Positions 1 to 64,000 of a stretch of 64,000 nt of DNA are shown piece by piece. Both the position numbers and the translations under genes were made by a program. Origin of the DNA: Albidovulum sediminis (lineage in GTDB: Bacteria > Pseudomonadota > Alphaproteobacteria > Rhodobacterales > Rhodobacteraceae); assembly GCF_025380365.1 (NCBI RefSeq), contig NZ_JAOCQF010000002.1, positions 80,846-144,845 of the forward strand, written 5' to 3'. The notes beneath the pieces were generated by a model that had not been told where the DNA came from, did no database searches, and was given only the letters and a program-made list of their open reading frames with translations. The first letter of the stretch is position 1. Every line of letters starts with the position of its first letter.

Positions 1-1
1 G

Positions 2-931
2 GTGCTGGCCAAGGTGATCCCCAATCCGACGGTGTTCCGCCTGTCGCTTCTGGGGGCGAAGATGGCGCGGCCCTTCGCCCGGTTCCTGCCGGATGCGCGG
101 CTGAGGGCGATGGTCGCGATGGCGCCGAAGGTGATCCCGCCGGTCAGCCGCAACGACGATCCGCAGGTCTTTGCGCCAGCGGGCGAACGGCGGATGCGCG
201 TTGCGCTGATGACCGGTTGCGCGCAGAAGGCGCTCAACACCGACATCAACGACGCCACGATCCGGCTGCTTCGCCGTCTGGGCTGCGAGGTGGTGGTGGT
301 GAAGGGGGCAGGGTGCTGCGGCGCGCTGACCCACCACATGGGCCGCACGGACGACAGCCACGCCTCGGCCGAGGCCAACATCCGCGCCTGGATGGAGGAG
401 AAGCGTTCCGGCGGGCTGGATGCGATCGTGATCAACACCAGCGGTTGCGGCACGACGATCAAGGACTACGGCCACATGTTCCGCACCACCCCCCTTGCGG
501 CTGAGGCGGCGGAGGTCGCGGGGCTTGCCTGCGACATCACCGAACTGCTGGTCCGGCTGGCGCCCGCTGCCGCGGCGCCGAAACCGCTGCGCGTGGCCTA
601 TCACGCGGCCTGTTCGCTCCAGCACGGGCAGAAGATAAAGACGGCGCCGAAGGATCTGCTCAAGGAGGCGGGTTTCGAGGTGGTGGAGCCGCAGGACGCG
701 CATCTCTGTTGCGGTTCGGCGGGCACCTACAACCTGCTCCAGCCGGAGATTTCGGCGGAGTTGAAGCGGCGCAAGGTCGCGACGCTGGAGGCGAAGGCGC
801 CCGAGGTGATCGCGGCGGGCAACATCGGCTGCATGATGCAGATCGGATCGGGCACGCGGGTGCCTGTCGTCCACACCGTCGAACTCATCGACTGGGCGAC
901 CGGGGGACCACGGCCGCGCGCGCTGGGCTGA
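2..931 (+). CDS. glcF: Glycolate oxidase iron-sulfur subunit GlcF, C-terminal part (5' end outside window)
   Basis: Membrane-associated subunit of glycolate oxidase, which passes electrons from glycolate oxidation (giving glyoxylate) to the respiratory chain. The 309 residues seen carry the two cysteine-rich CCG-type domains: the first ends in GAGCCGALTHHMG near residue 105, the second contains YHAACSLQHGQ near 200 and HLCCGSAGTYNLLQPE near 235. The N-terminal 4Fe-4S ferredoxin domain expected in the family lies upstream of the window, so the gene is incomplete. The glcDE genes are presumably further upstream. Its product, glyoxylate, is the substrate of the bhc pathway encoded 51-57 kb into this window. 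LutA/GlpC-type proteins share the CCG domains, but the spacing and sequence fit GlcF best. Confidence 0.9.
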   Translation: MLAKVIPNPTVFRLSLLGAKMARPFARFLPDARLRAMVAMAPKVIPPVSRNDDPQVFAPAGERRMRVALMTGCAQKALNTDINDATIRLLRRLGCEVVVVKGAGCCGALTHHMGRTDDSHASAEANIRAWMEEKRSGGLDAIVINTSGCGTTIKDYGHMFRTTPLAAEAAEVAGLACDITELLVRLAPAAAAPKPLRVAYHAACSLQHGQKIKTAPKDLLKEAGFEVVEPQDAHLCCGSAGTYNLLQPEISAELKRRKVATLEAKAPEVIAAGNIGCMMQIGSGTRVPVVHTVELIDWATGGPRPRALG

Positions 932-1008
932 GGGCTTGCGCTGAACTCATGCGGCCATAATCTTGCCCGAACTGCCGGCCAGTATGCGGGAAGGAACGGG
1001 ATGGCTGC

Positions 1009-1794
1009 ATGCGCCGCGTGATCTGGACATTGCTTCTGGTACTTCTGCCCCTGGCTGCGCGGGCGGAGGACGCAGCGCTGCGGGCGCTTACCACGCTCGA
1101 TTCCGTGCGCGGCTGGGAGGCGGTCGGACGGATCGAGATCGGCCACGGGCGCGGCTTCTGCACCGGGACGCTGATCGAGCCCGACCTTGTCCTGACCGCG
1201 GCGCACTGCCTGTTCAGCCCCGACACGAAGGCGCTGATGCCGCCCGAGGCGTTCGAGTTCCGCGCGGGATGGCAGACGGGGCATGCCGCCGCGGTGAGGA
1301 CGGCGCGACGGGTCATGCCGCATCCCGATTACAGGTTCGGGGCGGAAGACTGGGTGTCGCGGGTGTCGGCCGATGTCGCACTGATCGAGCTGGACCTGCC
1401 GATTCGGGCGCCCACGGCCAACCCTCTGCCCACGGGCACGAGCCCGCGGCGCGGCGACCGGGTCGCGGTCCTGTCCTACGCGCGCGAACGGGCCGAGACG
1501 CCTTCCTTCCAGTCGGAATGCCGGACCCGGGACCGCGCCGAGGGCGTGGTGATCCTGTCCTGCGCGGTCGATTTCGGCGCCTCGGGGTCACCCGTCCTCA
1601 GCCTGACGGAAGGTACGCCGCGCATCGTCTCGGTCCTGTCGGGAATGGCGAAGACCGAGGACGGCACCGTGGCGCTGGGCATGTATCTCGACCAGCGGCT
1701 TGCAGAGTTGCGCGCGGTCTTCGACCAGACCGGCACGAAGGGCCTGCCGGCGTTCACCAAGGGCACCGCAGGGGCGAAGTTCATCAGCCCCTGA
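1009..1794 (+). CDS. Secreted trypsin-like serine protease (S1 family)
   Basis: Predicted periplasmic or extracellular serine endopeptidase of 261 residues. A Sec signal peptide (charged MRR, hydrophobic stretch to about residue 18, cleavage after ARA) precedes a chymotrypsin fold. The triad can be read: His66 in LTAAHC, Asp122 in SADVALIELD and Ser192 in GASGSP. Four cysteines (including CTGTLIEPDLVLTAAHC and CRTRDRAEGVVILSC) suggest two disulfides. The ATG at 1009 is preceded by a purine-rich GGGATGG stretch. It stands alone between glcF and hsp20. No PDZ domain is present, so it is not a DegP/HtrA type. The substrate is unknown. Confidence 0.85.
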   Translation: MRRVIWTLLLVLLPLAARAEDAALRALTTLDSVRGWEAVGRIEIGHGRGFCTGTLIEPDLVLTAAHCLFSPDTKALMPPEAFEFRAGWQTGHAAAVRTARRVMPHPDYRFGAEDWVSRVSADVALIELDLPIRAPTANPLPTGTSPRRGDRVAVLSYARERAETPSFQSECRTRDRAEGVVILSCAVDFGASGSPVLSLTEGTPRIVSVLSGMAKTEDGTVALGMYLDQRLAELRAVFDQTGTKGLPAFTKGTAGAKFISP

Positions 1795-1808
1795 CGGGCA
1801 TGCGGGGT

Positions 1809-1837
1809 CTTGAAAGGCCGATTTCCGTTCCCCAGAT
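1809..1837 (+). promoter_or_regulatory. RpoH (sigma-32) type promoter for hsp20
   Basis: CTTGAAA (1809-1815) and CCCCAGAT (1830-1837) are separated by 14 bases, matching the heat-shock sigma factor pattern CTTGAAA-N(11-16)-CCCCATnT apart from one or two positions. It lies about 85 bases upstream of the Hsp20 start, which supports the assignment. Confidence 0.6.
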
Positions 1838-1922
1838 CAATCGGACCGGGGTGCCATGACGGGCTCCGGCAAGGTGCCTTTCCATGTCGGAAGGCTTCAA
1901 CATCGCTCGATGGAGGATGAAC

Positions 1923-2387
1923 ATGCGTACCTATGACTTTGCCCCGCTCTACCGCGCGACCGTCGGCTTTGACCGCGTCGCGGACCTGATGGACCGGGTG
2001 CTGTCCACCGATGTGGGCCAGCAGACCTATCCCCCCTACAACATCGAAAAGACGGACGAGAACGCCTATCGCATCTCGATCGCCGTCGCCGGCTTCTCGG
2101 CGGACGAGCTGAATGTCGAGGTGAAGGACGGCGCGCTGACCGTTTCCGCCCGCAAGACCGAGGATGAGGCCGGGCGAAAGTACCTTTATCGCGGCATCGC
2201 CACGCGGGCGTTCGAACGGCGCTTTGCGCTTGCCGATCACGTGCGCGTCACCGGCGCGAGCCATGTCGACGGCATGCTGCACATCGACCTCGCGCGCGAG
2301 GTGCCCGAGGCGCTGAAACCCCGCCGGATCGAGATCGCCCGCGGCGATACGGTCGAGGCAAGGGCGGTCGAGACGGTTACGGCCTGA
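1923..2387 (+). CDS. Hsp20/IbpA-family small heat shock protein
   Basis: ATP-independent holdase chaperone of 154 residues that binds unfolding proteins. It begins MRTYDFAPLYRATVGFDRV, the usual N-terminus of alphaproteobacterial IbpA-like proteins, followed by an alpha-crystallin domain (about residues 35-130: NIEKTDENAYRISIAVAGF, then ELNVEVKDGALTVSARK). I chose the ATG at 1923 because GGAGG at 1912-1916 is spaced 6 bases from it; the in-frame ATG at 1884 would add 13 residues without a comparable site. The usual IxI/V tail is not obvious. It is monocistronic, with an RpoH-like promoter and a hairpin terminator. Confidence 0.92.
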   Translation: MRTYDFAPLYRATVGFDRVADLMDRVLSTDVGQQTYPPYNIEKTDENAYRISIAVAGFSADELNVEVKDGALTVSARKTEDEAGRKYLYRGIATRAFERRFALADHVRVTGASHVDGMLHIDLAREVPEALKPRRIEIARGDTVEARAVETVTA

Positions 2388-2417
2388 CCGGCCGCCGACC
2401 GCCGAATGCGAAGACGG

Positions 2418-2447
2418 AAGGGCGCGCGCAGGCGCGCCCTTTCCTTT
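2418..2447 (+). terminator. Intrinsic terminator after hsp20
   Basis: Inverted repeat AAGGGCGCG (2418-2426) / CGCGCCCTT (2433-2441) with a six-base loop, followed by a T-rich tail (TTTCCTTT). It lies 30 bases past the hsp20 stop codon. Confidence 0.75.
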
Positions 2448-2537
2448 CCCAGGGGCGCAAGACAGGTGGCGCGCCCGCTGCCGTCGCAACGGGCGCTCCG
2501 CGGCCTCAGGCGGGAGTGATGCAGGCAAGGAAGACGT

Positions 2538-4622
2538 TCAGCGCGACAGGCTTTCGGCCAACCGCATGAGACGCACCGCCTCGGCGCGGTAGCCGAACGG
2601 GTCATCGCCCCTGGCGTCGTTTGCAAGCGCCACCACGTCGTCCCAGCCCCAGTTCCCCAGGTAGGTCGAGCCGGTCAGAAGCTGGCCCATGCCCGCGATC
2701 GCGGCGGCGAAACGGGCGTCGTCATCGGCCTCGCCGGCGATGGCCGATACCGGGGTCTCGACGAGGCGCGAGGTGCTCTCTCCCGGCGCCTTGTAGCGCA
2801 GCTTGAGCCAGGCCAGGTCGTCGGTCGGCTGTGGCAGCAGCGATCTTTGCCCGGTGCCGTAGCGCAGGGGATCGTTGAGTACGGCGGGCGAGCCGACCGG
2901 CGTCACCTCGTAAAGCGCGGTAACCTGATGGCCCGCCCCGATTTCCCCCGCGTCGACCCGGTCGTTGTTGAAATCCTCCCGCGCGAGGGCGCGCGTTTCG
3001 TACCCGATCAGGCGATATTCCGCGACCATCGCCGGGTTGAACTCGATCTGGATCTTGACGTCGTCGGCAATCGGAAAAAGCGCGCCGGACAGCTGGTCGA
3101 CCAGCACCTTCTGCGCCTCCGACAGGGTGTCGATATAGGCCGCCGTGCCGTTGCCATTCTGGGCAAGCGCCTGCATCGTCGCGTCGTCGAGATTGCCGCG
3201 CCCGAAGCCGAGGATGGAAAGGTAGGCGCCGCTGTCGCGCTTGTTCGCGACGAAGGCCTTCAGATCTTCGGGATCGGCGATGCCGACATTGAAATCACCG
3301 TCCGTCGCCAGAAGGATGCGGGAGATGCGGCCGTCCCCTCCCATCTCCTCGGCCACCCGGTAGGCAAGTGCGAGCCCCTCGGCGCCTGCGGTCGAGCCAC
3401 CTGCGTCTAGGCGGTCGAGGGCCGCGAGGATTGCCCCGTGGTCGGTTGCGGGGGTGGGGGGCAGGACCGTTCCGGCGGACCCGGCGTAGGTCACGAGCGC
3501 GATCCGATCCTCGGGGCGCAGTTCCGGGAGCATCAGGCGGAAGGACTGCTTCAGGAGCGGCAGCTTGTTGGCGTCCTGCATCGAGCCGGAGGTGTCGATC
3601 AGGAAGACGAGGTTCAGCGGCGGGCGGGCATCAAGCGCGGGTTGCGCGCCCTGAATACCGATCCGCAGAAGCTGCGTGTTTTCGTTCCAGGGTGTCCGGA
3701 AGAGGTTAACGGCGGCGCGGAAGGGGGCGGCCCCCGGCTTGGGCGCGGGGTAGTCGTAGGGGAAGTAATTCACCATCTCCTCGATGCGCACGGCATCGGC
3801 CGGGGGCAGCGTCCCGTTGGCAAGCGACGAACGGAGGATCGACCAGGAGGCGGTGTCGGAGTCGATGGAGAAGGTCGATACGGGATCTTCCGCGGCGATC
3901 TTCACCGCGCTCGCGGTGGCGTTCGCGAAGGCCTCGGTATTCGCCTCGGGCAGGGGGGCAAAGGCGTCGGGCGCGGGTTGCAGGATCGTCGACGGTGCGG
4001 GCGCCGGGGGTGTGCGCAAGGACTCCGTTCCCGTTGCCCGGAGTTTCTGGAGCGGGGCGGGCCCGGTCGCGGCCTCACCCAAGGGCGCGGCATCGGCAAG
4101 GGCCGCTGCGGATTCGGCCTCTTCCCGGGCGGCTGGGGCGAGGCGCGCCCGCTCCTGCGCGGCGACGCCGGGCTCGGGCCCGGTTGCGGCGCTGTCCTCT
4201 GCGGCCAGGGGCGCGGCGGGGGGCGCCGCGATCTCGGCGGGCGCCGTCGTGGTCAGTGCGGGGGCGGTCGGCGTGGCGGTGGTTCCGGCCGGAGTTTCGG
4301 ACGCAGGCACGGCCACGCCACCCGGGCGCGGCAGTCCGTTCTTGAGTGCCGGGTAAACGGAAAGGGCGACGGCGATCACGGCGAAGGAGGCCGTCATAGC
4401 CAAGGCCGGGCGGGTTGTCAGCTTCTGGATCATCTCGCGTGCTCCTGTCAGAAAGCCCGCCCTGGCTGGGCGGTCCGACTTGGGACGCACGGTTTCAGCG
4501 GTTCCTTGGCTCCGGTCGAAACTTTCCATCGCCCTGGCAAGGGCTGCCGCCCTGGTCGCAGGATCGGGCGCCTGGGGAAGCGCCTCAAGGCCCGCGCGAA
4601 GCCGTTGCAGGTCATCGGTCAT
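2538..4622 (-). CDS. Membrane-anchored von Willebrand factor A domain protein (YfbK-like)
   Basis: A 694-residue protein. Residues 1-70 are soluble and begin MTDDLQRLRAGLEALP, resembling a short anti-sigma-type cytoplasmic region. One transmembrane helix follows (about 74-92, LAMTASFAVIAVALSVYPAL). Then comes a long Ala/Pro/Thr-rich linker to about 220, a VWA N-terminal region, and a VWA domain with the metal-binding DTSGSMQ motif near 340. The rest fits the YfbK/DUF3520 C-terminal region. It starts inside the stop codon of the upstream ECF sigma gene (ATGA overlap at 4619-4622), so the two are translationally coupled. By position it may act as the membrane sensor or anti-sigma partner of that sigma factor; this is inference. 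No catalytic motif is seen. Confidence 0.8.
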   Translation of the reverse strand: MTDDLQRLRAGLEALPQAPDPATRAAALARAMESFDRSQGTAETVRPKSDRPARAGFLTGAREMIQKLTTRPALAMTASFAVIAVALSVYPALKNGLPRPGGVAVPASETPAGTTATPTAPALTTTAPAEIAAPPAAPLAAEDSAATGPEPGVAAQERARLAPAAREEAESAAALADAAPLGEAATGPAPLQKLRATGTESLRTPPAPAPSTILQPAPDAFAPLPEANTEAFANATASAVKIAAEDPVSTFSIDSDTASWSILRSSLANGTLPPADAVRIEEMVNYFPYDYPAPKPGAAPFRAAVNLFRTPWNENTQLLRIGIQGAQPALDARPPLNLVFLIDTSGSMQDANKLPLLKQSFRLMLPELRPEDRIALVTYAGSAGTVLPPTPATDHGAILAALDRLDAGGSTAGAEGLALAYRVAEEMGGDGRISRILLATDGDFNVGIADPEDLKAFVANKRDSGAYLSILGFGRGNLDDATMQALAQNGNGTAAYIDTLSEAQKVLVDQLSGALFPIADDVKIQIEFNPAMVAEYRLIGYETRALAREDFNNDRVDAGEIGAGHQVTALYEVTPVGSPAVLNDPLRYGTGQRSLLPQPTDDLAWLKLRYKAPGESTSRLVETPVSAIAGEADDDARFAAAIAGMGQLLTGSTYLGNWGWDDVVALANDARGDDPFGYRAEAVRLMRLAESLSR

Positions 4623-5164
4623 AGCATTCCCTCCGCCCGCGCAAGCTGCCGCAGGCGCTTCTTCACCTCGCTCATGCGCCAGGCGATGGTTCCTTCCGAG
4701 ACGCCGAGCACCTCGGCGGCCTCCTTCTGGCTCAGGCCCTCGCCAAGTGTCAGTGCGACCGTGTCCCGCAGTTCCGGCGCCAGTTGTCGCATCGTGGCGG
4801 CAAGCCAGTCCTGCGCTTCCGCCTCTTCGGCCATTCCGGCGCGGCGGTTGATCTCCCAGTCGCCCCAGCCGTCGGTGGCCTTCGTCCGCGTGGCGGCCCG
4901 GCGCCGGCGGTCGTGGGCGGCGTTGACCGTGACCCGGTAGAGCCAGGTCGTGAACCGCGCCTCCTGCCGGTAGCTCCGCAGCTTGGCGGGAAGTGCGCAG
5001 CAGATGTCCTGCGCCAGATCCTCGGCCTCGGCGCGCAGGCCGGTCAGGCGGAAGGCCAGCCCGAATACCATGTCGTAATGCCGGGAGAGGAGGGCCGCGA
5101 AAGCCTCGCGGTCTCCGTTCGCGGCGGCAATCGCCAGGGCCTCGTCCGGGGTTTGCATGCGCAT
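4619..5164 (-). CDS. ECF-type RNA polymerase sigma factor
   Basis: An extracytoplasmic-function sigma factor of 181 residues. Region 2 spans roughly 25-95 (FAALLSRHYDMVFGLAFRL, then EAEDLAQDICCALPAKL and FTTWLYRVTVNAAHDRRRR). Region 4, from about 120, has a helix-turn-helix (TLGEGLSQKEAAEVLGVSEG). I start it at the ATG at 5164; another ATG lies at 5158, and the longest frame would begin at a TTG at 5194 that has no suitably spaced ribosome site. It overlaps the VWA gene by four bases. ECF factors are usually paired with an anti-sigma gene directly downstream, which points to the VWA protein as partner. Confidence 0.88.
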   Translation of the reverse strand: MRMQTPDEALAIAAANGDREAFAALLSRHYDMVFGLAFRLTGLRAEAEDLAQDICCALPAKLRSYRQEARFTTWLYRVTVNAAHDRRRRAATRTKATDGWGDWEINRRAGMAEEAEAQDWLAATMRQLAPELRDTVALTLGEGLSQKEAAEVLGVSEGTIAWRMSEVKKRLRQLARAEGML

Positions 5165-5221
5165 GACGGAACTATGACGCAGGCGCGCCGTCAATCCTTG
5201 GCATGGCCGCGCGATTTCTTC

Positions 5222-5262
5222 GGCCCCCGGCCGGGTCGCATCATGCGCGCTGGCCGGGGGCC
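5222..5262. terminator. Strong stem-loop between the sigma gene and the ABM-fold gene
   Basis: GGCCCCCGGCC (5222-5232) and GGCCGGGGGCC (5252-5262) form a perfect 11-bp stem with a 19-base loop. It lies just past the 3' end of the minus-strand gene at 5272-5598. No T-tract follows on the minus strand, so it may be an RNA 3'-end stabiliser or a weak terminator. Confidence 0.4.
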
Positions 5263-5271
5263 TTGAACGTC

Positions 5272-5598
5272 CTACTCGGAAGGATATGCGGCAAGAAGGT
5301 GGTAGTGGCTGATCCCGCCGGTCGGGTCGCCGTCGCCCATCTCCATCACCCCGAAATAGGCTCGGCAGGCTTCGGAGGTCATCGCCGTCTGCATCACGGC
5401 CTCTGCCGCCGCCGCGTTGCGCCAGTGGACGAGGTCGAGATAGCTGCGGTCGTCAAGCCTCAGCAACTCGCGCCGCAGAAAGCCGCTCTGCCCATCCAGG
5501 AAGTCCCGCTGGAATACGGCGGACGCGGTAAGAAGGTCGGCCTCGCTCATCCCTTCGCGCAGCAGGATGCGGGCGGTTTCAACGATTGTTTCGGACAT
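5272..5598 (-). CDS. Small dimeric alpha-beta barrel (ABM-like) protein
   Basis: 108 residues with the spacing and composition of the antibiotic-biosynthesis-monooxygenase-like fold: an N-terminal strand and helix (MSETIVETARILLREGMSEA), QSGFLRRELLRLDDRSYLDLVHWR, a helix EAVMQTAMTSEACRAYFGVM and a C-terminal strand with HYHLLAAY. AAAGGAG seven bases upstream of the ATG is a good ribosome site. It is transcribed divergently from the WYL regulator, the usual arrangement for a regulator and its target. Function unknown; members of this fold include oxygenases, haem-handling proteins and sequestering proteins. No metal or haem ligand set stands out. Confidence 0.7.
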   Translation of the reverse strand: MSETIVETARILLREGMSEADLLTASAVFQRDFLDGQSGFLRRELLRLDDRSYLDLVHWRNAAAAEAVMQTAMTSEACRAYFGVMEMGDGDPTGGISHYHLLAAYPSE

Positions 5599-5617
5599 GT
5601 TTGCTCCTTTCGTCCCG

Positions 5618-5657
5618 ATGCCGCAGGGATATGGAAATAGATGACATCTTGCGGCAT
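5618..5657. promoter_or_regulatory. Inverted repeat in the divergent ABM-like / WYL-regulator promoter region
   Basis: ATGCCGCA (5618-5625) and TGCGGCAT (5650-5657) are perfect 8-base inverted arms separated by 24 bases, in the short region between the two divergent starts. This is a plausible operator for the adjacent HTH-WYL regulator. The assignment rests on position and symmetry only. Confidence 0.4.
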
Positions 5658-5666
5658 ATTTCAGGC

Positions 5667-6404
5667 ATGTCCCGCGCCGGCACCCTGACCCGTCTCGAGC
5701 GTCTCGACCTTCTTGCCAGCCGGCTGAAGGCGCAGGAGCCTATGACGGTCGCCGCGATCGCTGAGGAGTTCGGCCTCAGCCGGCGGACGCTGTTCCGCGA
5801 CCTCGCGATCCTGCGCGATCGCGGGCTGCCGATCGAGGCCGACCGGGGCCGCGGTGGCGGCATCCGGCTGCACCGGACCTGGGGAATCGGGCGCCTGACC
5901 CTGTCCTACCGGGAGGCGGTGGAGCTTCTGGTGAGCGTCGCCGTGGCGGAGCGGATGGAAGCGCCCTGGCTGATCGCCAACCTGGCACCCATCCGCCGGA
6001 AGCTTGCCGCGTCCTTTTCCCCGGCACTGCGCGACCGCATCGACGGGCTGGCGCAGCGGATCCGCGTTGGCGGCGCGGCCTCGCCCGCCGTCTTGCAGGG
6101 GTTTTCCAGACCCGAGGAGAAAAGCGCCGAGGCGCTCTGCCGTGCCTTTCTGGAAATGCGCCTGCTGGGCTTCGACTACACCGACACCGAAGGGTCCGAA
6201 AGCCGGCGGCGGGTCGAGCCGCATCACCTGATGCTCAACTATCCGGTTTGGTATCTGGTGGCCTGGGATACCGGCCGGGGTGCGGTCCGCAGTTTCCGGC
6301 TGGACCGCATGCGCCGCGCTCAGGTCAAGCCGGAGGAGTTTCGCGCCCGGCCTGCCGCGGTGTTCGCCGACGCCTTCGCGGGGATTGCCGCGGTCGCGTC
6401 ATGA
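5667..6404 (+). CDS. YafY-type transcriptional regulator (DeoR-like HTH plus WYL domain)
   Basis: A 245-residue one-component regulator. The N-terminal winged helix-turn-helix (RLERLDLLASRLKAQEPMTV, then AEEFGLSRRTLFRDLAILRD) is followed by a C-terminal WYL domain (about 140-240: LEMRLLGFDYTDTEG, RVEPHHLMLNYPVWYLVAWD, VRSFRLDRMRRAQ), a ligand-sensing module. The start at 5667 gives MSRAGTLTRLERLD, typical of YafY-like proteins; an ATG at 5631 would add 12 residues, but its AGGG is only two bases away. It probably regulates the divergent ABM-like gene. Confidence 0.85.
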   Translation: MSRAGTLTRLERLDLLASRLKAQEPMTVAAIAEEFGLSRRTLFRDLAILRDRGLPIEADRGRGGGIRLHRTWGIGRLTLSYREAVELLVSVAVAERMEAPWLIANLAPIRRKLAASFSPALRDRIDGLAQRIRVGGAASPAVLQGFSRPEEKSAEALCRAFLEMRLLGFDYTDTEGSESRRRVEPHHLMLNYPVWYLVAWDTGRGAVRSFRLDRMRRAQVKPEEFRARPAAVFADAFAGIAAVAS

Positions 6405-6473
6405 ACCGCCGCGCGGTTCCTGCATGGTCGCGCGGGGCCGGCGTGCCTGCGCCGCACCGGCCCCGGCGACGGA

Positions 6474-6956
6474 TCAGTAGAGCAGGCTGTCGTAGACTTC
6501 GAACGCGCCGTTCATCGAGGACAATTTCGCGGTGCCCAGCGTGGCGCCCGCATAACCGGAAACGGCCTGCTGCGTCTGCGGGCCGAAGCTGCCGTCGACC
6601 GCGCCGCGATAGTAGCCGTAGGCCCTGAGTTTCGACTGAATCTGGCGCCGCTCGGTTGCGGAGTAGCTGTTGAAGGCGCGCGCGGCCGAGGAGGAGTAGG
6701 AGGTCGTCGGCTGTGTCGGCTGGTAGTAGGTCGGCTGCTGATAGGTGGGCGCCTGATAGGTGGGGGTGCGATAGGCCTGCTGGGCCTGCGCCTCGCGGTT
6801 CTTCAGGTAGATCGACCCGAGCAGAAGGGCGGCCCCCGCGCCAAGCAGGAAGTTCTTCTCGTTCTTGCCAAGCGCGTGCACCGGCGTGGCGGAGGTGGCG
6901 GCGAGCGACAGGGCAGCGGTTGCGGCGATGGCGGCGGTGCGCAGGTTGAACTTCAT
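6474..6956 (-). CDS. Secreted peptidoglycan-binding domain protein
   Basis: 160 residues. A Sec signal peptide (MKFNLRTAAIAATAALSLAA, cleavage near AHA/VHA at about 28) is followed by a short hydrophobic patch (FLLGAGAALLLGSIYL), a Tyr/Gln/Pro/Thr-rich linker with repeated PTYQ units (about 62-90), and a PG_binding_1-like domain (IQSKLRAYGYYRGAVDGSFG near 105-125, then PQTQQAVSGY). Probably periplasmic and bound to cell wall. No enzymatic domain is attached, which is unusual for this domain. It converges with the WYL regulator gene; a bulged GC-rich stem lies between the two 3' ends. Confidence 0.8.
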   Translation of the reverse strand: MKFNLRTAAIAATAALSLAATSATPVHALGKNEKNFLLGAGAALLLGSIYLKNREAQAQQAYRTPTYQAPTYQQPTYYQPTQPTTSYSSSAARAFNSYSATERRQIQSKLRAYGYYRGAVDGSFGPQTQQAVSGYAGATLGTAKLSSMNGAFEVYDSLLY

Positions 6957-7118
6957 GGCCTTTCCTTTCGTTGCGTTCGTGGCGCGCTTTCCCAGGTGGC
7001 TGCGCCGTGGATGTTCGATGCAGCCAACCTGTGCCCCGGCGCCATGAAAGGCAAAATCGGCGGAATGTTATCGGATTACGGCCGCCGTTCTAAAGCACAA
7101 AGCATTGATGCAAAAGGA

Positions 7119-7142
7119 AACGGGGGCCGTCTGGCCCCCGTT
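7119..7142 (-). terminator. Intrinsic terminator of the gabD-like gene
   Basis: A perfect 10-bp stem, AACGGGGGCC (7119-7128) / GGCCCCCGTT (7133-7142), with loop GTCT. Read on the minus strand it follows the gabD-like stop codon by about 20 bases and is followed by TTTCCTTTT. Confidence 0.8.
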
Positions 7143-7162
7143 CGTCGCTGTCGTCGGATCGA

Positions 7163-8641
7163 TCAGACCGACAGGCAGATGTACTTCATTTCCAGATAGT
7201 CCTCGACCCCGTGGTGGCTGCCTTCCCGGCCGAGGCCCGATTGCTTGACCCCGCCGAAGGGCGCGACCTCGGTCGAGATCAGGCCGGTGTTGACGCCGAC
7301 CATGCCGTATTCCAGCGCTTCCTGGACGCGGGTGATCCGGCCGATGTCGCGGGCATAGAAGTAGGAGGCCAGCCCGAAGATCGTGTCGTTGGCCAGCCGG
7401 ATCACCTCTTCCTCGGTCTCGAAGCGGAAAAGCGGGGCGAGGGGGCCGAAGGTTTCTTCGGTCGAAACCTTCATGTCCGGCGTGATGCCGGTGACCACGG
7501 TCGGTTCGAAGAACGTCCCGCCAAGGGCATGGCGCTTGCCACCCGTCACGATCCGTCCGCCGCCCGCCAGCGCGTCTGCGATATGCTCCTCGACCTTCTC
7601 GACCGCCTTTTCGTTGATCAGGGGGCCGGTGGTCACGCCATCCGCCAGGCCGTCGCCGACATTGAGCTTCTTCACCGCCGCCGCCAGTTTTTCGGCAAAG
7701 GCGTCATAGACGCCCGCCTGCACATAGATGCGGTTGGCGCAGACGCAGGTCTGGCCGTTGTTGCGGAACTTGGAGATCATCGCGCCCTCGACCGCCTTGT
7801 CGAGATCGGCGTCGTCGAAGACGATGAAGGGCGCGTTCCCGCCAAGCTCCATCGAGCATTTCATGACCTGGTCGGCCGCCTGCTTCAGCAGGATGCGCCC
7901 CACTTCGGTCGAGCCGGTGAAGGTCAGCTTGCGCACCGCGTGATTCTCGCAGAACTCCTTGCCAATGTCCGAGGACCGGCTGGAGGTGATGACCGAGAAG
8001 ACACCGGCCGGCACGCCCGCGCGTTCGGCCAGAAGCGCCATGGCCAGCGCCGACAGCGGCGTTTCCGCGGCGGGCCGCGCAACGAAACCGCAGCCAACGG
8101 CAAGCGCCGGGGCGACCTTGCGCGCGATCATCGCGTTGGGGAAGTTCCACGGCGTGATCGAGGCGGCAACCCCGATCGGCTGCTTGATCACGGTGATGCG
8201 CTTGTCGCGCTGGTGGCCGGGGATCGTCTCGCCATAGACGCGCTTGGCCTCTTCGGCGAACCATTCGACGAAGGAGGCGCCATAGAGGATCTCGCCCTTG
8301 GCCTCGGCCAGCGGCTTGCCCATTTCCGCGGTCAGGATGGCGCCCAGGTCGTCGGCATTGGCAACCATCAGGTCGTACCACTTGCGCAGGACGGCCGCGC
8401 GTTCCTTGCCGGTGCGGGTCGCCCATTCGTGCCGCGCCGCATCGGCGGCGGCGATCGCGCGGGCGGTTTCGGCGCGCGACAGGTCCGGAACGGTGCAGAT
8501 CACATCGCCGCGCGCCGGGTTGGTGACCGCGAAAGTCTTGCCGTCGTCCGCGTCAATCCATTGGCCGGCGACGAAGGCTTTGGTAACCAGAAGCGACGGG
8601 TCCTTGAGACGCGCGCGAAGATCGGTGGCGGAATCGAGCAT
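7163..8641 (-). CDS. gabD: NAD(P)-dependent succinate-semialdehyde dehydrogenase-like protein (GabD family)
   Basis: A 492-residue aldehyde dehydrogenase; family members oxidise succinate semialdehyde (or similar omega-semialdehydes) to the acid. Hallmarks: QPIGVAASITPWNFPNAMI near 155, FTGSTEVGR near 240, the general base Glu in SMELGGNAPFIVFDD and the nucleophilic Cys in NNGQTCVCANR near 300. The start at 8641 (MLDSATDLRARL) has GAGGGGG upstream; the longer frame lacks a good site. An 18-bp palindrome lies 16 bases upstream of the start codon, and the same core stands before the kinase-aminotransferase pair at 48.4 kb. That suggests a semialdehyde from lysine-type or amino-alcohol catabolism as an alternative substrate (inference). 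Confidence 0.85.
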   Translation of the reverse strand: MLDSATDLRARLKDPSLLVTKAFVAGQWIDADDGKTFAVTNPARGDVICTVPDLSRAETARAIAAADAARHEWATRTGKERAAVLRKWYDLMVANADDLGAILTAEMGKPLAEAKGEILYGASFVEWFAEEAKRVYGETIPGHQRDKRITVIKQPIGVAASITPWNFPNAMIARKVAPALAVGCGFVARPAAETPLSALAMALLAERAGVPAGVFSVITSSRSSDIGKEFCENHAVRKLTFTGSTEVGRILLKQAADQVMKCSMELGGNAPFIVFDDADLDKAVEGAMISKFRNNGQTCVCANRIYVQAGVYDAFAEKLAAAVKKLNVGDGLADGVTTGPLINEKAVEKVEEHIADALAGGGRIVTGGKRHALGGTFFEPTVVTGITPDMKVSTEETFGPLAPLFRFETEEEVIRLANDTIFGLASYFYARDIGRITRVQEALEYGMVGVNTGLISTEVAPFGGVKQSGLGREGSHHGVEDYLEMKYICLSV

Positions 8642-8657
8642 GGCAGCCCCCTCATGT

Positions 8658-8675
8658 TGCATTTGATCAAATGCA
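8658..8675. promoter_or_regulatory. 18-bp perfect palindrome, candidate operator between gabD-like gene and hydrolase
   Basis: TGCATTTGATCAAATGCA is fully self-complementary. It lies between two divergent genes, 16 bases before the gabD-like start and 46 before the hydrolase start. The 12-bp core ATTTGATCAAAT recurs at 48413-48424. This form is typical of operators for dimeric repressors (for example GntR/FCD or Lrp types). The regulator is not identifiable in this window. Confidence 0.65.
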
Positions 8676-8721
8676 CCGGCATGGCGGTTCTGTCCAGCGG
8701 TGCAAAGAACGGGTGACGGCG

Positions 8722-9510
8722 ATGAGATATGACGATGCGTTCGCAAATGCAAAATATATTATCAACGGTGCTCAGTTTCCTCATCGCTGGGCCGAGGCTG
8801 CGGCGGCCTTCCGCGCCGAACGGGGCGACCGGGCCCGGCTTGGCCTGCCCTACGGCAGCGCCGGGGACGAATGGTTCGACCTCTTCCTGCCCGACACGGA
8901 GCCGGTGGGGCTCCTGGTCTTCATCCACGGCGGCTATTGGCGCGCCTTCGGCCCGCGCGACTTTTCCCACCTGGCGGCCGGTGCGGTCGCCCTCGGCTGG
9001 GCCTGCGCCCTGCCGGCCTACACGCTCGCGCCAAGGGCTCGAATCAGCGACATCGCCCGCCAGATGACGCGCGCCCTGCCCGTGATGGCCGCCGCCGTCG
9101 CCGGTCCCGTGGTGCTGACCGGCCATTCGGCGGGCGGGCACCTGTCGGCGCGGCTGGGCAATGCCGATGTGGAGCTGCCCGGCGATCTGGGCAGCCGCAT
9201 CCGCCGGATCGTCCCGATATCGCCGCTCTCGGTCCTGCGGCCGCTGATGGAAACGGCGATGAACGCGGACCTGCGGCTCGACCCGGCCGAGGCGCGCGCC
9301 GAAAGTCCCGCGTTCCTGCCGCGCCGGCCCGGCTTCGACGCCCACGTCTGGGTCGGCGGCGCGGAACGGCCCGCGTTCCTCGATCAGGCCCGCCGGCTGG
9401 GCAATGCCTGGGCCTGCCCGGTGACGATCGACGCGGGCCGCCACCATTTCGACGTGATCGAAGGGCTCGAGGCGCCCGATACGCCGCTCCTGCGGGCCCT
9501 TCTGGCGTGA
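8722..9510 (+). CDS. Alpha/beta hydrolase, kynurenine-formamidase-like
   Basis: 262 residues. The HGGYWRAF motif near 80 (oxyanion hole; HGGYW is the signature of the arylformamidase/esterase group), the nucleophile elbow GHSAGGHLSARL near 135, and a C-terminal His in GRHHFDVIEGL with an Asp in the preceding region complete a plausible triad. The substrate could be an N-formyl aromatic amino compound or another ester/amide. The ATG at 8722 is used; a GTG at 8713 is possible. It is divergent from the gabD-like gene and shares the palindromic control region. No other kynurenine-pathway gene is nearby, so the specific activity is uncertain. Confidence 0.75.
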   Translation: MRYDDAFANAKYIINGAQFPHRWAEAAAAFRAERGDRARLGLPYGSAGDEWFDLFLPDTEPVGLLVFIHGGYWRAFGPRDFSHLAAGAVALGWACALPAYTLAPRARISDIARQMTRALPVMAAAVAGPVVLTGHSAGGHLSARLGNADVELPGDLGSRIRRIVPISPLSVLRPLMETAMNADLRLDPAEARAESPAFLPRRPGFDAHVWVGGAERPAFLDQARRLGNAWACPVTIDAGRHHFDVIEGLEAPDTPLLRALLA

Positions 9511-10065
9511 CTATCGCCCGAAGTCGGCCAGCGCCGCGAAGTCCATCGACTTTAGAAAGTCGAGCATCGTGGAAAGTTCCCCGCCCGAGGCCTGCACAAG
9601 GACACGGTTGCCGATCAGCGCGGTCAGTTCGCCGTTCTGGTTCATGAACTTCTCGCGCCCGACACGCTCGATCTTGGCTCCCATGACCGCGGCATTGGGG
9701 ATCATTCCCGCCAGCGCCGTCACCATCGGGTTGTCCATCATCAGGCGCAGGGTGAATTCGTCCGTCCCGGTGTTGTAGGTCGCTTCCGCTCCGACGCCTC
9801 CACCCATCATCGCCAGCCCGGTGTTCATTTCCTCGTTGATGGTGCGGGTCCAGCCTTCCGGAGCTTCGGGAAGGAAGGCGCGAAGCGATTCGGTCTTCTG
9901 CGACAGGAGCAGTTGCTGCGCATACGCCAGCTCCTCAAGCGCGTATTGCACGTCGCCGCCCTGATAGGCCGAGATCGCGGAGTTCAGCGTGTCGACCACC
10001 TCGTCAGCGGCGGCCGGCACGGCGCAGAGCAGCGTCGTTGCGAATGCGGCTATCGGTTTCATCAT
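9511..10065 (-). CDS. Secreted hypothetical protein
   Basis: 184 residues with a Sec signal peptide (MMKPIAAFATTLLCAVPAAA, cleavage near AADE). The mature part is mostly helical at first (TLNSAISAYQGGDVQYALEE), then mixed alpha/beta with a Met-rich stretch (GLAMMGGGVG, FTLRLMMDNP). I recognise no family. It follows the P1 peptidase gene by 38 bases on the same strand and is probably co-transcribed. Its leader has two tandem copies of AGGACCAGG, so the Shine-Dalgarno core occurs twice; the copy nearest the ATG at 10065 (AGGAGG, 6-base spacing) fits best. A second ATG follows at 10062. Confidence 0.6.
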   Translation of the reverse strand: MMKPIAAFATTLLCAVPAAADEVVDTLNSAISAYQGGDVQYALEELAYAQQLLLSQKTESLRAFLPEAPEGWTRTINEEMNTGLAMMGGGVGAEATYNTGTDEFTLRLMMDNPMVTALAGMIPNAAVMGAKIERVGREKFMNQNGELTALIGNRVLVQASGGELSTMLDFLKSMDFAALADFGR

Positions 10066-10103
10066 CCTGGTCCTCCTGGTCCTCCTGGTTGTCGTGATTG
10101 TCG

Positions 10104-11117
10104 TCACCGGTCCTCCGCCCCGCCGGGCGCGCCGAACCGCTCCCGCCACGCGGGCAGAAGGTCGCCCGGGCGTGGCTCGGCCAGATAGATCGCCCGTGCG
10201 ATGGCGCGGGACAGGCAGACGGCCGCCGCATGCCCCAGGCGGAAGGGGCCGACAACCGGATCGGACAGGGGGTGCAGCCCGGTCGCCGCGGCAAAGACCA
10301 GATCGCCGTCCAAGGGCGTGTGCGAGGGGACGATGGCGCGCGCCATGCCGTCATGCGCCGCCACCGCCATCCGCTGCGCCTCGGCCCGGGTCAGGCGGGC
10401 ATCGGTCGCGACGATGGCGATGGTCGTCGCCGCCCCCGGTCGCTTGTCGGGCAGGGGTTCGTCGCCTGGATCGGACAGTCTGCCAGGGCCAAGACCGCCG
10501 AACTCCGCCTGCATTTCCCAGGGCGCCGCCCAGAACTCCGGCCCGTCGCCCACGGTGACCGAACCGAGCGCGTTGACCGCGACCAGCGCGCCCACGGTCG
10601 TCCCGTCGTCCAGAACGACGGAGGCCGATCCAAGACCTCCCTTCAGGCCCTTCACCGTCGCCCCGGTGCCCGCACCGGCGGTCCCCAGTGCGAAATCGTG
10701 CGCCGCCGCTCCCAGCGCGCGGACCCCGAGCGCCCGATAGGGATTGTCGCACCAGCCCTTGTCGCCCCCGTTCAAGAGGTCGAACAGGATTGCCGCGGGC
10801 ACGATCGGAACCTTCTGTCCTCCCACGTCGAACCCCCGGCCCGCCGCGCGCAGGGCGTCCGCCACCCCCGACGCGGCATCGAGCCCCAGCGCCGAGCCGC
10901 CCGACAGGACCAGCGCATCGACCTCTTGCACCAGCCGGTCCGGCGCCAGCAGATCGGTCTCCCGCGTTCCCGGTGCCCCGCCCATGACATGGACCGCCGC
11001 AACGAACGGCCGCTCGCCCACCAGAACGGTCACGCCGGTCCGGACCGCATGGTCCTCGGCATTGCCGACCAAAAGCCCGGCGACATCCGTGATCAGGTTT
11101 GCAGGCCCGGGCCGCAT
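10104..11117 (-). CDS. P1-family (S58/DmpA-like) peptidase
   Basis: 337 residues of the N-terminal-nucleophile DmpA/L-aminopeptidase-D-esterase family, made as a precursor that cuts itself. Family features: ITDVAGLLVGNAEDHAVRTG at the N-terminus, LVLSGGSALGLDAASGV near 90, and FALGTAGAGTGATVKGLKGG followed by LGSAS, where the Ser is the probable nucleophile by comparison with the family. Likely releases N-terminal residues from small peptides or amides. The start at 11117 uses GAAGGGG, which belongs to the tail of the intergenic repeat just upstream. The gene follows the peptide-type ABC importer operon, consistent with peptide use. Confidence 0.82.
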   Translation of the reverse strand: MRPGPANLITDVAGLLVGNAEDHAVRTGVTVLVGERPFVAAVHVMGGAPGTRETDLLAPDRLVQEVDALVLSGGSALGLDAASGVADALRAAGRGFDVGGQKVPIVPAAILFDLLNGGDKGWCDNPYRALGVRALGAAAHDFALGTAGAGTGATVKGLKGGLGSASVVLDDGTTVGALVAVNALGSVTVGDGPEFWAAPWEMQAEFGGLGPGRLSDPGDEPLPDKRPGAATTIAIVATDARLTRAEAQRMAVAAHDGMARAIVPSHTPLDGDLVFAAATGLHPLSDPVVGPFRLGHAAAVCLSRAIARAIYLAEPRPGDLLPAWRERFGAPGGAEDR

Positions 11118-11125
11118 CGCTTCCC

Positions 11126-11173
11126 CTTCTTCTTTTCCCAAGTATCCCGGGGGTCCGGGGGCAGCGCCCCCGG
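11126..11173 (-). repeat. Intergenic hairpin repeat, copy A
   Basis: Read on the minus strand: stem CCGGGGGC / GCCCCCGG with loop GCT (11155-11173), then ACCCCCGGGATACTTGGG and an AAAAGAAGAAG tail. It lies between the SDR stop codon and the P1 peptidase start, and its purine tail provides the ribosome binding site. One of seven copies in the window. Confidence 0.85.
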
Positions 11174-11180
11174 CCCGCTC

Positions 11181-11921
11181 TCAGATGCAGCGCCCGCCAT
11201 CCACCTCAAGCGCCACACCCGTGATCATCGCGGCTTCGTCCGAACACAAGAACACCGCCGCATGGCCCATATCTTCGGGCGTCGAGAAGCGCCCGATCGG
11301 AATCGTGGACAGGAACTTCGCCCGCATCTCCGGCGTGTCCTCTCCCATGAAGCTCTTCAGGAGCGGTGTTTCCCCCGCCACCGGACAGATCGCGTTGACG
11401 CGGACGCCCTTCGGCGCCAGTTCCACCGCCATCGTTTTCGTCGCGGTGATCATCCACCCTTTCGAGGCGTTGTACCAGTTCAGCCGCGGCCGCGGGCTCA
11501 GCCCCGCCGTGGAGGCGACATTGAGGATGGCGCCCGACCCGCGCCGCGCCATCGCCGGGACGAAGGTGCGCGCGGTCAGGTAGACGGACTTGCAGTTGAC
11601 GGCGAAGACGCGGTCGAAATCGGCCTCGCTCACCTCTTCCAGGGGGGCGGGCAGGTGGGTGACGCCAGCATTGTTGACCAGGATGTCAGGCGTACCGAAT
11701 GTCGCGACCGCATCCTCGGCAAGGGCGGCGACGCTGCCTGAGTCTGCGACGTCGACGCAGTACGCGCGCCCGCCGATCTCCGCCGCCACCGCCTCCGCTG
11801 CCGCGAGATTGATGTCGGCGACAAGCACGCGCGCGCCCTCGGCGGCGAATCGGCGCGCGATGCCCGCGCCGAACCCCGATCCCGCGCCGGTCACGATCGC
11901 CATCTTTCCCTCAAGCCGCAC
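11181..11921 (-). CDS. SDR-family NAD(P)-dependent oxidoreductase
   Basis: A 246-residue classical short-chain dehydrogenase. The cofactor motif TGAGSGFG lies near residue 15; Asp in VADIN near 35 suggests NAD; NNAG is near 85; the catalytic set is Ser in NVASTAG (near 138), Tyr and Lys in YNASKG (near 151-155). I start it at the GTG at 11921 (MRLEGKMAIVTG), preceded by AGGGAGGG, giving the usual family length; the longer frame to 11969 would overlap the aldehyde dehydrogenase. Substrate unknown; it is the fifth gene of a probable importer-dehydrogenase operon. Confidence 0.88.
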   Translation of the reverse strand: MRLEGKMAIVTGAGSGFGAGIARRFAAEGARVLVADINLAAAEAVAAEIGGRAYCVDVADSGSVAALAEDAVATFGTPDILVNNAGVTHLPAPLEEVSEADFDRVFAVNCKSVYLTARTFVPAMARRGSGAILNVASTAGLSPRPRLNWYNASKGWMITATKTMAVELAPKGVRVNAICPVAGETPLLKSFMGEDTPEMRAKFLSTIPIGRFSTPEDMGHAAVFLCSDEAAMITGVALEVDGGRCI

Positions 11922-11965
11922 GCTGGCCCTCCCTTGCTGTCCTGCCCTCCGCTCAGCCATGTCGC

Positions 11966-13414
11966 TCAACCATGTCGGGCGGCCACGGTCTTGAGCGTGG
12001 AGAACCCGTACAGCGCCTCGAAGCCCTTTTCGCGACCGTGGCCGGATTTTCCCCTGCCGCCGAACGGCAGTTCAACCCCGCCGCCCGCGCCGTAGTTGTT
12101 GAGGAAGACCTGCCCCGCGCGAAGCCGTTTCGCAAGCCGCATCTGCCGGGCGCCGTCCGCCGTCCAGACCGCGGCGACAAGGCCGTAGTCGGTGCCGTTG
12201 GCGATGGCCACCGCCTCGTCCTCGTCCTCGAAGGGCAGGACGACCTGCGCGGGTCCGAAGATCTCCTCCCGGGCAAGGCGGTGGTCGGGGGAAATGCCCT
12301 CGATCAGCAGGGGCGCGACGTAGTGGCCACCGGCCGGAAGATCGCCCGGCAGGGGCGCACGGGCGGCGATCCGCGCGGGATCGGCCAGCGCCAGGTAGCC
12401 CTCAACCACCGCCTTCTGCCGCGCCGAGATGAGCGGGCCGAGGTCGCGGTCCGCAAGCGCCGGCCCGACAGAAAGCGCGCGGTATCGTTCGGCCATGCGC
12501 GCAACCACTTCGGCGTAGCGCGGCCGTTCGACCAGGATGCGCGAGGCCGCCGAACAGGTCTGGCCCGCGTTCTGGATGCCCGCGTTCACGAGAAAGGGCA
12601 GCGCCTCGTCGAGATCGGCATCGGCAAAGACGATCTGCGGCGACTTCCCCCCGAGTTCGAGCGTCACCGGGACAATGTTGCGCGCGGCCGCCGCCTGCAC
12701 CAGCGCGCCGGTGCCGACCGATCCGGTGAAGCTGAGGTGATGGACGCCGGGATGGGCGGCAAGGGCCGCGCCCGCCTCCTCGCCCAGGCCGGTGACGACA
12801 TTGAGCGCGCCGGGTGGCAGGCCCGCCTCGACCGCGATCCGCGCGAAGGCGAGCGCGGTGAGCGAGGCTTCCTCCGCCGGCTTGAGGACGCAGGCATTGC
12901 CCATGGCAAGCGCCGCGCCGACCGAACGGCCGACGATCTGCATCGGATAGTTCCAGGGCACCACATGGCCGGTGACGCCGTGCGGCTCTCGCAGGGTGTA
13001 GACGGTGTAGCCGTCGAGATAGGGGATGGTGTCGCCCATCACCTTGTCCGCGGCCCCGCCGTAGAACTCCATGTAGCGGGCAAGTGACAGCGCGTCGGCG
13101 CGCGCCTGTTTCAGGGGCTTGCCGACGTCGGTAGCCTCGAGAATCGCGAGATCCTCGACGCGTTCGAGGATCCGTCGTCCGATGCGTGACAGCACGCGAC
13201 CACGCTCGGCCGCCGGCATGCGGCCCCAGTCGCCCCCCCGCGCGGTTTCGGCGGCGGCGACGGCCGCGTCGATGTCGGCGGTGCTGCCGCGGGCGATGGC
13301 CCCGATCTCGGACCCCGTCGAGGGGTCCTCGACCGGCAGCGTCCCGGACGCCGGGCGCCATACCCCGCCGATCAGCATCTGTGACGGATCGAACCAGAGG
13401 TGGTCAGGGGGCAT
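11966..13414 (-). CDS. Aldehyde dehydrogenase family protein
   Basis: 482 residues. PWNYPMQIVGRSVGAALAMG near 150, FTGSVGTGALV near 225, the base Glu in TLELGGKSPQIVF near 248 and Cys in NAGQTCSAASR near 282 define an active NAD(P)-dependent aldehyde dehydrogenase; FGGRGKSGHGREKG near the C-terminus is also typical. It overlaps the fused ATPase gene by 11 bases, so it is part of the importer operon and presumably oxidises an aldehyde derived from the imported compound. The exact substrate cannot be read from sequence. Confidence 0.87.
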   Translation of the reverse strand: MPPDHLWFDPSQMLIGGVWRPASGTLPVEDPSTGSEIGAIARGSTADIDAAVAAAETARGGDWGRMPAAERGRVLSRIGRRILERVEDLAILEATDVGKPLKQARADALSLARYMEFYGGAADKVMGDTIPYLDGYTVYTLREPHGVTGHVVPWNYPMQIVGRSVGAALAMGNACVLKPAEEASLTALAFARIAVEAGLPPGALNVVTGLGEEAGAALAAHPGVHHLSFTGSVGTGALVQAAAARNIVPVTLELGGKSPQIVFADADLDEALPFLVNAGIQNAGQTCSAASRILVERPRYAEVVARMAERYRALSVGPALADRDLGPLISARQKAVVEGYLALADPARIAARAPLPGDLPAGGHYVAPLLIEGISPDHRLAREEIFGPAQVVLPFEDEDEAVAIANGTDYGLVAAVWTADGARQMRLAKRLRAGQVFLNNYGAGGGVELPFGGRGKSGHGREKGFEALYGFSTLKTVAARHG

Positions 13415-15023
13415 GGGCAGGCTCCTTCCAGTCGGCGGGAATCGTCGGCGTCGACGCGGCGAGACGTTGCGTGCAGGGGTGGGCGGGCCGGGCCAGGACC
13501 TGCCCGGTCGGCCCTTCCTCGACGATGCGGCCCGCCTGCATGACGAGAACGCGGTCGGTCACGGCACGCACGACCGACAGATCGTGGCTGATGAACAGAT
13601 AGGCCATGCCGTGATCCTGCCGAAGCCGGGCCAGAAGGTCGAGCACCTGCGCGCGCACCCGCACGTCGAGCGCCGAGACCGCTTCGTCGAGGATGATGAG
13701 GTCGGGGCGGATGATCAGCGCACGCGCGATCGCGATCCGCTGGCGCTGGCCGCCGGAAAATTCGTGGATGAACCGGTGCCGGTCCGCAGGGTCCAGCCCG
13801 ACCTCCTGCAGGGCGGCGGCGATGCGGGCGTCGGCGTCGCGCGGCCGGCCGGTCAGATGGAACGGCTCGCCCACCAGGCGGTCGACACGATGGCGCGGGT
13901 TGAAGCTTCCGTAGGGGTCCTGGAACACCACCTGCACCCGGGCGCGCAGGGTGGGCGACATGGTGCGCCCCGCGGTGACATCGGACCCGCCAAGGCGGAT
14001 GGTGCCGCCCTGCAGCGGATCAAGCCCCAGGATGGCACGCGTCAGCGTCGACTTGCCGCAACCGGATTCGCCGACAAGGCCCACGCTTTCGCCCGGGGCA
14101 ATGTCGAAGCTGACCCCGTTGACGGCGCGCAGGCGCGGGTGGGGGGCGAAGGGTGCGCTCCGGGGCAGCAGGTATTCGCGCACAGCGCCTCGCACCGAAA
14201 GGATCGGTTCGGCTGCGGCCGCCGTGCCGGCGGGCGCGGGCCGGACGGGCCGAACGGGCCGGTGGTCGGAGGCCGCAAGCAGGCTGCGGGTGTAGTCCTG
14301 CCGCGGCGCGCGGAACAGCGCCTCGGTCGCGCCGGTTTCCACGATCCGCCCCTTCTGCATCACCGCCAGCCGCCGCGCCTGCCCCGCGATCACGGCAAGG
14401 TCGTGGGTGATGAGCAGGAGCGCCAGTCCCTCCTCCCGGACAAGACCGGCGAGCAGGTCGAGGATCTGCGCCTGCGTCGTCACGTCGAGCGCGGTCGTCG
14501 GCTCATCGGCGATCAGGAGGCGGGGGCGCAGCGCGATGGCCATCGCGATCGCCACCCGCTGGCGTTGCCCGCCGGACAGTTCGTGCGGGTAGAGACCGGG
14601 CGAAAAGCGATCCGCAGGCAGGCCCACGCGGGCCAGCCTGTCGCGCGCCACCGCCTGCGCCTGCCCGCGCGGGGCCGCGCGATGGACCAGCAGGGTTTCG
14701 GCCACCTGGTCGCCGATCGTCTTCATCGGGTTGAGCGCCGTCATCGGCTCCTGGAAGATCATGCCGATGTCGCGCCCCCGGATCCGGGTCAGGTCGCGTT
14801 CGGACAGGGACAGAAGGTCGCGCCCGGCAAGGTTCACCTGTCCGCGGGGATGGGCGCCCACTGGCAGCAGACCCATGATCGCCAGCGCCGTCATCGACTT
14901 GCCAGACCCGCTTTCGCCGACCAGGCCGAAGACCTCGCCCGGCGCGATGTCGAACGAGATCCCGTCCAGAACGGGCGTCTGGCCAAGGGCAAGCGACAGG
15001 TCGCGAACGGCGAGCAGGGTCAT
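13404..15023 (-). CDS. Fused double ATPase of an oligopeptide-type ABC importer (DppD-DppF-like)
   Basis: 539 residues with two complete ABC domains. Domain 1: Walker A GESGSGKS near 37, signature LSGGQRQR near 160, Walker [13 protein letters not shown]. Domain 2: Walker A GESGCGKS near 315, signature FSGGQRQR near 425, Walker [13 protein letters not shown]. The order corresponds to DppD followed by DppF, as in YejF and GsiA. It overlaps dppC-like by four bases (ATGA at 15020-15023). It energises uptake through the two permeases encoded just upstream. Confidence 0.92.
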
Positions 15024-15828
15024 GCGCGCGGCCTCAGGCGTGGGTCGAGAAGGTCGCGCAGCCCGTCGCCCAGAAGGTTGAGTCCGAAGACGGTAAACAC
15101 GATGGCAAGCCCCGGAAAGAGCGCGACATGCGGCGCAAGCGTCACCATCGTCTGCGCCTCGGCCAGCATCCGGCCCCAGCTTGGCGTGGGCGGTTGCGCG
15201 CCAAGGCCGACGTAGGACAGCCCCGCCTCGGCCAGGATGCCGAGCGAGAACTGGATCGTCCCCTGCACGATCAGCAGGTTCGCGATGTTGGGCAGGACAT
15301 GCTCGACCGAGATGCGCGCGGCCCCCTTTCCCGCGACCTCGGCCGCGCGGATGAAGTCGAGCGTCCAGAGGCCGAGCGCGCCACCCCGCGTCACCCGCGC
15401 GAAGACCGGGATGTTGAAGATGCCGATGGCGAGGATCGCGTTGACGGCCGAGGGGCCGAAGACCGCGGTGATCAGGATCGCGATGACGAGGGAGGGAAAG
15501 GCAAAGACGAGGTCGTTGCAGCGCATCACCACCTCGTCGACCCAGCCGCCCCGGCGCGCGGCGGCCAGAAGGCCGAGCGGCACGCCAAGGCCCATGCCGA
15601 TGCCCACCGCGACAAGCGCCACCGCGATCGAGGTGCGCGCGCCCGCCATCAGCATCGACGCGATGTCGCGTCCGAAGTGATCAGTGCCCAGCCAGTGCGC
15701 GGCAGAGGGGGGCTTCAGCCTGTCGGCGATGGACAGGGCGGTGACGTCGTAGGGCGTCCAGACCAGCGACACCGCCGCCGCGAGAGCAGCCGCAAGGGCC
15801 AGGCCAAGGCCGAGGGAGAGCGATGGCC

Positions 15829-15832
<4 letters not shown>
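15020..15832 (-). CDS. ABC importer permease, DppC/OppC-like
   Basis: 270 residues with about six transmembrane helices and the EAA-type cytoplasmic loop (RAAEVAGKGAARISVEHVLP, then NIANLLIVQG near 185). The N-terminal segment PPSAAHWLGTDHFGRDIASM is the hallmark of DppC-type permeases. It overlaps both neighbours by four bases, forming a tightly coupled dppB-dppC-dppDF-like unit. Substrate class: peptides or peptide-like/opine-like solutes. Confidence 0.92.
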
Positions 15833-16776
<944 letters not shown>

Positions 16777-16932
16777 CGCGGATCCTTTCCGCCGCGAAGG
16801 CTAGGCGCAAGCGGCGCGCCGGTCCAGCGACCACATGCGCCGGAATCGACCTGCGACCCGGTCGCTTGCGGCAGGATATGTCGCTTTTCGACGCGCGAAC
16901 CGGGCAGGGTGGCGTTATTGCAGCGGCAGGCC

Positions 16933-17049
16933 GTGGCGATGGCGTCGCCACAGGGGGCATCCCCGACGCTTGCGGAGAATTCCGCCCAAGTCCTGTACGC
17001 CGGGACCTTTCGAGGGTCCGCGCGTCAGTTTCGGACCCCTTCAAGTGAG
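16933..17049 (+). promoter_or_regulatory. Creatinase leader with mutually exclusive stems
   Basis: The 283-base gap between the dppB-like start and creatinase holds an inverted repeat GTGGCGA / TCGCCAC (16933-16951). Closer to the gene, GGGTCCG (17015-17021) can pair upstream with GGACC (17004-17008) or downstream with CGGACCC (17033-17039), but not both at once. The downstream stem ends just before the GAGG ribosome site at 17047-17050. This would suit control by leader folding; it is only inferred from base complementarity. Confidence 0.35.
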
Positions 17050-17059
17050 GTCTGAACCG

Positions 17060-18265
17060 ATGACGGAACGTCCGCAGCAATACCGTTTCCACCAGGGCGA
17101 GAAGATCCTGCCCTTTGCCGCCTCGGAATACGAGGCGCGCCTGGCCGGCCTGCGCCGCAGCATGGCCGAACTGGGCGTCGATGCCTGCGTGCTCACCTCC
17201 ATGCACAACATTTCCTACTACTCCGGCTTCCTCTACTGCTCGTTCGGGAGGCCCTATGGCCTGGTGGTGACGGCGACGCAGGACGTGACCATCAGCGCGG
17301 GGATCGACGCGGCGCAGCCCTGGCGGCGCTGCCATGGCGACAACATCACCTATACCGACTGGCAGCGCGACAACTACTGGCGCGCGATCCTGTCGGTGAC
17401 GGGGCCGGGCAAGGTCATCGGCTATGAGGCCGACCACCTGACGCTTCTGCAGTCCGACAAGCTGAAAGCCTTCCTGTCGCCGTCGAAGACGCTCGACATC
17501 GCGCCGGCGACGATGAAGCAGCGGATGATGAAGTCGCCCGCCGAAATCGCGCTGATCCGCGCCGGTGCCAACACCGCCGACGTCGGCGGCTATGCCATCC
17601 GCGAGGCGGTGGCGGTGGGCGCGCGCGAGATCGACGTGGCGATGGCCGGCCGCGACGCGATGGAGCGCGAGATTGCCCGGCGTTTCCCGGATGCCGAATA
17701 CCGCGACACCTGGGTGTGGTTCCAGTCGGGGATCAACACCGACGGCGCCCACAACCCGGTCACCGCGCGCCGGCTGGAAGTGGGCGACATCCTGTCGCTC
17801 AACACCTTCCCGATGATCTCGGGCTACTACACCGCGCTGGAACGCACGATGTTCGTGCGCGAGGTCGACGCCGCGTCCCTGAAGATCTGGGAAGCCAACG
17901 TGGCCGCGCACGAATACGGCATGAGCCTTCTGAAGCCGGGCGTGTCCTGCGCCGAGGTCACCGCGAAGATCAACGACTTCTTCGAGGAGCGCCAATTGCT
18001 CCAGTACCGGACCTTCGGCTACGGCCATTCGTTCGGCGTGCTGTCGCACTACTACGGCCGCGAGGCGGGGCTGGAACTGCGCGAGGATATCGACACGGTC
18101 CTGGAACCGGGCATGGTCATCTCGATGGAGCCGATGCTGACGATCCCCGAAGGCCAGCCCGGCGCCGGCGGATACCGTGAGCACGACATCCTCCTCATCA
18201 CCGAGGACGGGAACGAGGACATCACCCACTATCCCTACGGGCCGGGTTTCAACGTCATCGGCTGA
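17060..18265 (+). CDS. Creatinase (creatine amidinohydrolase)
   Basis: 401 residues, the usual creatinase length. It hydrolyses creatine to sarcosine and urea and is a pita-bread-fold (M24) protein that works without metal. Characteristic stretches match Pseudomonas creatinase: SMHNISYYSGFLYCSFGRPY near 55-70, DNITYTDWQRDNY near 95, WFQSGINTDGAHNPVT near 225, FGYGHSFGVLSHYYGREAGL near 320 (the GHSFG His is the catalytic histidine region) and PGAGGYREHDILL. The ATG at 17060 follows GTGAGG; longer frames are spurious. No creatininase or sarcosine oxidase gene lies in the window. Urea and glycine-family products link it to the nitrogen and glyoxylate metabolism encoded around it. Confidence 0.9.
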   Translation: MTERPQQYRFHQGEKILPFAASEYEARLAGLRRSMAELGVDACVLTSMHNISYYSGFLYCSFGRPYGLVVTATQDVTISAGIDAAQPWRRCHGDNITYTDWQRDNYWRAILSVTGPGKVIGYEADHLTLLQSDKLKAFLSPSKTLDIAPATMKQRMMKSPAEIALIRAGANTADVGGYAIREAVAVGAREIDVAMAGRDAMEREIARRFPDAEYRDTWVWFQSGINTDGAHNPVTARRLEVGDILSLNTFPMISGYYTALERTMFVREVDAASLKIWEANVAAHEYGMSLLKPGVSCAEVTAKINDFFEERQLLQYRTFGYGHSFGVLSHYYGREAGLELREDIDTVLEPGMVISMEPMLTIPEGQPGAGGYREHDILLITEDGNEDITHYPYGPGFNVIG

Positions 18266-18373
18266 TCCCGCAAGTTGCAGCCTGAAGTCGTGGCAAAACC
18301 TTCGCAACGGGTTCACACGACTGTCGCACGAAAAGTCCATCCCCTGCACGATATCTGCAACCGGGGATGGACC

Positions 18374-20548
18374 ATGCACACAACTTCACGCCTTTTCGTT
18401 TCCAGCCTTGCGCTTTGCGCGGCAATGCCTGCTGAGGCCGAGATGGCCTTCAATCGCATCGCGACCTTCGCGACGCCCCGCAACATGGCGGCGGGAGAGG
18501 ACACCAGCCGCGCAAGTTCGGCCGAGATCATCACCGCGACCGAAGACGGGATGACACTTCTCTACACCGACAGCCCGCTGGGCGTGGTGGGGGCGGTCGA
18601 CATCACCGACCCGCAGGCGCCGCGGCCGCTTGGCAACATCGCAATGGGGGGGGAGCCGACGACCGCCGTCGTCATCGGCGCCCGCGCCTTCGCCGCCGTC
18701 AACACCTCCGCCAGCTACGCCGAACCGTCGGGCAAGCTGGTGACCATCGACATCGCCGCGCAGACGGTCCTTTCGGAATGCGACCTTGGCGGCCAGCCCG
18801 ATTCGGTCGCGCGCGCGAAGGACGGGTCCTTCCTTGCCATCGCCATCGAGAACGAGCGCGACGAAGACCTGAATGACGGCCAGATCCCGCAGATGCCCGC
18901 CGGCTTTGTGGTCAAGCTGCCGGTCAAGGACGGTATGGCCGATTGCGCGGCGATGCAGAGGATCGAGATGACCGGCTTGGCCGCGATCGCGCCTGAGGAC
19001 CCGGAGCCGGAGTTCGTCGATATCAACGATGCGGGCGAGATCGTGGTCACGCTTCAGGAAAACAACCACATCGTCATCATCGGCGCGGATGGCACGGTCA
19101 CGGGCCACTTTTCGGCAGGCGCCGTGACGCTCGAGGGCATCGACCTGACCGACGAACGCGGCGCGATCCGGTTCAGCGAAACGCAGGCCGACCGCAAGCG
19201 CGAACCGGACGGTATCAAGTGGTTGGGAACCGATCGCCTCGTCACCGCCAACGAGGGCGATTACGAAGGCGGTTCCCGCGGCTGGACCATCTTCAAACGC
19301 GACGGATCGGTCGTCTACGAGAGCGGGGCCGACTTCGAACATGCCGTCGCGCAGATCGGCCACTATCCCGACCGGCGATCCGACGCGAAGGGGATCGAGC
19401 CGGAATCGATCGAGGTCGCGACCTTTGGCGACAGGCCCATGGTCTTCGTCGCGGCCGAGCGTGCGTCGGTCGTCGGCGTTTACGATGTCACTGATCCCTC
19501 TGCTCCGGTGCTGACGCAGATCCTGCCCTCGGGCGTAAGCCCGGAAGGCATGGTCGCGATCCCCGCGCGCAACCTGCTTGCCTCGGCCAACGAGGTGGAC
19601 CTGGTGGAAGATGGCGGCGTGCGGGCGCATGTGATGGTCTATGAGCTTCAGGATGCGCCGGCCGCCTATCCGATGATCACCTCGCAGGGCGCGGACGAGC
19701 TGATCGGCTGGGGTGCCCTGTCCGGACTTGTCGCCGATGCCGACAGGCCAGGGCTTCTTTACGCGGTCAACGACAGCTTCTTCGGCTATCAGCCGACGAT
19801 CTTCACCATCGACGCGACGCAGAAACCGGCGCGGATCGTTGCCGCCCTGCCGGTGACCCGCGGCGGCATGCCGGCGCAGAAGCTCGACATGGAGGGGATC
19901 ACGCTGGACGGAAAGGGCGGGTTCTGGGTCGCCTCAGAAGGCCGCTCGGATCAACTTGTTCCGCACGCGCTTTACAGCGTGAACGCCAGGGGCGAGGTCC
20001 GGAAGGAAATTGCCCTGCCGGCAGCACTTGCCGCCAGCGAAATCCGCTTCGGCTTCGAGGGGATCACCCGGGTCGGTGACATGCTGTGGATGGCGGTGCA
20101 GCGCGAATGGAAGGACGATGTCGCGGGCGAGGTGAAGCTCATCGCCTACAACACCGCCGAGGATGCCTGGACGGCCGTCCGCTATCCGCTGGACGCGAAG
20201 GGCGAGGGCTGGATCGGCCTGTCGGAGATCACCGCGCATGGCGACTGGTTCTACATCGTCGAACGCGACAACCAGATCGGCGGGACGGCAAAGGTCAAGC
20301 GGCTTTACCGCGTGCCGGCGGCGCAGATGATCGGCGCGCCGGTGGGGGGCGACCTGCCGCTGGTGCAGAAGGAACTGGTCCGCGATCTCCTGCCCGATCT
20401 TGCGGCGCTGAACGGCTATGCCGCCGAGAAGATCGAGGGCCTTGCCATCGACGCGGCGGGCGAGGGCTGGGTGGTCACCGACAATGACGGCGTCGATGAC
20501 AGTTCTGGCGAAACCCTGTTCTGGTCGATCGGGAAACTCGCCGAATAG
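18374..20548 (+). CDS. Secreted two-part beta-propeller protein (phytase-like esterase domain)
   Basis: 724 residues. Signal peptide MHTTSRLFVSSLALCAAMPA with cleavage near AEA. The N-terminal half (about 25-440) is a propeller-like region with repeated units such as LVTIDIAAQTVLSECDLGGQ, GVYDVTDPSAPVL and GIEPESIEVATF, resembling choice-of-anchor-I/alkaline-phosphatase-associated proteins. The C-terminal part (about 460-724), with LSGLVADADRPGLLYAVNDS, KLDMEGITLDGKGGFWVASE and EKIEGLAIDAAGEGWVVTDN, fits the phytase-like esterase family. The acidic residues there (DMEGI, EGR, ENDNDG-like) may bind calcium. Probably a periplasmic or exported phosphoesterase. The start is the ATG at 18374, with GGGGATGG upstream. 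Confidence 0.75.
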   Translation: MHTTSRLFVSSLALCAAMPAEAEMAFNRIATFATPRNMAAGEDTSRASSAEIITATEDGMTLLYTDSPLGVVGAVDITDPQAPRPLGNIAMGGEPTTAVVIGARAFAAVNTSASYAEPSGKLVTIDIAAQTVLSECDLGGQPDSVARAKDGSFLAIAIENERDEDLNDGQIPQMPAGFVVKLPVKDGMADCAAMQRIEMTGLAAIAPEDPEPEFVDINDAGEIVVTLQENNHIVIIGADGTVTGHFSAGAVTLEGIDLTDERGAIRFSETQADRKREPDGIKWLGTDRLVTANEGDYEGGSRGWTIFKRDGSVVYESGADFEHAVAQIGHYPDRRSDAKGIEPESIEVATFGDRPMVFVAAERASVVGVYDVTDPSAPVLTQILPSGVSPEGMVAIPARNLLASANEVDLVEDGGVRAHVMVYELQDAPAAYPMITSQGADELIGWGALSGLVADADRPGLLYAVNDSFFGYQPTIFTIDATQKPARIVAALPVTRGGMPAQKLDMEGITLDGKGGFWVASEGRSDQLVPHALYSVNARGEVRKEIALPAALAASEIRFGFEGITRVGDMLWMAVQREWKDDVAGEVKLIAYNTAEDAWTAVRYPLDAKGEGWIGLSEITAHGDWFYIVERDNQIGGTAKVKRLYRVPAAQMIGAPVGGDLPLVQKELVRDLLPDLAALNGYAAEKIEGLAIDAAGEGWVVTDNDGVDDSSGETLFWSIGKLAE

Positions 20549-20629
20549 CACGAAACCCGGAAAGGCGCTTTCGCATCGGGGAAGAATCTTGCTAGGGATG
20601 CGCTGAACAGAAACTTGCGCGGACCGATT

Positions 20630-21424
20630 ATGCCAGTTCTTGCCCCGATGCCCTCGCGGCGTTCCTTCCTTGCCCTGACCGGATCCGCGGCCCTTGCCGC
20701 CTGTGCGCCAAGGCCCGAGGACAACCCCGACGACCCGGTCAGCCGCTACGGCTTCACCCCGGTCGAAGGGTATGAGGCGATGGACGATGGCGGCTATCAC
20801 CTGCCGCCGGTTCCGCCGCAGTACCTTGAATGGCCGAACCGCCGGCAGCTTGTCTTCTACGAGGGGGAGCGGGCGGCGGGCGACATCGAGATCGACCCCC
20901 ATGCCAAGTTCCTCTACTACATCCTGCCGGACGGCACCGCTTGGCGTTACCCGATCGCGGTGGGGCGCGCCGGGCTTGCGCTTCGCGGCCGCACCACCAT
21001 CCGGCAGAAGAAGGAATGGCCCGGCTGGACGCCGACGAAGAACATGCTGCGCACCCAGCCCGAGGTCTACGGCCCCTTCGCCCGCGGCGTGCCGGGCGGC
21101 ATCGCCAGCCCGCTTGGCGCACGGGCGCTCTATCTCTACCGGGGCGGCAAGGACAGTTATTTCCGCATCCACGGGACCAACGACCTGGGTTCGATCGGCA
21201 ATTCGGGCTCGGCCGGCTGCATCCGGCTTTTCAACCACGACATCATCGACCTAGCCGCCCGCGTCAGTATCCCGACCGAGGTCTATGTGCGCACCGAGGA
21301 AGATTCGCTGCGCCTGCTGGGGCCGGAAATGACCCCGCGCGGCGTCGAACTGCCGCCGAGGATCGTCTCTCCCGAGACGATCTATGGCGCGACGGAGGTT
21401 GCGGTCGAGGATCCTGGCGTCTGA
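20630..21424 (+). CDS. L,D-transpeptidase (YkuD family), lipoprotein
   Basis: 264 residues. It cross-links peptidoglycan or attaches proteins to it. The N-terminus PSRRSFLALTGSAALAACAP has a twin-Arg-like SRRSFL and a lipobox LAAC, so it is likely a lipoprotein. The YkuD catalytic domain (about 95-235) contains YFRIHGTN and the active-site motif SAGCIRLFNHD (His, Ser, Cys, Arg). The start is the ATG at 20630; an ATG at 20648 is also possible and the longest frame uses a TTG. It stands alone between the phytase-like gene and the convergent cupin gene. Confidence 0.88.
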   Translation: MPVLAPMPSRRSFLALTGSAALAACAPRPEDNPDDPVSRYGFTPVEGYEAMDDGGYHLPPVPPQYLEWPNRRQLVFYEGERAAGDIEIDPHAKFLYYILPDGTAWRYPIAVGRAGLALRGRTTIRQKKEWPGWTPTKNMLRTQPEVYGPFARGVPGGIASPLGARALYLYRGGKDSYFRIHGTNDLGSIGNSGSAGCIRLFNHDIIDLAARVSIPTEVYVRTEEDSLRLLGPEMTPRGVELPPRIVSPETIYGATEVAVEDPGV

Positions 21425-21430
21425 CCGGGG

Positions 21431-21772
21431 TCAGAGCCGGATGACGTATTCCTTGCGGATCGTCTCCATCACCTCCCAGGTGCCGGAAAATCCCGGGCGC
21501 AGGATGAAGCTGTCACCGGCCTGAAGCGGGTATTCGGTGCCGTCGTCCGAAGTGATCACGCAGCGCCCTTCGAGGATGTGGATGTATTCCCATTCCTCGT
21601 AGGAAATCCGCCACTTGCCGGGCGTGGCCTGCCAGATGCCGCAGTAAAGCCCGTCGCGGTCCTCGAGGTTCCAGGTGGTGAACTCCGGGTCACCCGCGAT
21701 CACCTTGTCGGGCGCGGGGCGTTCGTGTTCGGGTTCGACCGCATCGGCGGTCAGGCGCAGGAAGTCTTTCAT
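21431..21772 (-). CDS. Cupin-domain protein (EutQ/DUF861-like)
   Basis: 113 residues forming a single small cupin barrel: GDPEFTTWNLEDRDGLYCGI, then WEYIHILEGRCVITSDDG and YPLQAGDSFILRPGF. The usual histidine metal ligands are partly replaced (EYIHILEG keeps one His), as in the DUF861 group. GGAG is five bases before the ATG at 21772; a second ATG lies at 21775. It follows the binding-protein gene by 56 bases on the same strand and is probably co-transcribed, suggesting a role in metabolism of the imported solute. Function unknown. Confidence 0.75.
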   Translation of the reverse strand: MKDFLRLTADAVEPEHERPAPDKVIAGDPEFTTWNLEDRDGLYCGIWQATPGKWRISYEEWEYIHILEGRCVITSDDGTEYPLQAGDSFILRPGFSGTWEVMETIRKEYVIRL

Positions 21773-21828
21773 CATTTCTCCGTTCCGGGCGGGCCCGTGC
21801 TGACAGGCCCGCTTCTGGCGCATTGCGG

Positions 21829-23298
21829 TTACTCTGTCCAGCGGACCGCCGTCAGGTCGTTGGCCTGGGTCGGCGCGTTTTCCCAAAGGCCCTCAATCCG
21901 CGCGTCCGCGACCCCGGTCTTGGCCAACTGGAAAAGGAAGGCGTTGACGTAATCCTTCGCGATCATCTCCTGCGCCTGCTTCAGGATGGCGGAGCGTTCG
22001 GCCGGGTCGGTGGCAAGCGACAGCCCGTCCATCAGCGCGACGAACTCTGCCTTGCCGTACTGGAAATAGTAGTCCGGCCGGGCGTAGATGTTGATGTCCA
22101 TGGGCTCGGTATGGCTGACGATGGTCAGGTCGAAATCCTTGCCCTTGAAGACCTGTTCCAGCCACTGCGCCCATTCGAGGTTGGTGATCTCGGTCCGGAT
22201 GCCGACGGCGGCCAGTTGCGCGGCGATGATCTCGCCACCCCGGCGGGCATAGGTGGGGGGTGGCAGCGCCAGCCGCAGTTTCAGGTCGGATACGCCCGCC
22301 TCGGCCAAGAGCGCCTTCGACTTCTCCGGATCGAAGGCCGAAATGCCGGTCAGGTCGGTATAGTCGGGGTTGTGCGGCGCAAAGTGGGTGCCGATGGGCG
22401 TGCCGTAGCCGAACATGGCGCCGTCGATGATGTCCTGGCGGTTTATGGCGTGGGCGATGGCCTCCCGCACCAGGACGTTGTCGAGCGGGGGTTGCCGGTT
22501 GTTCATCGCCAGAATGGTTTCGCCCTCGGTCGAGCCGACGATGACCCGGAAGCGCGGGTCGGCGGCCAGTTGCGGCAAGGTTTCCGGCGCGGGGAAGTTC
22601 GGGAAGGCGTCCACGTCCCCCGCCATCATCGCGGCGAAGGCGGCGGTCGGGTCGGAAATGAAGCGGAAGGTGGCCTTCGAGAGCGCGGCGGGTTCACCCC
22701 AGTAATCGGCGTTGCGCTCGATCTCCACCCGGTCGCCCTGGGTCCAGCCGACAAACCGGAACGGCCCGGTTCCGACCGGGGCCGTCGCCGCGTCCGCGAT
22801 GCTTTCTGGCGCGACGATCACCGCGTCACCCCATGCCATGTTGAAGGGAAAGTTTCCGTCGGGATTGGCAAGCGTGACCTTCACGGTCAGCGGGTCGACG
22901 ACCTCCACCGTCTCGATCCCCGCGAAGAGCGCCTTCTGCGCGTTGGCGCTGTCCGCAGCCCGCGCGCGGTCGAGCGAGAACCTCACGTCCTCGGCGTCCA
23001 TCGCGGTGCCGTCATGGAAGGTCACGCCCTCGTGCAGGTGAAAGACGTAGGTCTTCGCGCCGTCCTCGACACCCCAGCTTTTGGCAAGCGCGGGCAGGAT
23101 CGCGCCGTCCGGGCCGAAGCGGGTCAGGCCCTCGAAGATGTTGGCATAGACGATCTCGTCGATGGCCGCCGCAGCGCCCGCGGTCGGATCGAGGTTCGGC
23201 GGTTCCAGCACCATGCCGAGGGTGATCGTGTCCTCTGCGGCGAAGGCCGTGGTCGCGATCAGCGCCAGGAGCGCGGCAAGACTCAGGCGGTTCAGCAT
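21829..23298 (-). CDS. Periplasmic binding protein of an oligopeptide-type ABC importer (SBP_bac_5)
   Basis: 489 residues. Signal peptide MLNRLSLAALLALIATTAFA, then the family-5 fold: PNLDPTAGAAAAIDEIVYAN near 35, LPALAKSWGVEDGAKTYVFH near 70, VTFHDGTAMDAEDVRFSLDR near 95, and the conserved C-terminal stretch. GGAGG precedes the ATG. It is the likely partner of the dppBC-DF-like genes at 13.4-16.8 kb, which lack their own binding protein; creatinase, the phytase-like gene and the transpeptidase sit between on the other strand. Ligand unknown (peptide, opine or other amine-containing solute). Confidence 0.9.
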   Translation of the reverse strand: MLNRLSLAALLALIATTAFAAEDTITLGMVLEPPNLDPTAGAAAAIDEIVYANIFEGLTRFGPDGAILPALAKSWGVEDGAKTYVFHLHEGVTFHDGTAMDAEDVRFSLDRARAADSANAQKALFAGIETVEVVDPLTVKVTLANPDGNFPFNMAWGDAVIVAPESIADAATAPVGTGPFRFVGWTQGDRVEIERNADYWGEPAALSKATFRFISDPTAAFAAMMAGDVDAFPNFPAPETLPQLAADPRFRVIVGSTEGETILAMNNRQPPLDNVLVREAIAHAINRQDIIDGAMFGYGTPIGTHFAPHNPDYTDLTGISAFDPEKSKALLAEAGVSDLKLRLALPPPTYARRGGEIIAAQLAAVGIRTEITNLEWAQWLEQVFKGKDFDLTIVSHTEPMDINIYARPDYYFQYGKAEFVALMDGLSLATDPAERSAILKQAQEMIAKDYVNAFLFQLAKTGVADARIEGLWENAPTQANDLTAVRWTE

Positions 23299-23471
23299 CT
23301 CATGTCCCTCCCTCAGGCGGCGCGCGCGGGCAGGCGCCGCGCCAATGATTGTCGGGCAATGCGGCCGCGATCAAGTCCCGTGCGATGAAGCCCCGTCCGG
23401 GGCAAGGAAGGACTCGCCTGCATGCTGCGGCGCAGCTAAAGTGCTGCGGCAGGTGCTAGGGGAGGATGGCG

Positions 23472-24296
23472 ATGAGCGCGACCGCAGACGACAGGCGCCC
23501 GGCGCCGCCAGACATCCGCGCGCGCAAGGGCGGCGTGCCGCTCGTGGCGCTGACGGCCTACACCACGCCGATGGCGCGGCTGGTGGACGCGCATTGCGAC
23601 ATCGCGCTGGTGGGCGACAGCGTCGGCATGGTGCTGCACGGGCTGCCCTCGACGCTGGGCGTGACGATGGAGATGATGATCCTGCACGGGCAGGCTGTCG
23701 CACGAGGCCTCACGCGCGCGCTTCTGGTCATCGACATGCCCTTCGGCAGCTACGAGGAGGACCCGGCGCAGGCGTTCCGCAATGCCGCGCGGCTGATGGC
23801 GGAGACGGGGGCCGCGGCGGTGAAGTTGGAAGGCGGCGCGCACATGGCCGGGACCGTTGCCTTCCTGACCGCGCGCGGCGTGCCGGTCATGGGCCATGTC
23901 GGGCTGACGCCACAGGCGGTCCACCAGCTTGGCGGCTACCGGGTGCAGGGGCGGGGCCAGGACGCCGACCGCGTGCGGCGCGACGCTGCTGCGGTCGCCG
24001 AGGCAGGCGCCTTCGCCGTCGTGCTCGAAAAGGTGCCCGATGCGCTCGCGCGCGAGATCACCGAGGGCCTGCCGGTGCCCACGATCGGGATCGGCGCCTC
24101 GGCCGCCTGCGATGGCCAGGTGCTGGTGGTCGACGACATGCTGGGCATGTTCACCGGGTTCCGCCCGAAATTCGTGCGCCGCTACGGTGAACTTGGCGCC
24201 GAGGCGGACCGGGCGATCGCTGCCTATGCGGCCGATGTCCGCGCCCGCCGGTTCCCGGCGCCGGAGCATGTCTTTGCCGCGGAGGCCGGCAAGTGA
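23472..24296 (+). CDS. panB: 3-methyl-2-oxobutanoate hydroxymethyltransferase PanB
   Basis: First step of pantothenate synthesis: transfers a hydroxymethyl group from methylene-tetrahydrofolate to 2-ketoisovalerate, giving ketopantoate. 274 residues; motifs [31 protein letters not shown], the metal-binding [23 protein letters not shown] and [10 protein letters not shown] start at the ATG at 23472 because GGAGG (23461-23465) is six bases away; an ATG at 23466 is too close. It overlaps panC by four bases. Confidence 0.96.
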
Positions 24297-25132
24297 CCGA
24301 GGTGATCCGGAGCGCGGCGGCGCTGCGCGAGAAGGTGACGACCTGGAAGCGGTCGGGCATGCTGGTCGGCGTGGTGCCGACGATGGGCGCGTTGCACGAC
24401 GGGCATCTGAGCCTGGCGCGGGCCGCGCGGGGCCAGTCGGACCGGGTGATCGTGACCATCTTCGTCAACCCGATGCAGTTCAACAACCCCGAGGACCTGA
24501 AGAAATATCCCCGCGACGAGGCCCGCGACCTCGCCCTACTCAAGGCGGATGGCGTCGATGTCCTCTTCGCGCCGGGACCGGAGGAGGTCTATCCGCGGGG
24601 CTTTGCCTCCACCGTGTCGGTCACCGGCGTCTCCGCGCCGATGGAGGGCGCCTTTCGTCCCGGCCATTTCGATGGCGTGGCGACGGTGGTGACCAAGCTT
24701 TTCGGAATGACCCAGGCGGGCCGGGCCTTCTTCGGCGAAAAGGACTGGCAGCAGTTGCAGGTGGTCCGGCGGCTGGTCACCGACCTTAACATCCCGATCC
24801 GCGTGATCGGCTGCCCGACGATCCGGGAGGAGGACGGGCTGGCGATGTCGTCGCGCAACGTGCGGCTGACGGAGCAGGAGCGCAGCGTCGCGCCGGCGCT
24901 TCACCGCGCGATGCAGGCGGCGGCGGAGGCGATCCGCGCCGGGGCGCCGGTTGCCGCGGCGCTGGCGGAAGCGCGGGACGCGGTCCTGCGGGCGGGATTC
25001 GCGGAGATCGAGTACCTCGATTTCCGCGATGCCGAGACGCTGGAGCCGCTGGACCGGCCGGGGCCGCCGGCACGGCTGCTCGCGGCGGCGATGCTGGGCG
25101 CGGTTCGGCTGATCGACAATATCGCGGTCTGA
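24293..25132 (+). CDS. panC: Pantoate-beta-alanine ligase PanC
   Basis: Last step of pantothenate synthesis, ATP-dependent joining of pantoate and beta-alanine. 279 residues: [13 protein letters not shown] (HIGH-like) near 30, [18 protein letters not shown] near 60, [16 protein letters not shown] near 145 and the KMSKS-like MSSRN near 185. The start is a GTG at 24293 that overlaps the panB stop, with GGAGG seven bases upstream. Cotranscribed with panB. Confidence 0.96.
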
Positions 25133-25150
25133 CACGGGGTCCGGGCCTGG

Positions 25151-25198
25151 GTGGGGGCGCTGCCCCCACACCCCCGGGATACTTGGAAAAAGAAGAAG
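25151..25198 (+). repeat. Intergenic hairpin repeat, copy B
   Basis: Stem GTGGGGGC / GCCCCCAC with loop GCT (25151-25169), then ACCCCCGGGATACTTGGA and AAAAAGAAGAAG. It follows panC and ends two bases before the stop codon of the convergent M20 gene, so here the tail cannot act as a ribosome site; the hairpin may end the panBC transcript. Confidence 0.85.
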
Positions 25199-25199
25199 A

Positions 25200-26498
25200 T
25201 CAGGGGCCGAGAAGGTCGGCGAGCACGAGCGCCATGACCTTGGCGCTGTCGGCCATGTCGTCGATTCCCACCCATTCGTCGGGCTGGTGCGCGAGGTCGA
25301 GGATGCCGGGCCCGTAGGCGATGCAGTTCTTCAGCCGGCCGATGCGGTCGATGTGCTTCTGGTCATAGGTGCCCGGAGAGACGACATAGCCCGGCGCGCG
25401 CCCCAGAACCCGTTCGATCGCGGCGGCGGTGGAGCGGACCACGGGTGCGTCGCGGGCGGTCATCACCGGCTGCACCTCGAAGAGGTCGCGAATCTCGTAG
25501 TCGAAGGAGGGGCGCCGGGCCTTGATCCGGTCGAGCATCGCGGCGATCTCGTGCTTGACCTCCGCCAGATCCTCCTCGATCAGGAAGCGGCGGTCGATGG
25601 TGATGCGGCAGCGGTCGGGGACGCAGGGGGCGGGCAGGCCGGTATACCCGTCTTCCGGTTCCCGCGCGCCGCCGTGGATCGCGTTGATGTTGAGCGTCGA
25701 CTGCCGGGCGCCTTCCGGGATCACCGGCATGGCGGTGCGCCGGGTGGCGAGCAACGGGAAGAGCACCGCCTCCATCTCGGCCAGGACCGCGCCCATGTGG
25801 CGCACCGCGCAATCTCCGAGGAAGGGCATGGAGCCATGGGCGATGCGGCCCTTCGTCTCGATCTCGGCCCACCAGACGCCGCGATGGCCAAGGCAGATGC
25901 GGTCCTTGTGCAGGGGTTCCGGGATGATGACGTGCTGGACGCGGGCGGGGTCGAAGCGGCCCTGCTGAGCCAGATAGGCGACACCGCCGAAGCCGCCCGA
26001 TTCCTCGTCGGCCGTGGCCGATATCTCGATGGCGCCGCGGAAGTCCGGGCAGGCGGCGACGAAGGCCTCGGCGGCGATGATGGAGGCGGCGAGCCCGCCC
26101 TTCATGTCGCAGGCGCCGCGGCCGTAGATGCGGTCGCCCTCGACGGTGGCGGCGAACGGGTCGCGGGTCCAGCCGTGGCCGACCTCGACCACGTCGTGAT
26201 GCGAGTTGAAGTGGACGCAGTCGCCCGCGCCAGATCCCTCGCGGCGGGCGACGAGGTTCCATCGCGGGTGGGCGTCGGAATCGCCGGGTGCGCCCTCGGC
26301 GCGGATCAGTTCGACCGAAAAGCCTGACCGCGCGAGGCGCGCGGCGAGGTAGTCGCAGATCTCGCGATAGTTGCGCCCCGGCGGGTTGAGCGTCGGGATG
26401 CGGATCAGGTCGCGCGCCAGGTCCACGAGTTCGTGGCGGCGGGCGGTGATTTCCCGGGCGATCCGGTCCTCCAGGGCGTCGGTGGGGGCGTCGGTCAT
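25200..26498 (-). CDS. M20-family amidohydrolase (ArgE/DapE-like deacylase)
   Basis: 432 residues. A two-zinc exopeptidase/deacylase fold with all ligands visible: His and Asp in FNSHHDVVEVG near 100, Asp in YGRGACDMKGG near 135, Glu-Glu in ADEESGG near 168, Glu in VIIPEP near 195 and His in DLAHQPDEW near 405. It cleaves an N-acyl group from an amino acid or dipeptide; acetylornithine or succinyl-diaminopimelate are the textbook substrates, but this group is broad. No arginine or lysine synthesis gene is adjacent, which favours a catabolic role. Confidence 0.85.
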   Translation of the reverse strand: MTDAPTDALEDRIAREITARRHELVDLARDLIRIPTLNPPGRNYREICDYLAARLARSGFSVELIRAEGAPGDSDAHPRWNLVARREGSGAGDCVHFNSHHDVVEVGHGWTRDPFAATVEGDRIYGRGACDMKGGLAASIIAAEAFVAACPDFRGAIEISATADEESGGFGGVAYLAQQGRFDPARVQHVIIPEPLHKDRICLGHRGVWWAEIETKGRIAHGSMPFLGDCAVRHMGAVLAEMEAVLFPLLATRRTAMPVIPEGARQSTLNINAIHGGAREPEDGYTGLPAPCVPDRCRITIDRRFLIEEDLAEVKHEIAAMLDRIKARRPSFDYEIRDLFEVQPVMTARDAPVVRSTAAAIERVLGRAPGYVVSPGTYDQKHIDRIGRLKNCIAYGPGILDLAHQPDEWVGIDDMADSAKVMALVLADLLGP

Positions 26499-26573
26499 CC
26501 CCGAACGCTAGCGCCGTGCCGGGGGCGCCGCAAGCCGGGCGCGATTTATGGCGTGACGGGGGGGACGGGTTCT

Positions 26574-26652
26574 GGAATATTCCCCCGGCAAAGGCCTTTT
26601 CCGCGGGCCGGTGCGGTGCATATTGTAATAGGGATTAACATCGGAGGAGCAG
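26574..26652 (+). promoter_or_regulatory. Upstream region of the AAA+ cassette
   Basis: This gap holds a 10-bp palindrome GGAATATTCC (26574-26583), an AT-rich patch (CATATTGTAATAG, about 26618-26630) that could be a -10 element, and a strong ribosome site GGAGGAG before the ATG at 26653. It is the only convincing promoter candidate before the seven-gene run. Confidence 0.4.
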
Positions 26653-27729
26653 ATGGCCGATTTCGACGCCCAGATCCGCGAAAGCCAGAAGCAGGTCCAG
26701 GATGCGCAGGCCCGGATCGCGGAGTTGACGACACGGATCGACAGCGCGCGGGCACGGCTGAAGACGGGCGACGACATCTCGATCGACATCGAGAATGCGA
26801 CGCTTGACGACGTGCACAAGCATGCCGAGATCATGAACGCCAACATCGCCGAACTGATCATGGGACTTGACGATGTGACGGCCGGATTTTCCCGCGATTT
26901 CGACGAGATGCGCAACAAGACGGGCTGGGAAAGCTTCGTCGGCATGTTCTCCAAGGGCAAGTCCGAGGCGATGCGGCAGGAGCGGCTGCGCGGCGCTTCG
27001 ATCGACGACAAGCTGCAGGACCTGATCGCCAAGTCCGACACGATCGTGCGGTTGCTTGAGGGGCAGCTGGCGGTCCTCAACGACCACAAGGGCCGGGTCG
27101 AGACGAACCTCACGGAGACGCTTTCGGACCGCGAGGTCACCGTGGCCGACCTGGAGCGGCTGCGCGCCGACATCCTGGCGATGGACCCGAAGATCATCGA
27201 GATCGAGAACCGGATCGCGGTCGAGCAGGACGCGGCGACGCGCACGAGGCTGGAAAGCGAGCTTGCCGAACTGAATACCCGCTACAACGCGATGGTGCAG
27301 GACGAGCAGGTAAAGCTCGCGAAGTCGCAGACGCTGGAACGCTATATCGAGAAGGGCAAGACCTGGGTCGACAGCCTGCAGAACCAGGCGGCGACGCAGA
27401 TGGTGCTGATCAACAAGCTGCAGACCGACACCCGCCAGCGGGTCGTCCTATACGACGCGCTGACCAAGAGCCTCAAGACCGCGCAGCAGCAGGACGTGGC
27501 CCACCGCATCAACGAGATCGGGGTGAAGACCGACCAGGAGGCGCAGGCGGCCATGGCCGGGATCGGATCGGCCACCAACCAGCGCATGGCCGAGATGATG
27601 GAGGCGCACGAGGACCAGATGGTCTTTGCCCGAAAGGTGCTGGCCGAGAAGGCGAAAGCCGACGAACGTTTTGCACGGCGGTTCCAGGCCATTGTCGAGA
27701 AGCACGACAAGAACCTTTATGGTGGGTAA
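26653..27729 (+). CDS. Long coiled-coil protein, first gene of the AAA+ cassette
   Basis: 358 residues, almost all helical and highly charged, with no signal peptide or membrane helix. Heptad-like stretches cover about 1-45 (QIRESQKQVQDAQARIAELT), 110-250 (LADLERL-type and RTRLESELAELNTRYNAMVQ) and 255-300 (YIEKGKTWVDSLQNQAATQM). The overall pattern recalls TelA-type helical proteins, but I see no diagnostic motif and do not assign it. Gene 2 starts immediately after its stop codon, and five more genes follow on the same strand, so it probably works with the AAA+ protein as scaffold or partner. Confidence 0.7.
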   Translation: MADFDAQIRESQKQVQDAQARIAELTTRIDSARARLKTGDDISIDIENATLDDVHKHAEIMNANIAELIMGLDDVTAGFSRDFDEMRNKTGWESFVGMFSKGKSEAMRQERLRGASIDDKLQDLIAKSDTIVRLLEGQLAVLNDHKGRVETNLTETLSDREVTVADLERLRADILAMDPKIIEIENRIAVEQDAATRTRLESELAELNTRYNAMVQDEQVKLAKSQTLERYIEKGKTWVDSLQNQAATQMVLINKLQTDTRQRVVLYDALTKSLKTAQQQDVAHRINEIGVKTDQEAQAAMAGIGSATNQRMAEMMEAHEDQMVFARKVLAEKAKADERFARRFQAIVEKHDKNLYGG

Positions 27730-28857
27730 GTGCCCGACCTTGACCTGACCACGGACCACAAGGCGCTCGACGACGATCTGGCCGCGCGACGCTACTTCGC
27801 GAAGTTCGAGCGCATCACCGGCCTGCTGGCCGGTGTCGCGGAGGCGATGGAGAAAGACCGTGCGTTGTCGGCGCTGGAAAGCGATGCGACCCAGGCGCAT
27901 GTCCGGGCGATCGCGGCGACGTTCCGGGCGCTCAGCCTGAAGTACCTCGTGTCGGGCCGGATCGAGGGGATCGGCCAGCGGCACCTGACGATCGACCTGC
28001 ATGAAAGCGGCTTCCCGATCTTTCAGGAGATCGTGACCATGGCCAATGACGCGGCGCAGGCGGCCAAGCACTTGGCGGGCATGCCCGATGCGGCGCGCCT
28101 GAAGGACGAGATGGTGCGCCAGATCGTGGGCGAGCGGGTGGTGCCGACGCGGCTGCAATACGCGATGTCGCAGCGGCTTTACTACGAGGCGCTGGTGCGG
28201 GGCGGGCTTTTCTTCGCGCAGATGCATCCGGAGGCGCAGTTCATCGCCGAGGCGCCGGGCGGGCGGCGGCGGTTCCTGATTCATTGGGGTGTCTACGACA
28301 GCCAGTTGAACGTGCCCGTCCTCTACCTGCTCGACGCCGAGGATTCGGGCAGGAAGGCGCTGCCGCTCGACGAGGGGCGCTGGCCCGAGGTGCAGGCACA
28401 CCTGCTGGCGCAGTCCGTCGGCGGGCTCAAGCTCCTGACGATTGCTAAGGGGTTCGACGCGGATTTCGCGGACCTGCACCCCAAACGGCTGCGCCGGATC
28501 CATCTTGGGCCGATGTATTCCTCGGCCTTCACCTTGCAGACCGGCCCGATCCGCGAGGTGCTGGAGGAGGCGCGGTCGCCCACGGGCGAGGACTGGGCGC
28601 TGGCCTGGACCGTCGAGGAACTGGAAAGCGAGCGGGTCGAGGTCGAGAAGGGCTGGTTCTCGTCGAGCGAGCGGCAGATCTTCCGCCTCGACCCCTTGGC
28701 CGGGCTTGGTCCCGATACGGGCGCCACGCGGATCACCCGGTCGATGATCCTGCCGCAGCGGCCGTTCCAGGTTCTGGCCGAGAAGGATCCCGAGGGATTC
28801 CGCGCGGTCCGCAAGTTCGTCGTCGGCAGGGAAGGCCGGGTGCTGGTCTATGGCTGA
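27730..28857 (+). CDS. Cytoplasmic protein of unknown function, second gene of the AAA+ cassette
   Basis: 375 residues, soluble, no signal peptide. It starts at a GTG directly after the upstream TAA, with GGTGGG as ribosome site. Visible elements: a helical N-terminal third (FAKFERITGLLAGVAEAMEK), a central segment with YEALVRGGLFFAQMHPEAQF and RRFLIHWGVYDSQLNVPVLY, and a C-terminal part with AWTVEELESERVEVEKGWFS. No catalytic motif or known family is recognised. It is separated from the ATPase gene by 77 bases that hold repeat copy C. Confidence 0.65.
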   Translation: MPDLDLTTDHKALDDDLAARRYFAKFERITGLLAGVAEAMEKDRALSALESDATQAHVRAIAATFRALSLKYLVSGRIEGIGQRHLTIDLHESGFPIFQEIVTMANDAAQAAKHLAGMPDAARLKDEMVRQIVGERVVPTRLQYAMSQRLYYEALVRGGLFFAQMHPEAQFIAEAPGGRRRFLIHWGVYDSQLNVPVLYLLDAEDSGRKALPLDEGRWPEVQAHLLAQSVGGLKLLTIAKGFDADFADLHPKRLRRIHLGPMYSSAFTLQTGPIREVLEEARSPTGEDWALAWTVEELESERVEVEKGWFSSSERQIFRLDPLAGLGPDTGATRITRSMILPQRPFQVLAEKDPEGFRAVRKFVVGREGRVLVYG

Positions 28858-28863
28858 AGCGTG

Positions 28864-28918
28864 CCGGGGGGCTTTCTGCCCCCCGGACCCCCCGAGGATA
28901 CTTGGGAAAAGAAGAAAG
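28864..28918 (+). repeat. Intergenic hairpin repeat, copy C
   Basis: Stem CCGGGGGGC / GCCCCCCGG with loop TTTCT (28864-28886), then ACCCCCCGAGGATACTTGGG and AAAAGAAGAAAG. It lies inside the AAA+ cassette, between genes 2 and 3; the ribosome site of gene 3 (GAGGG) follows a few bases later. Confidence 0.85.
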
Positions 28919-28934
28919 GGTTCGAGGGTTATCG

Positions 28935-30875
28935 ATGACGGCGCCGCTGAACGAGATGGAACTGAAGGAAGCCGAGATCCGGGCGCATTATGCGTCTGCG
29001 ACCGAGATGCTGATGGGCATAGACCACGCGCCGCGCATCGGCACGCCCCGGCTTTCGCTCCCCGCCGCGGAGAAGTCGCCCGAGGTCGCCTCCATGCAGC
29101 GCCGCTTCCGTTCCACCACACCGGGGCTGGTGACGCGGTCGACGGCGCGGACCGAAGGGATTCGGCTGCTGGACCGGATCGCGGATACCGACGGAGACGA
29201 TCCGCTGACCTCGGCCACGCAGGCGGCGGTGGCGCACGGGCTGCGGCGGGCGCTGGCCATCGCGCTGGCGGTCGGCGAGCATTTCGCCGGCCAGACCGCG
29301 CTGGTCGAGTTGAAGAAGGCCAACCTCGAGAACCGCTTGCCGCGGGAACGCGCGACCGAGTTTTCCGAACTGCTCTCGGCCGAGGCGCTGGCCGTGCTCT
29401 ACACCTTCGGCAATGCGCTCGCCTATCTCCTGGCTGCGCAGGCGAGCGAGCAGGCGGTGGAGGTGGGTGCGGTCGAGGAGGTGCTGACCGACAACGCGCC
29501 GCTTGCCCTCCACGGCGCGCTCTGGGAACTGGACCAGAAGATCGGGCTGCACGCAACGACCGAGGCGCTTCTGGTCGCCACGGTGCTGGGTTTTGCCGAG
29601 CAGCTGATGGCGAAGGTGCGCGCCCGGGCGGAGGGCGCGCCGCGGCTGGCCACCTTCACCGGCGCCAACTATCGCGTCAAGGCCGACGATTTCCCGATCT
29701 CGGGGTTTGAGCCGGCCCGCAAGGCGCGCGGGTCGACGCTTGTGATGACCTTCAGAAAACCGAACGAGGTCGTCGGCAACCACATCGCCAAGTATCAGGC
29801 GATGCGGCTCGCGAAGATGCTGATGGCCTACGACTTCGAGAAGCGGCTGAACCCCTTCGCCGAGATGGGCGGCTTCATCTTCACCTTCATGGGCGACGGC
29901 AAGCCGGGGACCGGCAAGACGACGCTGATCCAGATGATGGCAGGGCTTCTGAACGACTACTGCCAGGTGGCGAAGTATCCGTTCCGCTACCAGAACCTGT
30001 CGATCGACAATGTGGATTCGTATCAGGGCAAGTCGGGGCAGAACGCGAAGGCTTTCATCACCAACGTGATGGACCCCGCGGTCATCGGATTCGGCACCAT
30101 TGACGACATCGACCAGGTGGCGGGCAAGCGCGGCGACCGCCAGTCGAGCGCGGGCCAGCAGGAGATCACGGCGGTGCTGATGGAGGCCTTTGCAGGCGCC
30201 AATACGGTCGTGCGGGGCAACTGCACCTTCGGCATGTTCTCCAACTACCCCGAGAACGTGGACGACGCGCTGCGGCAGCGGGCCGGGGCGCGGTTTCTGG
30301 TCGACGGGCCGCAGACGCGGGAGGATTACATCGACATCCTGGCGCTGCTCCTGGGCAAGAACCACGCGATCCCGCTGGGGAACCACGAGCTTTACGCCGC
30401 GCAGGAGATCAAGCGGGCGGTGGCGGAGAGCTTCGAGAAACATGCGCGCCCGGCCGAGGACGGGCTGGTGCAGGTGTTCGAGGCGGTCCGGGCGCGGATC
30501 GGCGAACTGGACACGATCGCCAAGCTGGGCGCCTACCTCAAGGCGATCCAGGAGGCGGACGAGCGTTTCACCGGCCGCGCGATCAAGAACATCACCGACG
30601 CGGTGAAGGTCCGCGCGATGGACTTCGAACTGCCCGACGAATGGATGGAGCAGCCGGAGCTGTTCCTGTTCAAGGGCTATGACGAGAAGCGCGCGATGAT
30701 CACCGAACTGCGCCGGCCGATCACCGTCGAGATGGTGGTGCAGGAGATCAACCGCTACGCCGACAGCGAGTTCCGCTATGCCGACAAGTCTGACGAGGTG
30801 GCCATCGAGGGGGCCGTCAGGGACATGCGGCGGATGGAGGAGGCCAAGCGGCGGTATCTGGAGGGGAAGGGGTGA
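28935..30875 (+). CDS. AAA+ family ATPase of an uncharacterised cassette
   Basis: 646 residues. The N-terminal 300 are helical without recognised domains. The AAA+ core follows: Walker A MGDGKPGTGKTTL near 319-330, Walker B with sensor region FGTIDDIDQVAGKRGDRQSS near 385-400, and a likely arginine finger in ALRQRAGARFLVDGP near 446. A helical C-terminal lid region runs to the end. The ATP-binding core looks like a MoxR/dynein-type remodelling ATPase that removes or reshapes a partner; partners are presumably encoded alongside. GAGGG lies six bases before the ATG at 28935. Its stop overlaps the next start (TGATG). Confidence 0.8.
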   Translation: MTAPLNEMELKEAEIRAHYASATEMLMGIDHAPRIGTPRLSLPAAEKSPEVASMQRRFRSTTPGLVTRSTARTEGIRLLDRIADTDGDDPLTSATQAAVAHGLRRALAIALAVGEHFAGQTALVELKKANLENRLPRERATEFSELLSAEALAVLYTFGNALAYLLAAQASEQAVEVGAVEEVLTDNAPLALHGALWELDQKIGLHATTEALLVATVLGFAEQLMAKVRARAEGAPRLATFTGANYRVKADDFPISGFEPARKARGSTLVMTFRKPNEVVGNHIAKYQAMRLAKMLMAYDFEKRLNPFAEMGGFIFTFMGDGKPGTGKTTLIQMMAGLLNDYCQVAKYPFRYQNLSIDNVDSYQGKSGQNAKAFITNVMDPAVIGFGTIDDIDQVAGKRGDRQSSAGQQEITAVLMEAFAGANTVVRGNCTFGMFSNYPENVDDALRQRAGARFLVDGPQTREDYIDILALLLGKNHAIPLGNHELYAAQEIKRAVAESFEKHARPAEDGLVQVFEAVRARIGELDTIAKLGAYLKAIQEADERFTGRAIKNITDAVKVRAMDFELPDEWMEQPELFLFKGYDEKRAMITELRRPITVEMVVQEINRYADSEFRYADKSDEVAIEGAVRDMRRMEEAKRRYLEGKG

Positions 30876-31492
30876 TGGGCCCGGAGTCTTGGAGTGCGCT
30901 GGCGAACTGGGTGATGGCTGGCGCAGCGGTCTTGGCGGCGTGCGCCGCACGGTCAGGTTTGAACTCGTGGAAGAACCAAAACATTTGGACTGCTGACGCC
31001 GAGTTAGCTCGTCGTATCTTGATCGCGCTGTATCGGTTTCGTGACTCACTCTATGCAGTAAGACATCCTGCTATGTTTGCTGGTGAAATGCGCTTGGATG
31101 CCGAACAGGAATCAAAGCTTTCGGAAGTGGAGCAGCGTCAGGAAAGTGTGAGAAGTGCCTATTCAAGGCGGTGGTCGCGCCATCAGGAGCAAGCAATCGA
31201 GCTATCATCCCTGATGATCGAAGCGGATGCGGTGTGGGGTGAAGAACTTTCCAAAAAAGTATCTGAACTGAGGAAGCTTGAGCGCGAACTCTGGGCCTAC
31301 ATCAATCTTTACCTCGATGCGCACTACAGCAGAGACACCGAGCTGGCTCGCGAGTATCGCAAGATCCTCAAAGGGGAGCGGAATATCCTCTACGACATGT
31401 TGAAAGAGGACGACGTGTTTCGGATGGATTTCGTGAAGGCGCTAGCGCCAGTGGAGCGCTACCTGCGAGGCAAGTTGGGGCGAGGCAGATGA
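30875..31492 (+). CDS. Low-GC membrane-anchored helical protein inserted in the cassette
   Basis: 205 residues. One N-terminal membrane segment (about 13-28, WVMAGAAVLAACAARSGL), followed by charged helices (LARRILIALYRFRDSLYAVR, QESKLSEVEQRQESVRSAYS, KKVSELRKLERELWAYINLY). From about 30955 to 31480 the GC content is near 50 percent (29 of 60 in 31021-31080) against about two-thirds on both sides, and codon use shifts accordingly. It overlaps the ATPase stop by one base and the next start by four (ATGA). Small proteins of this shape are common in accessory DNA (inference). Function unknown. Confidence 0.75.
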   Translation: MGPESWSALANWVMAGAAVLAACAARSGLNSWKNQNIWTADAELARRILIALYRFRDSLYAVRHPAMFAGEMRLDAEQESKLSEVEQRQESVRSAYSRRWSRHQEQAIELSSLMIEADAVWGEELSKKVSELRKLERELWAYINLYLDAHYSRDTELAREYRKILKGERNILYDMLKEDDVFRMDFVKALAPVERYLRGKLGRGR

Positions 31493-32835
31493 ACCGCCTC
31501 ATCACCCGCGGCCTGATGTTCGGCAACCTGATCCCGGTGGACAGCCCCGCCCTTGTCGAACGCTACAACCGGGCGCTGAAGGCGCTGACGGGGAAGACCA
31601 CCGCGCTGGCCGACTTCCACATCGACCTGTCGGGGTATTCGCCGGAAATCGGCGACGAGCTGGGCGATGACCTCTACCTCAACCGGAACGGCTGCAACCG
31701 GCAGTTCATCCTGCTGACCACCGACCAGAAGACCGCGCCGCTCCTGAACGCGAAGTTCTCCACCTCGCGCGGGATCCTCACCCGCTTCATCGAGGAGAAC
31801 GAGGCGGAGCTGTTCACGCTGACCGCGCGGGACGCGGTGGCCGGCGAACTGGAAAACACCGTCTTCGACCTGACCGAGCCGAAGCGGCTGTTCGACATCC
31901 GCCGCGTCACGGTCGTCGCCGACACCACCGGCAACCATATCGCCGAGGGGCGCAGGCTTTCCCAGCTTGTCGAACGGTTCCGGACCGAGGAGGACGGCTG
32001 GTGGGACGATGTGCTGATCGCCGAGATGATCGGCCTGGCGGCAAAGACCGGCGATGTGACGAAGAATCCGGTGGCGCTGAAATCCACGGTGTTCGAGCAG
32101 GGCAATTTCTGGACTGCGCATTTCGGCGGCGTCTACCTGTTCCGGGACATGGAGCATCCAGCCGCCATCTCGGTCGGCCCGAAGGAGAAGCTGGGGCCCC
32201 TGCCGGTCAAGCATGTCTTCGACCTCGAGGATCGCAACCAGGTCGCCCAGTTCCTTGAGCTGAACAACCTGGTGGAGCCCATCGTGAACGCGCGCGGCCT
32301 CGACGCCGGGGCGGTGCTGCGCCAGAAGATGGACTTCATCCTGGTCGATGCCGCCGCCCGGCTTGGCCTCGACACCGGCGCGGGCACAAGGCGCGACCTG
32401 CGCCAGATTGCCGGCACGTTGGGCAACCGCCTGCCGGAGGAGTTCGAGGGGCTTGCCGCCCTTCTGCGCTGGGTCGAGACCGGGGGCCGGTGGCCGCGCA
32501 TCACCTCGGCCCATCCGGCGTATTTCTACACGCTCCGGTCCCGGCCCCATAAAGACCGCGACCTTGTGAACATGCTCCTGTCGGAGCTTTCGCCACTGGA
32601 CGTTCGCCAGCTTTTCATCTGCCACAAGGAACTGTTCTACGACATCTACCGGGCCTGGCCGGACGCGAAGAAGGACTTCGTCGCCGACTTCCTGGCGCGC
32701 GAATACCAGATGGACAAGAACGGCACCCGCCGCGCGCTGTTCGGGGACGAACCGCCGATGACGCCCGGACCCTGGGATCGTGATATCGTCGGGACCGTGG
32801 GCCCGTGGGGCGCGGTCAGGAGGGAGCGAAGATGA
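31489..32835 (+). CDS. DUF6638-like protein of the AAA+ cassette
   Basis: 448 residues, cytoplasmic. It starts MNRLITRGLMFGNLIPVDSP and contains IDLSGYSPEIGDELGDDLYL, CNRQFILLTTDQKTAPLLNA and KFSTSRGILTRFIEENEAEL, which I associate with DUF6638 proteins from alphaproteobacteria; the family has no known function. The C-terminal part has LFICHKELFYDIYRAWPDAK. No catalytic signature is visible. It overlaps the genes on both sides by four bases, implying coupled translation and a stoichiometric partner role with the ATPase. Confidence 0.7.
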   Translation: MNRLITRGLMFGNLIPVDSPALVERYNRALKALTGKTTALADFHIDLSGYSPEIGDELGDDLYLNRNGCNRQFILLTTDQKTAPLLNAKFSTSRGILTRFIEENEAELFTLTARDAVAGELENTVFDLTEPKRLFDIRRVTVVADTTGNHIAEGRRLSQLVERFRTEEDGWWDDVLIAEMIGLAAKTGDVTKNPVALKSTVFEQGNFWTAHFGGVYLFRDMEHPAAISVGPKEKLGPLPVKHVFDLEDRNQVAQFLELNNLVEPIVNARGLDAGAVLRQKMDFILVDAAARLGLDTGAGTRRDLRQIAGTLGNRLPEEFEGLAALLRWVETGGRWPRITSAHPAYFYTLRSRPHKDRDLVNMLLSELSPLDVRQLFICHKELFYDIYRAWPDAKKDFVADFLAREYQMDKNGTRRALFGDEPPMTPGPWDRDIVGTVGPWGAVRRERR

Positions 32836-33107
32836 TCGGTTTTGTCCGCCTCGCCATATTCGGCTTCATCGGCATGACCATCGCCTATCTCCTCCTGTCG
32901 GTCTATTCCCGCTCGGTCGAGCGCGAGCGGCTGGAGAAGGAATGGGACGGCGACCCCGCGAACGGGGATGACCCGGACGCGCGCGATGCCTATATCGAGA
33001 CGGGCCTGGCCGACTATCGCCGGAGCCTGCGCCGGAAGCTGATCTGGCTTGTCTACGTCATCCCGACCCTTGTCGTGCTGACGCTGCTTTACCTGAACGA
33101 TACGTGA
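32832..33107 (+). CDS. Small two-helix membrane protein of the AAA+ cassette
   Basis: 91 residues with two transmembrane helices, about 3-24 (GFVRLAIFGFIGMTIAYLLL) and 68-88 (KLIWLVYVIPTLVVLTLLYL). The acidic segment between them (EWDGDPANGDDPDARDAYIE) and the Arg/Lys-rich boundaries would place the loop in the cytoplasm if charge rules hold. The ATG at 32832 overlaps the previous stop (ATGA), and AGGAGG lies upstream. Likely part of a membrane complex with the next gene product. Confidence 0.75.
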   Translation: MIGFVRLAIFGFIGMTIAYLLLSVYSRSVERERLEKEWDGDPANGDDPDARDAYIETGLADYRRSLRRKLIWLVYVIPTLVVLTLLYLNDT

Positions 33108-33114
33108 GGCGACG

Positions 33115-33789
33115 ATGAGATACGCGAAATGGACCATCCTCACTTTGCTGGCGCTGACCGTCTTCGGCTTTTTCCACTACACGCTGCCACAGCACGACAT
33201 CGTGCGGATCGTGAACACGTATCAGGAACGGCAGGACCTGGACGACTGGACGCGGATCTTCTGGGCCAGCCCGGACGATCAGGCCACCGGCCTGATCAAT
33301 CGCGACGTGCAGTTCATCCAGGCTGTGGACGCGGACGGCAAGCCGCATGTCTACCGCAATGAGGATACGGGCTGGTCCTGGCCGCCCTATTTCAAGTTCG
33401 ACACCGCCAACCTCCAGACCCAGGCCGAGGATCTGAAATCCACCGCCGAGGCGCCGAAATGGGTTTCCGTCACCCACTACGGCTGGCGCATCGTCTATCT
33501 CTCGACCTTCCCGAACGCGATTTCTGTCAGGCCGGTGGAAGGGCCGGACGCCACCATCATTCCCTGGGTCAACATCGTTATCCTGACATTCCTTGCGGTT
33601 ATCCTGTTCATGCTCCGCCGCATGTGGCTCCAGTTCCGCGAACGCATGATCGACCCGATGGTCGAGGACGCGGAGGAAGCCTGGGACAGCGTCGATGCCC
33701 GCGCCGATCAGGCGGCGGCGAAGGCCCGCGGGCTCTGGGGCCGGTTCCGGGCTTGGCTCGACACCTGGAAGGGGAGACCGCGGCGTTAA
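33115..33789 (+). CDS. DUF1523-family membrane protein
   Basis: 224 residues. An N-terminal hydrophobic helix (WTILTLLALTVFGFFHYTLP), a periplasmic-type domain with TYQERQDLDDWTRIFWASPD and VSVTHYGWRIVYLSTFPNAI, a second helix near 150-170 (IPWVNIVILTFLAVILFMLR) and a cytoplasmic tail. The core matches what I know of DUF1523, widespread in Rhodobacterales and uncharacterised. It closes the seven-gene cassette, 7 bases after the preceding gene. The pattern suggests it senses or contacts the periplasm. Confidence 0.75.
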   Translation: MRYAKWTILTLLALTVFGFFHYTLPQHDIVRIVNTYQERQDLDDWTRIFWASPDDQATGLINRDVQFIQAVDADGKPHVYRNEDTGWSWPPYFKFDTANLQTQAEDLKSTAEAPKWVSVTHYGWRIVYLSTFPNAISVRPVEGPDATIIPWVNIVILTFLAVILFMLRRMWLQFRERMIDPMVEDAEEAWDSVDARADQAAAKARGLWGRFRAWLDTWKGRPRR

Positions 33790-33794
33790 AATCC

Positions 33795-33808
33795 TGACCG
33801 TGTGGTCA
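33795..33808. promoter_or_regulatory. Palindrome TGACC-N4-GGTCA upstream of deoC, candidate operator
   Basis: TGACCGTGTGGTCA, perfect 5-base arms around GTGT. The form resembles sites of TetR-family repressors. It lies 83 bases before the deoC start and 6 after the DUF1523 stop. No regulator gene is adjacent. Confidence 0.4.
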
Positions 33809-33890
33809 AATTCCTTCGTTGCGAAGGGGCGCGACATTCGCTAGCGTCCCGCGGTATGATCGCCGTGACAACGCAGCCAGAGGTGCGCCC

Positions 33891-34865
33891 ATGACGGCCG
33901 AACGGGCCCAGCCCCTGTCGCACAACCAGCGCAATCCGGGCGTTCCCCTGACGCTCGACTGGTTCGACCACATCGCGGTGAACACTCCGGCCGCCGAACG
34001 CCGTGCGGCGACGTTGACGACGCGACGGACGGTGAAGAAGGAATGGCAGGCGGCCTGGCTCGTGAATGCAATCCGCTGCATGGACCTGACCACGCTCGCG
34101 GGCGACGATACACCGGACCGGGTGCGCCGGCTGTGCGCAAAGGCGCGCCAGCCCGTGGCCGATCACATCATGGCGGGCCTTGGCCTTGACCGGCTGACGA
34201 CGGGTGCGGTCTGCGTCTATCCCACGATGGTCTCCCCCGCGGTCAAGGCGCTGGCGGGCAGCGGCATTCCAGTCGCCTCGGTCGCGACCGGCTTTCCGGC
34301 GGGGCTGATGCCCCTGAACCTGCGCCTGGCAGAGATCCTCTATGCCGTCGATCAGGGGGCGGAGGAAATCGACATCGTCATCACCCGCGCCCATGTCCTC
34401 GACGCCAACTGGTCAGCACTCTACGACGAGATCGCCGCCATGCGTGAGGCCTGCGGGCCCGCCCACCTGAAGGCGATCCTCGCCACGGGCGACCTGAAGA
34501 CGCTGCGCAATGTCTACAAGGCGTCGATGGTCGCCATGCAGGCCGGCGCGGACTTCATCAAGACCTCGACCGGGAAGGAGGGCGTGAACGCCACGCTGCC
34601 CGTTTCGCTCGTCATGGCGCGGGCGCTGCGCGACTACGGCGCGCGCACGGGCTTTCGCGTGGGGTTCAAGCCCGCGGGAGGCATGAAGACGGCGAAGGAC
34701 GCCCTCGCCTGGCAGATATTGATGAAAGAGGAACTGGGCAACGACTGGCTGCGCCCCGATCTCTTCCGTCTCGGCGCGTCCTCGATGCTTGCCGATATCG
34801 AACGCCAACTGGAACATCACCTGACCGGGCGCTACGCGGCCTCGTCCCGCCATGCGCTGGCATGA
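33891..34865 (+). CDS. deoC: Deoxyribose-phosphate aldolase DeoC
   Basis: 324 residues, the longer form of the family. It splits 2-deoxyribose 5-phosphate into glyceraldehyde 3-phosphate and acetaldehyde, the last step of deoxynucleoside catabolism. Schiff-base Lys in GADFIKTSTGKEG near 220; second active-site Lys in VGFKPAGGMKTAKDA near 255; LKAILATGDLKTLRNV near 200. The start is the ATG at 33891. The aldehyde dehydrogenase gene 50 bases downstream would consume the acetaldehyde. Confidence 0.93.
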   Translation: MTAERAQPLSHNQRNPGVPLTLDWFDHIAVNTPAAERRAATLTTRRTVKKEWQAAWLVNAIRCMDLTTLAGDDTPDRVRRLCAKARQPVADHIMAGLGLDRLTTGAVCVYPTMVSPAVKALAGSGIPVASVATGFPAGLMPLNLRLAEILYAVDQGAEEIDIVITRAHVLDANWSALYDEIAAMREACGPAHLKAILATGDLKTLRNVYKASMVAMQAGADFIKTSTGKEGVNATLPVSLVMARALRDYGARTGFRVGFKPAGGMKTAKDALAWQILMKEELGNDWLRPDLFRLGASSMLADIERQLEHHLTGRYAASSRHALA

Positions 34866-34914
34866 GCGGGGTGGAACCGACCTTCAGACCCGGAACAACA
34901 GACAGAGCGAGCCG

Positions 34915-37269
34915 ATGCCCAGCGTGACGGAAATTCTTGAGAGCATGGACTACGGACCGGCCCCGGAAGCCACGGGCGAGGTGACGAAGTGGCTATCCAC
35001 ACGCGGAAGCTTCGGCCACTTCATCGGCGGCCGCTTCACCGCGCCGGGGCAGACCTTCGATGTCAGGAACCCCGCCACCGGCGATCTGCTGGCGAAGGTG
35101 ACGCAAGGCACGGCCGCCGATGTCGCCGCCGCGGTCAAGGCTGCCCGTTCCGCCCTGTCCCGCTGGTCCAGGCTTTCGGGGCATGAGCGCGCGCGGCATC
35201 TCTATGCGCTGGCCCGCCACATCCAGAAGCGCGAGCGCTTCCTTGCGGTGCTGGAAACGCTCGACAACGGCAAGCCGATCCGCGAGACGCGCGACATCGA
35301 CGTGCCGCTGGCTGCGCGCCATTTCTACCACCACGCCGGCTGGGCCGAGGTGCTGGCAGACGAGTTTCCCGGCCGCGGCCCGGTGGGGGTCTGCGGGCAG
35401 ATCATCCCGTGGAACTTCCCGCTCCTGATGCTGGCCTGGAAGATCGCGCCCGCGCTGGCGGCGGGCAACACCGTCGTCCTGAAACCCGCCGAATACACCC
35501 CCCTGACCGCGCTCGCCTTCGCAGAGATTTGCGCCGAGGTCGGGCTGCCGAAAGGGGTCGTCAACATCGTCACCGGCGACGGAGCGACCGGGGCGGCGCT
35601 GGTCGCGGCCGAGGTTGACAAGATCGCCTTCACCGGCTCCACCGAGGTCGGGCGGGCGATCCGCAGGGCCACGGCGGGCACGGGCAGGAAGCTGACGCTG
35701 GAACTTGGCGGCAAGTCGCCCTTCGTCGTCTTCGCCGATGCCGATATCGACGCCGCGGTCGAGGGCGTGGTGGACGCGATCTGGTTCAACCAGGGCCAGG
35801 TCTGCTGCGCCGGGTCGCGCATCCTGGTGCAGGAGGGGATCGCGCGCGACTTCACCGAACGGCTGGCTGTGCGGATGGGCAAGCTGCGCGTGGGTGATCC
35901 GCTCGACAAGTCGACCGACATGGGCGCGATCGTCGACCCGGTCCAGCTTGCCCGCATCCGCGATCTGGTCGCGCAGGGCGAGGCGGAAGGCGCGGTGCTG
36001 CATCAGGCGCCCTGCCGGTTGCCGGACAGGGGCAGTTTCTATGCGCCGGGATTCCTGACCAACGTGGCGCCGGCCAACATCCTCTCCGAGGTCGAGATCT
36101 TCGGCCCGGTCGCCACGCTGACCACATTCCGCACCCCGGACGAGGCGGTGGAACTGGCCAACAACACCCGATACGGCCTTGCCGCCTCGATCTGGTCGGA
36201 GAACATCAACCTGGCTCTCGACGTGGCCTCGAAGGTCAAGGCGGGGGTGGTCTGGATCAACGCCACCAACGTCTTTGATGCGGGCGCCGGCTTCGGCGGC
36301 TACCGCGAAAGCGGCTTCGGCCGCGAGGGCGGGCGCGAGGGGATGGGCGAATACCTTACAGAGGTTCCGGTGAAGGCGAAGGCGGAACCGGCCCCGGTCG
36401 CCCCCGACGCGGCACCCGTGCCGGAGGCCCCGGCCGGGGCGGACCCGATCGACCGGACGGCAAAGCTCTACATCGGCGGCGCGCAGAAGCGCCCGGACGG
36501 CGGCCATTCCTACGCCGTGCGCGGCAAAGGCGGGGTCATCGGGCTTGCCGGACTTGGCAACCGCAAGGATATCCGCAACGCGGTCGAGGCCGCGCACAAG
36601 GCCTCCGGCTGGGGCAAGGCCACCGGCCACAACCGCGCGCAGGTGCTTTACTACCTGGCCGAAAACCTGTCCGCGCGGGACGCGGAATTCGCCCGGCGCC
36701 TTGCCTCCGCGCGGGTTCCGAAACCGCAGGAGGAGGTCGCGACGGCTATCCGCCGCGCCTTCTGGTATGCGGCACAGGCCGACAAGTTCGACGGCGCGGT
36801 GCATGCGACGAAGTCGGCCCATGTGACGCTCGCCATGCCCGAACCCTTCGGGGTTATGGGCCTGGCCTGCCCGACTGACGCGCCGCTTCTGGGGTTCCTC
36901 AGCCTCGTGCTTCCGGCCATCGCCATGGGCAACCGCGTGGTCGCGATCCCCTCGCAGAACATGCCGCTCGCCGCCACCGATCTTTACCAGGTGTTCGACA
37001 CCTCGGACTTGCCCGGCGGCGTCGTCAACATCGTGACCGGGCCGCGCGACGAGCTTGCAAAGACGCTCGCCGGCCACGACGACGTGGCGGCGATGTGGTA
37101 CTGCGGCAGCGCTGCCGGCGCGGCCATGGTCGAGGCGGAATGCGCGGGCAACCTCAAGGCGACCTGGATCGTCAGGAACCGCGACTGGCTTTCGGCCGAG
37201 GGGCAGGGGCGTGGTTTTCTGGATCACGCCACGCAGATCAAGAACATCTGGGTGCCCTACGGCGAATGA
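34915..37269 (+). CDS. Double-domain aldehyde dehydrogenase downstream of deoC
   Basis: 784 residues made of two aldehyde dehydrogenase-like halves. The first (about 30-500) is complete: IIPWNFPLLMLAWKIAPALA, FTGSTEVGRAIRR, Glu in LELGGKSPFVVFAD and Cys in NQGQVCCAGSR near 298. A Pro/Ala-rich linker (about 490-515) leads to the second half (520-784), which keeps the fold (RRAFWYAAQADKFDGAVHAT, GVMGLACPTDAPLLGFLSLV) but lacks the QxC catalytic motif. It likely oxidises acetaldehyde from DeoC. AGAGCGAG precedes the ATG at 34915. Confidence 0.88.
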   Translation: MPSVTEILESMDYGPAPEATGEVTKWLSTRGSFGHFIGGRFTAPGQTFDVRNPATGDLLAKVTQGTAADVAAAVKAARSALSRWSRLSGHERARHLYALARHIQKRERFLAVLETLDNGKPIRETRDIDVPLAARHFYHHAGWAEVLADEFPGRGPVGVCGQIIPWNFPLLMLAWKIAPALAAGNTVVLKPAEYTPLTALAFAEICAEVGLPKGVVNIVTGDGATGAALVAAEVDKIAFTGSTEVGRAIRRATAGTGRKLTLELGGKSPFVVFADADIDAAVEGVVDAIWFNQGQVCCAGSRILVQEGIARDFTERLAVRMGKLRVGDPLDKSTDMGAIVDPVQLARIRDLVAQGEAEGAVLHQAPCRLPDRGSFYAPGFLTNVAPANILSEVEIFGPVATLTTFRTPDEAVELANNTRYGLAASIWSENINLALDVASKVKAGVVWINATNVFDAGAGFGGYRESGFGREGGREGMGEYLTEVPVKAKAEPAPVAPDAAPVPEAPAGADPIDRTAKLYIGGAQKRPDGGHSYAVRGKGGVIGLAGLGNRKDIRNAVEAAHKASGWGKATGHNRAQVLYYLAENLSARDAEFARRLASARVPKPQEEVATAIRRAFWYAAQADKFDGAVHATKSAHVTLAMPEPFGVMGLACPTDAPLLGFLSLVLPAIAMGNRVVAIPSQNMPLAATDLYQVFDTSDLPGGVVNIVTGPRDELAKTLAGHDDVAAMWYCGSAAGAAMVEAECAGNLKATWIVRNRDWLSAEGQGRGFLDHATQIKNIWVPYGE

Positions 37270-37325
37270 GCGCCCGTTGCCTGCCGGTCCCGTTTCGGCC
37301 ACTCTCGCGCCGAATGGGGGTGCCG

Positions 37326-38705
37326 ATGCATCGCATGGCCGTCACGATCCTTTCCGCGCTGCTCCTGCCTGGGGCGGCTTTTGCCCACGCGACGCAGCGG
37401 GCGGTGCTGCACACGCTGCCAACAACGCCCTATCTTGTTGCCGCTGGTGCTGCGGTCGCGCTGTCCGCGCTGATCGTGACCTTCGCTGCCCGCGTGCCGG
37501 CGCCGCGGTCCGTCCGGCTGATCTCGCGCCCCGTGGTGCCGCGCGACCTTGGCAGCTGGTTTTCTGCGCTCCTTCTCGGCCTGCTGGTCTGCGTGGGCTT
37601 CTTCGGCAACCGCGACCCCTTTGGCAACCTGCTGACGCTCACCGTCTGGATCGTCCTTTGGGTCGCCCTCACGCTGGCGGTTGCGGTCTTCGGCAACCTC
37701 TGGCGCGGCCTCGATCCCTGGACGGGGCCGGTGCGCGCGGCGCGGCGCGCGCTGGGGCGCAGGGGAGGTATCGGCCTGTCGCGGCTTGGCCACTGGTCCG
37801 CGGTCGCGGGATACATGGGGTTCGCCTGGTTCGAGATCGTCTCGCTCGCCCCCGCAGATCCCGCCGTGCTGGCGCGCGCCGTCCTTCTCTACTGGGTCAC
37901 GATCTTCGTGCTTGCCGTGGCCGAGGGGGAGGACTGGCTGGAGAAGGGCGAGTTCCTGACGGTCTACTTCGGCTTCGTTGCGAAGATCGCGCCGCTCTGG
38001 GCCGAGCGTGACAACGGCCGGCTGACCTTTCGCCTCGGCTGGCCGGGCGCGCAGATCGTCGGCATGGCGCCATTGACCCTTTCGCAGGCCGCCTTTGTCA
38101 CCGCGGTCCTCGCCTCGGTCAGCTTCGACGGGCTGCATGAGACGTTCTGGTGGCTGGCGCTGATCGGGATCAACCCGCTCGACGTGCCGGGGCGGTCCGC
38201 GGTGATAGGGGTGAACACGCTGGGCCTTCTGGCCACCTGGGCGGTCATGTCGGGACTGATCGCCGCCGCGATCCGCGCGGAACTGGCGCTGTCCGGCCGG
38301 GTCGCGCTGTCCTTCGGCCGCGCGGCCGGGCCCACCGTGCTGTCCTTCCTGCCGATCGCCACGGGATACCACGTCGCGCATTACCTTGTCGCGTTGCTCT
38401 CATCCGGCCAGTATGTGCTGGTAGCCCTGAACGACCCTTTCCACCGCGACTGGGCGCTGCTCGGGTTGCCCGAGCACTGGGTCGGCTTCGGGTTCCTCGT
38501 GCGCGAGGACTCCGTCCGTCTGATCTGGCAGGCGCACTGGGCGATCATCCTGTCGGCGCATCTGCTGGCCGTGCTGCTGGCCGCCCACATCGCGCGCGCC
38601 GCCGGATTGCAGACGCGGCGCATCGCGCAGCTTCCTGTCGCCGCACTCATGGTGCTTTACACGGTGTTCGGCCTCTGGCTCCTGTCCACCCCGGCCGCGG
38701 GCTGA
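37326..38705 (+). CDS. Polytopic integral membrane protein of unknown function
   Basis: 459 residues with roughly ten to twelve hydrophobic helices and a cleavable-looking N-terminus (MAVTILSALLLPGAAFAHAT). Conserved-looking polar stretches: FFGNRDPFGNLLTLTVWIVL, GNLWRGLDPWTGPVRAARRA, VAEGEDWLEKGEFLTVYFGF, FDGLHETFWWLALIGINPLD and SFLPIATGYHVAHYLVALLS, with His in HVAHY and Asp/Glu in membrane-adjacent positions that could bind metal or haem. I do not recognise the family. The start is the ATG at 37326 after GGGGG; ATGs at 37314 and 37335 are alternatives. It lies between deoC-ALDH and the purine/ureide region. Confidence 0.75.
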   Translation: MHRMAVTILSALLLPGAAFAHATQRAVLHTLPTTPYLVAAGAAVALSALIVTFAARVPAPRSVRLISRPVVPRDLGSWFSALLLGLLVCVGFFGNRDPFGNLLTLTVWIVLWVALTLAVAVFGNLWRGLDPWTGPVRAARRALGRRGGIGLSRLGHWSAVAGYMGFAWFEIVSLAPADPAVLARAVLLYWVTIFVLAVAEGEDWLEKGEFLTVYFGFVAKIAPLWAERDNGRLTFRLGWPGAQIVGMAPLTLSQAAFVTAVLASVSFDGLHETFWWLALIGINPLDVPGRSAVIGVNTLGLLATWAVMSGLIAAAIRAELALSGRVALSFGRAAGPTVLSFLPIATGYHVAHYLVALLSSGQYVLVALNDPFHRDWALLGLPEHWVGFGFLVREDSVRLIWQAHWAIILSAHLLAVLLAAHIARAAGLQTRRIAQLPVAALMVLYTVFGLWLLSTPAAG

Positions 38706-38713
38706 AAAAACCC

Positions 38714-38741
38714 TTGGACTTTTCATTTGCATACGCACAAT
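38714..38741 (+). promoter_or_regulatory. Possible promoter of the LIV-type importer operon
   Basis: TTGGAC (38714-38719) and CACAAT (38736-38741), spaced 16 bases, in an AT-richer patch 60 bases before the binding-protein start. A fair match to a housekeeping-type promoter; not decisive. Confidence 0.3.
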
Positions 38742-38800
38742 CTGAACCGAAGGCGCGGGCGCGGAAAGCCGCGCGCCAGACCCAGCAGCGGAGATGACAC

Positions 38801-40096
38801 ATGACATCCAGACTGATCGGAAAATCCCAGAGCCGTCGTTCTGTCCTGACGGGCATGGCGGCAGGTGCGGGCGCGCTCGCGCTGCCCTCGTTCTTCCCCG
38901 GCTACACGCATGCGCAAAGCAGCGAGCCTATCCGGCTGGGCTTCCAGCTTCACCGTACCGGCATCGGCGCCTCCTATGGCCGCTGGTACGAACGCACCGC
39001 CACCGCGGCGCTCAAGGTGCTGAACGAGGCCGGCGGCATCAACGGCCGCCCGGTCGAGATCATTTTCGAGGATGACGGCACCGACCCCGCCCGCGGGGCC
39101 GAGGTCTTTGGCAAGCTGGCCACGCAGTCGAACTGCGATCTGGTCTTCGGCGCGCTCTTTTCCCACGTCGTGATCGGCACGGCGCCGCGCGCGGCGGAAC
39201 TGAAGGTGCCCTATCTCGTGTGTTCCGAGGGGCATCACGTCGCCTCGGGCATGCTGAACCGCTGGACGCTGCAACCCGGCATCACCGATGTGAAAAGCCA
39301 GGTGCAGGGCATGGCGCCCTGGGTCGCGGGCAACCTTGGCAAGAAGGTCACGATGATCTTCCCCGACTTCGCTTTCGGCCACGACCACCGCGACTACTTC
39401 ACCGCCGCCATCGCCGCGCAGGGGGGCGAGGTGATCGCCCAGATCGCGATTCCCCCGACCGAAACCTCGTTCACCCGCTACTTCCCGCAGATCCCGGCCG
39501 AGACCGAGGTGATCTATCACGTCATGGTGGGCCCCGCCGTCCTGACCTTCGTCAAGGAACTGGGCGAATTCTACGGCTCGGGCGCGCGGCCGCAGCTTTT
39601 CGGCTTCATCGATTCGCTCGAAGCGGTCGACATCGCCTCTCCCGGCCTCGAGTTCCTGGAAGGGTCGCATTTCTGGGAAGGCCACCCGCGTGTCAAGCAG
39701 GCCGACGCCTCGGAGCACGAGGTGTTCTACCGCGCCGCGGTGGGGGTTGACGACAACGGCGCCTCGGTCACCGACCCGGCGGACGTGGCGACCTATGCCC
39801 ACATGTTTTCCACCTGGGAAACGCTTTTCGTCATCAAGGCGGGGATGGAGGCGGCCGGCTATCAGGGCCCGGCAGACCGTCAGAAGCTGGTCGAGGCGAT
39901 CGAGGCGATGACCGAGTTCGCCGAAAGCCGCGAACATCCGCAGGGGGCCAAGACCTTCAACGGCAAGACCCACCAGGCCTTCGGGTTGCAGTCGATCACG
40001 CAGGTTCAGGGTGGCAAGCTGATCCGCGTGCACCAGACCTCGCTCGAGGACGGGTACTATCCGGACGAGGTCGACTATACCTCGCAGTCCTTCTGA
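38801..40096 (+). CDS. Periplasmic binding protein of a LIV/amide-type ABC importer
   Basis: 431 residues. The Tat-like signal QSRRSVLTGMAAGAGALALP ends near AHA. The mature protein is a type I periplasmic fold: RTGIGASYGRWYERTATAAL, NEAGGINGRPVEIIFEDDGT, then VFGALFSHVVIGTAPRAAEL. The sequence is nearer to the urea/short-amide binding group than to leucine binders. It heads a five-gene operon followed by purine-breakdown genes, so a purine, ureide or urea-type ligand is likely (inference). GGAG precedes the ATG. Confidence 0.88.
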   Translation: MTSRLIGKSQSRRSVLTGMAAGAGALALPSFFPGYTHAQSSEPIRLGFQLHRTGIGASYGRWYERTATAALKVLNEAGGINGRPVEIIFEDDGTDPARGAEVFGKLATQSNCDLVFGALFSHVVIGTAPRAAELKVPYLVCSEGHHVASGMLNRWTLQPGITDVKSQVQGMAPWVAGNLGKKVTMIFPDFAFGHDHRDYFTAAIAAQGGEVIAQIAIPPTETSFTRYFPQIPAETEVIYHVMVGPAVLTFVKELGEFYGSGARPQLFGFIDSLEAVDIASPGLEFLEGSHFWEGHPRVKQADASEHEVFYRAAVGVDDNGASVTDPADVATYAHMFSTWETLFVIKAGMEAAGYQGPADRQKLVEAIEAMTEFAESREHPQGAKTFNGKTHQAFGLQSITQVQGGKLIRVHQTSLEDGYYPDEVDYTSQSF

Positions 40097-40157
40097 CCGC
40101 TGTCGAACCGGGCGGGGGCGTGCCGCGCCCCTGCCGCACTGACGTCAGAGGATCTGC

Positions 40158-41039
40158 GTGAGCTTCGGACCCTTCCTGCTTCTGGCCCTGATGGAGGGCA
40201 TGGTGACCTCGGCGGTGCTCGCGCTTGCCGCGGTCGGGCTCAGCCTCGTCTTCGGCATCATGCGCGTGGTCAACGTCGCGCATGGCGAGTTTTTCATGCT
40301 GGGCGCGGTTTCGGCCTGGTTCGTTTCGCAATGGGTGCCGGGTCCGCCTGCCGTGGCCTTCGTCGCGGCGCTGATCCTGTGCCCGCTGTTCGTCGCCGCC
40401 ATCGCGGCGCTGGCGGACATGGTGGTGCTGAAGCGCCTGAACTACCAGCCCGAGGCGACGATCGTCGCCACCATCGGCCTTCTCTATATCCTTCAGCAGG
40501 CGGCGTTGTCGTTCTACGGTCCCGATGCGCGCCCGGTGCCGGCGCCCTTCAACTTCCGCGTCCAGCTGCCATGGTTCGGCTATTCCGGCTACAAGATCGC
40601 GGTCGTCGCGGCCTCGGCCCTGGTGCTTCTGGGGGTCTGGCGGCTTCTGGCGAAAAGCCGCGTCGGCCTGATCATGCGGGCGACGCAGTATGACCGCGAG
40701 ACCGCCCGCGCCTTTGGCATCAACGTGGACCGCGTCTATGCCGGCGTCTTCGCGCTGGGCGGCGGGCTGGCCGCGCTGGCGGCGGTGCTGATCGTACCAA
40801 TCCAGCAGGCGCACTACCTGATGGGGACCGACCCGCTGCTCCTCTCTTTCATCGTCGTGATCATCGGCGGGCTGGGCAGCCTGCGCGGCACGGTCATCGC
40901 CGCCCTTCTGATCGGGCTGTCGGACGGGGTCATCTCCACCTTCTTCGCGCCGACCCTGGCCAAGATCGTGGCGACGCTTCTGGTCGCCCTCGTCCTCGTC
41001 TTCCGCCCGCAGGGTCTGTTCGGGAGGCGCGCGCTGTGA
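40158..41039 (+). CDS. ABC importer permease, LivH/UrtB-like
   Basis: 293 residues with about eight hydrophobic helices. VGLSLVFGIMRVVNVAHGEF near 35 and LIMRATQYDRETARAFGINV near 175 are typical of branched-chain/urea permeases. The start is a GTG at 40158 with AGAGGATCT upstream. The next gene starts inside its stop codon. Confidence 0.92.
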   Translation: MSFGPFLLLALMEGMVTSAVLALAAVGLSLVFGIMRVVNVAHGEFFMLGAVSAWFVSQWVPGPPAVAFVAALILCPLFVAAIAALADMVVLKRLNYQPEATIVATIGLLYILQQAALSFYGPDARPVPAPFNFRVQLPWFGYSGYKIAVVAASALVLLGVWRLLAKSRVGLIMRATQYDRETARAFGINVDRVYAGVFALGGGLAALAAVLIVPIQQAHYLMGTDPLLLSFIVVIIGGLGSLRGTVIAALLIGLSDGVISTFFAPTLAKIVATLLVALVLVFRPQGLFGRRAL

Positions 41040-41980
41040 CCGTCGCCACCCGGATCTGGGCCGTTCACCTTGCCGTGCTCGCGCTCCTCCTGGCGGGCGG
41101 ATTCCTGTTGCCGGCCTACCACCAGACCAACGTCGCCAAGGTGATGGTGCTGGCCACCTACGCGATGGGCTACAACATCGCCTTCGGCTACACCGGCCTG
41201 CTGAGCCTTGGCCACGCGCTTTTCTTCGGCGCGGGGCTTTATGGCGCGGGCATGCTGGTGCAGCACGCGGGCGTCGGCGCCGGTCCCGCAGCATTGGCGG
41301 GGATTGTCGCGGGTGGTCTTGCGGCGGCGGTGGTCGGGCTCCTCGCGCTCAGGACGCAGGGTGTTGCCTTCATGATCGTCACGCTGATGTTCGCGCAGGC
41401 GGGTTACCTGACCATCCTCTACAACACGGCCTGGACACGCGGCGACGAGGGCATCGTCATCGCGCGGGAGGCGCGGGTGCTGATGGGGTTCGACCTGTCG
41501 GCCGACCTGCCGCGCTACTTCGTGGGCCTGGGCCTTTTCGCGGCCGGGCTGGTGCTGAAACTGTGGCTCGTCCGCTCGCCCACCGGTCGCGTGATGGTGG
41601 CACTGCGCGAGAACGAGGAGCGCAGCCGGATGCTCGGCTACGACCCCTATGCCCGCAAGCTGGCCGCGCTGGTGATCTCCGGCCTTTACGCGGGCGCGGC
41701 GGGGGCGGCCTACGGGCTGCTGTTCGGCTATGTGGGCGCCAGCCTCGCCTCGACCCAGTATTCGATCCTGCCGCTGCTCTGGGTCCTGCTGGGCGGCGCG
41801 GGCACCGTCCTTGGCCCGCTGGTCGGTGCGCTTCTCATGTTCTACCTCATCGACTATTCGAGCGCGTTCACCACGGCCAGCCTTCTGGTCGTCGGCGCGG
41901 CGCTTGTCCTTCTTGTCCTCTTCGCGCCGAAAGGCATCCTTGGCACGCTTCGCGACAGGTGGCTGAAATGGCTGCCGTGA
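41036..41980 (+). CDS. ABC importer permease, LivM/UrtC-like
   Basis: 314 residues, about nine hydrophobic helices; YNIAFGYTGLLSLGHALFFG near 47 and VALRENEERSRMLGYDPYAR near 190 identify a LivM-type permease. It starts at a GTG overlapping the upstream TGA (41036-41039) and overlaps the ATPase gene by 13 bases. Confidence 0.92.
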   Translation: MTVATRIWAVHLAVLALLLAGGFLLPAYHQTNVAKVMVLATYAMGYNIAFGYTGLLSLGHALFFGAGLYGAGMLVQHAGVGAGPAALAGIVAGGLAAAVVGLLALRTQGVAFMIVTLMFAQAGYLTILYNTAWTRGDEGIVIAREARVLMGFDLSADLPRYFVGLGLFAAGLVLKLWLVRSPTGRVMVALRENEERSRMLGYDPYARKLAALVISGLYAGAAGAAYGLLFGYVGASLASTQYSILPLLWVLLGGAGTVLGPLVGALLMFYLIDYSSAFTTASLLVVGAALVLLVLFAPKGILGTLRDRWLKWLP

Positions 41981-42675
41981 CGCTGCTCGAGGCGCGGGGC
42001 CTGACTCGCCACTTCGGCGGGCTGAAGGCCGTCGACGGGGTGGATTTCGACCTGGCCGAGGGGGAGATCCACGCGCTCATCGGCCCGAACGGTGCGGGCA
42101 AGACCACCTTCGTCAGCCTTCTGTGCGGTCGCGTCCCGGTGCAGGCCGGCACCATCCGCTTTGCCGGCGCCGACATCACCCGGCTGCCCGCGCACAAACG
42201 GGTCGGGCGCGGCATCGCCTACACCTTCCAGATCACCCAGATTTTCGCCAACCTGACCGTCTTCGACAACGTGGCGCTGGCCGTGCAGCGCCGGGGCGGG
42301 CCGCTGGACGCGGACACCCGCGCGGCGCTGGAGCGTGTGGGCCTTGCCGACCGCGCGGACCAGATCGCGGGAACCCTCAGCTATGGCCACCAGCGCGTGC
42401 TCGAGATCGCGATGGGGCTGGCGTTGAAGCCGCGCCTCCTCATCCTCGACGAGCCGACGCAGGGCCTGGCCAATGCCGAGATCGACACGTTCAAGGCGCT
42501 GGTGCGCCAGGTCGTGCCCGAAACCACGGTGCTTCTGATCGAACACAACATGGACGTGGTCATGGACCTGGCGGAGCGCATCACAGTCCTGAACTTCGGC
42601 GAGGTTCTGGCGACCGGAACCCCCGCGGCGATCCGGGCCAACCCGGCGGTGCAGGCCGCCTATCTGGGGGGCTGA
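41968..42675 (+). CDS. ABC importer ATPase, LivG/UrtD-like
   Basis: 235 residues. Walker A GPNGAGKTT near 38, the LivG-type Q-loop region AYTFQITQIFANLTVFDNVA, signature LSYGHQRVLEIAMGL near 140 and Walker B LLILDEPTQGL. The signature LSYGH instead of LSGGQ is normal for LivG and UrtD. The ATG lies inside the upstream permease gene. Confidence 0.93.
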   Translation: MAAVTLLEARGLTRHFGGLKAVDGVDFDLAEGEIHALIGPNGAGKTTFVSLLCGRVPVQAGTIRFAGADITRLPAHKRVGRGIAYTFQITQIFANLTVFDNVALAVQRRGGPLDADTRAALERVGLADRADQIAGTLSYGHQRVLEIAMGLALKPRLLILDEPTQGLANAEIDTFKALVRQVVPETTVLLIEHNMDVVMDLAERITVLNFGEVLATGTPAAIRANPAVQAAYLGG

Positions 42676-43371
42676 ATGCTGACGCTTTCGGGCATCGACG
42701 CAGGCTATGGCGCGGTTCAGGTCCTGCGCGCGCTGACGATCGAGGCGCGCACCGGCGAGGTGCTGTGCGTCATGGGCCGCAATGGTGCTGGCAAGTCCAC
42801 CATGCTGAAGACAATCATGGGCCTTGTCCCCGCCACGGCTGGCTCCATCGTGCTCGACGGGCTCGACGTTACCGGCCTTCCCGCGCACGAGGTGCCGCGC
42901 CACGGCATCGGCTATGTCCCGCAGGGCCGCAGGCTGTTCGCCGAACTGACGGTCGCCGAGAATATCGAGATCGGCCTGATGACCCGCCGACGCGGCCAGC
43001 GCACGCGCGAAGAGGTGCTGACCCTCTTCCCGCGCCTGCGCGAACGCCTGAACCAGGTGTCGGGCACGCTTTCGGGCGGGGAACAGCAGATGCTGGCCAT
43101 CGCCCGCGCGCTTTGCCTCGAACCCAAGGTGCTGCTTCTCGACGAACCGACCGAGGGGCTGCAACCCTCGATGATCGCGCTGATCCGCGACACGGTGGTG
43201 GCGCTGAAGGCAACCGGCGTGGCCACCATCCTCGTCGAACAGAGGGTCGACGCGGTTCTGTCGGTCGCCGATCGCGTGGCCTTCATGACCGGCGGCACGG
43301 TGGCCGAAACGGTCGATGCCGCGGGGCTGACGCCCGCTGCACCGCAATTCGCCGCCTATGTGGGCGTCTGA
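42676..43371 (+). CDS. ABC importer ATPase, LivF/UrtE-like
   Basis: 231 residues. Walker A GRNGAGKST near 36, VPQGRRLFAELTVAENIEIG, signature LSGGEQQMLAIARAL near 133 and Walker B VLLLDEPTEGLQPS. It starts on the base after the upstream stop codon. Its stop codon abuts the stop codon of the convergent uraH gene. Confidence 0.94.
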   Translation: MLTLSGIDAGYGAVQVLRALTIEARTGEVLCVMGRNGAGKSTMLKTIMGLVPATAGSIVLDGLDVTGLPAHEVPRHGIGYVPQGRRLFAELTVAENIEIGLMTRRRGQRTREEVLTLFPRLRERLNQVSGTLSGGEQQMLAIARALCLEPKVLLLDEPTEGLQPSMIALIRDTVVALKATGVATILVEQRVDAVLSVADRVAFMTGGTVAETVDAAGLTPAAPQFAAYVGV

Positions 43372-43731
43372 TCAGCTGCCGCGATAGGTCGAATAGCCGA
43401 AAGGCGACAGCAGGAGCGGCACGTGATAGTGCGCCTCCGCGTCCGAGATGCCGAAGCGGATCGGGATGACGTCCAGAAATCGCGGCGCCTCGGGCGGGGC
43501 GCCGGTTGCGTCCAGATAGGCCCCGGCGTGAAAGACAAGCTCATAGCCGCCGGTGGCAAAGGCCCCCTTCGGCAGGATCGGCGCATCGGTCCGCCCGTCC
43601 GCGTTCGTGCGCATCCGAGCCAGCGAAACCCGTTCACCGCCGTCCAGCCGGAAGAGTTCGATCTCCAGCCCCGCCGCCGGCACGCCCCGCGCGGTATCCA
43701 GCACATGCGTCGTCAGATAGCCCTCGGCCAT
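43372..43731 (-). CDS. uraH: 5-hydroxyisourate hydrolase UraH
   Basis: 119 residues, a transthyretin-related protein. It hydrolyses 5-hydroxyisourate, the product of urate oxidation, to OHCU. Active-site His in [12 protein letters not shown], Arg in [13 protein letters not shown], His in [19 protein letters not shown], ending in the diagnostic C-terminal YRGS. It is divergent from puuE-uraD across 154 bases. The upstream enzyme (urate oxidase or hydroxylase) is not in the window. Confidence 0.95.
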
Positions 43732-43799
43732 GATCCGCCCTCCATTCCGGTCGCGTGCATCATGCGATGGACGACACCGAAATGCGACCGCCCCGGATT

Positions 43800-43824
43800 C
43801 CGAAAGCTCTTTCGGGATTTTTTT
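43800..43824 (+). terminator. Terminator-like hairpin with T7 run in the uraH/puuE divergent region
   Basis: CCGAAAG (43800-43806) / CTTTCGG (43809-43815), then GA and seven T (43818-43824). In the plus direction this has the form of an intrinsic terminator, but it stands before puuE, so it could be an attenuator for puuE or a symmetric operator. The 2-base loop would in practice open to 4 bases (GCTC). Confidence 0.5.
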
Positions 43825-43885
43825 GATAATCTTCCCTCGCGCCCGGGCTTATGCCTAGGGCGTCCCGAACTGCCGGAGCCAAGCG

Positions 43886-45301
43886 ATGAACCGATATCCC
43901 CGCGACATGTCCGGCTACGGACCCGATGCGCCGGACGCCGGCTGGCCGGGCGGCGCGAAGGTCGCCGTCAGCTTGGTGCTGAACTACGAGGAAGGCGGCG
44001 AGAACAACATCCTGCACGGCGATGCCGGGTCCGAGGCGTTCCTGTCCGACATCGCAGGCGCCCAACCCTGGCCCGGCCAGCGGCACTGGAACATGGAATC
44101 GATCTACGAATACGGTGCCCGCGCCGGGTTCTGGCGGCTCCACCGGCTGTTCACCGAGATGGACGTCCCCGTCACCATCTACGGTGTCGCGACCGCGCTT
44201 GCGCGATCCCCCGAACAGGTCGCTGCGATGAAGGCGGCGGGATGGGAAATCGCGTCCCACGGGCTGAAGTGGGTCGAACATCGCGACATGCCCGAGGAGG
44301 AGGAGCGGCGCCAGATCGCCGAGGCGATCCGCCTGCACACAGAGGTCACGGGCAGCCGCCCGACCGGCTGGTACACCGGGCGCTGCTCGCTCAACACCGT
44401 GCGGCTGACGGCCGAACAGGGGTTCGACTGGATATCCGACACCTACGACGACGACCTGCCCTACTGGATCGAGGCCGGCGAACGGGATCAGCTTGTCATT
44501 CCCTACACGCTCGAAGCCAACGACATGCGCTTTGCCACCGCGCCGGGCTACATCGAGGGCGAGCAGTTCTACACCTACCTCAAGGACGCCTTCGACGAGC
44601 TTTACCGCGAGGGCGAAGCAGGCCGCGCGAAGATGATGAGCGTCGGGCTCCACTGCCGCCTGATCGGACGGCCCGGCAAGATCGCGGGCCTGCGCCGGTT
44701 CCTGGCCTACGCGAAGCGCCACGACGGCGTCTGGTTCCCCCGCCGGCTCGACATCGCGCGGCACTGGGCGGCCACCCATCCGCCCCGCCGCTTCGACCGG
44801 CCAAGCCGGATGGACAGGGCCGCCTTCGTCGCCCGCTTCGGCGGCGTCTTCGAACACTCCCCCTGGATCGCGGACCGCGCCTGGGAGCTGGAGCTTGGCC
44901 CTGCCCACGACACCGCGACTGGGCTCCACAACGCGCTGGCCCGCGTGTTCCGCTCCGCCTCGCGCACGGAACGCCTGGGCGTGCTGACCGCGCACCCCGA
45001 CCTTGCCGGAAAACTCGCGCAGGCGCGGCGCCTGACCGCCGAGTCGACGCACGAACAGGCCACCGCCGGGCTTGACGCGCTGACCGACGACGAACGCGCG
45101 GCTTTCACCGAACTGAACACCGCCTATGTCGCGCGCCACGGCTTCCCGTTCATCATCGCCGTGCGCGACAACACCAAGGCCTCGATCCTCGCGGCCTTCC
45201 GCCGCCGCATCGCCAACGACACCGACACCGAGTTCGACGAGGCCTGCCAGCAGGTCGAACGCATCGCCGAAATTCGCCTCCGGGACATGCTGCCCAGATG
45301 A
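43886..45301 (+). CDS. puuE: Allantoinase PuuE fused to OHCU decarboxylase UraD
   Basis: 471 residues, two enzymes in one chain. Residues 1-305 are PuuE, a polysaccharide-deacetylase-fold allantoinase (NRYPRDMSGYGPDAPDAGWP, LNYEEGGENNILHGDAGSEA, GWYTGRCSLNTVRLTAEQGF, DTYDDDLPYWIE, IPYTLEANDMRF) that opens allantoin to allantoate. Residues 310-471 are UraD (ALTAHPDLAGKLAQ near 375, HGFPFIIAVRDNTK near 425), which decarboxylates OHCU to (S)-allantoin. Together with UraH this covers hydroxyisourate to allantoate. The next gene starts inside its stop codon. Confidence 0.94.
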   Translation: MNRYPRDMSGYGPDAPDAGWPGGAKVAVSLVLNYEEGGENNILHGDAGSEAFLSDIAGAQPWPGQRHWNMESIYEYGARAGFWRLHRLFTEMDVPVTIYGVATALARSPEQVAAMKAAGWEIASHGLKWVEHRDMPEEEERRQIAEAIRLHTEVTGSRPTGWYTGRCSLNTVRLTAEQGFDWISDTYDDDLPYWIEAGERDQLVIPYTLEANDMRFATAPGYIEGEQFYTYLKDAFDELYREGEAGRAKMMSVGLHCRLIGRPGKIAGLRRFLAYAKRHDGVWFPRRLDIARHWAATHPPRRFDRPSRMDRAAFVARFGGVFEHSPWIADRAWELELGPAHDTATGLHNALARVFRSASRTERLGVLTAHPDLAGKLAQARRLTAESTHEQATAGLDALTDDERAAFTELNTAYVARHGFPFIIAVRDNTKASILAAFRRRIANDTDTEFDEACQQVERIAEIRLRDMLPR

Positions 45302-46164
45302 AGGACCTCGACCCGATGACCCGTGCCCCCAGCACCTACCATGCCCCAGAAGGCGGTCTGCCGCCGCAAACCTCGCTCATGACCGGCCGCGCCGTCTTCA
45401 CCGAGGCCTACTGCGTCATCCCGAAGGGCTGCTTTTCCGACATCGTTACCAGCCTGCTGCCGGGCTGGCGCCAGACCCGCATGTGGCTGATCGCCCGCCC
45501 GATGACGGGGTTTTCCGAAACCTTCAGCCAGTACGTGATGGAGGTGGGCCCCGGCGGCGGCTCCGACGCGCCCGACAATGAACCCGGCGCCGAAAGCGTT
45601 CTCTTCGTCACCAGGGGGGAGGTCTGGCTCTCCCTTGACGGCAAGGAATACGATCTCGAGGCCGGCGGCTACGCCTACATCCCGCCGGGCTCAGTCTGGC
45701 GGCTGCACAACGGATCGGACCACACCGCGCATTTCCACTGGATCCGCAAGCTCTACGAACCCGCACCGGGCATCGCCGCGCCGCAGGCCATCGTGACCTC
45801 CGACCGCGACCTCACCCCGGTCGCGATGCCGGAAACCGGCGGCCGCTGGGCGACGACCCGCTTCGCCGATCCGGACGACCTCGCCCACGACATGCATGTC
45901 AACATCGTCACCTTCCAGCCCGGCGGCCTGATCCCCTTCGAGGAGACGCATGTGATGGAGCACGGGCTCTTCGTGCTTGAGGGCAAGGCGGTCTACCGGC
46001 TCAACCGCGACTGGGTCGAGGTCGAGGCGGGCGACTTCATGTGGCTCAGGGCCTACTGCCCGCAGGCCTGCTACGCCGCCGGCCCCGGCCCCTTCCGCTA
46101 CCTGCTCTACAAGGACGTCAACCGCCACGCCCGGCTTCGCGGCCCCGGGGCTTTCGGACGATGA
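45298..46164 (+). CDS. allE: (S)-ureidoglycine aminohydrolase AllE
   Basis: 288 residues with two cupin halves. It converts ureidoglycine (from allantoate) to ureidoglycolate and ammonia. Motifs: TGRAVFTEAYCVIPKGCFSD, VLFVTRGEVWLSLDG, AYIPPGSVWRLHNGSDHTAH, MHVNIVTFQPGGLIPFEETH and EHGLFVLEGKAVYRLNRDWV, with His, Glu and Gln positions for manganese. Databases often label this family bifunctional allantoicase/ureidoglycine aminohydrolase. ATGA overlap with puuE-uraD. Confidence 0.92.
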   Translation: MKDLDPMTRAPSTYHAPEGGLPPQTSLMTGRAVFTEAYCVIPKGCFSDIVTSLLPGWRQTRMWLIARPMTGFSETFSQYVMEVGPGGGSDAPDNEPGAESVLFVTRGEVWLSLDGKEYDLEAGGYAYIPPGSVWRLHNGSDHTAHFHWIRKLYEPAPGIAAPQAIVTSDRDLTPVAMPETGGRWATTRFADPDDLAHDMHVNIVTFQPGGLIPFEETHVMEHGLFVLEGKAVYRLNRDWVEVEAGDFMWLRAYCPQACYAAGPGPFRYLLYKDVNRHARLRGPGAFGR

Positions 46165-46169
46165 TCCCG

Positions 46170-46225
46170 CTTCCTTCTTCTTTTTCCAAATATCCCACGG
46201 GGGTCCGGGGGTGTGAAACCCCCGG
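46170..46225 (-). repeat. Intergenic hairpin repeat, copy D (opposite orientation to flanking genes)
   Basis: Read on the minus strand: stem CCGGGGGT / ACCCCCGG with loop TTCAC (46205-46225), then ACCCCCGTGGGATATTTGGA and AAAAGAAGAAGGAAG. The flanking allE and allA genes run on the plus strand, so this is the only copy whose tail points against transcription. Confidence 0.85.
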
Positions 46226-46249
46226 CCTCGCCAACGGCGCGACGCGGCG

Positions 46250-46729
46250 ATGAGGGTGATCCGGCCCGAGCCGCTGACCGCCGCCGCCTTCGCCCCCTTC
46301 GGCGACGTGCTCGAGGCCACGGGCGACTTCCGCCTGATCAACGAAGGTCTCTGCCGCCGTCACCATGACCGCGCCCGGCTCGACTTTCACGCCGGCCGCG
46401 CCGGCATCTCGATCTTCGATGCGGAGCCGCGCGCACTGCCGTACGACTTCGACCTGGTCGAACGCCACCCGGACGGCTCGCAAGCCTTCCTGCCGATGAC
46501 CGCGCAGCCCTTCCTCGTCATCGTGGCCCCGGACGAAGGCGGCGTGCCCGGCGATCCGCGCGCCTTCCTGACCGCGCCCGGGCAGGGCATCAACCTGCAC
46601 CGCGGCACCTGGCACGGGGTTCTGACGCCGCTCGCCGCCCCCGGCCTTTTCGCCGTGGTCGACCGCATCGGCGACGGCCCGAACCTTGAGGAATACCGGT
46701 ATCCCGCGCCCTGGCGCGTGGCCGGATAA
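46250..46729 (+). CDS. allA: Ureidoglycolate lyase AllA
   Basis: 159 residues. It splits (S)-ureidoglycolate into glyoxylate and urea. Motifs as in E. coli AllA: PLTAAAFAPFGDVLEATGDF, VERHPDGSQAFLPM near 65, and GINLHRGTWHGVLTPLAAPG near 115 (cupin metal-site region). Its glyoxylate would enter the bhc pathway encoded about 5 kb downstream. No urease genes are in the window. Confidence 0.92.
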   Translation: MRVIRPEPLTAAAFAPFGDVLEATGDFRLINEGLCRRHHDRARLDFHAGRAGISIFDAEPRALPYDFDLVERHPDGSQAFLPMTAQPFLVIVAPDEGGVPGDPRAFLTAPGQGINLHRGTWHGVLTPLAAPGLFAVVDRIGDGPNLEEYRYPAPWRVAG

Positions 46730-46741
46730 GACCCCGCGCTA

Positions 46742-46805
46742 CCCCCGGGGAGGAACGGGGGAGGTGAGGACAGACTAACCGGACCGCGCCCCCGGGGCGG
46801 CGCGG
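46742..46805 (+). promoter_or_regulatory. Structured leader before the nucleobase permease
   Basis: The 112-base gap has two stems: CCCCCG / CGGGGG (46742-46761, 8-base loop) and CCGCGCC / GGCGCGG (46784-46805), separated by an unpaired purine-rich stretch with GAGGACAGACTAACC. A strong GAGGAGG follows before the ATG. Two helices and a defined linker in front of a purine transporter is the layout of a small riboswitch, but I cannot match it to a class. Confidence 0.35.
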
Positions 46806-46841
46806 AGACGGCGCGAAGAACATCAGACCCCGAGGAGGACA

Positions 46842-48329
46842 GTGATGACCGACAAGACCCACCCGGTGGACGAAGTCCTGCCGGCGCCCAAGCTCTTTAC
46901 GCTCGGGCTGCAACACGTGCTCGTCATGTATGCGGGCGCGATCGCCGTGCCGCTGATCATCGGGCGTGCGCTGAAGCTCGCGCCCGAGGACGTGGCCTTC
47001 CTGATCTCGGCCGACCTCTTTGCCTGCGGCCTCGTCACGCTGATCCAGTCGCTGGGTGCCACGCAGTGGTTCGGCATCCGCCTGCCGGTGATGATGGGCG
47101 TGACCTTCGCCGCTGTCGGCCCGATGGTGGCCATCGCCAACGCCAACCCGGGGCCGGACGGCGCGCGCCTCATCTTCGGCTCGATCATCGCGGCAGGCAT
47201 CATCGCGATGCTGATCGCGCCCCTTGTCAGCCGCATGCTGCGCTTCTTTCCGCCGGTCGTGACCGGCACCATCATCCTTGTGATCGGCGTCTCGCTGATG
47301 CGGATCGGCATCAACTGGATCTTCGGCAACCCGGTCGGCCCGACCGCGCCGCAGATCGTGGACCCGGCCCACGCCGACTGGCTGAAGGCCGTGACCGACC
47401 TGGCCGCGGCCGGCGGCGGCGCCGTCCCGGCAGTTCCCGAGGGGCTGGCCGTGGCCGCGAAGATGAACAATCCCGCCTATGCACCCCTTGGCAACATCGC
47501 GATCTCGGCGATCGTCCTGGTCTCGATCATGCTGATCGCCCGCTACGGTCGGGGCTTCGTCGCCAATATCTCGGTGCTTCTGGGGATCATCGTCGGCGGC
47601 GTCATCGCCACCGTCGCGGGCAAGATGGCCTTCACCAAGGTCGGCGAGGCCGCCTGGTTCGACATGATCACGCCCTTCCACTTCGGCATGCCGATCTTCG
47701 ACTGGGTGATGATCCTGACCATGGTCATGGTGATGATCGTGGTGATGATCGAATCGACCGGCATGTTCCTCGCGCTGGGCGACATGACCGGGGTGAAGGT
47801 CACGCAGAACCGCCTGTCCGCGGGCCTGCGCACCGACGGCCTCGGCACGCTCATCGGCGGGGTGTTCAACACCTTCCCCTACACCTCGTTCAGCCAGAAC
47901 GTGGGTCTCGTCGGCGTCACGGGGATCAAGAGCCGCTTCGTCTGCGTGGCGGGCGGGCTGATCCTGATCGTGCTCGGCCTCGTGCCGAAGATGGGCGCAC
48001 TGGTCGAGGCGGTTCCGACCTCGGTCCTGGGTGGCGCGGGGCTCGTCATGTTCGGCATGGTCGCCGCGACCGGCATCCGCATCCTCGCCGGCGTCGACTT
48101 TGCGAGGAACCGCAATAACCTTTTCATCGTTGCGGTCTCGGTCGGGTTCGGGATGATCCCGCTCGTCGCGCCAAACTTCAAGATGTGGATGCCGCACGAA
48201 ATCCACCCGCTGATCGAATCCGGCATCCTGCTGGCGACGATCGCCGCGGTGGCGCTGAACGCCTTCTTCAACGGCGCGCGCGGCACCGCGGAAGATCTGC
48301 GGCAGGCCGCCAGCGTGGCCGATCACTGA
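46842..48329 (+). CDS. NCS2-family nucleobase (xanthine/urate-type) permease
   Basis: 495 residues, about fourteen membrane segments, a proton-coupled nucleobase transporter of the inner membrane. Features: LFTLGLQHVLVMYAGAIAVP near 20, IQSLGATQWFGIRLPVMMGV near 75, VVMIESTGMFLALGDMTGVK near 305 (Glu/Gly substrate-site region in TM8), TFPYTSFSQNVGLVGVTGIK near 350 (TM10 Asn). The Q/N-rich TM10 motif fits the xanthine/urate branch rather than uracil. It closes the purine group. Confidence 0.93.
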   Translation: MMTDKTHPVDEVLPAPKLFTLGLQHVLVMYAGAIAVPLIIGRALKLAPEDVAFLISADLFACGLVTLIQSLGATQWFGIRLPVMMGVTFAAVGPMVAIANANPGPDGARLIFGSIIAAGIIAMLIAPLVSRMLRFFPPVVTGTIILVIGVSLMRIGINWIFGNPVGPTAPQIVDPAHADWLKAVTDLAAAGGGAVPAVPEGLAVAAKMNNPAYAPLGNIAISAIVLVSIMLIARYGRGFVANISVLLGIIVGGVIATVAGKMAFTKVGEAAWFDMITPFHFGMPIFDWVMILTMVMVMIVVMIESTGMFLALGDMTGVKVTQNRLSAGLRTDGLGTLIGGVFNTFPYTSFSQNVGLVGVTGIKSRFVCVAGGLILIVLGLVPKMGALVEAVPTSVLGGAGLVMFGMVAATGIRILAGVDFARNRNNLFIVAVSVGFGMIPLVAPNFKMWMPHEIHPLIESGILLATIAAVALNAFFNGARGTAEDLRQAASVADH

Positions 48330-48336
48330 GACCCCG

Positions 48337-48364
48337 GCAGGGGGCGGCGGCGCCCGCCCCCTGC
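48337..48364 (+). terminator. Stem-loop after the nucleobase permease
   Basis: GCAGGGGGCG (48337-48346) / CGCCCCCTGC (48355-48364), a perfect 10-bp stem with 8-base loop, 8 bases after the stop codon. The tail is only weakly T-rich (TGCTTC). Confidence 0.6.
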
Positions 48365-48412
48365 TGCTTCGCGCTTGAACGGGCGCCGCTTTCGTGGTGA
48401 GGTGGCGTGAAG

Positions 48413-48424
48413 ATTTGATCAAAT
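48413..48424. promoter_or_regulatory. Palindrome ATTTGATCAAAT at the kinase start, candidate operator
   Basis: A perfect 12-bp palindrome ending three bases before the ATG of the kinase gene; identical core to the site at 8658-8675 before the gabD-like gene. Its position over the translation start region suits repression. Confidence 0.6.
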
Positions 48425-48427
48425 TGA

Positions 48428-49462
48428 ATGACCGTGATCGCCGCCGCCCCAAGCCTCACCGCACCGCCCCCGGCCTTCACCCCGGACGAGGCGCTCGGCC
48501 TTGCCGAACGTCACTTCGGGCGGACCGGGCGGCTTGACCGGCTGACCTCCGAACGGGACCTGAACTTCCGCCTGACCACCGCGGCGGGCGACAGCTTCGT
48601 GCTCAAGATCGGCAACGCCGCCGAGCCGGCGGACGTGACGGATTTCCAGATCGGCGCCCTGCTGCATATCGCGGCCCGCGATCCCGCGCTGCCGGTCCCG
48701 CGCGTCGTCCCTGCGCTTGACGGACGCTGCTCCGTGCTCCTGCCGGGGGGCGAGGTGCTTCGGCTGCTCAGCTGGGTGGACGGCCACCCCATGCCCCGCG
48801 TCCCGTCCAACCCGGCGCTGCGGCGCAGTCTTGGCTTGACGGCCGCCCGACTGACGCGCGCGCTTGCCGGGTTCGACCATCCCGCCGCCGGGCACGAGCT
48901 TCTGTGGGACATCCGCAATGCGGCCCGGCTGCGCCCGTTCCTGCCCTCGGTGACCGACCCGCGTCTCCATGACCTCGCCGCGCTCTGGCTCGGCCGGTTC
49001 GACGCTGAAATCGCCCCGGCGCTTCCCGGTCTTCCTTGGCAAGTGGTTCACGCCGACCTCAACCCGTTCAACCTGCTGACTGATCCGGACGGGCAGGCCG
49101 TCACCGGCATCCTCGATTTCGGCGACATGGTGCGCACGCCGCGCATCTGCGACCTCGCCGTGGCAGCCTCCTATCACGCGGACCCCGCCCGCCCGCTCGA
49201 CACGCTGGCCGAGGTCGTGGCGGCCTGGCATGCGGTCCTGCCGCTGACGGCGGAGGAGGCGCGGCTTGTCCCTGACCTCATCGCCATGCGCATGGTGCTG
49301 ACGGTCGTTATCGCCCACTGGCGCGCCGGCCTGTACCCCGACAACGCGCCCTATATCCTGCGCAACGTCCCGGCCTCCGGCGCCGGTCTCGCCGCGCTCA
49401 CCGTCGCGGGCCGCGCCGCCGCCCGTACCCATATCGCCCGCGCAACGGAGACCCGGCCATGA
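48428..49462 (+). CDS. APH-type small-molecule kinase (hydroxylysine-kinase-like)
   Basis: 344 residues of the aminoglycoside/choline kinase fold. ATP-binding LTTAAGDSFVLKIGNAAEPA near 50, the catalytic loop QVVHADLNPFNLLTD near 210 (His-Ala-Asp and Asn), and metal-binding ILDFGDMVRTPRICDLAVA near 230. In animals the same fold (HYKK) phosphorylates 5-hydroxylysine and works with a class III phospho-lyase. The next gene here is a class III PLP enzyme whose start overlaps this stop (ATGA), so a kinase/phospho-lyase pair is likely. Antibiotic resistance is unlikely in this setting. Confidence 0.78.
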   Translation: MTVIAAAPSLTAPPPAFTPDEALGLAERHFGRTGRLDRLTSERDLNFRLTTAAGDSFVLKIGNAAEPADVTDFQIGALLHIAARDPALPVPRVVPALDGRCSVLLPGGEVLRLLSWVDGHPMPRVPSNPALRRSLGLTAARLTRALAGFDHPAAGHELLWDIRNAARLRPFLPSVTDPRLHDLAALWLGRFDAEIAPALPGLPWQVVHADLNPFNLLTDPDGQAVTGILDFGDMVRTPRICDLAVAASYHADPARPLDTLAEVVAAWHAVLPLTAEEARLVPDLIAMRMVLTVVIAHWRAGLYPDNAPYILRNVPASGAGLAALTVAGRAAARTHIARATETRP

Positions 49463-50772
49463 CAGCCCGCGAAGCCATGCCCAACGCCTTCGTCCCCGGC
49501 AAGGGCGACCTTCCGCCAGAGGATGCGGTCCTTGTCGCGCGCCGCGCGCGCGCGCTCGGCCCCGCCTACCGGTTGTTCTATGAAACCCCGGTGCACCTCG
49601 TCCGGGGCGAAGGCGTCTGGCTTTACGATGCGGCGGGCGAGGCCTACCTAGACACCTACAACAACGTCGCCTCGGTCGGGCACTGCCACCCCCGCGTGGT
49701 CGAGGCGATGGCGCGGCAGGCCGCGACCTTCGCCAGCCACACCCGCTACCTGCACGAGACGATCCTGGAGTACTCCGAGCGCCTGCTTGCGACGTTTCCG
49801 GCCGAACTCGGCCACCTGATGTTCACCTGCACCGGGTCCGAGGCCAATGACCTCGCGCTCCGCATCGCGCGCGAACACACGGGCGGATCGGGCATCATCG
49901 TGACCGAAAACGCCTATCATGGCGTAACACTTGCCGTCGCCGGCTTCTCGCCCTCGCTCGGCCCCGGCGTGCCCCTGGGCGAGCATGTCCGCACCGTCCC
50001 CGCGCCGATCCCCGCCCTTGGTGCGCGGACCGGAGAGGTCTTTGCCCTAGGCGTGCAGGCCGCCATCGAAGATCTTGCCCGCCACGGCATCCGCCCCGCA
50101 GTCCTGATCGTCGACACGGTCTTTTCCTCGGACGGCGTCATCCCCGACCCCGCGGGTTTCCTCGCCCCTGCCGTCGCCGCCATCCGCGCGGCCGGTGGTC
50201 TCTTCGTCGCCGACGAGGTGCAGCCCGGCTTCGGACGCACCGGCGCCGGGATGTGGGGCTTTGCCCGCCACGGCATCGTCCCCGACATGGTCTCGCTCGG
50301 CAAGCCCATGGGCAACGGTTACCCTGTCGCGGGCCTCGTGCTGCGCCCCGAGGTCGTCGCGGAGTTCGGGGCCAGGGGGCGCTACTTCAACACCTTCGGC
50401 GGCAATGCCGTTGCCGCGGCGACCGCCGCCGCCGTCCTTGACGTGATCGAGGCGGAAGACCTGATCGCCAATGCCCGGAGCACGGGGGCCTATCTCGTCC
50501 AGGGTCTCCGGACACTTTCGACCCGCTTCCCGGCGCTCGGCGCGGTGCGCGGTGCGGGCCTCTTCATCGGCGCCGACATCGTGACCGAAGGCGCGCCCGA
50601 TGCGGCCCTGGCCCACCGCATCGTCAACGACCTGCGCGCGGCGCGGGTGCTGATCTCGGCCACCGGCAGGACCGCCAGCACATTGAAGATCCGCCCGCCG
50701 CTCGTCTTCGCCCCGGACCACGCGGACATCTTCCTTGAGCGGCTCGAAGGGGTGCTGGCCGCGCTCGCCTAA
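49459..50772 (+). CDS. Class III PLP enzyme (aminotransferase or phospho-lyase, AGXT2L-like)
   Basis: 437 residues. YDAAGEAYLDTYNNVASVGH near 55, TGSEANDLALRIAREHTGGS near 115, the Asp in VADEVQPGFGRTGAGMWGFA near 250 and the PLP Lys in SLGKPMGNGYPVAGLV near 280 define the fold. AGXT2L proteins of this family are not aminotransferases but ammonia-phospho-lyases acting on phosphoethanolamine or phosphohydroxylysine; pairing with a small-molecule kinase supports that reading. Its stop overlaps the convergent GAPDH-paralogue stop by four bases. Confidence 0.82.
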   Translation: MTAREAMPNAFVPGKGDLPPEDAVLVARRARALGPAYRLFYETPVHLVRGEGVWLYDAAGEAYLDTYNNVASVGHCHPRVVEAMARQAATFASHTRYLHETILEYSERLLATFPAELGHLMFTCTGSEANDLALRIAREHTGGSGIIVTENAYHGVTLAVAGFSPSLGPGVPLGEHVRTVPAPIPALGARTGEVFALGVQAAIEDLARHGIRPAVLIVDTVFSSDGVIPDPAGFLAPAVAAIRAAGGLFVADEVQPGFGRTGAGMWGFARHGIVPDMVSLGKPMGNGYPVAGLVLRPEVVAEFGARGRYFNTFGGNAVAAATAAAVLDVIEAEDLIANARSTGAYLVQGLRTLSTRFPALGAVRGAGLFIGADIVTEGAPDAALAHRIVNDLRAARVLISATGRTASTLKIRPPLVFAPDHADIFLERLEGVLAALA

Positions 50773-51755
50773 AGCGCCGCCATCAGACGCGCGGCATCGA
50801 GCATGCGGTTGGAAAACCCCCACTCGTTGTCGTACCAGCCGAAGACCCGGACCAGCCCGCCCGCGGTCACATGCGTTTCCGGCAGTGCCATGACGATGCT
50901 TTCGGGCCGAGCGCGCAGGTCCGACGATACCAGCGGCCGCTCGGTCCAGCCGATAACGCCACCCGCGGCCTTCAGCACCGCGTTCACTCCCTCGCGCGTG
51001 ACGGCGGAGCGCGTCATCACGCTCAGGTCCACCGCCGAGACCGAAGCCGTGGGCACCCTGACCGCCGCCCCCTCGATCCGCCCGGCGATCTCGGGCAGGA
51101 CCACGTCGAGAAGCCGCTGCGCGGAGGTCGTCGTCGGGACCATCGACAGCGCGGCCGCGCGCGAGCGGGCAAAATCCGCCCCCGGTGCATCCACCGTCGG
51201 CTGCGACCCGGTATAGCAGTGGATGGTGGTCATCCACCCGGTCCCGATCCCCCATTCCGCCTCGATCAGCCGCGCCAGCGGCGCGAGGGCATTGGTGGTG
51301 CAGGACGCATTGGAGACGATCCGGTGGTCGCGCGTCAGCCGCCCCTCGTTCGCCCCGATCACCAAGGTGAAGTCCGCCGAACCCGAGGGGCCGGAGACCA
51401 GAACCCGTCCCGCCCCCGCCTTGAGCCCCGCCTCCGCAAAGGACCGCTCTCCGCCAAGGCCGGTGCATTCCATCACCACGTCGACGCCGCCAAGATCGAG
51501 CAATGACAGGTCGCGCACCGCGCTCAGCGCGATCCCCTGCCCGTCGACGATCAGCGCGCCGCCTTCCAGTCGGACCGAGCCTTTCCAGGGGCCGAAGGTG
51601 CTGTCGTACTCGAACAGATAGGCCGCCATCTCGGGTTGCGCGATGTCGTTGATGGCAACGATCTCGACATCGGCATGGCGCGGGTCCGACAGCGCCGCGC
51701 GCAGCACCGACCGGCCGATCCTGCCGAACCCGTTGATCGCGACCCGAACCGCCAT
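50769..51755 (-). CDS. Glyceraldehyde-3-phosphate dehydrogenase family protein (paralogue)
   Basis: 328 residues. NAD-binding VRVAINGFGRIGRSVLRAAL at the N-terminus; catalytic Cys in VSNASCTTNALAP near 148; His in WMTTIHCYTGSQPTVDAP near 175; C-terminal FGWYDNEWGFSNRMLDAARL. The active site is intact, so it probably oxidises glyceraldehyde 3-phosphate or a similar phospho-aldehyde (erythrose 4-phosphate is possible). The sequence departs from housekeeping GAPDH at several places and no pgk is adjacent, so it looks like a secondary copy. Confidence 0.85.
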   Translation of the reverse strand: MAVRVAINGFGRIGRSVLRAALSDPRHADVEIVAINDIAQPEMAAYLFEYDSTFGPWKGSVRLEGGALIVDGQGIALSAVRDLSLLDLGGVDVVMECTGLGGERSFAEAGLKAGAGRVLVSGPSGSADFTLVIGANEGRLTRDHRIVSNASCTTNALAPLARLIEAEWGIGTGWMTTIHCYTGSQPTVDAPGADFARSRAAALSMVPTTTSAQRLLDVVLPEIAGRIEGAAVRVPTASVSAVDLSVMTRSAVTREGVNAVLKAAGGVIGWTERPLVSSDLRARPESIVMALPETHVTAGGLVRVFGWYDNEWGFSNRMLDAARLMAAL

Positions 51756-51862
51756 GCCTGCCCCCCGTCAACCGTCCGGTTCAGTCAAACCACGAAGGCG
51801 CGCGTCACGGAACCCCCGATCTTGTACCCGATACGCAGGGGTCGCCCCGGGCATGCCTGCTC

Positions 51863-51913
51863 TTCATTCTGGCCGAAATACTCCACGGGGGTCCGGGGGT
51901 GTGAAACCCCCGG
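51863..51913 (-). repeat. Intergenic hairpin repeat, copy E (variant tail)
   Basis: Read on the minus strand: stem CCGGGGGT / ACCCCCGG with loop TTCAC (51893-51913), then ACCCCCGTGGAGTATTTCGG and CCAGAATGAA. It follows the bhcD stop and may end the bhc transcript. The tail differs from the main type (GAGTATTT...CCAGAATGAA). Confidence 0.85.
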
Positions 51914-51936
51914 CGCCTGCACCCGGGCGCGCCGCC

Positions 51937-52896
51937 TCAGACCTCGACCGAAGCCGCCAGGCCGCGTTCCACCGCGCGCCGCACGGCAGCCCCGGCAACC
52001 GCGAGGTCCTGCAGGCCCACGCCGGTTCCGTCGAACAGGGTGATCTCTTCCTGCCCCAGGCGCCCCGGTGCAAGCCCCGCGATCACCGCCCCGATCGGGG
52101 TGATGTCAGCCTCGCGCACAAGGCCCGCCGCGATGGCATGCTGTGCCTCGCCGATGCTTACCGACTGCGCCACCTCGTCGGTGAAGAGGCGCGCACGGGC
52201 CAGAAGCGCCGGTTCCACCTCCTGCTTGCCCTTCGTATCGGTTCCCATGCAGGCCAGATGCGTGCCGGGGCCCACATGGGCGGACAGGAGCGAGGCCGCG
52301 GGCGAGGAGGTGATGGTGACGATCACATCGGCCTCCACCATCCGCTCCAGGGCCACCGCCTCGAAGGGCAGCCCCAGTTCCGCGGCCACCTCGCCCAGCT
52401 TCGGCAGCATGTCGGGATGGTAGTTCCAGCCGATGACCCTCTCGAAGCGCCGCACCCTTGCCGCCGCGCGCAACTGGAACGCCGCCTGGTGACCTGCGCC
52501 CACCATGCCCAGGACCTTTGCATCCGGCCGCGCGAGCCGGTCGATCGAGAGGGCCGAGGCCGCGGCCGTGCGCAGCGCGGTCAGAAGATTGCCGCCGACC
52601 ATCGCCGTCGGCCGCCCGCTCTCGGGGTCGAACAGGTAGACCGTCGACTGGTGATTGGTCATGCCCCGCGCCATGTTGCCGGGAAAGTAGCCCCCCGCCT
52701 TCACGCCCAGCATGCCGCCCGCGCGATCCAGCCCCGACTTGAAGCCGTATTGCCGGCCCTCGCCCAGGGCCTCCCGCACCACCGGAAAGTTGGTGGCCTC
52801 GCCCCGCGCCATGGCGGCAAAGGTCGCCTCGACCGCGGCAAAGGCATCCTCGGCCGAGACGAGATCGGCAATCAGCTTCTCAGGCACGATCAGCAT
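51937..52896 (-). CDS. bhcD: Iminosuccinate reductase BhcD (ornithine cyclodeaminase family)
   Basis: 319 residues of the ornithine-cyclodeaminase/mu-crystallin fold. In the beta-hydroxyaspartate cycle BhcD reduces iminosuccinate to L-aspartate. Seen: NAD(P)-binding LGMVGAGHQAAFQLRAAARV near 130, substrate-domain Lys in YGFKSGLDRAGGMLGVKAGG near 55 and GGNLLTALRTAAASALSIDR near 100. Assignment rests on context: it is downstream of bhcC in the order bhcA-B-C-D. Its ribosome site (GAAAGGGAAG) comes at the end of repeat copy F. Confidence 0.92.
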   Translation of the reverse strand: MLIVPEKLIADLVSAEDAFAAVEATFAAMARGEATNFPVVREALGEGRQYGFKSGLDRAGGMLGVKAGGYFPGNMARGMTNHQSTVYLFDPESGRPTAMVGGNLLTALRTAAASALSIDRLARPDAKVLGMVGAGHQAAFQLRAAARVRRFERVIGWNYHPDMLPKLGEVAAELGLPFEAVALERMVEADVIVTITSSPAASLLSAHVGPGTHLACMGTDTKGKQEVEPALLARARLFTDEVAQSVSIGEAQHAIAAGLVREADITPIGAVIAGLAPGRLGQEEITLFDGTGVGLQDLAVAGAAVRRAVERGLAASVEV

Positions 52897-52906
52897 GCCG
52901 CTTCCC

Positions 52907-52954
52907 TTTCATTCTGGTGCAAATACTCCGGGGGTGTGGGGGCAGCGCCCCCAC
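52907..52954 (-). repeat. Intergenic hairpin repeat, copy F (variant tail)
   Basis: Read on the minus strand: stem GTGGGGGC / GCCCCCAC with loop GCT (52936-52954), then ACCCCCGGAGTATTTGCA and CCAGAATGAAA. It splits bhcC from bhcD within the operon and leads straight into the bhcD ribosome site. Confidence 0.85.
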
Positions 52955-52974
52955 CTGCCTAGCGCAATGCGCGA

Positions 52975-54138
52975 TCAATAGGCCTTGCCGCGCGCCGACA
53001 CCGGCCAGACCACCTCGACCTTGCCGTTCCGGACGCCGACGTACCAGTCATGGACGTTGGCGGTCGGGTCGCAGTGGCCGGGCACCAGCTTCAGTTTCTC
53101 GTTGACCTTCAGCACACCGCTGGGGTCCGAAATGACACCATGTTCGTCCGAGCACTTGATGTATTTCACGTCGTCGCGGCCGTAGACGACCGGCAGCCCG
53201 CTGTCGACGGACTGCGCCTTGAGACCCGCGTCGCATATCGCCTTGTCGGCCTTCGCGTGGCTCATGACGCTGGTCAGGATGAAGAAGGCGTTCTCCCATT
53301 CGCCCTGGTCGATCCGGTGCCCGTCCTTGTCGAGGATGCGGCCATAGTCGGCATCCATGAAGGCGTAGGAGCCGCACTGAAGCTCGTTGTAGACGCCCGA
53401 GGCACTTTCGAAATAGTAGGATCCGGTGCCGCCGCCCGAGACGAGTTCCGGATCCAGCCCCGCGGCCTTCAGCCCCTCGACCGCATCCCGGACCATGGCG
53501 ATCGCCGTGTCCAGCTTGGCCTTGCGGTCCTCGTACTTGTCCATGTGCTGCATCGCGCCCTGATAGGCCTGGATGCCGGTGAACTTCAGCCCCGGCGCCG
53601 CATCGACGGCCTTTGCGATCGCTACCACCGCCTCGGTCGTCGTCACGCCGCAGCGGCCTGCGCCGCAGTCGATCTCGATGAAGACCTCCAACTCGGTCCC
53701 GTGCCGGACCGCCGCCGCCGACAGGTCGGCCACGTTGGCGATGTCGTCCACGCAGACGATGATCCGGCTGCCCAGCTTCGGCAACCGCGCCAGCCGGTCG
53801 ATCTTCGCCGGATCGCGCACCTGGTTCGACACCAGCACGTCCTTGATGCCGCCGCGCACGAAGACCTCCGCCTCGCTCACCTTCTGGCAGCAGACGCCGA
53901 CCGCGCCGCCCAGCCGTTCCTGCAGCTTCGCCACGTCGACCGACTTGTGCATCTTGCCATGCACCCGGTGGCGCATCCCGTGCGCCCGGGCATAGTCGCC
54001 CATCTTCCTGATGTTGCGCTCCAGCGCGTCAAGGTCGAGGACGAGGCACGGCGTCTGGATGTCCCTTTCGTCCATGCCGGGCTTGGCGGGAATGTCGAAG
54101 CCGACTTCCAGCGCGTTCAGGTTCACGGGTGCGTTCAT
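52975..54138 (-). CDS. bhcC: Beta-hydroxyaspartate aldolase BhcC
   Basis: 387 residues, a fold-type III PLP enzyme related to D-threonine aldolase. It condenses glycine and glyoxylate to beta-hydroxyaspartate. PLP Lys in HRVHGKMHKSVDVAK near 62; EVFIEIDCGAGRCGVT near 150; VSGGGTGSYYFES near 235; metal ligands in CSDEHGVISD and LVPGHCDPTANVHDW near 330-355. GAGGAGG precedes the ATG at 54138. The gap to bhcB is ten bases. Confidence 0.93.
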   Translation of the reverse strand: MNAPVNLNALEVGFDIPAKPGMDERDIQTPCLVLDLDALERNIRKMGDYARAHGMRHRVHGKMHKSVDVAKLQERLGGAVGVCCQKVSEAEVFVRGGIKDVLVSNQVRDPAKIDRLARLPKLGSRIIVCVDDIANVADLSAAAVRHGTELEVFIEIDCGAGRCGVTTTEAVVAIAKAVDAAPGLKFTGIQAYQGAMQHMDKYEDRKAKLDTAIAMVRDAVEGLKAAGLDPELVSGGGTGSYYFESASGVYNELQCGSYAFMDADYGRILDKDGHRIDQGEWENAFFILTSVMSHAKADKAICDAGLKAQSVDSGLPVVYGRDDVKYIKCSDEHGVISDPSGVLKVNEKLKLVPGHCDPTANVHDWYVGVRNGKVEVVWPVSARGKAY

Positions 54139-54148
54139 TCTTGCCTCC

Positions 54149-55102
54149 TCAGCCCTGCATCCAGGGCAGTCTGTCCAGATCGACGTTGCCGCCGGTGATG
54201 ATCACGCCGACGCGCTTGCCGGCGAAACGGTCGTGGTTCTTCAGGATGGTGGCCAGCGGCACCGCGCTTGACGGTTCCATGACCACGCGCAGGTGTTTCC
54301 AGGTCAGCTTCATCGCCTCGACGATCTCCGCGTCGGAGGCGGTGAAGATGTCGCTGACATGGGTCTTCACGAAGTGCCAGGTCAGGTCCTTGAGCGGCAC
54401 CAGAAGGCCGTCGGCCACCGTCTTCGGCGCGTCATCGGCGATGATGTGGCCGGCCTTGAAGCTGCGATAGGCGTCGTCGGCCTGCTCCGGCTCCGCCGCG
54501 ATCACCTTGGTCTCCGGCGCCAGCGTCGCAAGCGTCAGGCAGGTGCCCGAGATCATGCCGCCGCCGCCGATCGGTGCCACGACGAAATCGAGCCCGTCGG
54601 TATCCTCCACCAGTTCCCGCGAACAGGTTCCCTGACCGGCGATCACGCGCGGGTCGTTGTAGGGATGCACGAAGTCGCCACCGGTTTCGGCCTGCACCTT
54701 CGCGAAGGTCGCCTCACGCGATGAGGTCGAGGGTTCGCATTCGGTGATCCTGCCGCCGTAGCGGCGCACCGTGTCCTTCTTGGCCTGCGGGGCCGTGTGC
54801 GGCATCACCACGTTGCAGGGGATGCCGCGCAGCATGGCGGCATAACTCAGGCACGAGGCGTGGTTGCCGCTGGAATGGGTGGCCACGCCCCTGGCCGCCT
54901 GCGCCTCGTCCAGCCCGAAGACCGCGTTCGCCGCGCCGCGCACCTTGAAGGCGCCCGGCTCCTGGAAGTTCTCGCACTTGAAGAACAGCTCGCAGCCCGC
55001 CAACTCGTTCAGATAGTCCGAGGTGCGGATCGGCGTGCGGCGGATGAAGGGCTTGATGCGGTCGTGCGCATCCAGCATGTCCTGATAGCTCGGGATGTGC
55101 AT
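54149..55102 (-). CDS. bhcB: Beta-hydroxyaspartate dehydratase BhcB
   Basis: 317 residues, fold-type II PLP enzyme of the serine/threonine dehydratase family. It converts beta-hydroxyaspartate to iminosuccinate. PLP Lys in QEPGAFKVRGAANAVF near 55; HSSGNHASCLSYAAMLRGIP near 80; phosphate loop VVAPIGGGGMISGTCL near 175; VIITGGNVDLDRLPW at the end. I use the ATG at 55102 (MHIPSYQDML) with AAGGACC upstream; the ATG at 55117 would add five residues. Confidence 0.94.
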   Translation of the reverse strand: MHIPSYQDMLDAHDRIKPFIRRTPIRTSDYLNELAGCELFFKCENFQEPGAFKVRGAANAVFGLDEAQAARGVATHSSGNHASCLSYAAMLRGIPCNVVMPHTAPQAKKDTVRRYGGRITECEPSTSSREATFAKVQAETGGDFVHPYNDPRVIAGQGTCSRELVEDTDGLDFVVAPIGGGGMISGTCLTLATLAPETKVIAAEPEQADDAYRSFKAGHIIADDAPKTVADGLLVPLKDLTWHFVKTHVSDIFTASDAEIVEAMKLTWKHLRVVMEPSSAVPLATILKNHDRFAGKRVGVIITGGNVDLDRLPWMQG

Positions 55103-55118
55103 GGACTGGTCCTTCATC

Positions 55119-56309
55119 TCACGCCGCCGCCTTCGCGGCCTCACCGGCGCTATTGCGATAATGATCCTGCGCCGCCGCGACGCCCGCGCCAAGCGTGATC
55201 GGATAGCCGAGGTCGGCCATGCACATTTCCGCCGTGGCCAGGCCCGCCAGCATCATCGCATCGGTCAGGCTGCCGAGATGGCCGATGCGGAAGACCTTGC
55301 CCGCGACCTCGCCGAGGCCGACGCCGAAGGCCATGCCATATTTCTCCGCGGCCAGCTTCACGATGTCGGTGCCGTTGAACCCTTCGGGCACGACGACCGC
55401 GGTGACGGTGTCGGAATAAAGGTCCGACGAGGCCGCGCAGGGCCGCATCCCCCAGGCGGCGACGGCGCGGCGCACGCCCTCGGCGATGCGGTGGTGGCGG
55501 GCGTAGACATTGGCCAGCCCCTCGTCCTGCAGCATCTGCACCGAGGTGGCCAGCCCGTTGATCAGCCCGACCGCCGGGGTGTAGGGATAGCCGCCCGCCG
55601 CGTAGGTGCGCATCATGTCGCGGAAGTCGAAGAAGGTGCGGGGCAGGGTGGCGGTGTCCATCGCCGCGACCGCCCTGGGCGACAGGCCGAGGATGGCGAG
55701 GCCCGCGGGCAGCATGAAGCCCTTCTGGCTGCCCGCGACCGCGATATCGACGCCCCAGCCGTCCATCTCGAACGGCATCGAGCCGATGGAACTGACCCCG
55801 TCGACGAAAAGCATCGCGGGATGCTTCGCCCGGTCCATGGCCTTGCGGATGCCGGCGATATCGCTTTTCACACCGGTCGCCGTCTCGTTGTGGGTGGCAA
55901 GAACCGCGCGGATGCGATGCGAAGCATCGGCGGCCAGCGCGGCCTCGATGGCCGCGAGGGGCGCGCCTTCGCCCCAGGGCGTCTCGATGATCTCGACGTT
56001 CAGCCCGTGGCGCTGGCACATGTCGATCCAGCGGTGGCTGAACATGCCGAAACGCGCCGCCAGCACGGTGTCGCCGGGGCTGAGCGTGTTGGAGATCGCC
56101 GCCTCCCACCCACCGGTGCCGGTCGAGGGGAACAGGATGACCTCGCCCGCCCGGGTGCCCAGCACCGCCTTCACGCCGGCGAGGGCCGGCTTGAAGATCC
56201 GCGCGAAGGCGGGCGAACGGTGGTCGACCGTCGGCATGTCGCAGGCCTTGCGGATGACCTCCGGGATGTTGGTCGGGCCGGGAATGAAGACCGGATTCTG
56301 ATAGGACAT
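55119..56309 (-). CDS. bhcA: L-aspartate-glyoxylate aminotransferase BhcA
   Basis: 396 residues, the length of the characterised Paracoccus enzyme; class V aminotransferase fold. It transfers the amino group of aspartate to glyoxylate, giving glycine and oxaloacetate, and so closes the cycle. N-terminal FIPGPTNIPEVIRKA; FPSTGTGGWEAAISNTLSPG near 65; PLP Lys in IAVAGSQKGFMLPAGLA near 195; FRIGHLGSLTDAMMLAGLA near 345. The start is the ATG at 56309 behind GGGGGAG; the 63-residue extension of the longest frame runs through the AT-rich promoter and is spurious. Confidence 0.94.
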   Translation of the reverse strand: MSYQNPVFIPGPTNIPEVIRKACDMPTVDHRSPAFARIFKPALAGVKAVLGTRAGEVILFPSTGTGGWEAAISNTLSPGDTVLAARFGMFSHRWIDMCQRHGLNVEIIETPWGEGAPLAAIEAALAADASHRIRAVLATHNETATGVKSDIAGIRKAMDRAKHPAMLFVDGVSSIGSMPFEMDGWGVDIAVAGSQKGFMLPAGLAILGLSPRAVAAMDTATLPRTFFDFRDMMRTYAAGGYPYTPAVGLINGLATSVQMLQDEGLANVYARHHRIAEGVRRAVAAWGMRPCAASSDLYSDTVTAVVVPEGFNGTDIVKLAAEKYGMAFGVGLGEVAGKVFRIGHLGSLTDAMMLAGLATAEMCMADLGYPITLGAGVAAAQDHYRNSAGEAAKAAA

Positions 56310-56366
56310 GGGCTCCCCCAATTCGGAACAGCCTGCAGGATAGTCGAGCGGGGCAGAGTCTCCAAT

Positions 56367-56451
56367 TTTTTCGAAAAATAATTTCAATGGACGGAAAAAT
56401 GATTCAAGGTGTTGAAACGGTGATGATTTGCGTTTTTCATCGATTGAAACG
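56367..56451. promoter_or_regulatory. bhcA/bhcR divergent control region with paired repeats
   Basis: An AT-rich block in an otherwise GC-rich genome. It holds a palindrome TTTTTCGAAAAA (56367-56378), a near-direct repeat CGAAAAATAATTTCAA (56372-56387) / CGGAAAAATGATTCAA (56392-56407), and two exact TTGAAACG units (56412-56419 and 56444-56451) 32 bases apart, about three helical turns. An IclR-type dimer or tetramer (BhcR) could bind here. Confidence 0.5.
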
Positions 56452-56485
56452 TGTTTTCGGAATGGCAAAAGCAGGAGGGCAGGGG

Positions 56486-57298
56486 ATGGCAGAGCCACGC
56501 GCCAGGGGGCGGCCGAAAAGCTTTCACGACCGCACCGAACAGAACACCATCCAGTCGCTCGACCGCGCGCTGATGATCCTGAAGGTGGTGAGCGAGGCGG
56601 GCGGCCTGACCCTGTCCGAGCTCGCGCACCGCAGCGGGCAGTCCATCCCCACCGTCTACCGCGTGCTGACCACGCTGCAGTCGCACGGCTTCGTCGAGGT
56701 GGAGGAACCGGGCCAGCTCTGGCATGTCGGCGGCGGCGCCTTTCGCGTCGGGTCGGAATTCCTACGCCGCACCAAGGTGGTGGAGCGCGCGCGTCAACCG
56801 ATGGACCGGCTGATGCGGGAAACCGGCGAAACCTCGAACCTCGGGGTGGAACATCGCGACCGGGTGCTGTTCCTGAGCCAGGTGGAGACGCATGAGGCGA
56901 TCCGCGCCTTCTTTCCGCCCGGCACGCTGTCGGCCATGCATACCTCGGGGATCGGCAAGGCGCTGCTGGCCTGGTATCCCGAATCGCGGGTGCGCCAGAT
57001 CGCGGCCGAGGGGTTGGCGACGCTCACCCCCCGCTCGCTCGCGACGACGGAGGCGTTGCTGGCCGATCTTGCCGCGACCCGGTCGCGCGGCTACGCAATC
57101 GACGACCAGGAACGGGCCGAGGGGATGCGCTGCGTCGCCGCGCCGATCTTCAACGCCCATGGCGAGCCGGTGGCGGGCCTCTCGGTCTCGGGCCCCGCGT
57201 TCCGCATGGCGCTTGACGATGCGCCGGCGATCGGGGCGCGCGTCCGTGCCGCGGCAGACACCGTCACCGACGCGACCGGCGGGCGCATGCCGGGATAG
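56486..57298 (+). CDS. bhcR: IclR-family regulator BhcR
   Basis: 270 residues. N-terminal winged helix (SLDRALMILKVVSEAGGLTL, then SELAHRSGQSIPTVYRVLTT) and a C-terminal IclR effector domain (ETSNLGVEHRDRVLFLSQVE, LSAMHTSGIGKALLAW, YAIDDQERAEGMRCVAAPIF). BhcR of Paracoccus responds to glyoxylate and controls bhcABCD; the divergent position here is the same. I use the ATG at 56486 because AGGAGG is seven bases upstream; ATGs at 56462 and 56387 are alternatives. Confidence 0.92.
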   Translation: MAEPRARGRPKSFHDRTEQNTIQSLDRALMILKVVSEAGGLTLSELAHRSGQSIPTVYRVLTTLQSHGFVEVEEPGQLWHVGGGAFRVGSEFLRRTKVVERARQPMDRLMRETGETSNLGVEHRDRVLFLSQVETHEAIRAFFPPGTLSAMHTSGIGKALLAWYPESRVRQIAAEGLATLTPRSLATTEALLADLAATRSRGYAIDDQERAEGMRCVAAPIFNAHGEPVAGLSVSGPAFRMALDDAPAIGARVRAAADTVTDATGGRMPG

Positions 57299-57367
57299 GG
57301 CAAAGCCTGTTTACAGGACCCGGTCGCGGGCGCCATAGTCGGGTCAGGACGCGCCAGGGAGGAAGCC

Positions 57368-57688
57368 ATGCCCTCGATTTCGAAAGAGTTCTCCGGCCAG
57401 ACAGTGATCACGACCTTCGAGATGACCCCCGGCACGGCGCAGGACCTTATGGACGAACTGCGGGAGGCCTATGACAGGTTCATTTCGCACCAGCCCGGCT
57501 TCATCGGCGCGGGCCTGCACATGAACGATGCACAGACCCGCATCGCCAACTATTCGCAGTGGCGGCGGCGCGAGGATTTCCAGGCCATGCTGCGGACCCC
57601 GGAGATGCGGGAAAGAAACCGGCGCATCGCGTCGCTCTGTTCCCGGTTCGAGCCGGTGATGTACGAGGTCATGGCCAGTTACGACTGA
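57368..57688 (+). CDS. Antibiotic-biosynthesis-monooxygenase-fold protein
   Basis: 106 residues. TVITTFEMTPGTAQDLMDEL, RFISHQPGFIGAGLHMNDAQ and RIANYSQWRRREDFQAMLRT give the ABM dimeric barrel pattern (HQPGFI, W-R in the central strand). Purine-rich GGGAGGAAGCC precedes the ATG. It lies between bhcR and the convergent znuA. Substrate unknown; such proteins act as cofactor-free oxygenases or as small-molecule binders. Confidence 0.78.
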   Translation: MPSISKEFSGQTVITTFEMTPGTAQDLMDELREAYDRFISHQPGFIGAGLHMNDAQTRIANYSQWRRREDFQAMLRTPEMRERNRRIASLCSRFEPVMYEVMASYD

Positions 57689-57698
57689 GCCCGCCGGC

Positions 57699-58619
57699 TC
57701 AGTTCCCTTCGGCCAGGCAGTCGCGGAACGCCGCCGCCGTCCCCTCCAGCACGGCGCCGTAAAGGCCCGGCCCGGGTTCCTGAGCGCGACCCTCGGGATC
57801 GAGCGGGCGGCCGATCCGGGCGGATGTGCCCTCTGCCAACGCCGCGATGATCTTCGGATCGCTGCCGGCTTCCGGAAAGACGCAGGCCGCGCCGCCCTGT
57901 TCAAGAAGGGCGCGAATCGCGCTCAGATGCGCCGCGCCGGGTGTTGCGGCGTCGCCTTCGGAAATGCGCTCAGCGATGGTCAGGCCGAAGCGATCCGCAA
58001 AGTAGCCCAGCGCATCGTGGGACACGACGACCGGCGCGCGGGGGGTGGCGGCCAGATCGGCCTCGATCGTCGCAACCACGGCCGCGATGGCAGCCTTCGC
58101 GGCGACTGCGTTGGCGCGGTAGGTGTCGGCATGTTCGCCGTCCATCTCGGCAAGCGTCCCCGCAATCGTGTCGAGCCAGAGGGCGGCGTTGGCAGGGTCA
58201 AGCCAGGCATGCGGGTCGGTGGCGCCGTGGTCGTGGTCGTGCTCGTCTTCATGATCGTCACCCGGCGCGTCCGCGTCGTCGAAGGGGCGAATCCGGGTGC
58301 CGTCCACCTGAAGGAGGGCGACCGAACGGCCGGGTGCGGCGGCCTCAAGCGCGCGGTCCAGCCAAGGTGTCATCTCCGGCCCGATCCAGAAGACGACATC
58401 GGCGGCACCGAGCTCGCCGCGTTGGGACGGGCGCAGCTGAAAGTCGTGCGCATCCGCGCCGCCGACCAGCAGAACGCCCGGTGTCCCCAGTTCCCCCATG
58501 ACGGACGCAACCAGCGAATGGACGACCGGCGTGTCGGTCACGACCTGCGGAACTTCGGCGGCGGCCGGGGCGGCGGCCGAAGTGGCGGCGAGGGCGAGGG
58601 TCAGGGCGAGGCTGCGCAT
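57699..58619 (-). CDS. znuA: Zinc ABC importer binding protein ZnuA
   Basis: 306 residues. Signal peptide RSLALTLALAATSAAAPAAA, then the cluster 9 metal-binding fold: TDTPVVHSLVASVMGELGTP near 30, zinc His in GGADAHDFQLRPSQRG near 62, an acidic His-rich loop (DDHEDEHDHDHGATDPHAW near 118-137), VVSHDALGYFADRFGLTI near 195 and a C-terminal metal Asp region EAGSDPKIIAAL. It delivers zinc to ZnuBC. Divergent from zur across two Zur-box-like sites. Confidence 0.95.
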   Translation of the reverse strand: MRSLALTLALAATSAAAPAAAEVPQVVTDTPVVHSLVASVMGELGTPGVLLVGGADAHDFQLRPSQRGELGAADVVFWIGPEMTPWLDRALEAAAPGRSVALLQVDGTRIRPFDDADAPGDDHEDEHDHDHGATDPHAWLDPANAALWLDTIAGTLAEMDGEHADTYRANAVAAKAAIAAVVATIEADLAATPRAPVVVSHDALGYFADRFGLTIAERISEGDAATPGAAHLSAIRALLEQGGAACVFPEAGSDPKIIAALAEGTSARIGRPLDPEGRAQEPGPGLYGAVLEGTAAAFRDCLAEGN

Positions 58620-58656
58620 GGGAACTCCGTCTTGCGGGCATCCGGCTCATATCTTA

Positions 58657-58671
58657 TGTTATATCGTAACA
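58657..58671. promoter_or_regulatory. Zur box, znuA-proximal
   Basis: TGTTATATCGTAACA, inverted TGTTA / TAACA arms, 38 bases upstream of the znuA start. Matches the AT-rich palindromic form of Zur sites and lies between the two zinc-uptake units. Confidence 0.75.
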
Positions 58672-58683
58672 GTCAAGACGTAT

Positions 58684-58700
58684 TGTGATAACATAACGTA
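58684..58700. promoter_or_regulatory. Zur box, zur-proximal
   Basis: TGTGATAACATAACGTA; shares ATAACATAA with the reverse complement of the first site and lies 9 bases before the zur start, so zur-znuCB is probably autoregulated. Confidence 0.65.
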
Positions 58701-58709
58701 AGGGGCGAA

Positions 58710-59207
58710 ATGACCCAAGGTTGCGACAACGCGGTCCTGGCGTTTGCCAAGCACGACCACGGCCATTGCACGGATGATGTCCTGGCCCGGGCCGACGCGC
58801 TTTCGGAAGAACGCGGCGTCCGGCTGACCCCTGTGCGCCGCCGCGCGCTTGAGATCCTGCTTGAGGCGCACAGGGCCATGGGCGCCTACGAGGTGCTGGA
58901 GCGGCTTGCGGCGGAGGGCTACGGCAACAAGCCCCCCGTCGCCTACAGGGCGCTGGAGTTCCTGGTCGAACAGGGACTGGCGCACCGCATCCGGCGGCTG
59001 AACGCCTTTGCCGCCTGCATGCATCCGGGCGAGACGCATGCCCCGGCCTTCTTCATCTGCCGGACCTGCGGCGCGGTTGCCGAGGCCCCGGCCGAGGCGG
59101 TTCGCGCGGCGATGGAGGTTGCGGCCCGTGCGCTCGGCTTTGCCATCGAGCGCATGAACGCCGAGGCCCTGGGCCTGTGCCCCGGCTGCGCGGAGGCGGC
59201 ACGATGA
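58710..59207 (+). CDS. zur: Zinc uptake regulator Zur (Fur family)
   Basis: 165 residues. A winged helix (VRLTPVRRRALEILLEAHRA, AYEVLERLAAEG, KPPVAYRALEFLVEQGLAHR) and a dimerisation domain with structural zinc cysteines in FICRTCGAVAEAP and LGLCPGCAEA. The His-rich N-terminus (KHDHGHC) is typical of Zur. Represses znu genes when zinc is sufficient. AAGGGG precedes the ATG. Its stop overlaps the znuC start (ATGA). Confidence 0.95.
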   Translation: MTQGCDNAVLAFAKHDHGHCTDDVLARADALSEERGVRLTPVRRRALEILLEAHRAMGAYEVLERLAAEGYGNKPPVAYRALEFLVEQGLAHRIRRLNAFAACMHPGETHAPAFFICRTCGAVAEAPAEAVRAAMEVAARALGFAIERMNAEALGLCPGCAEAAR

Positions 59208-60013
59208 AACTGGTCGAGGCGCGCGGGCTGACCATCCGCCACGGCGACCGCACGATCCTGTCTGCGGTCAACCTCTCCATCACCAAGGGCGAGATCGTCA
59301 CCATCGTCGGCCCGAACGGGTCGGGCAAGTCGACGCTCATCAAGGCGTTGATCGGACTTGAGAAACCTTCGCAAGGACAGGTGAACCGGGCGCCCGGTCT
59401 CAGCATCGGCTATGTTCCGCAGCGGCTGCACCTCGATGCCCGCCTGCCGATGAGCGTGCGGCGGTTCCTGTCGCTGCCCGACCGCGTGACGGACGCCGCA
59501 GCGCAGGTGGCGCTGGCGCGCGTGGGCGTGCCGGGGCTGGGTGCGCGGCAGATGGCGGTGCTGTCGGGCGGGCAGTTCCAGCGTGTCCTGCTGGCGCGCG
59601 CGCTGCTGTCCTCGCCCGAAATCCTGATCCTGGACGAGCCCACGCAGGGCCTTGATCAGCCGGGCGTGGCCGCCTTCTACCGCCTGGTCGAAGAGGTCAG
59701 GGCCGAAACCGGCGTCGCCGTCCTGATGGTCAGCCACGACCTTCATGTGGTGATGAGCGCGACCGACCGCGTCATCTGCCTGAACGGCCATGTCTGCTGC
59801 GAGGGCGCGCCGCACATCGTGTCCGAGGCCCCCGAATACCGGGCGCTTTTCGGGCTGGGAACCGGCGGGGCGCTGGCGCTCTACCGCCATGTGCATGACC
59901 ATGACCATGACCACGACCATGATCACGACCACGGGCATCACCACCATCATCCCGCCGCGCCGCGCGATGCCGCGGACCCGTCCCGCCAAACGCATGAGCG
60001 CCACGATGCCTGA
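59204..60013 (+). CDS. znuC: Zinc ABC importer ATPase ZnuC
   Basis: 269 residues. Walker A GPNGSGKST near 41, VPQRLHLDARLPMSVRRFLS, signature LSGGQFQRVLLARAL near 125, Walker B ILILDEPTQGLDQPG. The C-terminus carries a His/Asp tail (HDHDHDHDHDHGHHHHHP) that probably binds zinc. Coupled to zur upstream; GGAGG lies before the ATG at 59204. Confidence 0.95.
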   Translation: MKLVEARGLTIRHGDRTILSAVNLSITKGEIVTIVGPNGSGKSTLIKALIGLEKPSQGQVNRAPGLSIGYVPQRLHLDARLPMSVRRFLSLPDRVTDAAAQVALARVGVPGLGARQMAVLSGGQFQRVLLARALLSSPEILILDEPTQGLDQPGVAAFYRLVEEVRAETGVAVLMVSHDLHVVMSATDRVICLNGHVCCEGAPHIVSEAPEYRALFGLGTGGALALYRHVHDHDHDHDHDHDHGHHHHHPAAPRDAADPSRQTHERHDA

Positions 60014-60791
60014 CGACTTCCTGATCCGCGCTGCCATCGCAGGCATGGGCCTCGCGCTGGCGACCGGCCCGCTTGGCGCTTTCGTCGTCTGGCGCCGGAT
60101 GGCGTTCTTCGGCGATGCGACCGCGCATGCCGCGATCCTCGGCGTGGCGCTTGCGCTCGCCGCCGACCTTCCGCTTCAGTCCGGCATGCTGGCGGTGGCG
60201 CTGGCGATGGGCCTGATCGCCGCAGCGCTGACCGGGCGCGGACAGGCCGCCGATACCGTGCTGGGTGTGCTTGCCCATTCCGCCCTTGCCTTCGGTCTGA
60301 TCGCCGTGTCCTTCCTTCCCGCCGTCCGCACCGACCTGTCGGCCTACCTCTTCGGGGATATCCTGGCGGTCACGACCGCTGACCTGGCCTGGGTGTGGGG
60401 TGGGGTCGCACTGGTGCTCGGCCTGCTCCTGTGGCGCTGGCAGGCGCTTCTGACCGCGACCGTGGACGAGGCGCTGGCGCGCGCCTCCGGGATCGACCCG
60501 CGCCGAGAGGGGCTGGTGCTGACGCTCGCGCTGGCGGTGGTCGTCGCGGTGGCGGTCAAGATCGTCGGCGCGCTCCTGATCGCGGCGATGCTGATCATCC
60601 CGGCCGCCGCCGCACGCGGCCTGGCGCGGTCGCCCGAGGCGATGGCGCTTTTCGCTACGGCCTTCGGCGCCCTTTCGGTGCTGGGCGGGCTCTGGCTGTC
60701 CTTGCGCCTCGACACGCCCGCCGGGCCGTCGATCGTGGCCGCCGCGGCGGTGATCTTCGCGCTCAGCCTGTTCCCCCGCCGCGCCGCCTAG
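60006..60791 (+). CDS. znuB: Zinc ABC importer permease ZnuB
   Basis: 261 residues, about eight membrane helices. GAFVVWRRMAFFGDATAHAA near 25 (the metal-permease signature with His), GVLAHSALAFGLIAV near 95, VKIVGALLIAAMLIIPAAAA near 190. The ATG at 60006 overlaps the znuC end; an ATG at 59994 is also possible. A ZnuB of three-gene Znu systems. Confidence 0.95.
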   Translation: MPDDFLIRAAIAGMGLALATGPLGAFVVWRRMAFFGDATAHAAILGVALALAADLPLQSGMLAVALAMGLIAAALTGRGQAADTVLGVLAHSALAFGLIAVSFLPAVRTDLSAYLFGDILAVTTADLAWVWGGVALVLGLLLWRWQALLTATVDEALARASGIDPRREGLVLTLALAVVVAVAVKIVGALLIAAMLIIPAAAARGLARSPEAMALFATAFGALSVLGGLWLSLRLDTPAGPSIVAAAAVIFALSLFPRRAA

Positions 60792-60846
60792 ATTTCCGCC
60801 GGCGCGGAAGGTAAGGGCGAAGGGAAGACGGGTATCAGGGGGCGGC

Positions 60847-62358
60847 ATGACGAACCACCTTTACGACGCGCTGTTCGGGCGCCACGCGGGCAGCGACGCC
60901 ACCTTCCTGATCCTGGCCGACGGGCAAACGCTTTCCTATCGCGACTTCCTGGCGATGATCGGCCGCCATGCGCAGGCGCTCAGGGCTGCGGGCCTGCGCC
61001 CCGGCGACCGGGTGGCCCTGCAACTGGAGAAAAGCCCCCAGATGCTGGCCGTGATCGCCGCGGCGATCCGCGCGGGGGTCGTCTTCCTGCCGCTCAACAC
61101 CGCCTACACCCCGTCCGAGGTGGCCTACTTCGTCGGCGATTCCGGGGCCCGCCTGCTTCTGGCCGATGCAGCGCGGGCCGAGACGCTCGCCCCCGTTGCG
61201 GCAGACTGCGGCGCGGCGCTCCTGACGCTCGACGCCGATGGCGGCGGCAGTTTCGGCGCCCTCGCGCGCGGGCAGGCAGAGGATTTCCCGACGGAGCCTT
61301 GCGGGCCCGGGACGCTTGCCGCGCTCCTCTACACCTCGGGCACGACGGGGCGGTCGAAGGGGGCGATGCTCAGCCACGGTAACCTCCTGTCGAACGCCGA
61401 GGTTCTGGTCGACCACTGGCGCTTCACCGGGGCCGACGTGCTGCTCCACGCGCTGCCGATCTTCCATACCCACGGCCTATTCGTCGCGACGAACGTGGCG
61501 CTCCTTGCCGGATGCCCGATGATCTTCCTGCCGAAGTTCGACGCCGATGCGGTGATCCGGGCCCTGCCTCGGGCAACCGCGATGATGGGTGTGCCGACCT
61601 TCTACACCCGCCTGCTCGATGACCCGCGCCTGACCCGGGACCTTGTCGCAGGCATCCGGCTTTTCATCTCGGGTTCCGCGCCGCTTCTCGCCGACACCCA
61701 CCGAGAGTGGGAGGGCCGGACCGGCCACCGCATCCTCGAACGCTACGGCATGACCGAGACCAACATGAACACCTCGAACCCCTGTGAGGGGGAACGCCGC
61801 CCGGGCACCGTCGGCTTGCCCCTGCCGGGGGTGGAACTGAAGGTATGCGACAGCGAGGGGCGCGAGGTTCCGCAGGGCCAGATCGGCGTGATCGAGGTGC
61901 GCGGCCCGAACGTCTTCCAAGGCTACTGGCAGATGCCGGAAAAGACGAAGGAAGAACTGCGCGCGGATGGCTTCTTCATCACCGGCGACCTCGGGCGGAT
62001 CGACGCGGACGGCTATGTCACCATCGTCGGCCGGGCGAAGGACCTGATCTTCTCGGGCGGCTTCAACGTCTACCCGAAAGAGGTCGAGATGGCGCTCGAT
62101 GCCTGCCCCGGCGTTCTGGAAAGTGCCGTTATCGGCGTGCCGCATCCCGACTTCGGCGAAGCCGTGGTGGCCGTCGTGGTAGCCGCGAAGGGCGTGACGC
62201 TCGACCCGGAGGCGCTGGGAAAGCATCTCGCGCAGGAGATCGCGGCCTTCAAGCGCCCCAAGCACATCGCCGTCGTTCCCGACCTGCCGCGCAACACCAT
62301 GGGCAAGGTGCAGAAGAACCTCCTGCGCGAGCGCTTCCGCGGCCTCTTTCAGGCCTGA
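60847..62358 (+). CDS. matB: Malonyl-CoA synthetase MatB
   Basis: 503 residues, ANL superfamily. It activates malonate (or methylmalonate) to the CoA thioester with ATP. AMP-binding loop LLYTSGTTGRSKGAMLSHGN near 165, the MatB-specific LERYGMTETNMNTSNP with GERRPGTVGLPLPGV near 300-325, hinge ITGDLGRIDADGYVTIVGRA near 380 and the catalytic Lys in RNTMGKVQKNLLRE near 485. No malonate decarboxylase or transporter is adjacent. Confidence 0.92.
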   Translation: MTNHLYDALFGRHAGSDATFLILADGQTLSYRDFLAMIGRHAQALRAAGLRPGDRVALQLEKSPQMLAVIAAAIRAGVVFLPLNTAYTPSEVAYFVGDSGARLLLADAARAETLAPVAADCGAALLTLDADGGGSFGALARGQAEDFPTEPCGPGTLAALLYTSGTTGRSKGAMLSHGNLLSNAEVLVDHWRFTGADVLLHALPIFHTHGLFVATNVALLAGCPMIFLPKFDADAVIRALPRATAMMGVPTFYTRLLDDPRLTRDLVAGIRLFISGSAPLLADTHREWEGRTGHRILERYGMTETNMNTSNPCEGERRPGTVGLPLPGVELKVCDSEGREVPQGQIGVIEVRGPNVFQGYWQMPEKTKEELRADGFFITGDLGRIDADGYVTIVGRAKDLIFSGGFNVYPKEVEMALDACPGVLESAVIGVPHPDFGEAVVAVVVAAKGVTLDPEALGKHLAQEIAAFKRPKHIAVVPDLPRNTMGKVQKNLLRERFRGLFQA

Positions 62359-62979
62359 TTACCGGCGTGGCGGGCGCGAGCGATAGACCGGCAGGCGCCA
62401 TCCGAACAGAAGGCTGCCTGCCCGCAGGGTGAAGGTAACCGCGGCGCAGGCGGGAAGGGCGACGCTCTCGGGCGCGACCTGCGATGCAAGGATCGCCGCC
62501 GCCGCCCCGGCCAGGGCTGCGGTCACATAAAGCTCCCCCTGCTTCAGGACCAGCGGCACCTCGTTGCAGACGACATCGCGCATGAGCCCGCCCAGGCAAC
62601 CCGTCGCCACGCCCATCAGCAGCACGACCGCCGCGCCATGGCCCAACGCCATCGCCACCCCGGTTCCGGCCGGAACCGCGACCGCAAGGGCCAGCGCGTC
62701 GAGCCAGGTCAGCAGCTTCAGCCTGCTCTCGAACAGATGCGCGGTGAAGAATACCAGGGCCGCCGCCGCGACCGCCGCCAGAATGAACCCGGGCTCGGCA
62801 ACCCAGAAGACCGGGTTGCGGTCAAGGATGACATCGCGCACCGTGCCGCCCCCGGTGGCGGTCAGAGCGGCGACAAAGGCGAAGCCGACGATGTCCAGCT
62901 GCGCGCGGCTCGCGACCAGCGCCCCCGTCAGCGCGAAGACGATAACGGAGGCATAGTCGAGAAGCTCAAGCAGCGTCAT
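62359..62979 (-). CDS. TRIC/UPF0126-family membrane protein
   Basis: 206 residues with seven hydrophobic helices in two pseudo-repeats, each with the family glycine motif ([20 protein letters not shown] near 17; [20 protein letters not shown] near 45; [20 protein letters not shown] near 125). Related archaeal and bacterial proteins are trimeric cation channels or glycine-associated transporters. The ATG at 62979 overlaps the rnhA end by 14 bases. Convergent with matB, whose stop abuts its own. Confidence 0.88.
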
Positions 62980-63445
62980 TCGTCCCCGCCCTTCGCGGCT
63001 TGAACGGCGCCATGCCCGCCCGCGCCAGCTCGTCGGCGCGTTCGTTCTCGGGATGACCCGCATGTCCCTTGATCCATTCCCAGGTCACCCGGTGGCCGGC
63101 CTGCACCGCATCGAGCCTTTGCCAGAGATCGACATTCTTCACCGGCTTCCTGTCCGCGGTGCGCCAACCGTTCCGCTTCCAGCCGTGGATCCAGGTCATC
63201 ACGCCGTTCTTCACATAGGCGCTGTCGGTGACGATGGTGATCGTCGACGGCCACTTCAGCGCCTCCAGCGCGGAAATCGCCGCCAGCAACTCCATGCGGT
63301 TGTTCGTCGTCTCCGCCTCGCCGCCCTTCAATTCGCGCTCGCGCACGACGCTGCCGGCCTCGACGGCCCGCATCAGCACGCCCCATCCCCCCGGCCCCGG
63401 ATTTCCAGAACAGGCCCCGTCGGTAAAGGCGAAAAGATCCGGCAT
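62966..63445 (-). CDS. rnhA: Ribonuclease HI
   Basis: 159 residues. It cuts RNA in RNA-DNA hybrids. Catalytic Asp in [16 protein letters not shown], Glu in [16 protein letters not shown], Asp in [15 protein letters not shown] and Asp/His in [15 protein letters not shown]. The ATG at 63445 lies directly after the purine tail of repeat copy G, which gives its ribosome site (GAAGAAG); the longer frame to 63499 translates the repeat and is spurious. Confidence 0.95.
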
Positions 63446-63448
63446 CTG

Positions 63449-63499
63449 CTTCTTCTTTTTCCAAATATCCTCGGGGGTGTGGGGGCAGACAGCCCCCAC
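63449..63499 (-). repeat. Intergenic hairpin repeat, copy G
   Basis: Read on the minus strand: stem GTGGGGGC / GCCCCCAC with loop TGTCT (63479-63499), then ACCCCCGAGGATATTTGGA and AAAAGAAGAAG. It lies between ispH and rnhA, 18 bases after the ispH stop and 3 before the rnhA start. Confidence 0.85.
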
Positions 63500-63516
63500 G
63501 GCCCGCCCGCCGCCGG

Positions 63517-64000
63517 TCAGGCCGGAATGCGGAGCGCGCGCGGGACCTTGAACTCCACGTTCTCGCGCGCGGTCTCGACCATTTCCACCGTCACGTCGAA
63601 CCGTGCCCGGAATGCGTCGATGACCTCGTTCACCAGCACCTCCGGCGCCGAGGCCCCGGCGGTGACGCCGACCGACCGCAGCCGCCCGAGCGCGCGCCAG
63701 TCGATGTCGCCGGCGCGCTGCACCAGTTGCGCGTGCGCGCAGCCCGCGGCACGGCCGACCTCGACCAGCCGGCGCGAGTTCGACGAATTCGGCGCCCCGA
63801 TCACCAGCAGCGCGTCGATCTTCGGCGCGATCGCCTTCACGGCCTCCTGCCGGTTCGTGGTGGCATAGCAGATGTCTTCCTTGTGCGGCCCGACGATGGC
63901 GGGGAAGCGCGTCTTCAAGGCCGCGACCACTTCGGCGGTGTCGTCGACCGACAGCGTCGTCTGGGTGATGAAGGCCAGCCGGGCCGGATCGCGGGGCGCG
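63517..64000 (-). CDS. ispH: 4-hydroxy-3-methylbut-2-enyl diphosphate reductase IspH, C-terminal part
   Basis: Last step of the MEP isoprenoid pathway, an iron-sulfur enzyme. The visible part reads [20 protein letters not shown] (from the window edge), [18 protein letters not shown] (the third cluster Cys and the TNRQ substrate motif), [19 protein letters not shown] and [14 protein letters not shown]. The N-terminal half with the first two cluster cysteines lies beyond the window. It precedes rnhA on the same strand. Confidence 0.95.

Follow-up and report, generated by a model that had tools for sequence, protein, structure and literature searches.

What does a run of seven genes around an AAA+ ATPase do, and which of the seven belong together? 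The window (the whole 64,000-nucleotide stretch of Albidovulum sediminis DNA analysed here) contains such a cassette. An earlier note, made from the letters alone, had taken all seven as one set, with soluble scaffolds and a membrane end, and had assigned no member a known role; we likewise find a cassette without an assigned role.

Six core genes and one passenger

All seven open reading frames (ORFs) are present and read in the same direction, as listed below with the two internal junctions of interest, slot A (ATPase–DUF6638) and slot B (CC–SOL).

26653–27729, + strand: CC, core gene 1, coiled-coil protein of 358 aa (ORF; homologues in 99 of 100 loci)
27729/27730, no strand: slot B, the CC–SOL junction, 0 bp (empty) in the window
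27730–28857, + strand: SOL, core gene 2, soluble protein of 375 aa
28935–30875, + strand: AAA+ ATPase, core gene 3, ATG start, 646 aa (Pfam AAA, alignment)
30872–31492, + strand: the window's filling of slot A, 206 aa, a passenger and not core
31489–32835, + strand: DUF6638 protein, core gene 4 (Pfam)
32832–33107, + strand: TM2, two-helix membrane protein of about 90 aa, from ATG 32832 (ORF)
33115–33789, + strand: DUF1523 membrane protein (Pfam, E 9e-72; alignment)

Two starts were corrected. That of the ATPase is better set at ATG 28935 (646 aa, the length found in its relatives) than at the longer alternative TTG 28902, and this choice leaves a 77-bp gap after SOL. That of TM2 is better placed at ATG 32832, giving a 4-bp overlap with the DUF6638 gene. 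The six junctions then measure 0, +77, −4, −4, −4 and +7 bp, so that the earlier description of mostly overlapping or zero-gap junctions applies to four of the six.

The fourth gene stands apart. Its GC3 is 0.62, against 0.83–0.90 in the other six genes, and it is one among dozens of alternative fillings of slot A in relatives. The seven genes are therefore six core genes and one passenger, and the low-GC gene, which likely encodes a protein with one N-terminal helix, does not belong to the set in which it had been placed.

The gene order around the ATPase is conserved

We compared 100 loci: 20 of the 26 found by DUF6638 (L027–L046) and 80 chosen by the ATPase (L047–L126). The latter are the best 80 of 541 relatives and, by title, come from Rhodobacteraceae, their kin or unclassified Alphaproteobacteria. 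The full core, CC-SOL-AAA+-DUF6638-TM2-DUF1523, occurs in this order in 86 of the 100, a recurrence that places the set far beyond chance. Of 398 genomes of the phylum, 26 have the ATPase, and the same 26 have DUF6638. Random neighbours of the ATPase, which the earlier note had named as the outcome that would speak against its proposal, are thus not what is seen, and its picture of a fixed partner set with a membrane end is borne out.

Within the genus, 21 of 22 genomes have DUF6638, and within the family 90 of 198 do; among the family's genera that were sampled, nearly half (89 of 197) carry the machine. Some other Alphaproteobacteria have CC, SOL, the ATPase and DUF6638 with DUF2333, which replaces DUF1523 in other lineages. 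TM2 is present in 87 of 100 loci; it is missing from the seven DUF2333-type loci and from L038, and the remaining five loci without it end before TM2 or lack DUF6638. The single locus without a CC homologue (L112) lies at a contig end. A core of four genes and a lineage-specific membrane module (TM2 with DUF1523, or DUF2333) thus stays together as a block.

Properties of the core proteins

The ATPase matches Pfam AAA (PF00004; E 1.1e-12, 49 bits against a cut-off of 21.2), which places it in the AAA superfamily. A Walker A motif and an arginine finger had been proposed near residues 319–330 and 446; alignment puts the former at G320–T329 (GDGxPGTGKT, conserved in 18 aligned sequences) and suggests R447/R449 as the likely arginine fingers, in the 646-aa numbering. 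The AAA domain is preceded by an N-terminal region of about 260 residues. Walker B reads D-D; the usual form is D-E. The best solved relatives in a PDB sequence search are weak matches, Vps4 (E = 1.4e-4) and an i-AAA protease (1.6e-4).

The DUF6638 protein matches its family (PF20343) with E 6.3e-228 and 757.3 bits against a gathering cut-off of 27, and no solved fold was matched. Among the window's proteins, CC, SOL, the slot filling and TM2 reach no Pfam family above cut-off. CC, which is 34% identical in Vibrio, has no convincing Pfam family either as the window protein or across 30 members. TelA (PF05816) was considered for CC and rejected: hhalign on shallow alignments gave a probability of 0.2–0.3% (E 0.33 and 0.23), and the 23 Pfam families listed for the 30 members do not include TelA. 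SOL is predicted to have a helical N-terminal part and a C-terminal part (about 176–338) in the order strand-strand-helix-helix-strand-strand, similar to that in tunnelling-fold proteins such as urate oxidase, 6-pyruvoyl tetrahydropterin synthase and dihydroneopterin aldolase. By our reading, 43 of the 50 VIA rows among the matches listed for SOL belong to the tunnelling-fold superfamily, and the predicted resemblance is weak.

Genes are exchanged between the ATPase stop and the DUF6638 start

Junctions of at least 250 bp are found between the ATPase and DUF6638 genes in 78 of 95 loci and between CC and SOL in 31 of 99, but between SOL and the ATPase in only 6 of 100 and never at DUF6638–TM2 or TM2–DUF1523 (0 of 87 each). 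The anatomy is very probably that of a conserved block with two junctions that take exchangeable genes, above all the ATPase–DUF6638 junction. The earlier suggestion that the products are made in fixed ratios cannot hold in general at these two junctions, because their length and content vary among relatives.

Counting the window and the 95 loci with both the ATPase and DUF6638, slot A contains an ORF of at least 75 aa in 82 of 96 cases. No such ORF is present in nine with a gap of at most 130 bp and in five with a longer gap, and the Vibrio loci that we examined have the four core genes without a filling; slot A is therefore not obligatory. The 104 slot A ORFs fall into 46 unrelated clusters. 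Even when the ATPases are 95–100% identical, only 6 of 24 locus pairs share a cluster, although the ORFs were called mechanically and apparent sharing is lowered because some small ones are probably not genes. At least five loci of the genus set (L173, L179, L180, L183 and L185) share their fillings at 100% identity with named loci and probably come from the same species as these counterparts, so that the two sets are not independent.

Of the 82 filled slots, 32 have a first ORF whose overlap with the ATPase stop is exactly 4 bp, and 40 have a last ORF that shares exactly 4 bp with the DUF6638 start. A Shine–Dalgarno-like 5-mer is present in the final 24 nt of 69 of 96 ATPase genes, compared with 1 of 100 CC and 1 of 101 SOL genes; 66 of 96 DUF6638 genes also have it at their end, and they likewise precede a coupled gene. 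Ten pairs with different fillings were chosen for comparison; in these, DNA similarity sets in again at the start of DUF6638, whose first 60 bp are 88–100% alike. On the other side, six pairs are 87–93% alike over the final 60 bp of the ATPase gene, with similarity at background just past the stop; in the other four, ungapped blocks show no similarity there, which an indel close to the gene end presumably explains. Slot genes are swapped within the interval bounded by the ATPase stop codon and the DUF6638 start codon.

The exchanged genes and what they suggest

Recognisable fillings include DUF559, Mrr, PIN_10 with DUF433, AbiJ_NTD4, DUF2971 and a weak DUF4145; DUF559 occurs in 5 of 40 fillings, all from DUF2333-type loci. 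The absence of a nuclease or toxin motif reported earlier therefore holds for the window but not for those relatives with DUF559, Mrr or PIN-type genes in slot A. We tentatively favour a membrane-linked AAA+ stress or defence platform with the slot genes as its effectors. The ATPase ring would build or dismantle an assembly of CC, SOL and DUF6638 at the inner membrane, with stress or infection as the putative trigger. The slot gene would be a co-expressed effector (nuclease-like, a small membrane protein or an orphan) that the machine might restrain, position or release. Its exchange around a constant core for sensing and remodelling would follow the pattern of other modular defence systems. 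Against this reading, the number of families weakly matched in PADLOC fails to separate 40 fillings from 40 flanking control genes (18 against 10); the two groups differ only in the strength of their best matches, 9.2e-33 for Mrr and 1.2e-23 for DUF2971 against 7.1e-7 for the controls. Most fillings are orphans without a Pfam family.

Nearly as likely is a housekeeping or stress core with its own job, in which the ATPase–DUF6638 junction, having conserved flanks and a ribosome binding site where the ATPase gene ends, does no more than tolerate transient genes, which settle there and are swapped by homologous recombination. The empty slots, the unfilled Vibrio core and the flanks conserved in the compared pairs agree with this, as do Mrr and PIN/DUF433 fillings, which would be self-sufficient and need no partner. 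On S. meliloti pSymB the slot is occupied by an IS4-like element together with a gene whose annotation reads 'endonuclease domain-containing protein', and one filling has two of its six matches elsewhere in the genome. However, insertion is found mainly at two junctions, and homologues of the window's filling, present in five other genomes among 295 of the family searched, all lie in slot A.

Of 52 fillings of at least 130 aa, 48 fall below the ATPase of their own locus in GC3 (median difference −0.29); small ones are core-like (−0.03; lower in 31 of 51). The commonest filling, a small three-helix protein in 22 of 96 loci, may on these grounds be a native subunit, which speaks against the effector reading. 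Slot B in relatives often holds a small membrane protein. It is nevertheless improbable that both slots' small two- and three-helix proteins are genuine subunits of an inner-membrane complex, diverging fast in an arms race with, for instance, phage or toxins, and that the nuclease-like genes are occasional intruders: three predicted segments in 28 of 57 small slot A ORFs (75–139 aa), two in 23 of 43 slot B ORFs, the core-like GC3 and the membrane modules ending the operon fit this, but 49 of 96 loci, the window included, have no slot A ORF of that size, and 47 of 82 filled slots contain a protein of at least 140 aa.

To return to the platform with slot effectors, its most far-reaching form, a new modular immunity or stress platform comprising a membrane-linked AAA+ machine, perhaps of new-fold proteins, an ATPase gene that ends in a ribosome binding site, a slot taking dozens of unrelated effectors gene-precisely and a second slot for small membrane proteins, seems rather unlikely. 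The cassette may be a plug-in defence or stress machine. It is little studied: judging by titles or the start of abstracts, no paper found on DUF6638, DUF1523 or DUF2333 concerns it. The slot gathers small orphan genes that are exchanged at a single address, a collection in which new effectors or toxins can be sought directly, and it lets one ask by what means one conserved ATPase could serve partners that are unrelated to each other. Control of the fillings by the core is directly testable, since slot and core can each be deleted without the other.

Comparison with known systems

The cassette ATPase shares its AAA domain with the Vps4/katanin/fidgetin type, but differs in its long N-terminal region, its Walker B and its partners, DUF6638 and SOL. 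A Vps4-type ESCRT system would include an ESCRT-III substrate protein among the partners; here the sequence matches to Vps4 are weak and CC offers no convincing Pfam family. The ATPase domain also weakly resembles the PADLOC models of two defence ATPases, TRIP13 (1.7e-5) and IetA (0.0022). Neither a HORMA or CD-NTase partner, as in TRIP13-containing CBASS, nor a protease partner, as in IetAS, was found among the seven proteins with Pfam, NCBIfam and PADLOC; the IetA partner, IetS, is a subtilisin-type protease.

A parallel in architecture is with type I restriction-modification. No hsd-type subunit (hsdR/M/S) was found among the seven window proteins with the same three resources, and the cassette core differs in consisting of an AAA+ ATPase, DUF6638 and proteins of no known family. 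Like the cassette, however, type I operons are described as conserved operons with extra genes embedded at internal junctions, such as PrrC in EcoprrI and the rlo and mlo ORFs in C. jejuni hsd loci, PrrC being a latent nuclease sequestered by its host complex (PMC3874165; PMC5183652).

The seven genes

All seven ORFs described in the earlier note are present where it placed them, on one strand.

26653..33789, + strand: whole cassette, in order a coiled-coil protein (CC), a soluble protein (SOL), an AAA+ ATPase, gene 4, a DUF6638 protein, a two-helix membrane protein (TM2) and a DUF1523 protein
28935-30875, + strand: ATPase gene
30872..31492, + strand: gene 4, in the ATPase–DUF6638 junction (slot A)

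Alignment places the ATPase start better at ATG 28935, giving 646 aa as in its relatives, and TM2 starts better at ATG 32832; after these corrections the junctions are, in gene order, 0, +77, −4, −4, −4 and +7 bp. A Pfam scan of the seven proteins gave names to the AAA domain, DUF6638 and DUF1523 only. The nearest ATPase in the named genome collection, that of Defluviimonas sp. WL0002, is 92% identical. Walker B of the ATPase reads D-D in 18 of 18 aligned sequences, D-E being the usual form. Downstream of the cassette, AT skew is strongly negative at 37250-38749 (to −0.46).

A conserved four-gene core

In a phylum-wide sample of 398 genomes, DUF6638 (E ≤ 0.001) and the ATPase (E ≤ 1e-25) each occurred in 26, and these were the same 26. 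We examined 100 loci, 20 of the 26 found through DUF6638 and 80 from the named genome collection found through the ATPase (the best 80 of 541). The grouping around the ATPase proposed earlier held: the order CC-SOL-AAA-DUF6638-TM2-DUF1523 stands in 86 loci, 85 exactly and one with a second DUF1523. One further locus lacks TM2, one at a contig end lacks CC, and seven read CC-SOL-AAA-DUF6638-DUF2333, the type also found on S. meliloti pSymB. The remaining five have CC-SOL-AAA alone; three (L049, L072 and L111) lie close to contig ends, and in the other two (L051 and L083) DUF6638 was not found within the 9 kb examined.

An ATPase 41% identical to that of the window is encoded on four 0.9-Mb Vibrio plasmids. 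Both plasmids opened (L193 and L194) have all four core genes; TM2, DUF1523 and DUF2333 were undetected beside them, the profile search covering L193 alone. An IMG/VR contig of 35% GC (L195:3736-11220), probably a bacterial contig within the viral collection, has the four core genes plus DUF2333. Within the window's genus, 21 of 22 genomes have DUF6638; for its family the figure is 90 of 198, and for the class of genome G050 it is 1 of 274. From this order and occurrence we conclude that the stable unit is a four-gene core of CC, SOL, ATPase and DUF6638, and that the membrane genes are lineage-specific.

Several loci showed individual features. A gene annotated mfd directly follows the core on both Vibrio plasmids (L193:7473-13021, L194:7473-13021). 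On the IMG/VR contig the SOL-AAA spacing is ∼0.9 kb, and a SmpB-like ORF was read by eye at 2904. A Frigidibacter locus has an apparently membrane-bound 533-aa protein at the usually tight SOL-AAA junction (L051:7363-8964). In G756, a draft of 76% completeness, the cassette (L203) is apparently broken and comprises an incomplete CC, a gene of the slot type, one that by eye resembles DUF559, an incomplete DUF6638 and TM2. Draft genome G414 has two DUF6638 copies, one slot filled (L174) and the other empty (L190), which its 4% contamination may explain.

Gene exchange in slot A

Genes in slot A undergo gene-precise exchange and often overlap their neighbours, within a conserved surrounding block. 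With starts as first called, the ATPase–DUF6638 gap reached 250 bp or more in 78 of 95 loci; correcting the starts and including the window made this 82 of 96. Gaps of this size occurred in 0/87 DUF6638–TM2, 0/87 TM2–DUF1523, 6/100 SOL–AAA and 31/99 CC–SOL junctions. An ORF of at least 75 aa was present in 82 of 96 slots. An overlap of exactly 4 bp joined the first such ORF to the ATPase stop in 32 of the 82, and the last one to the DUF6638 start in 40. Gene 4, which the earlier note counted among the set, is a passenger in this slot. Its GC3 is 0.62 against 0.83–0.90 in the remaining six genes, and the 104 ORFs of slot A fall into 46 clusters. GC3 was below that of the accompanying ATPase in 48 of 52 fillings of at least 130 aa (median difference −0.29), and nearly equal to it in smaller ones (lower in 31/51, median −0.03).

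Ten locus pairs chosen for differing fillings were compared in ungapped blocks. The first 60 bp of DUF6638 were 88–100% alike in all ten; in six, the ATPase gene's final 60 bp were 87–93% alike and the first 30 bp past its stop 23–47%. The other four had no ATPase-side similarity in such blocks, presumably owing to an indel. Locus pairs shared a filling cluster in 6/24 cases at 95–100% ATPase identity, 27/49 at 90–95% and 24/31 at 85–90%, the high sharing in the last two bins being largely due to one small three-helix protein (a cluster of 22), which is stable among Loktanella/Yoonia-type loci.

The ATPase commonly ends in RYLEGKG, encoded by a purine-rich stretch, and an SD-like 5-mer, taken as a ribosome site, stands at its gene end in 69/96 loci (CC end, 1/100; SOL end, 1/101). 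Since the 5-mer also stands at the DUF6638 end (66/96), where a coupled gene again follows, it marks coupling rather than the slot alone.

The CC–SOL junction (slot B) is empty in the window. It holds an ORF of at least 60 aa in 43 loci (37 clusters), 23 of the 43 with two predicted helices.

Nature of the fillings

Most fillings have no family. A Pfam scan of 40 larger ones found DUF559 endonuclease-type proteins in five, all in DUF2333-type loci, one each of Mrr_cat/Mrr_N, PIN_10, DUF433, AbiJ_NTD4, DUF3825 and DUF2971, one histidine-kinase-type ATPase and one weak DUF4145 match. PIN_10 and DUF433 adjoin in one locus (L084) and look like a toxin–antitoxin pair. Three others were read by eye only, as GIY-YIG-like (L181), nucleotide-binding-like (L176) and HEPN-like (L178). 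PADLOC does not discriminate cleanly here, because its weak matches fell likewise on 40 flank control genes; matches that stood out were confined to the Mrr filling (9.2e-33) and the DUF2971 filling (1.2e-23). A recurring stretch (translated GEGMGVG or similar) lies at the start of or before DUF559-type fillings in L171, L182, L174 and L189, and is perhaps a repeat moving with the gene.

The window's filling is 206 aa long and probably has a single helix, at its N-terminus. Relatives of it, 23–33% identical, turned up in five other genomes of 295 searched, and all five sit in slot A. Among the named loci, Ruegeria faecimaris has this type at 59% identity beside an ATPase 72% identical to the window's. 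A different filling gave six matches, its own genome included: three in the slot, one in a broken cassette and two elsewhere. In 21 loci from 20 genomes of the genus, at least five probably of the same species as loci in the named set, roughly ten larger fillings unrelated to one another were seen: three loci had the window's type, four had DUF559, and each of eight others appeared in a single locus. Another two slots were empty and four had small or doubtful ORFs only.

Possible function and relation to known systems

We tentatively favour, at somewhat below even confidence, an AAA+ remodelling machine with the slot gene as a co-made effector. At the inner membrane, the ATPase ring would remodel an assembly made up of CC, SOL and DUF6638, acting through TM2 and DUF1523 or through DUF2333, and the slot gene would supply an effector made together with the core. 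That slot A is instead just a harbour for genes is nearly as likely, and explains no less well why some slots are empty and some fillings self-sufficient. A third and less likely reading, fast-evolving membrane subunits, fits the small slot proteins. The closest precedent is PrrC, a latent nuclease held by its host complex and encoded inside a type I restriction operon (PMC3874165), together with the embedded genes rlo and mlo in C. jejuni (PMC5183652). The literature searched gave no paper on DUF6638 and, judged by titles and abstract openings, those on DUF1523 and DUF2333 contained nothing on the cassette. Within the literature searchable, the host machine is undescribed, and embedded extra genes such as those of slot A follow a known pattern.
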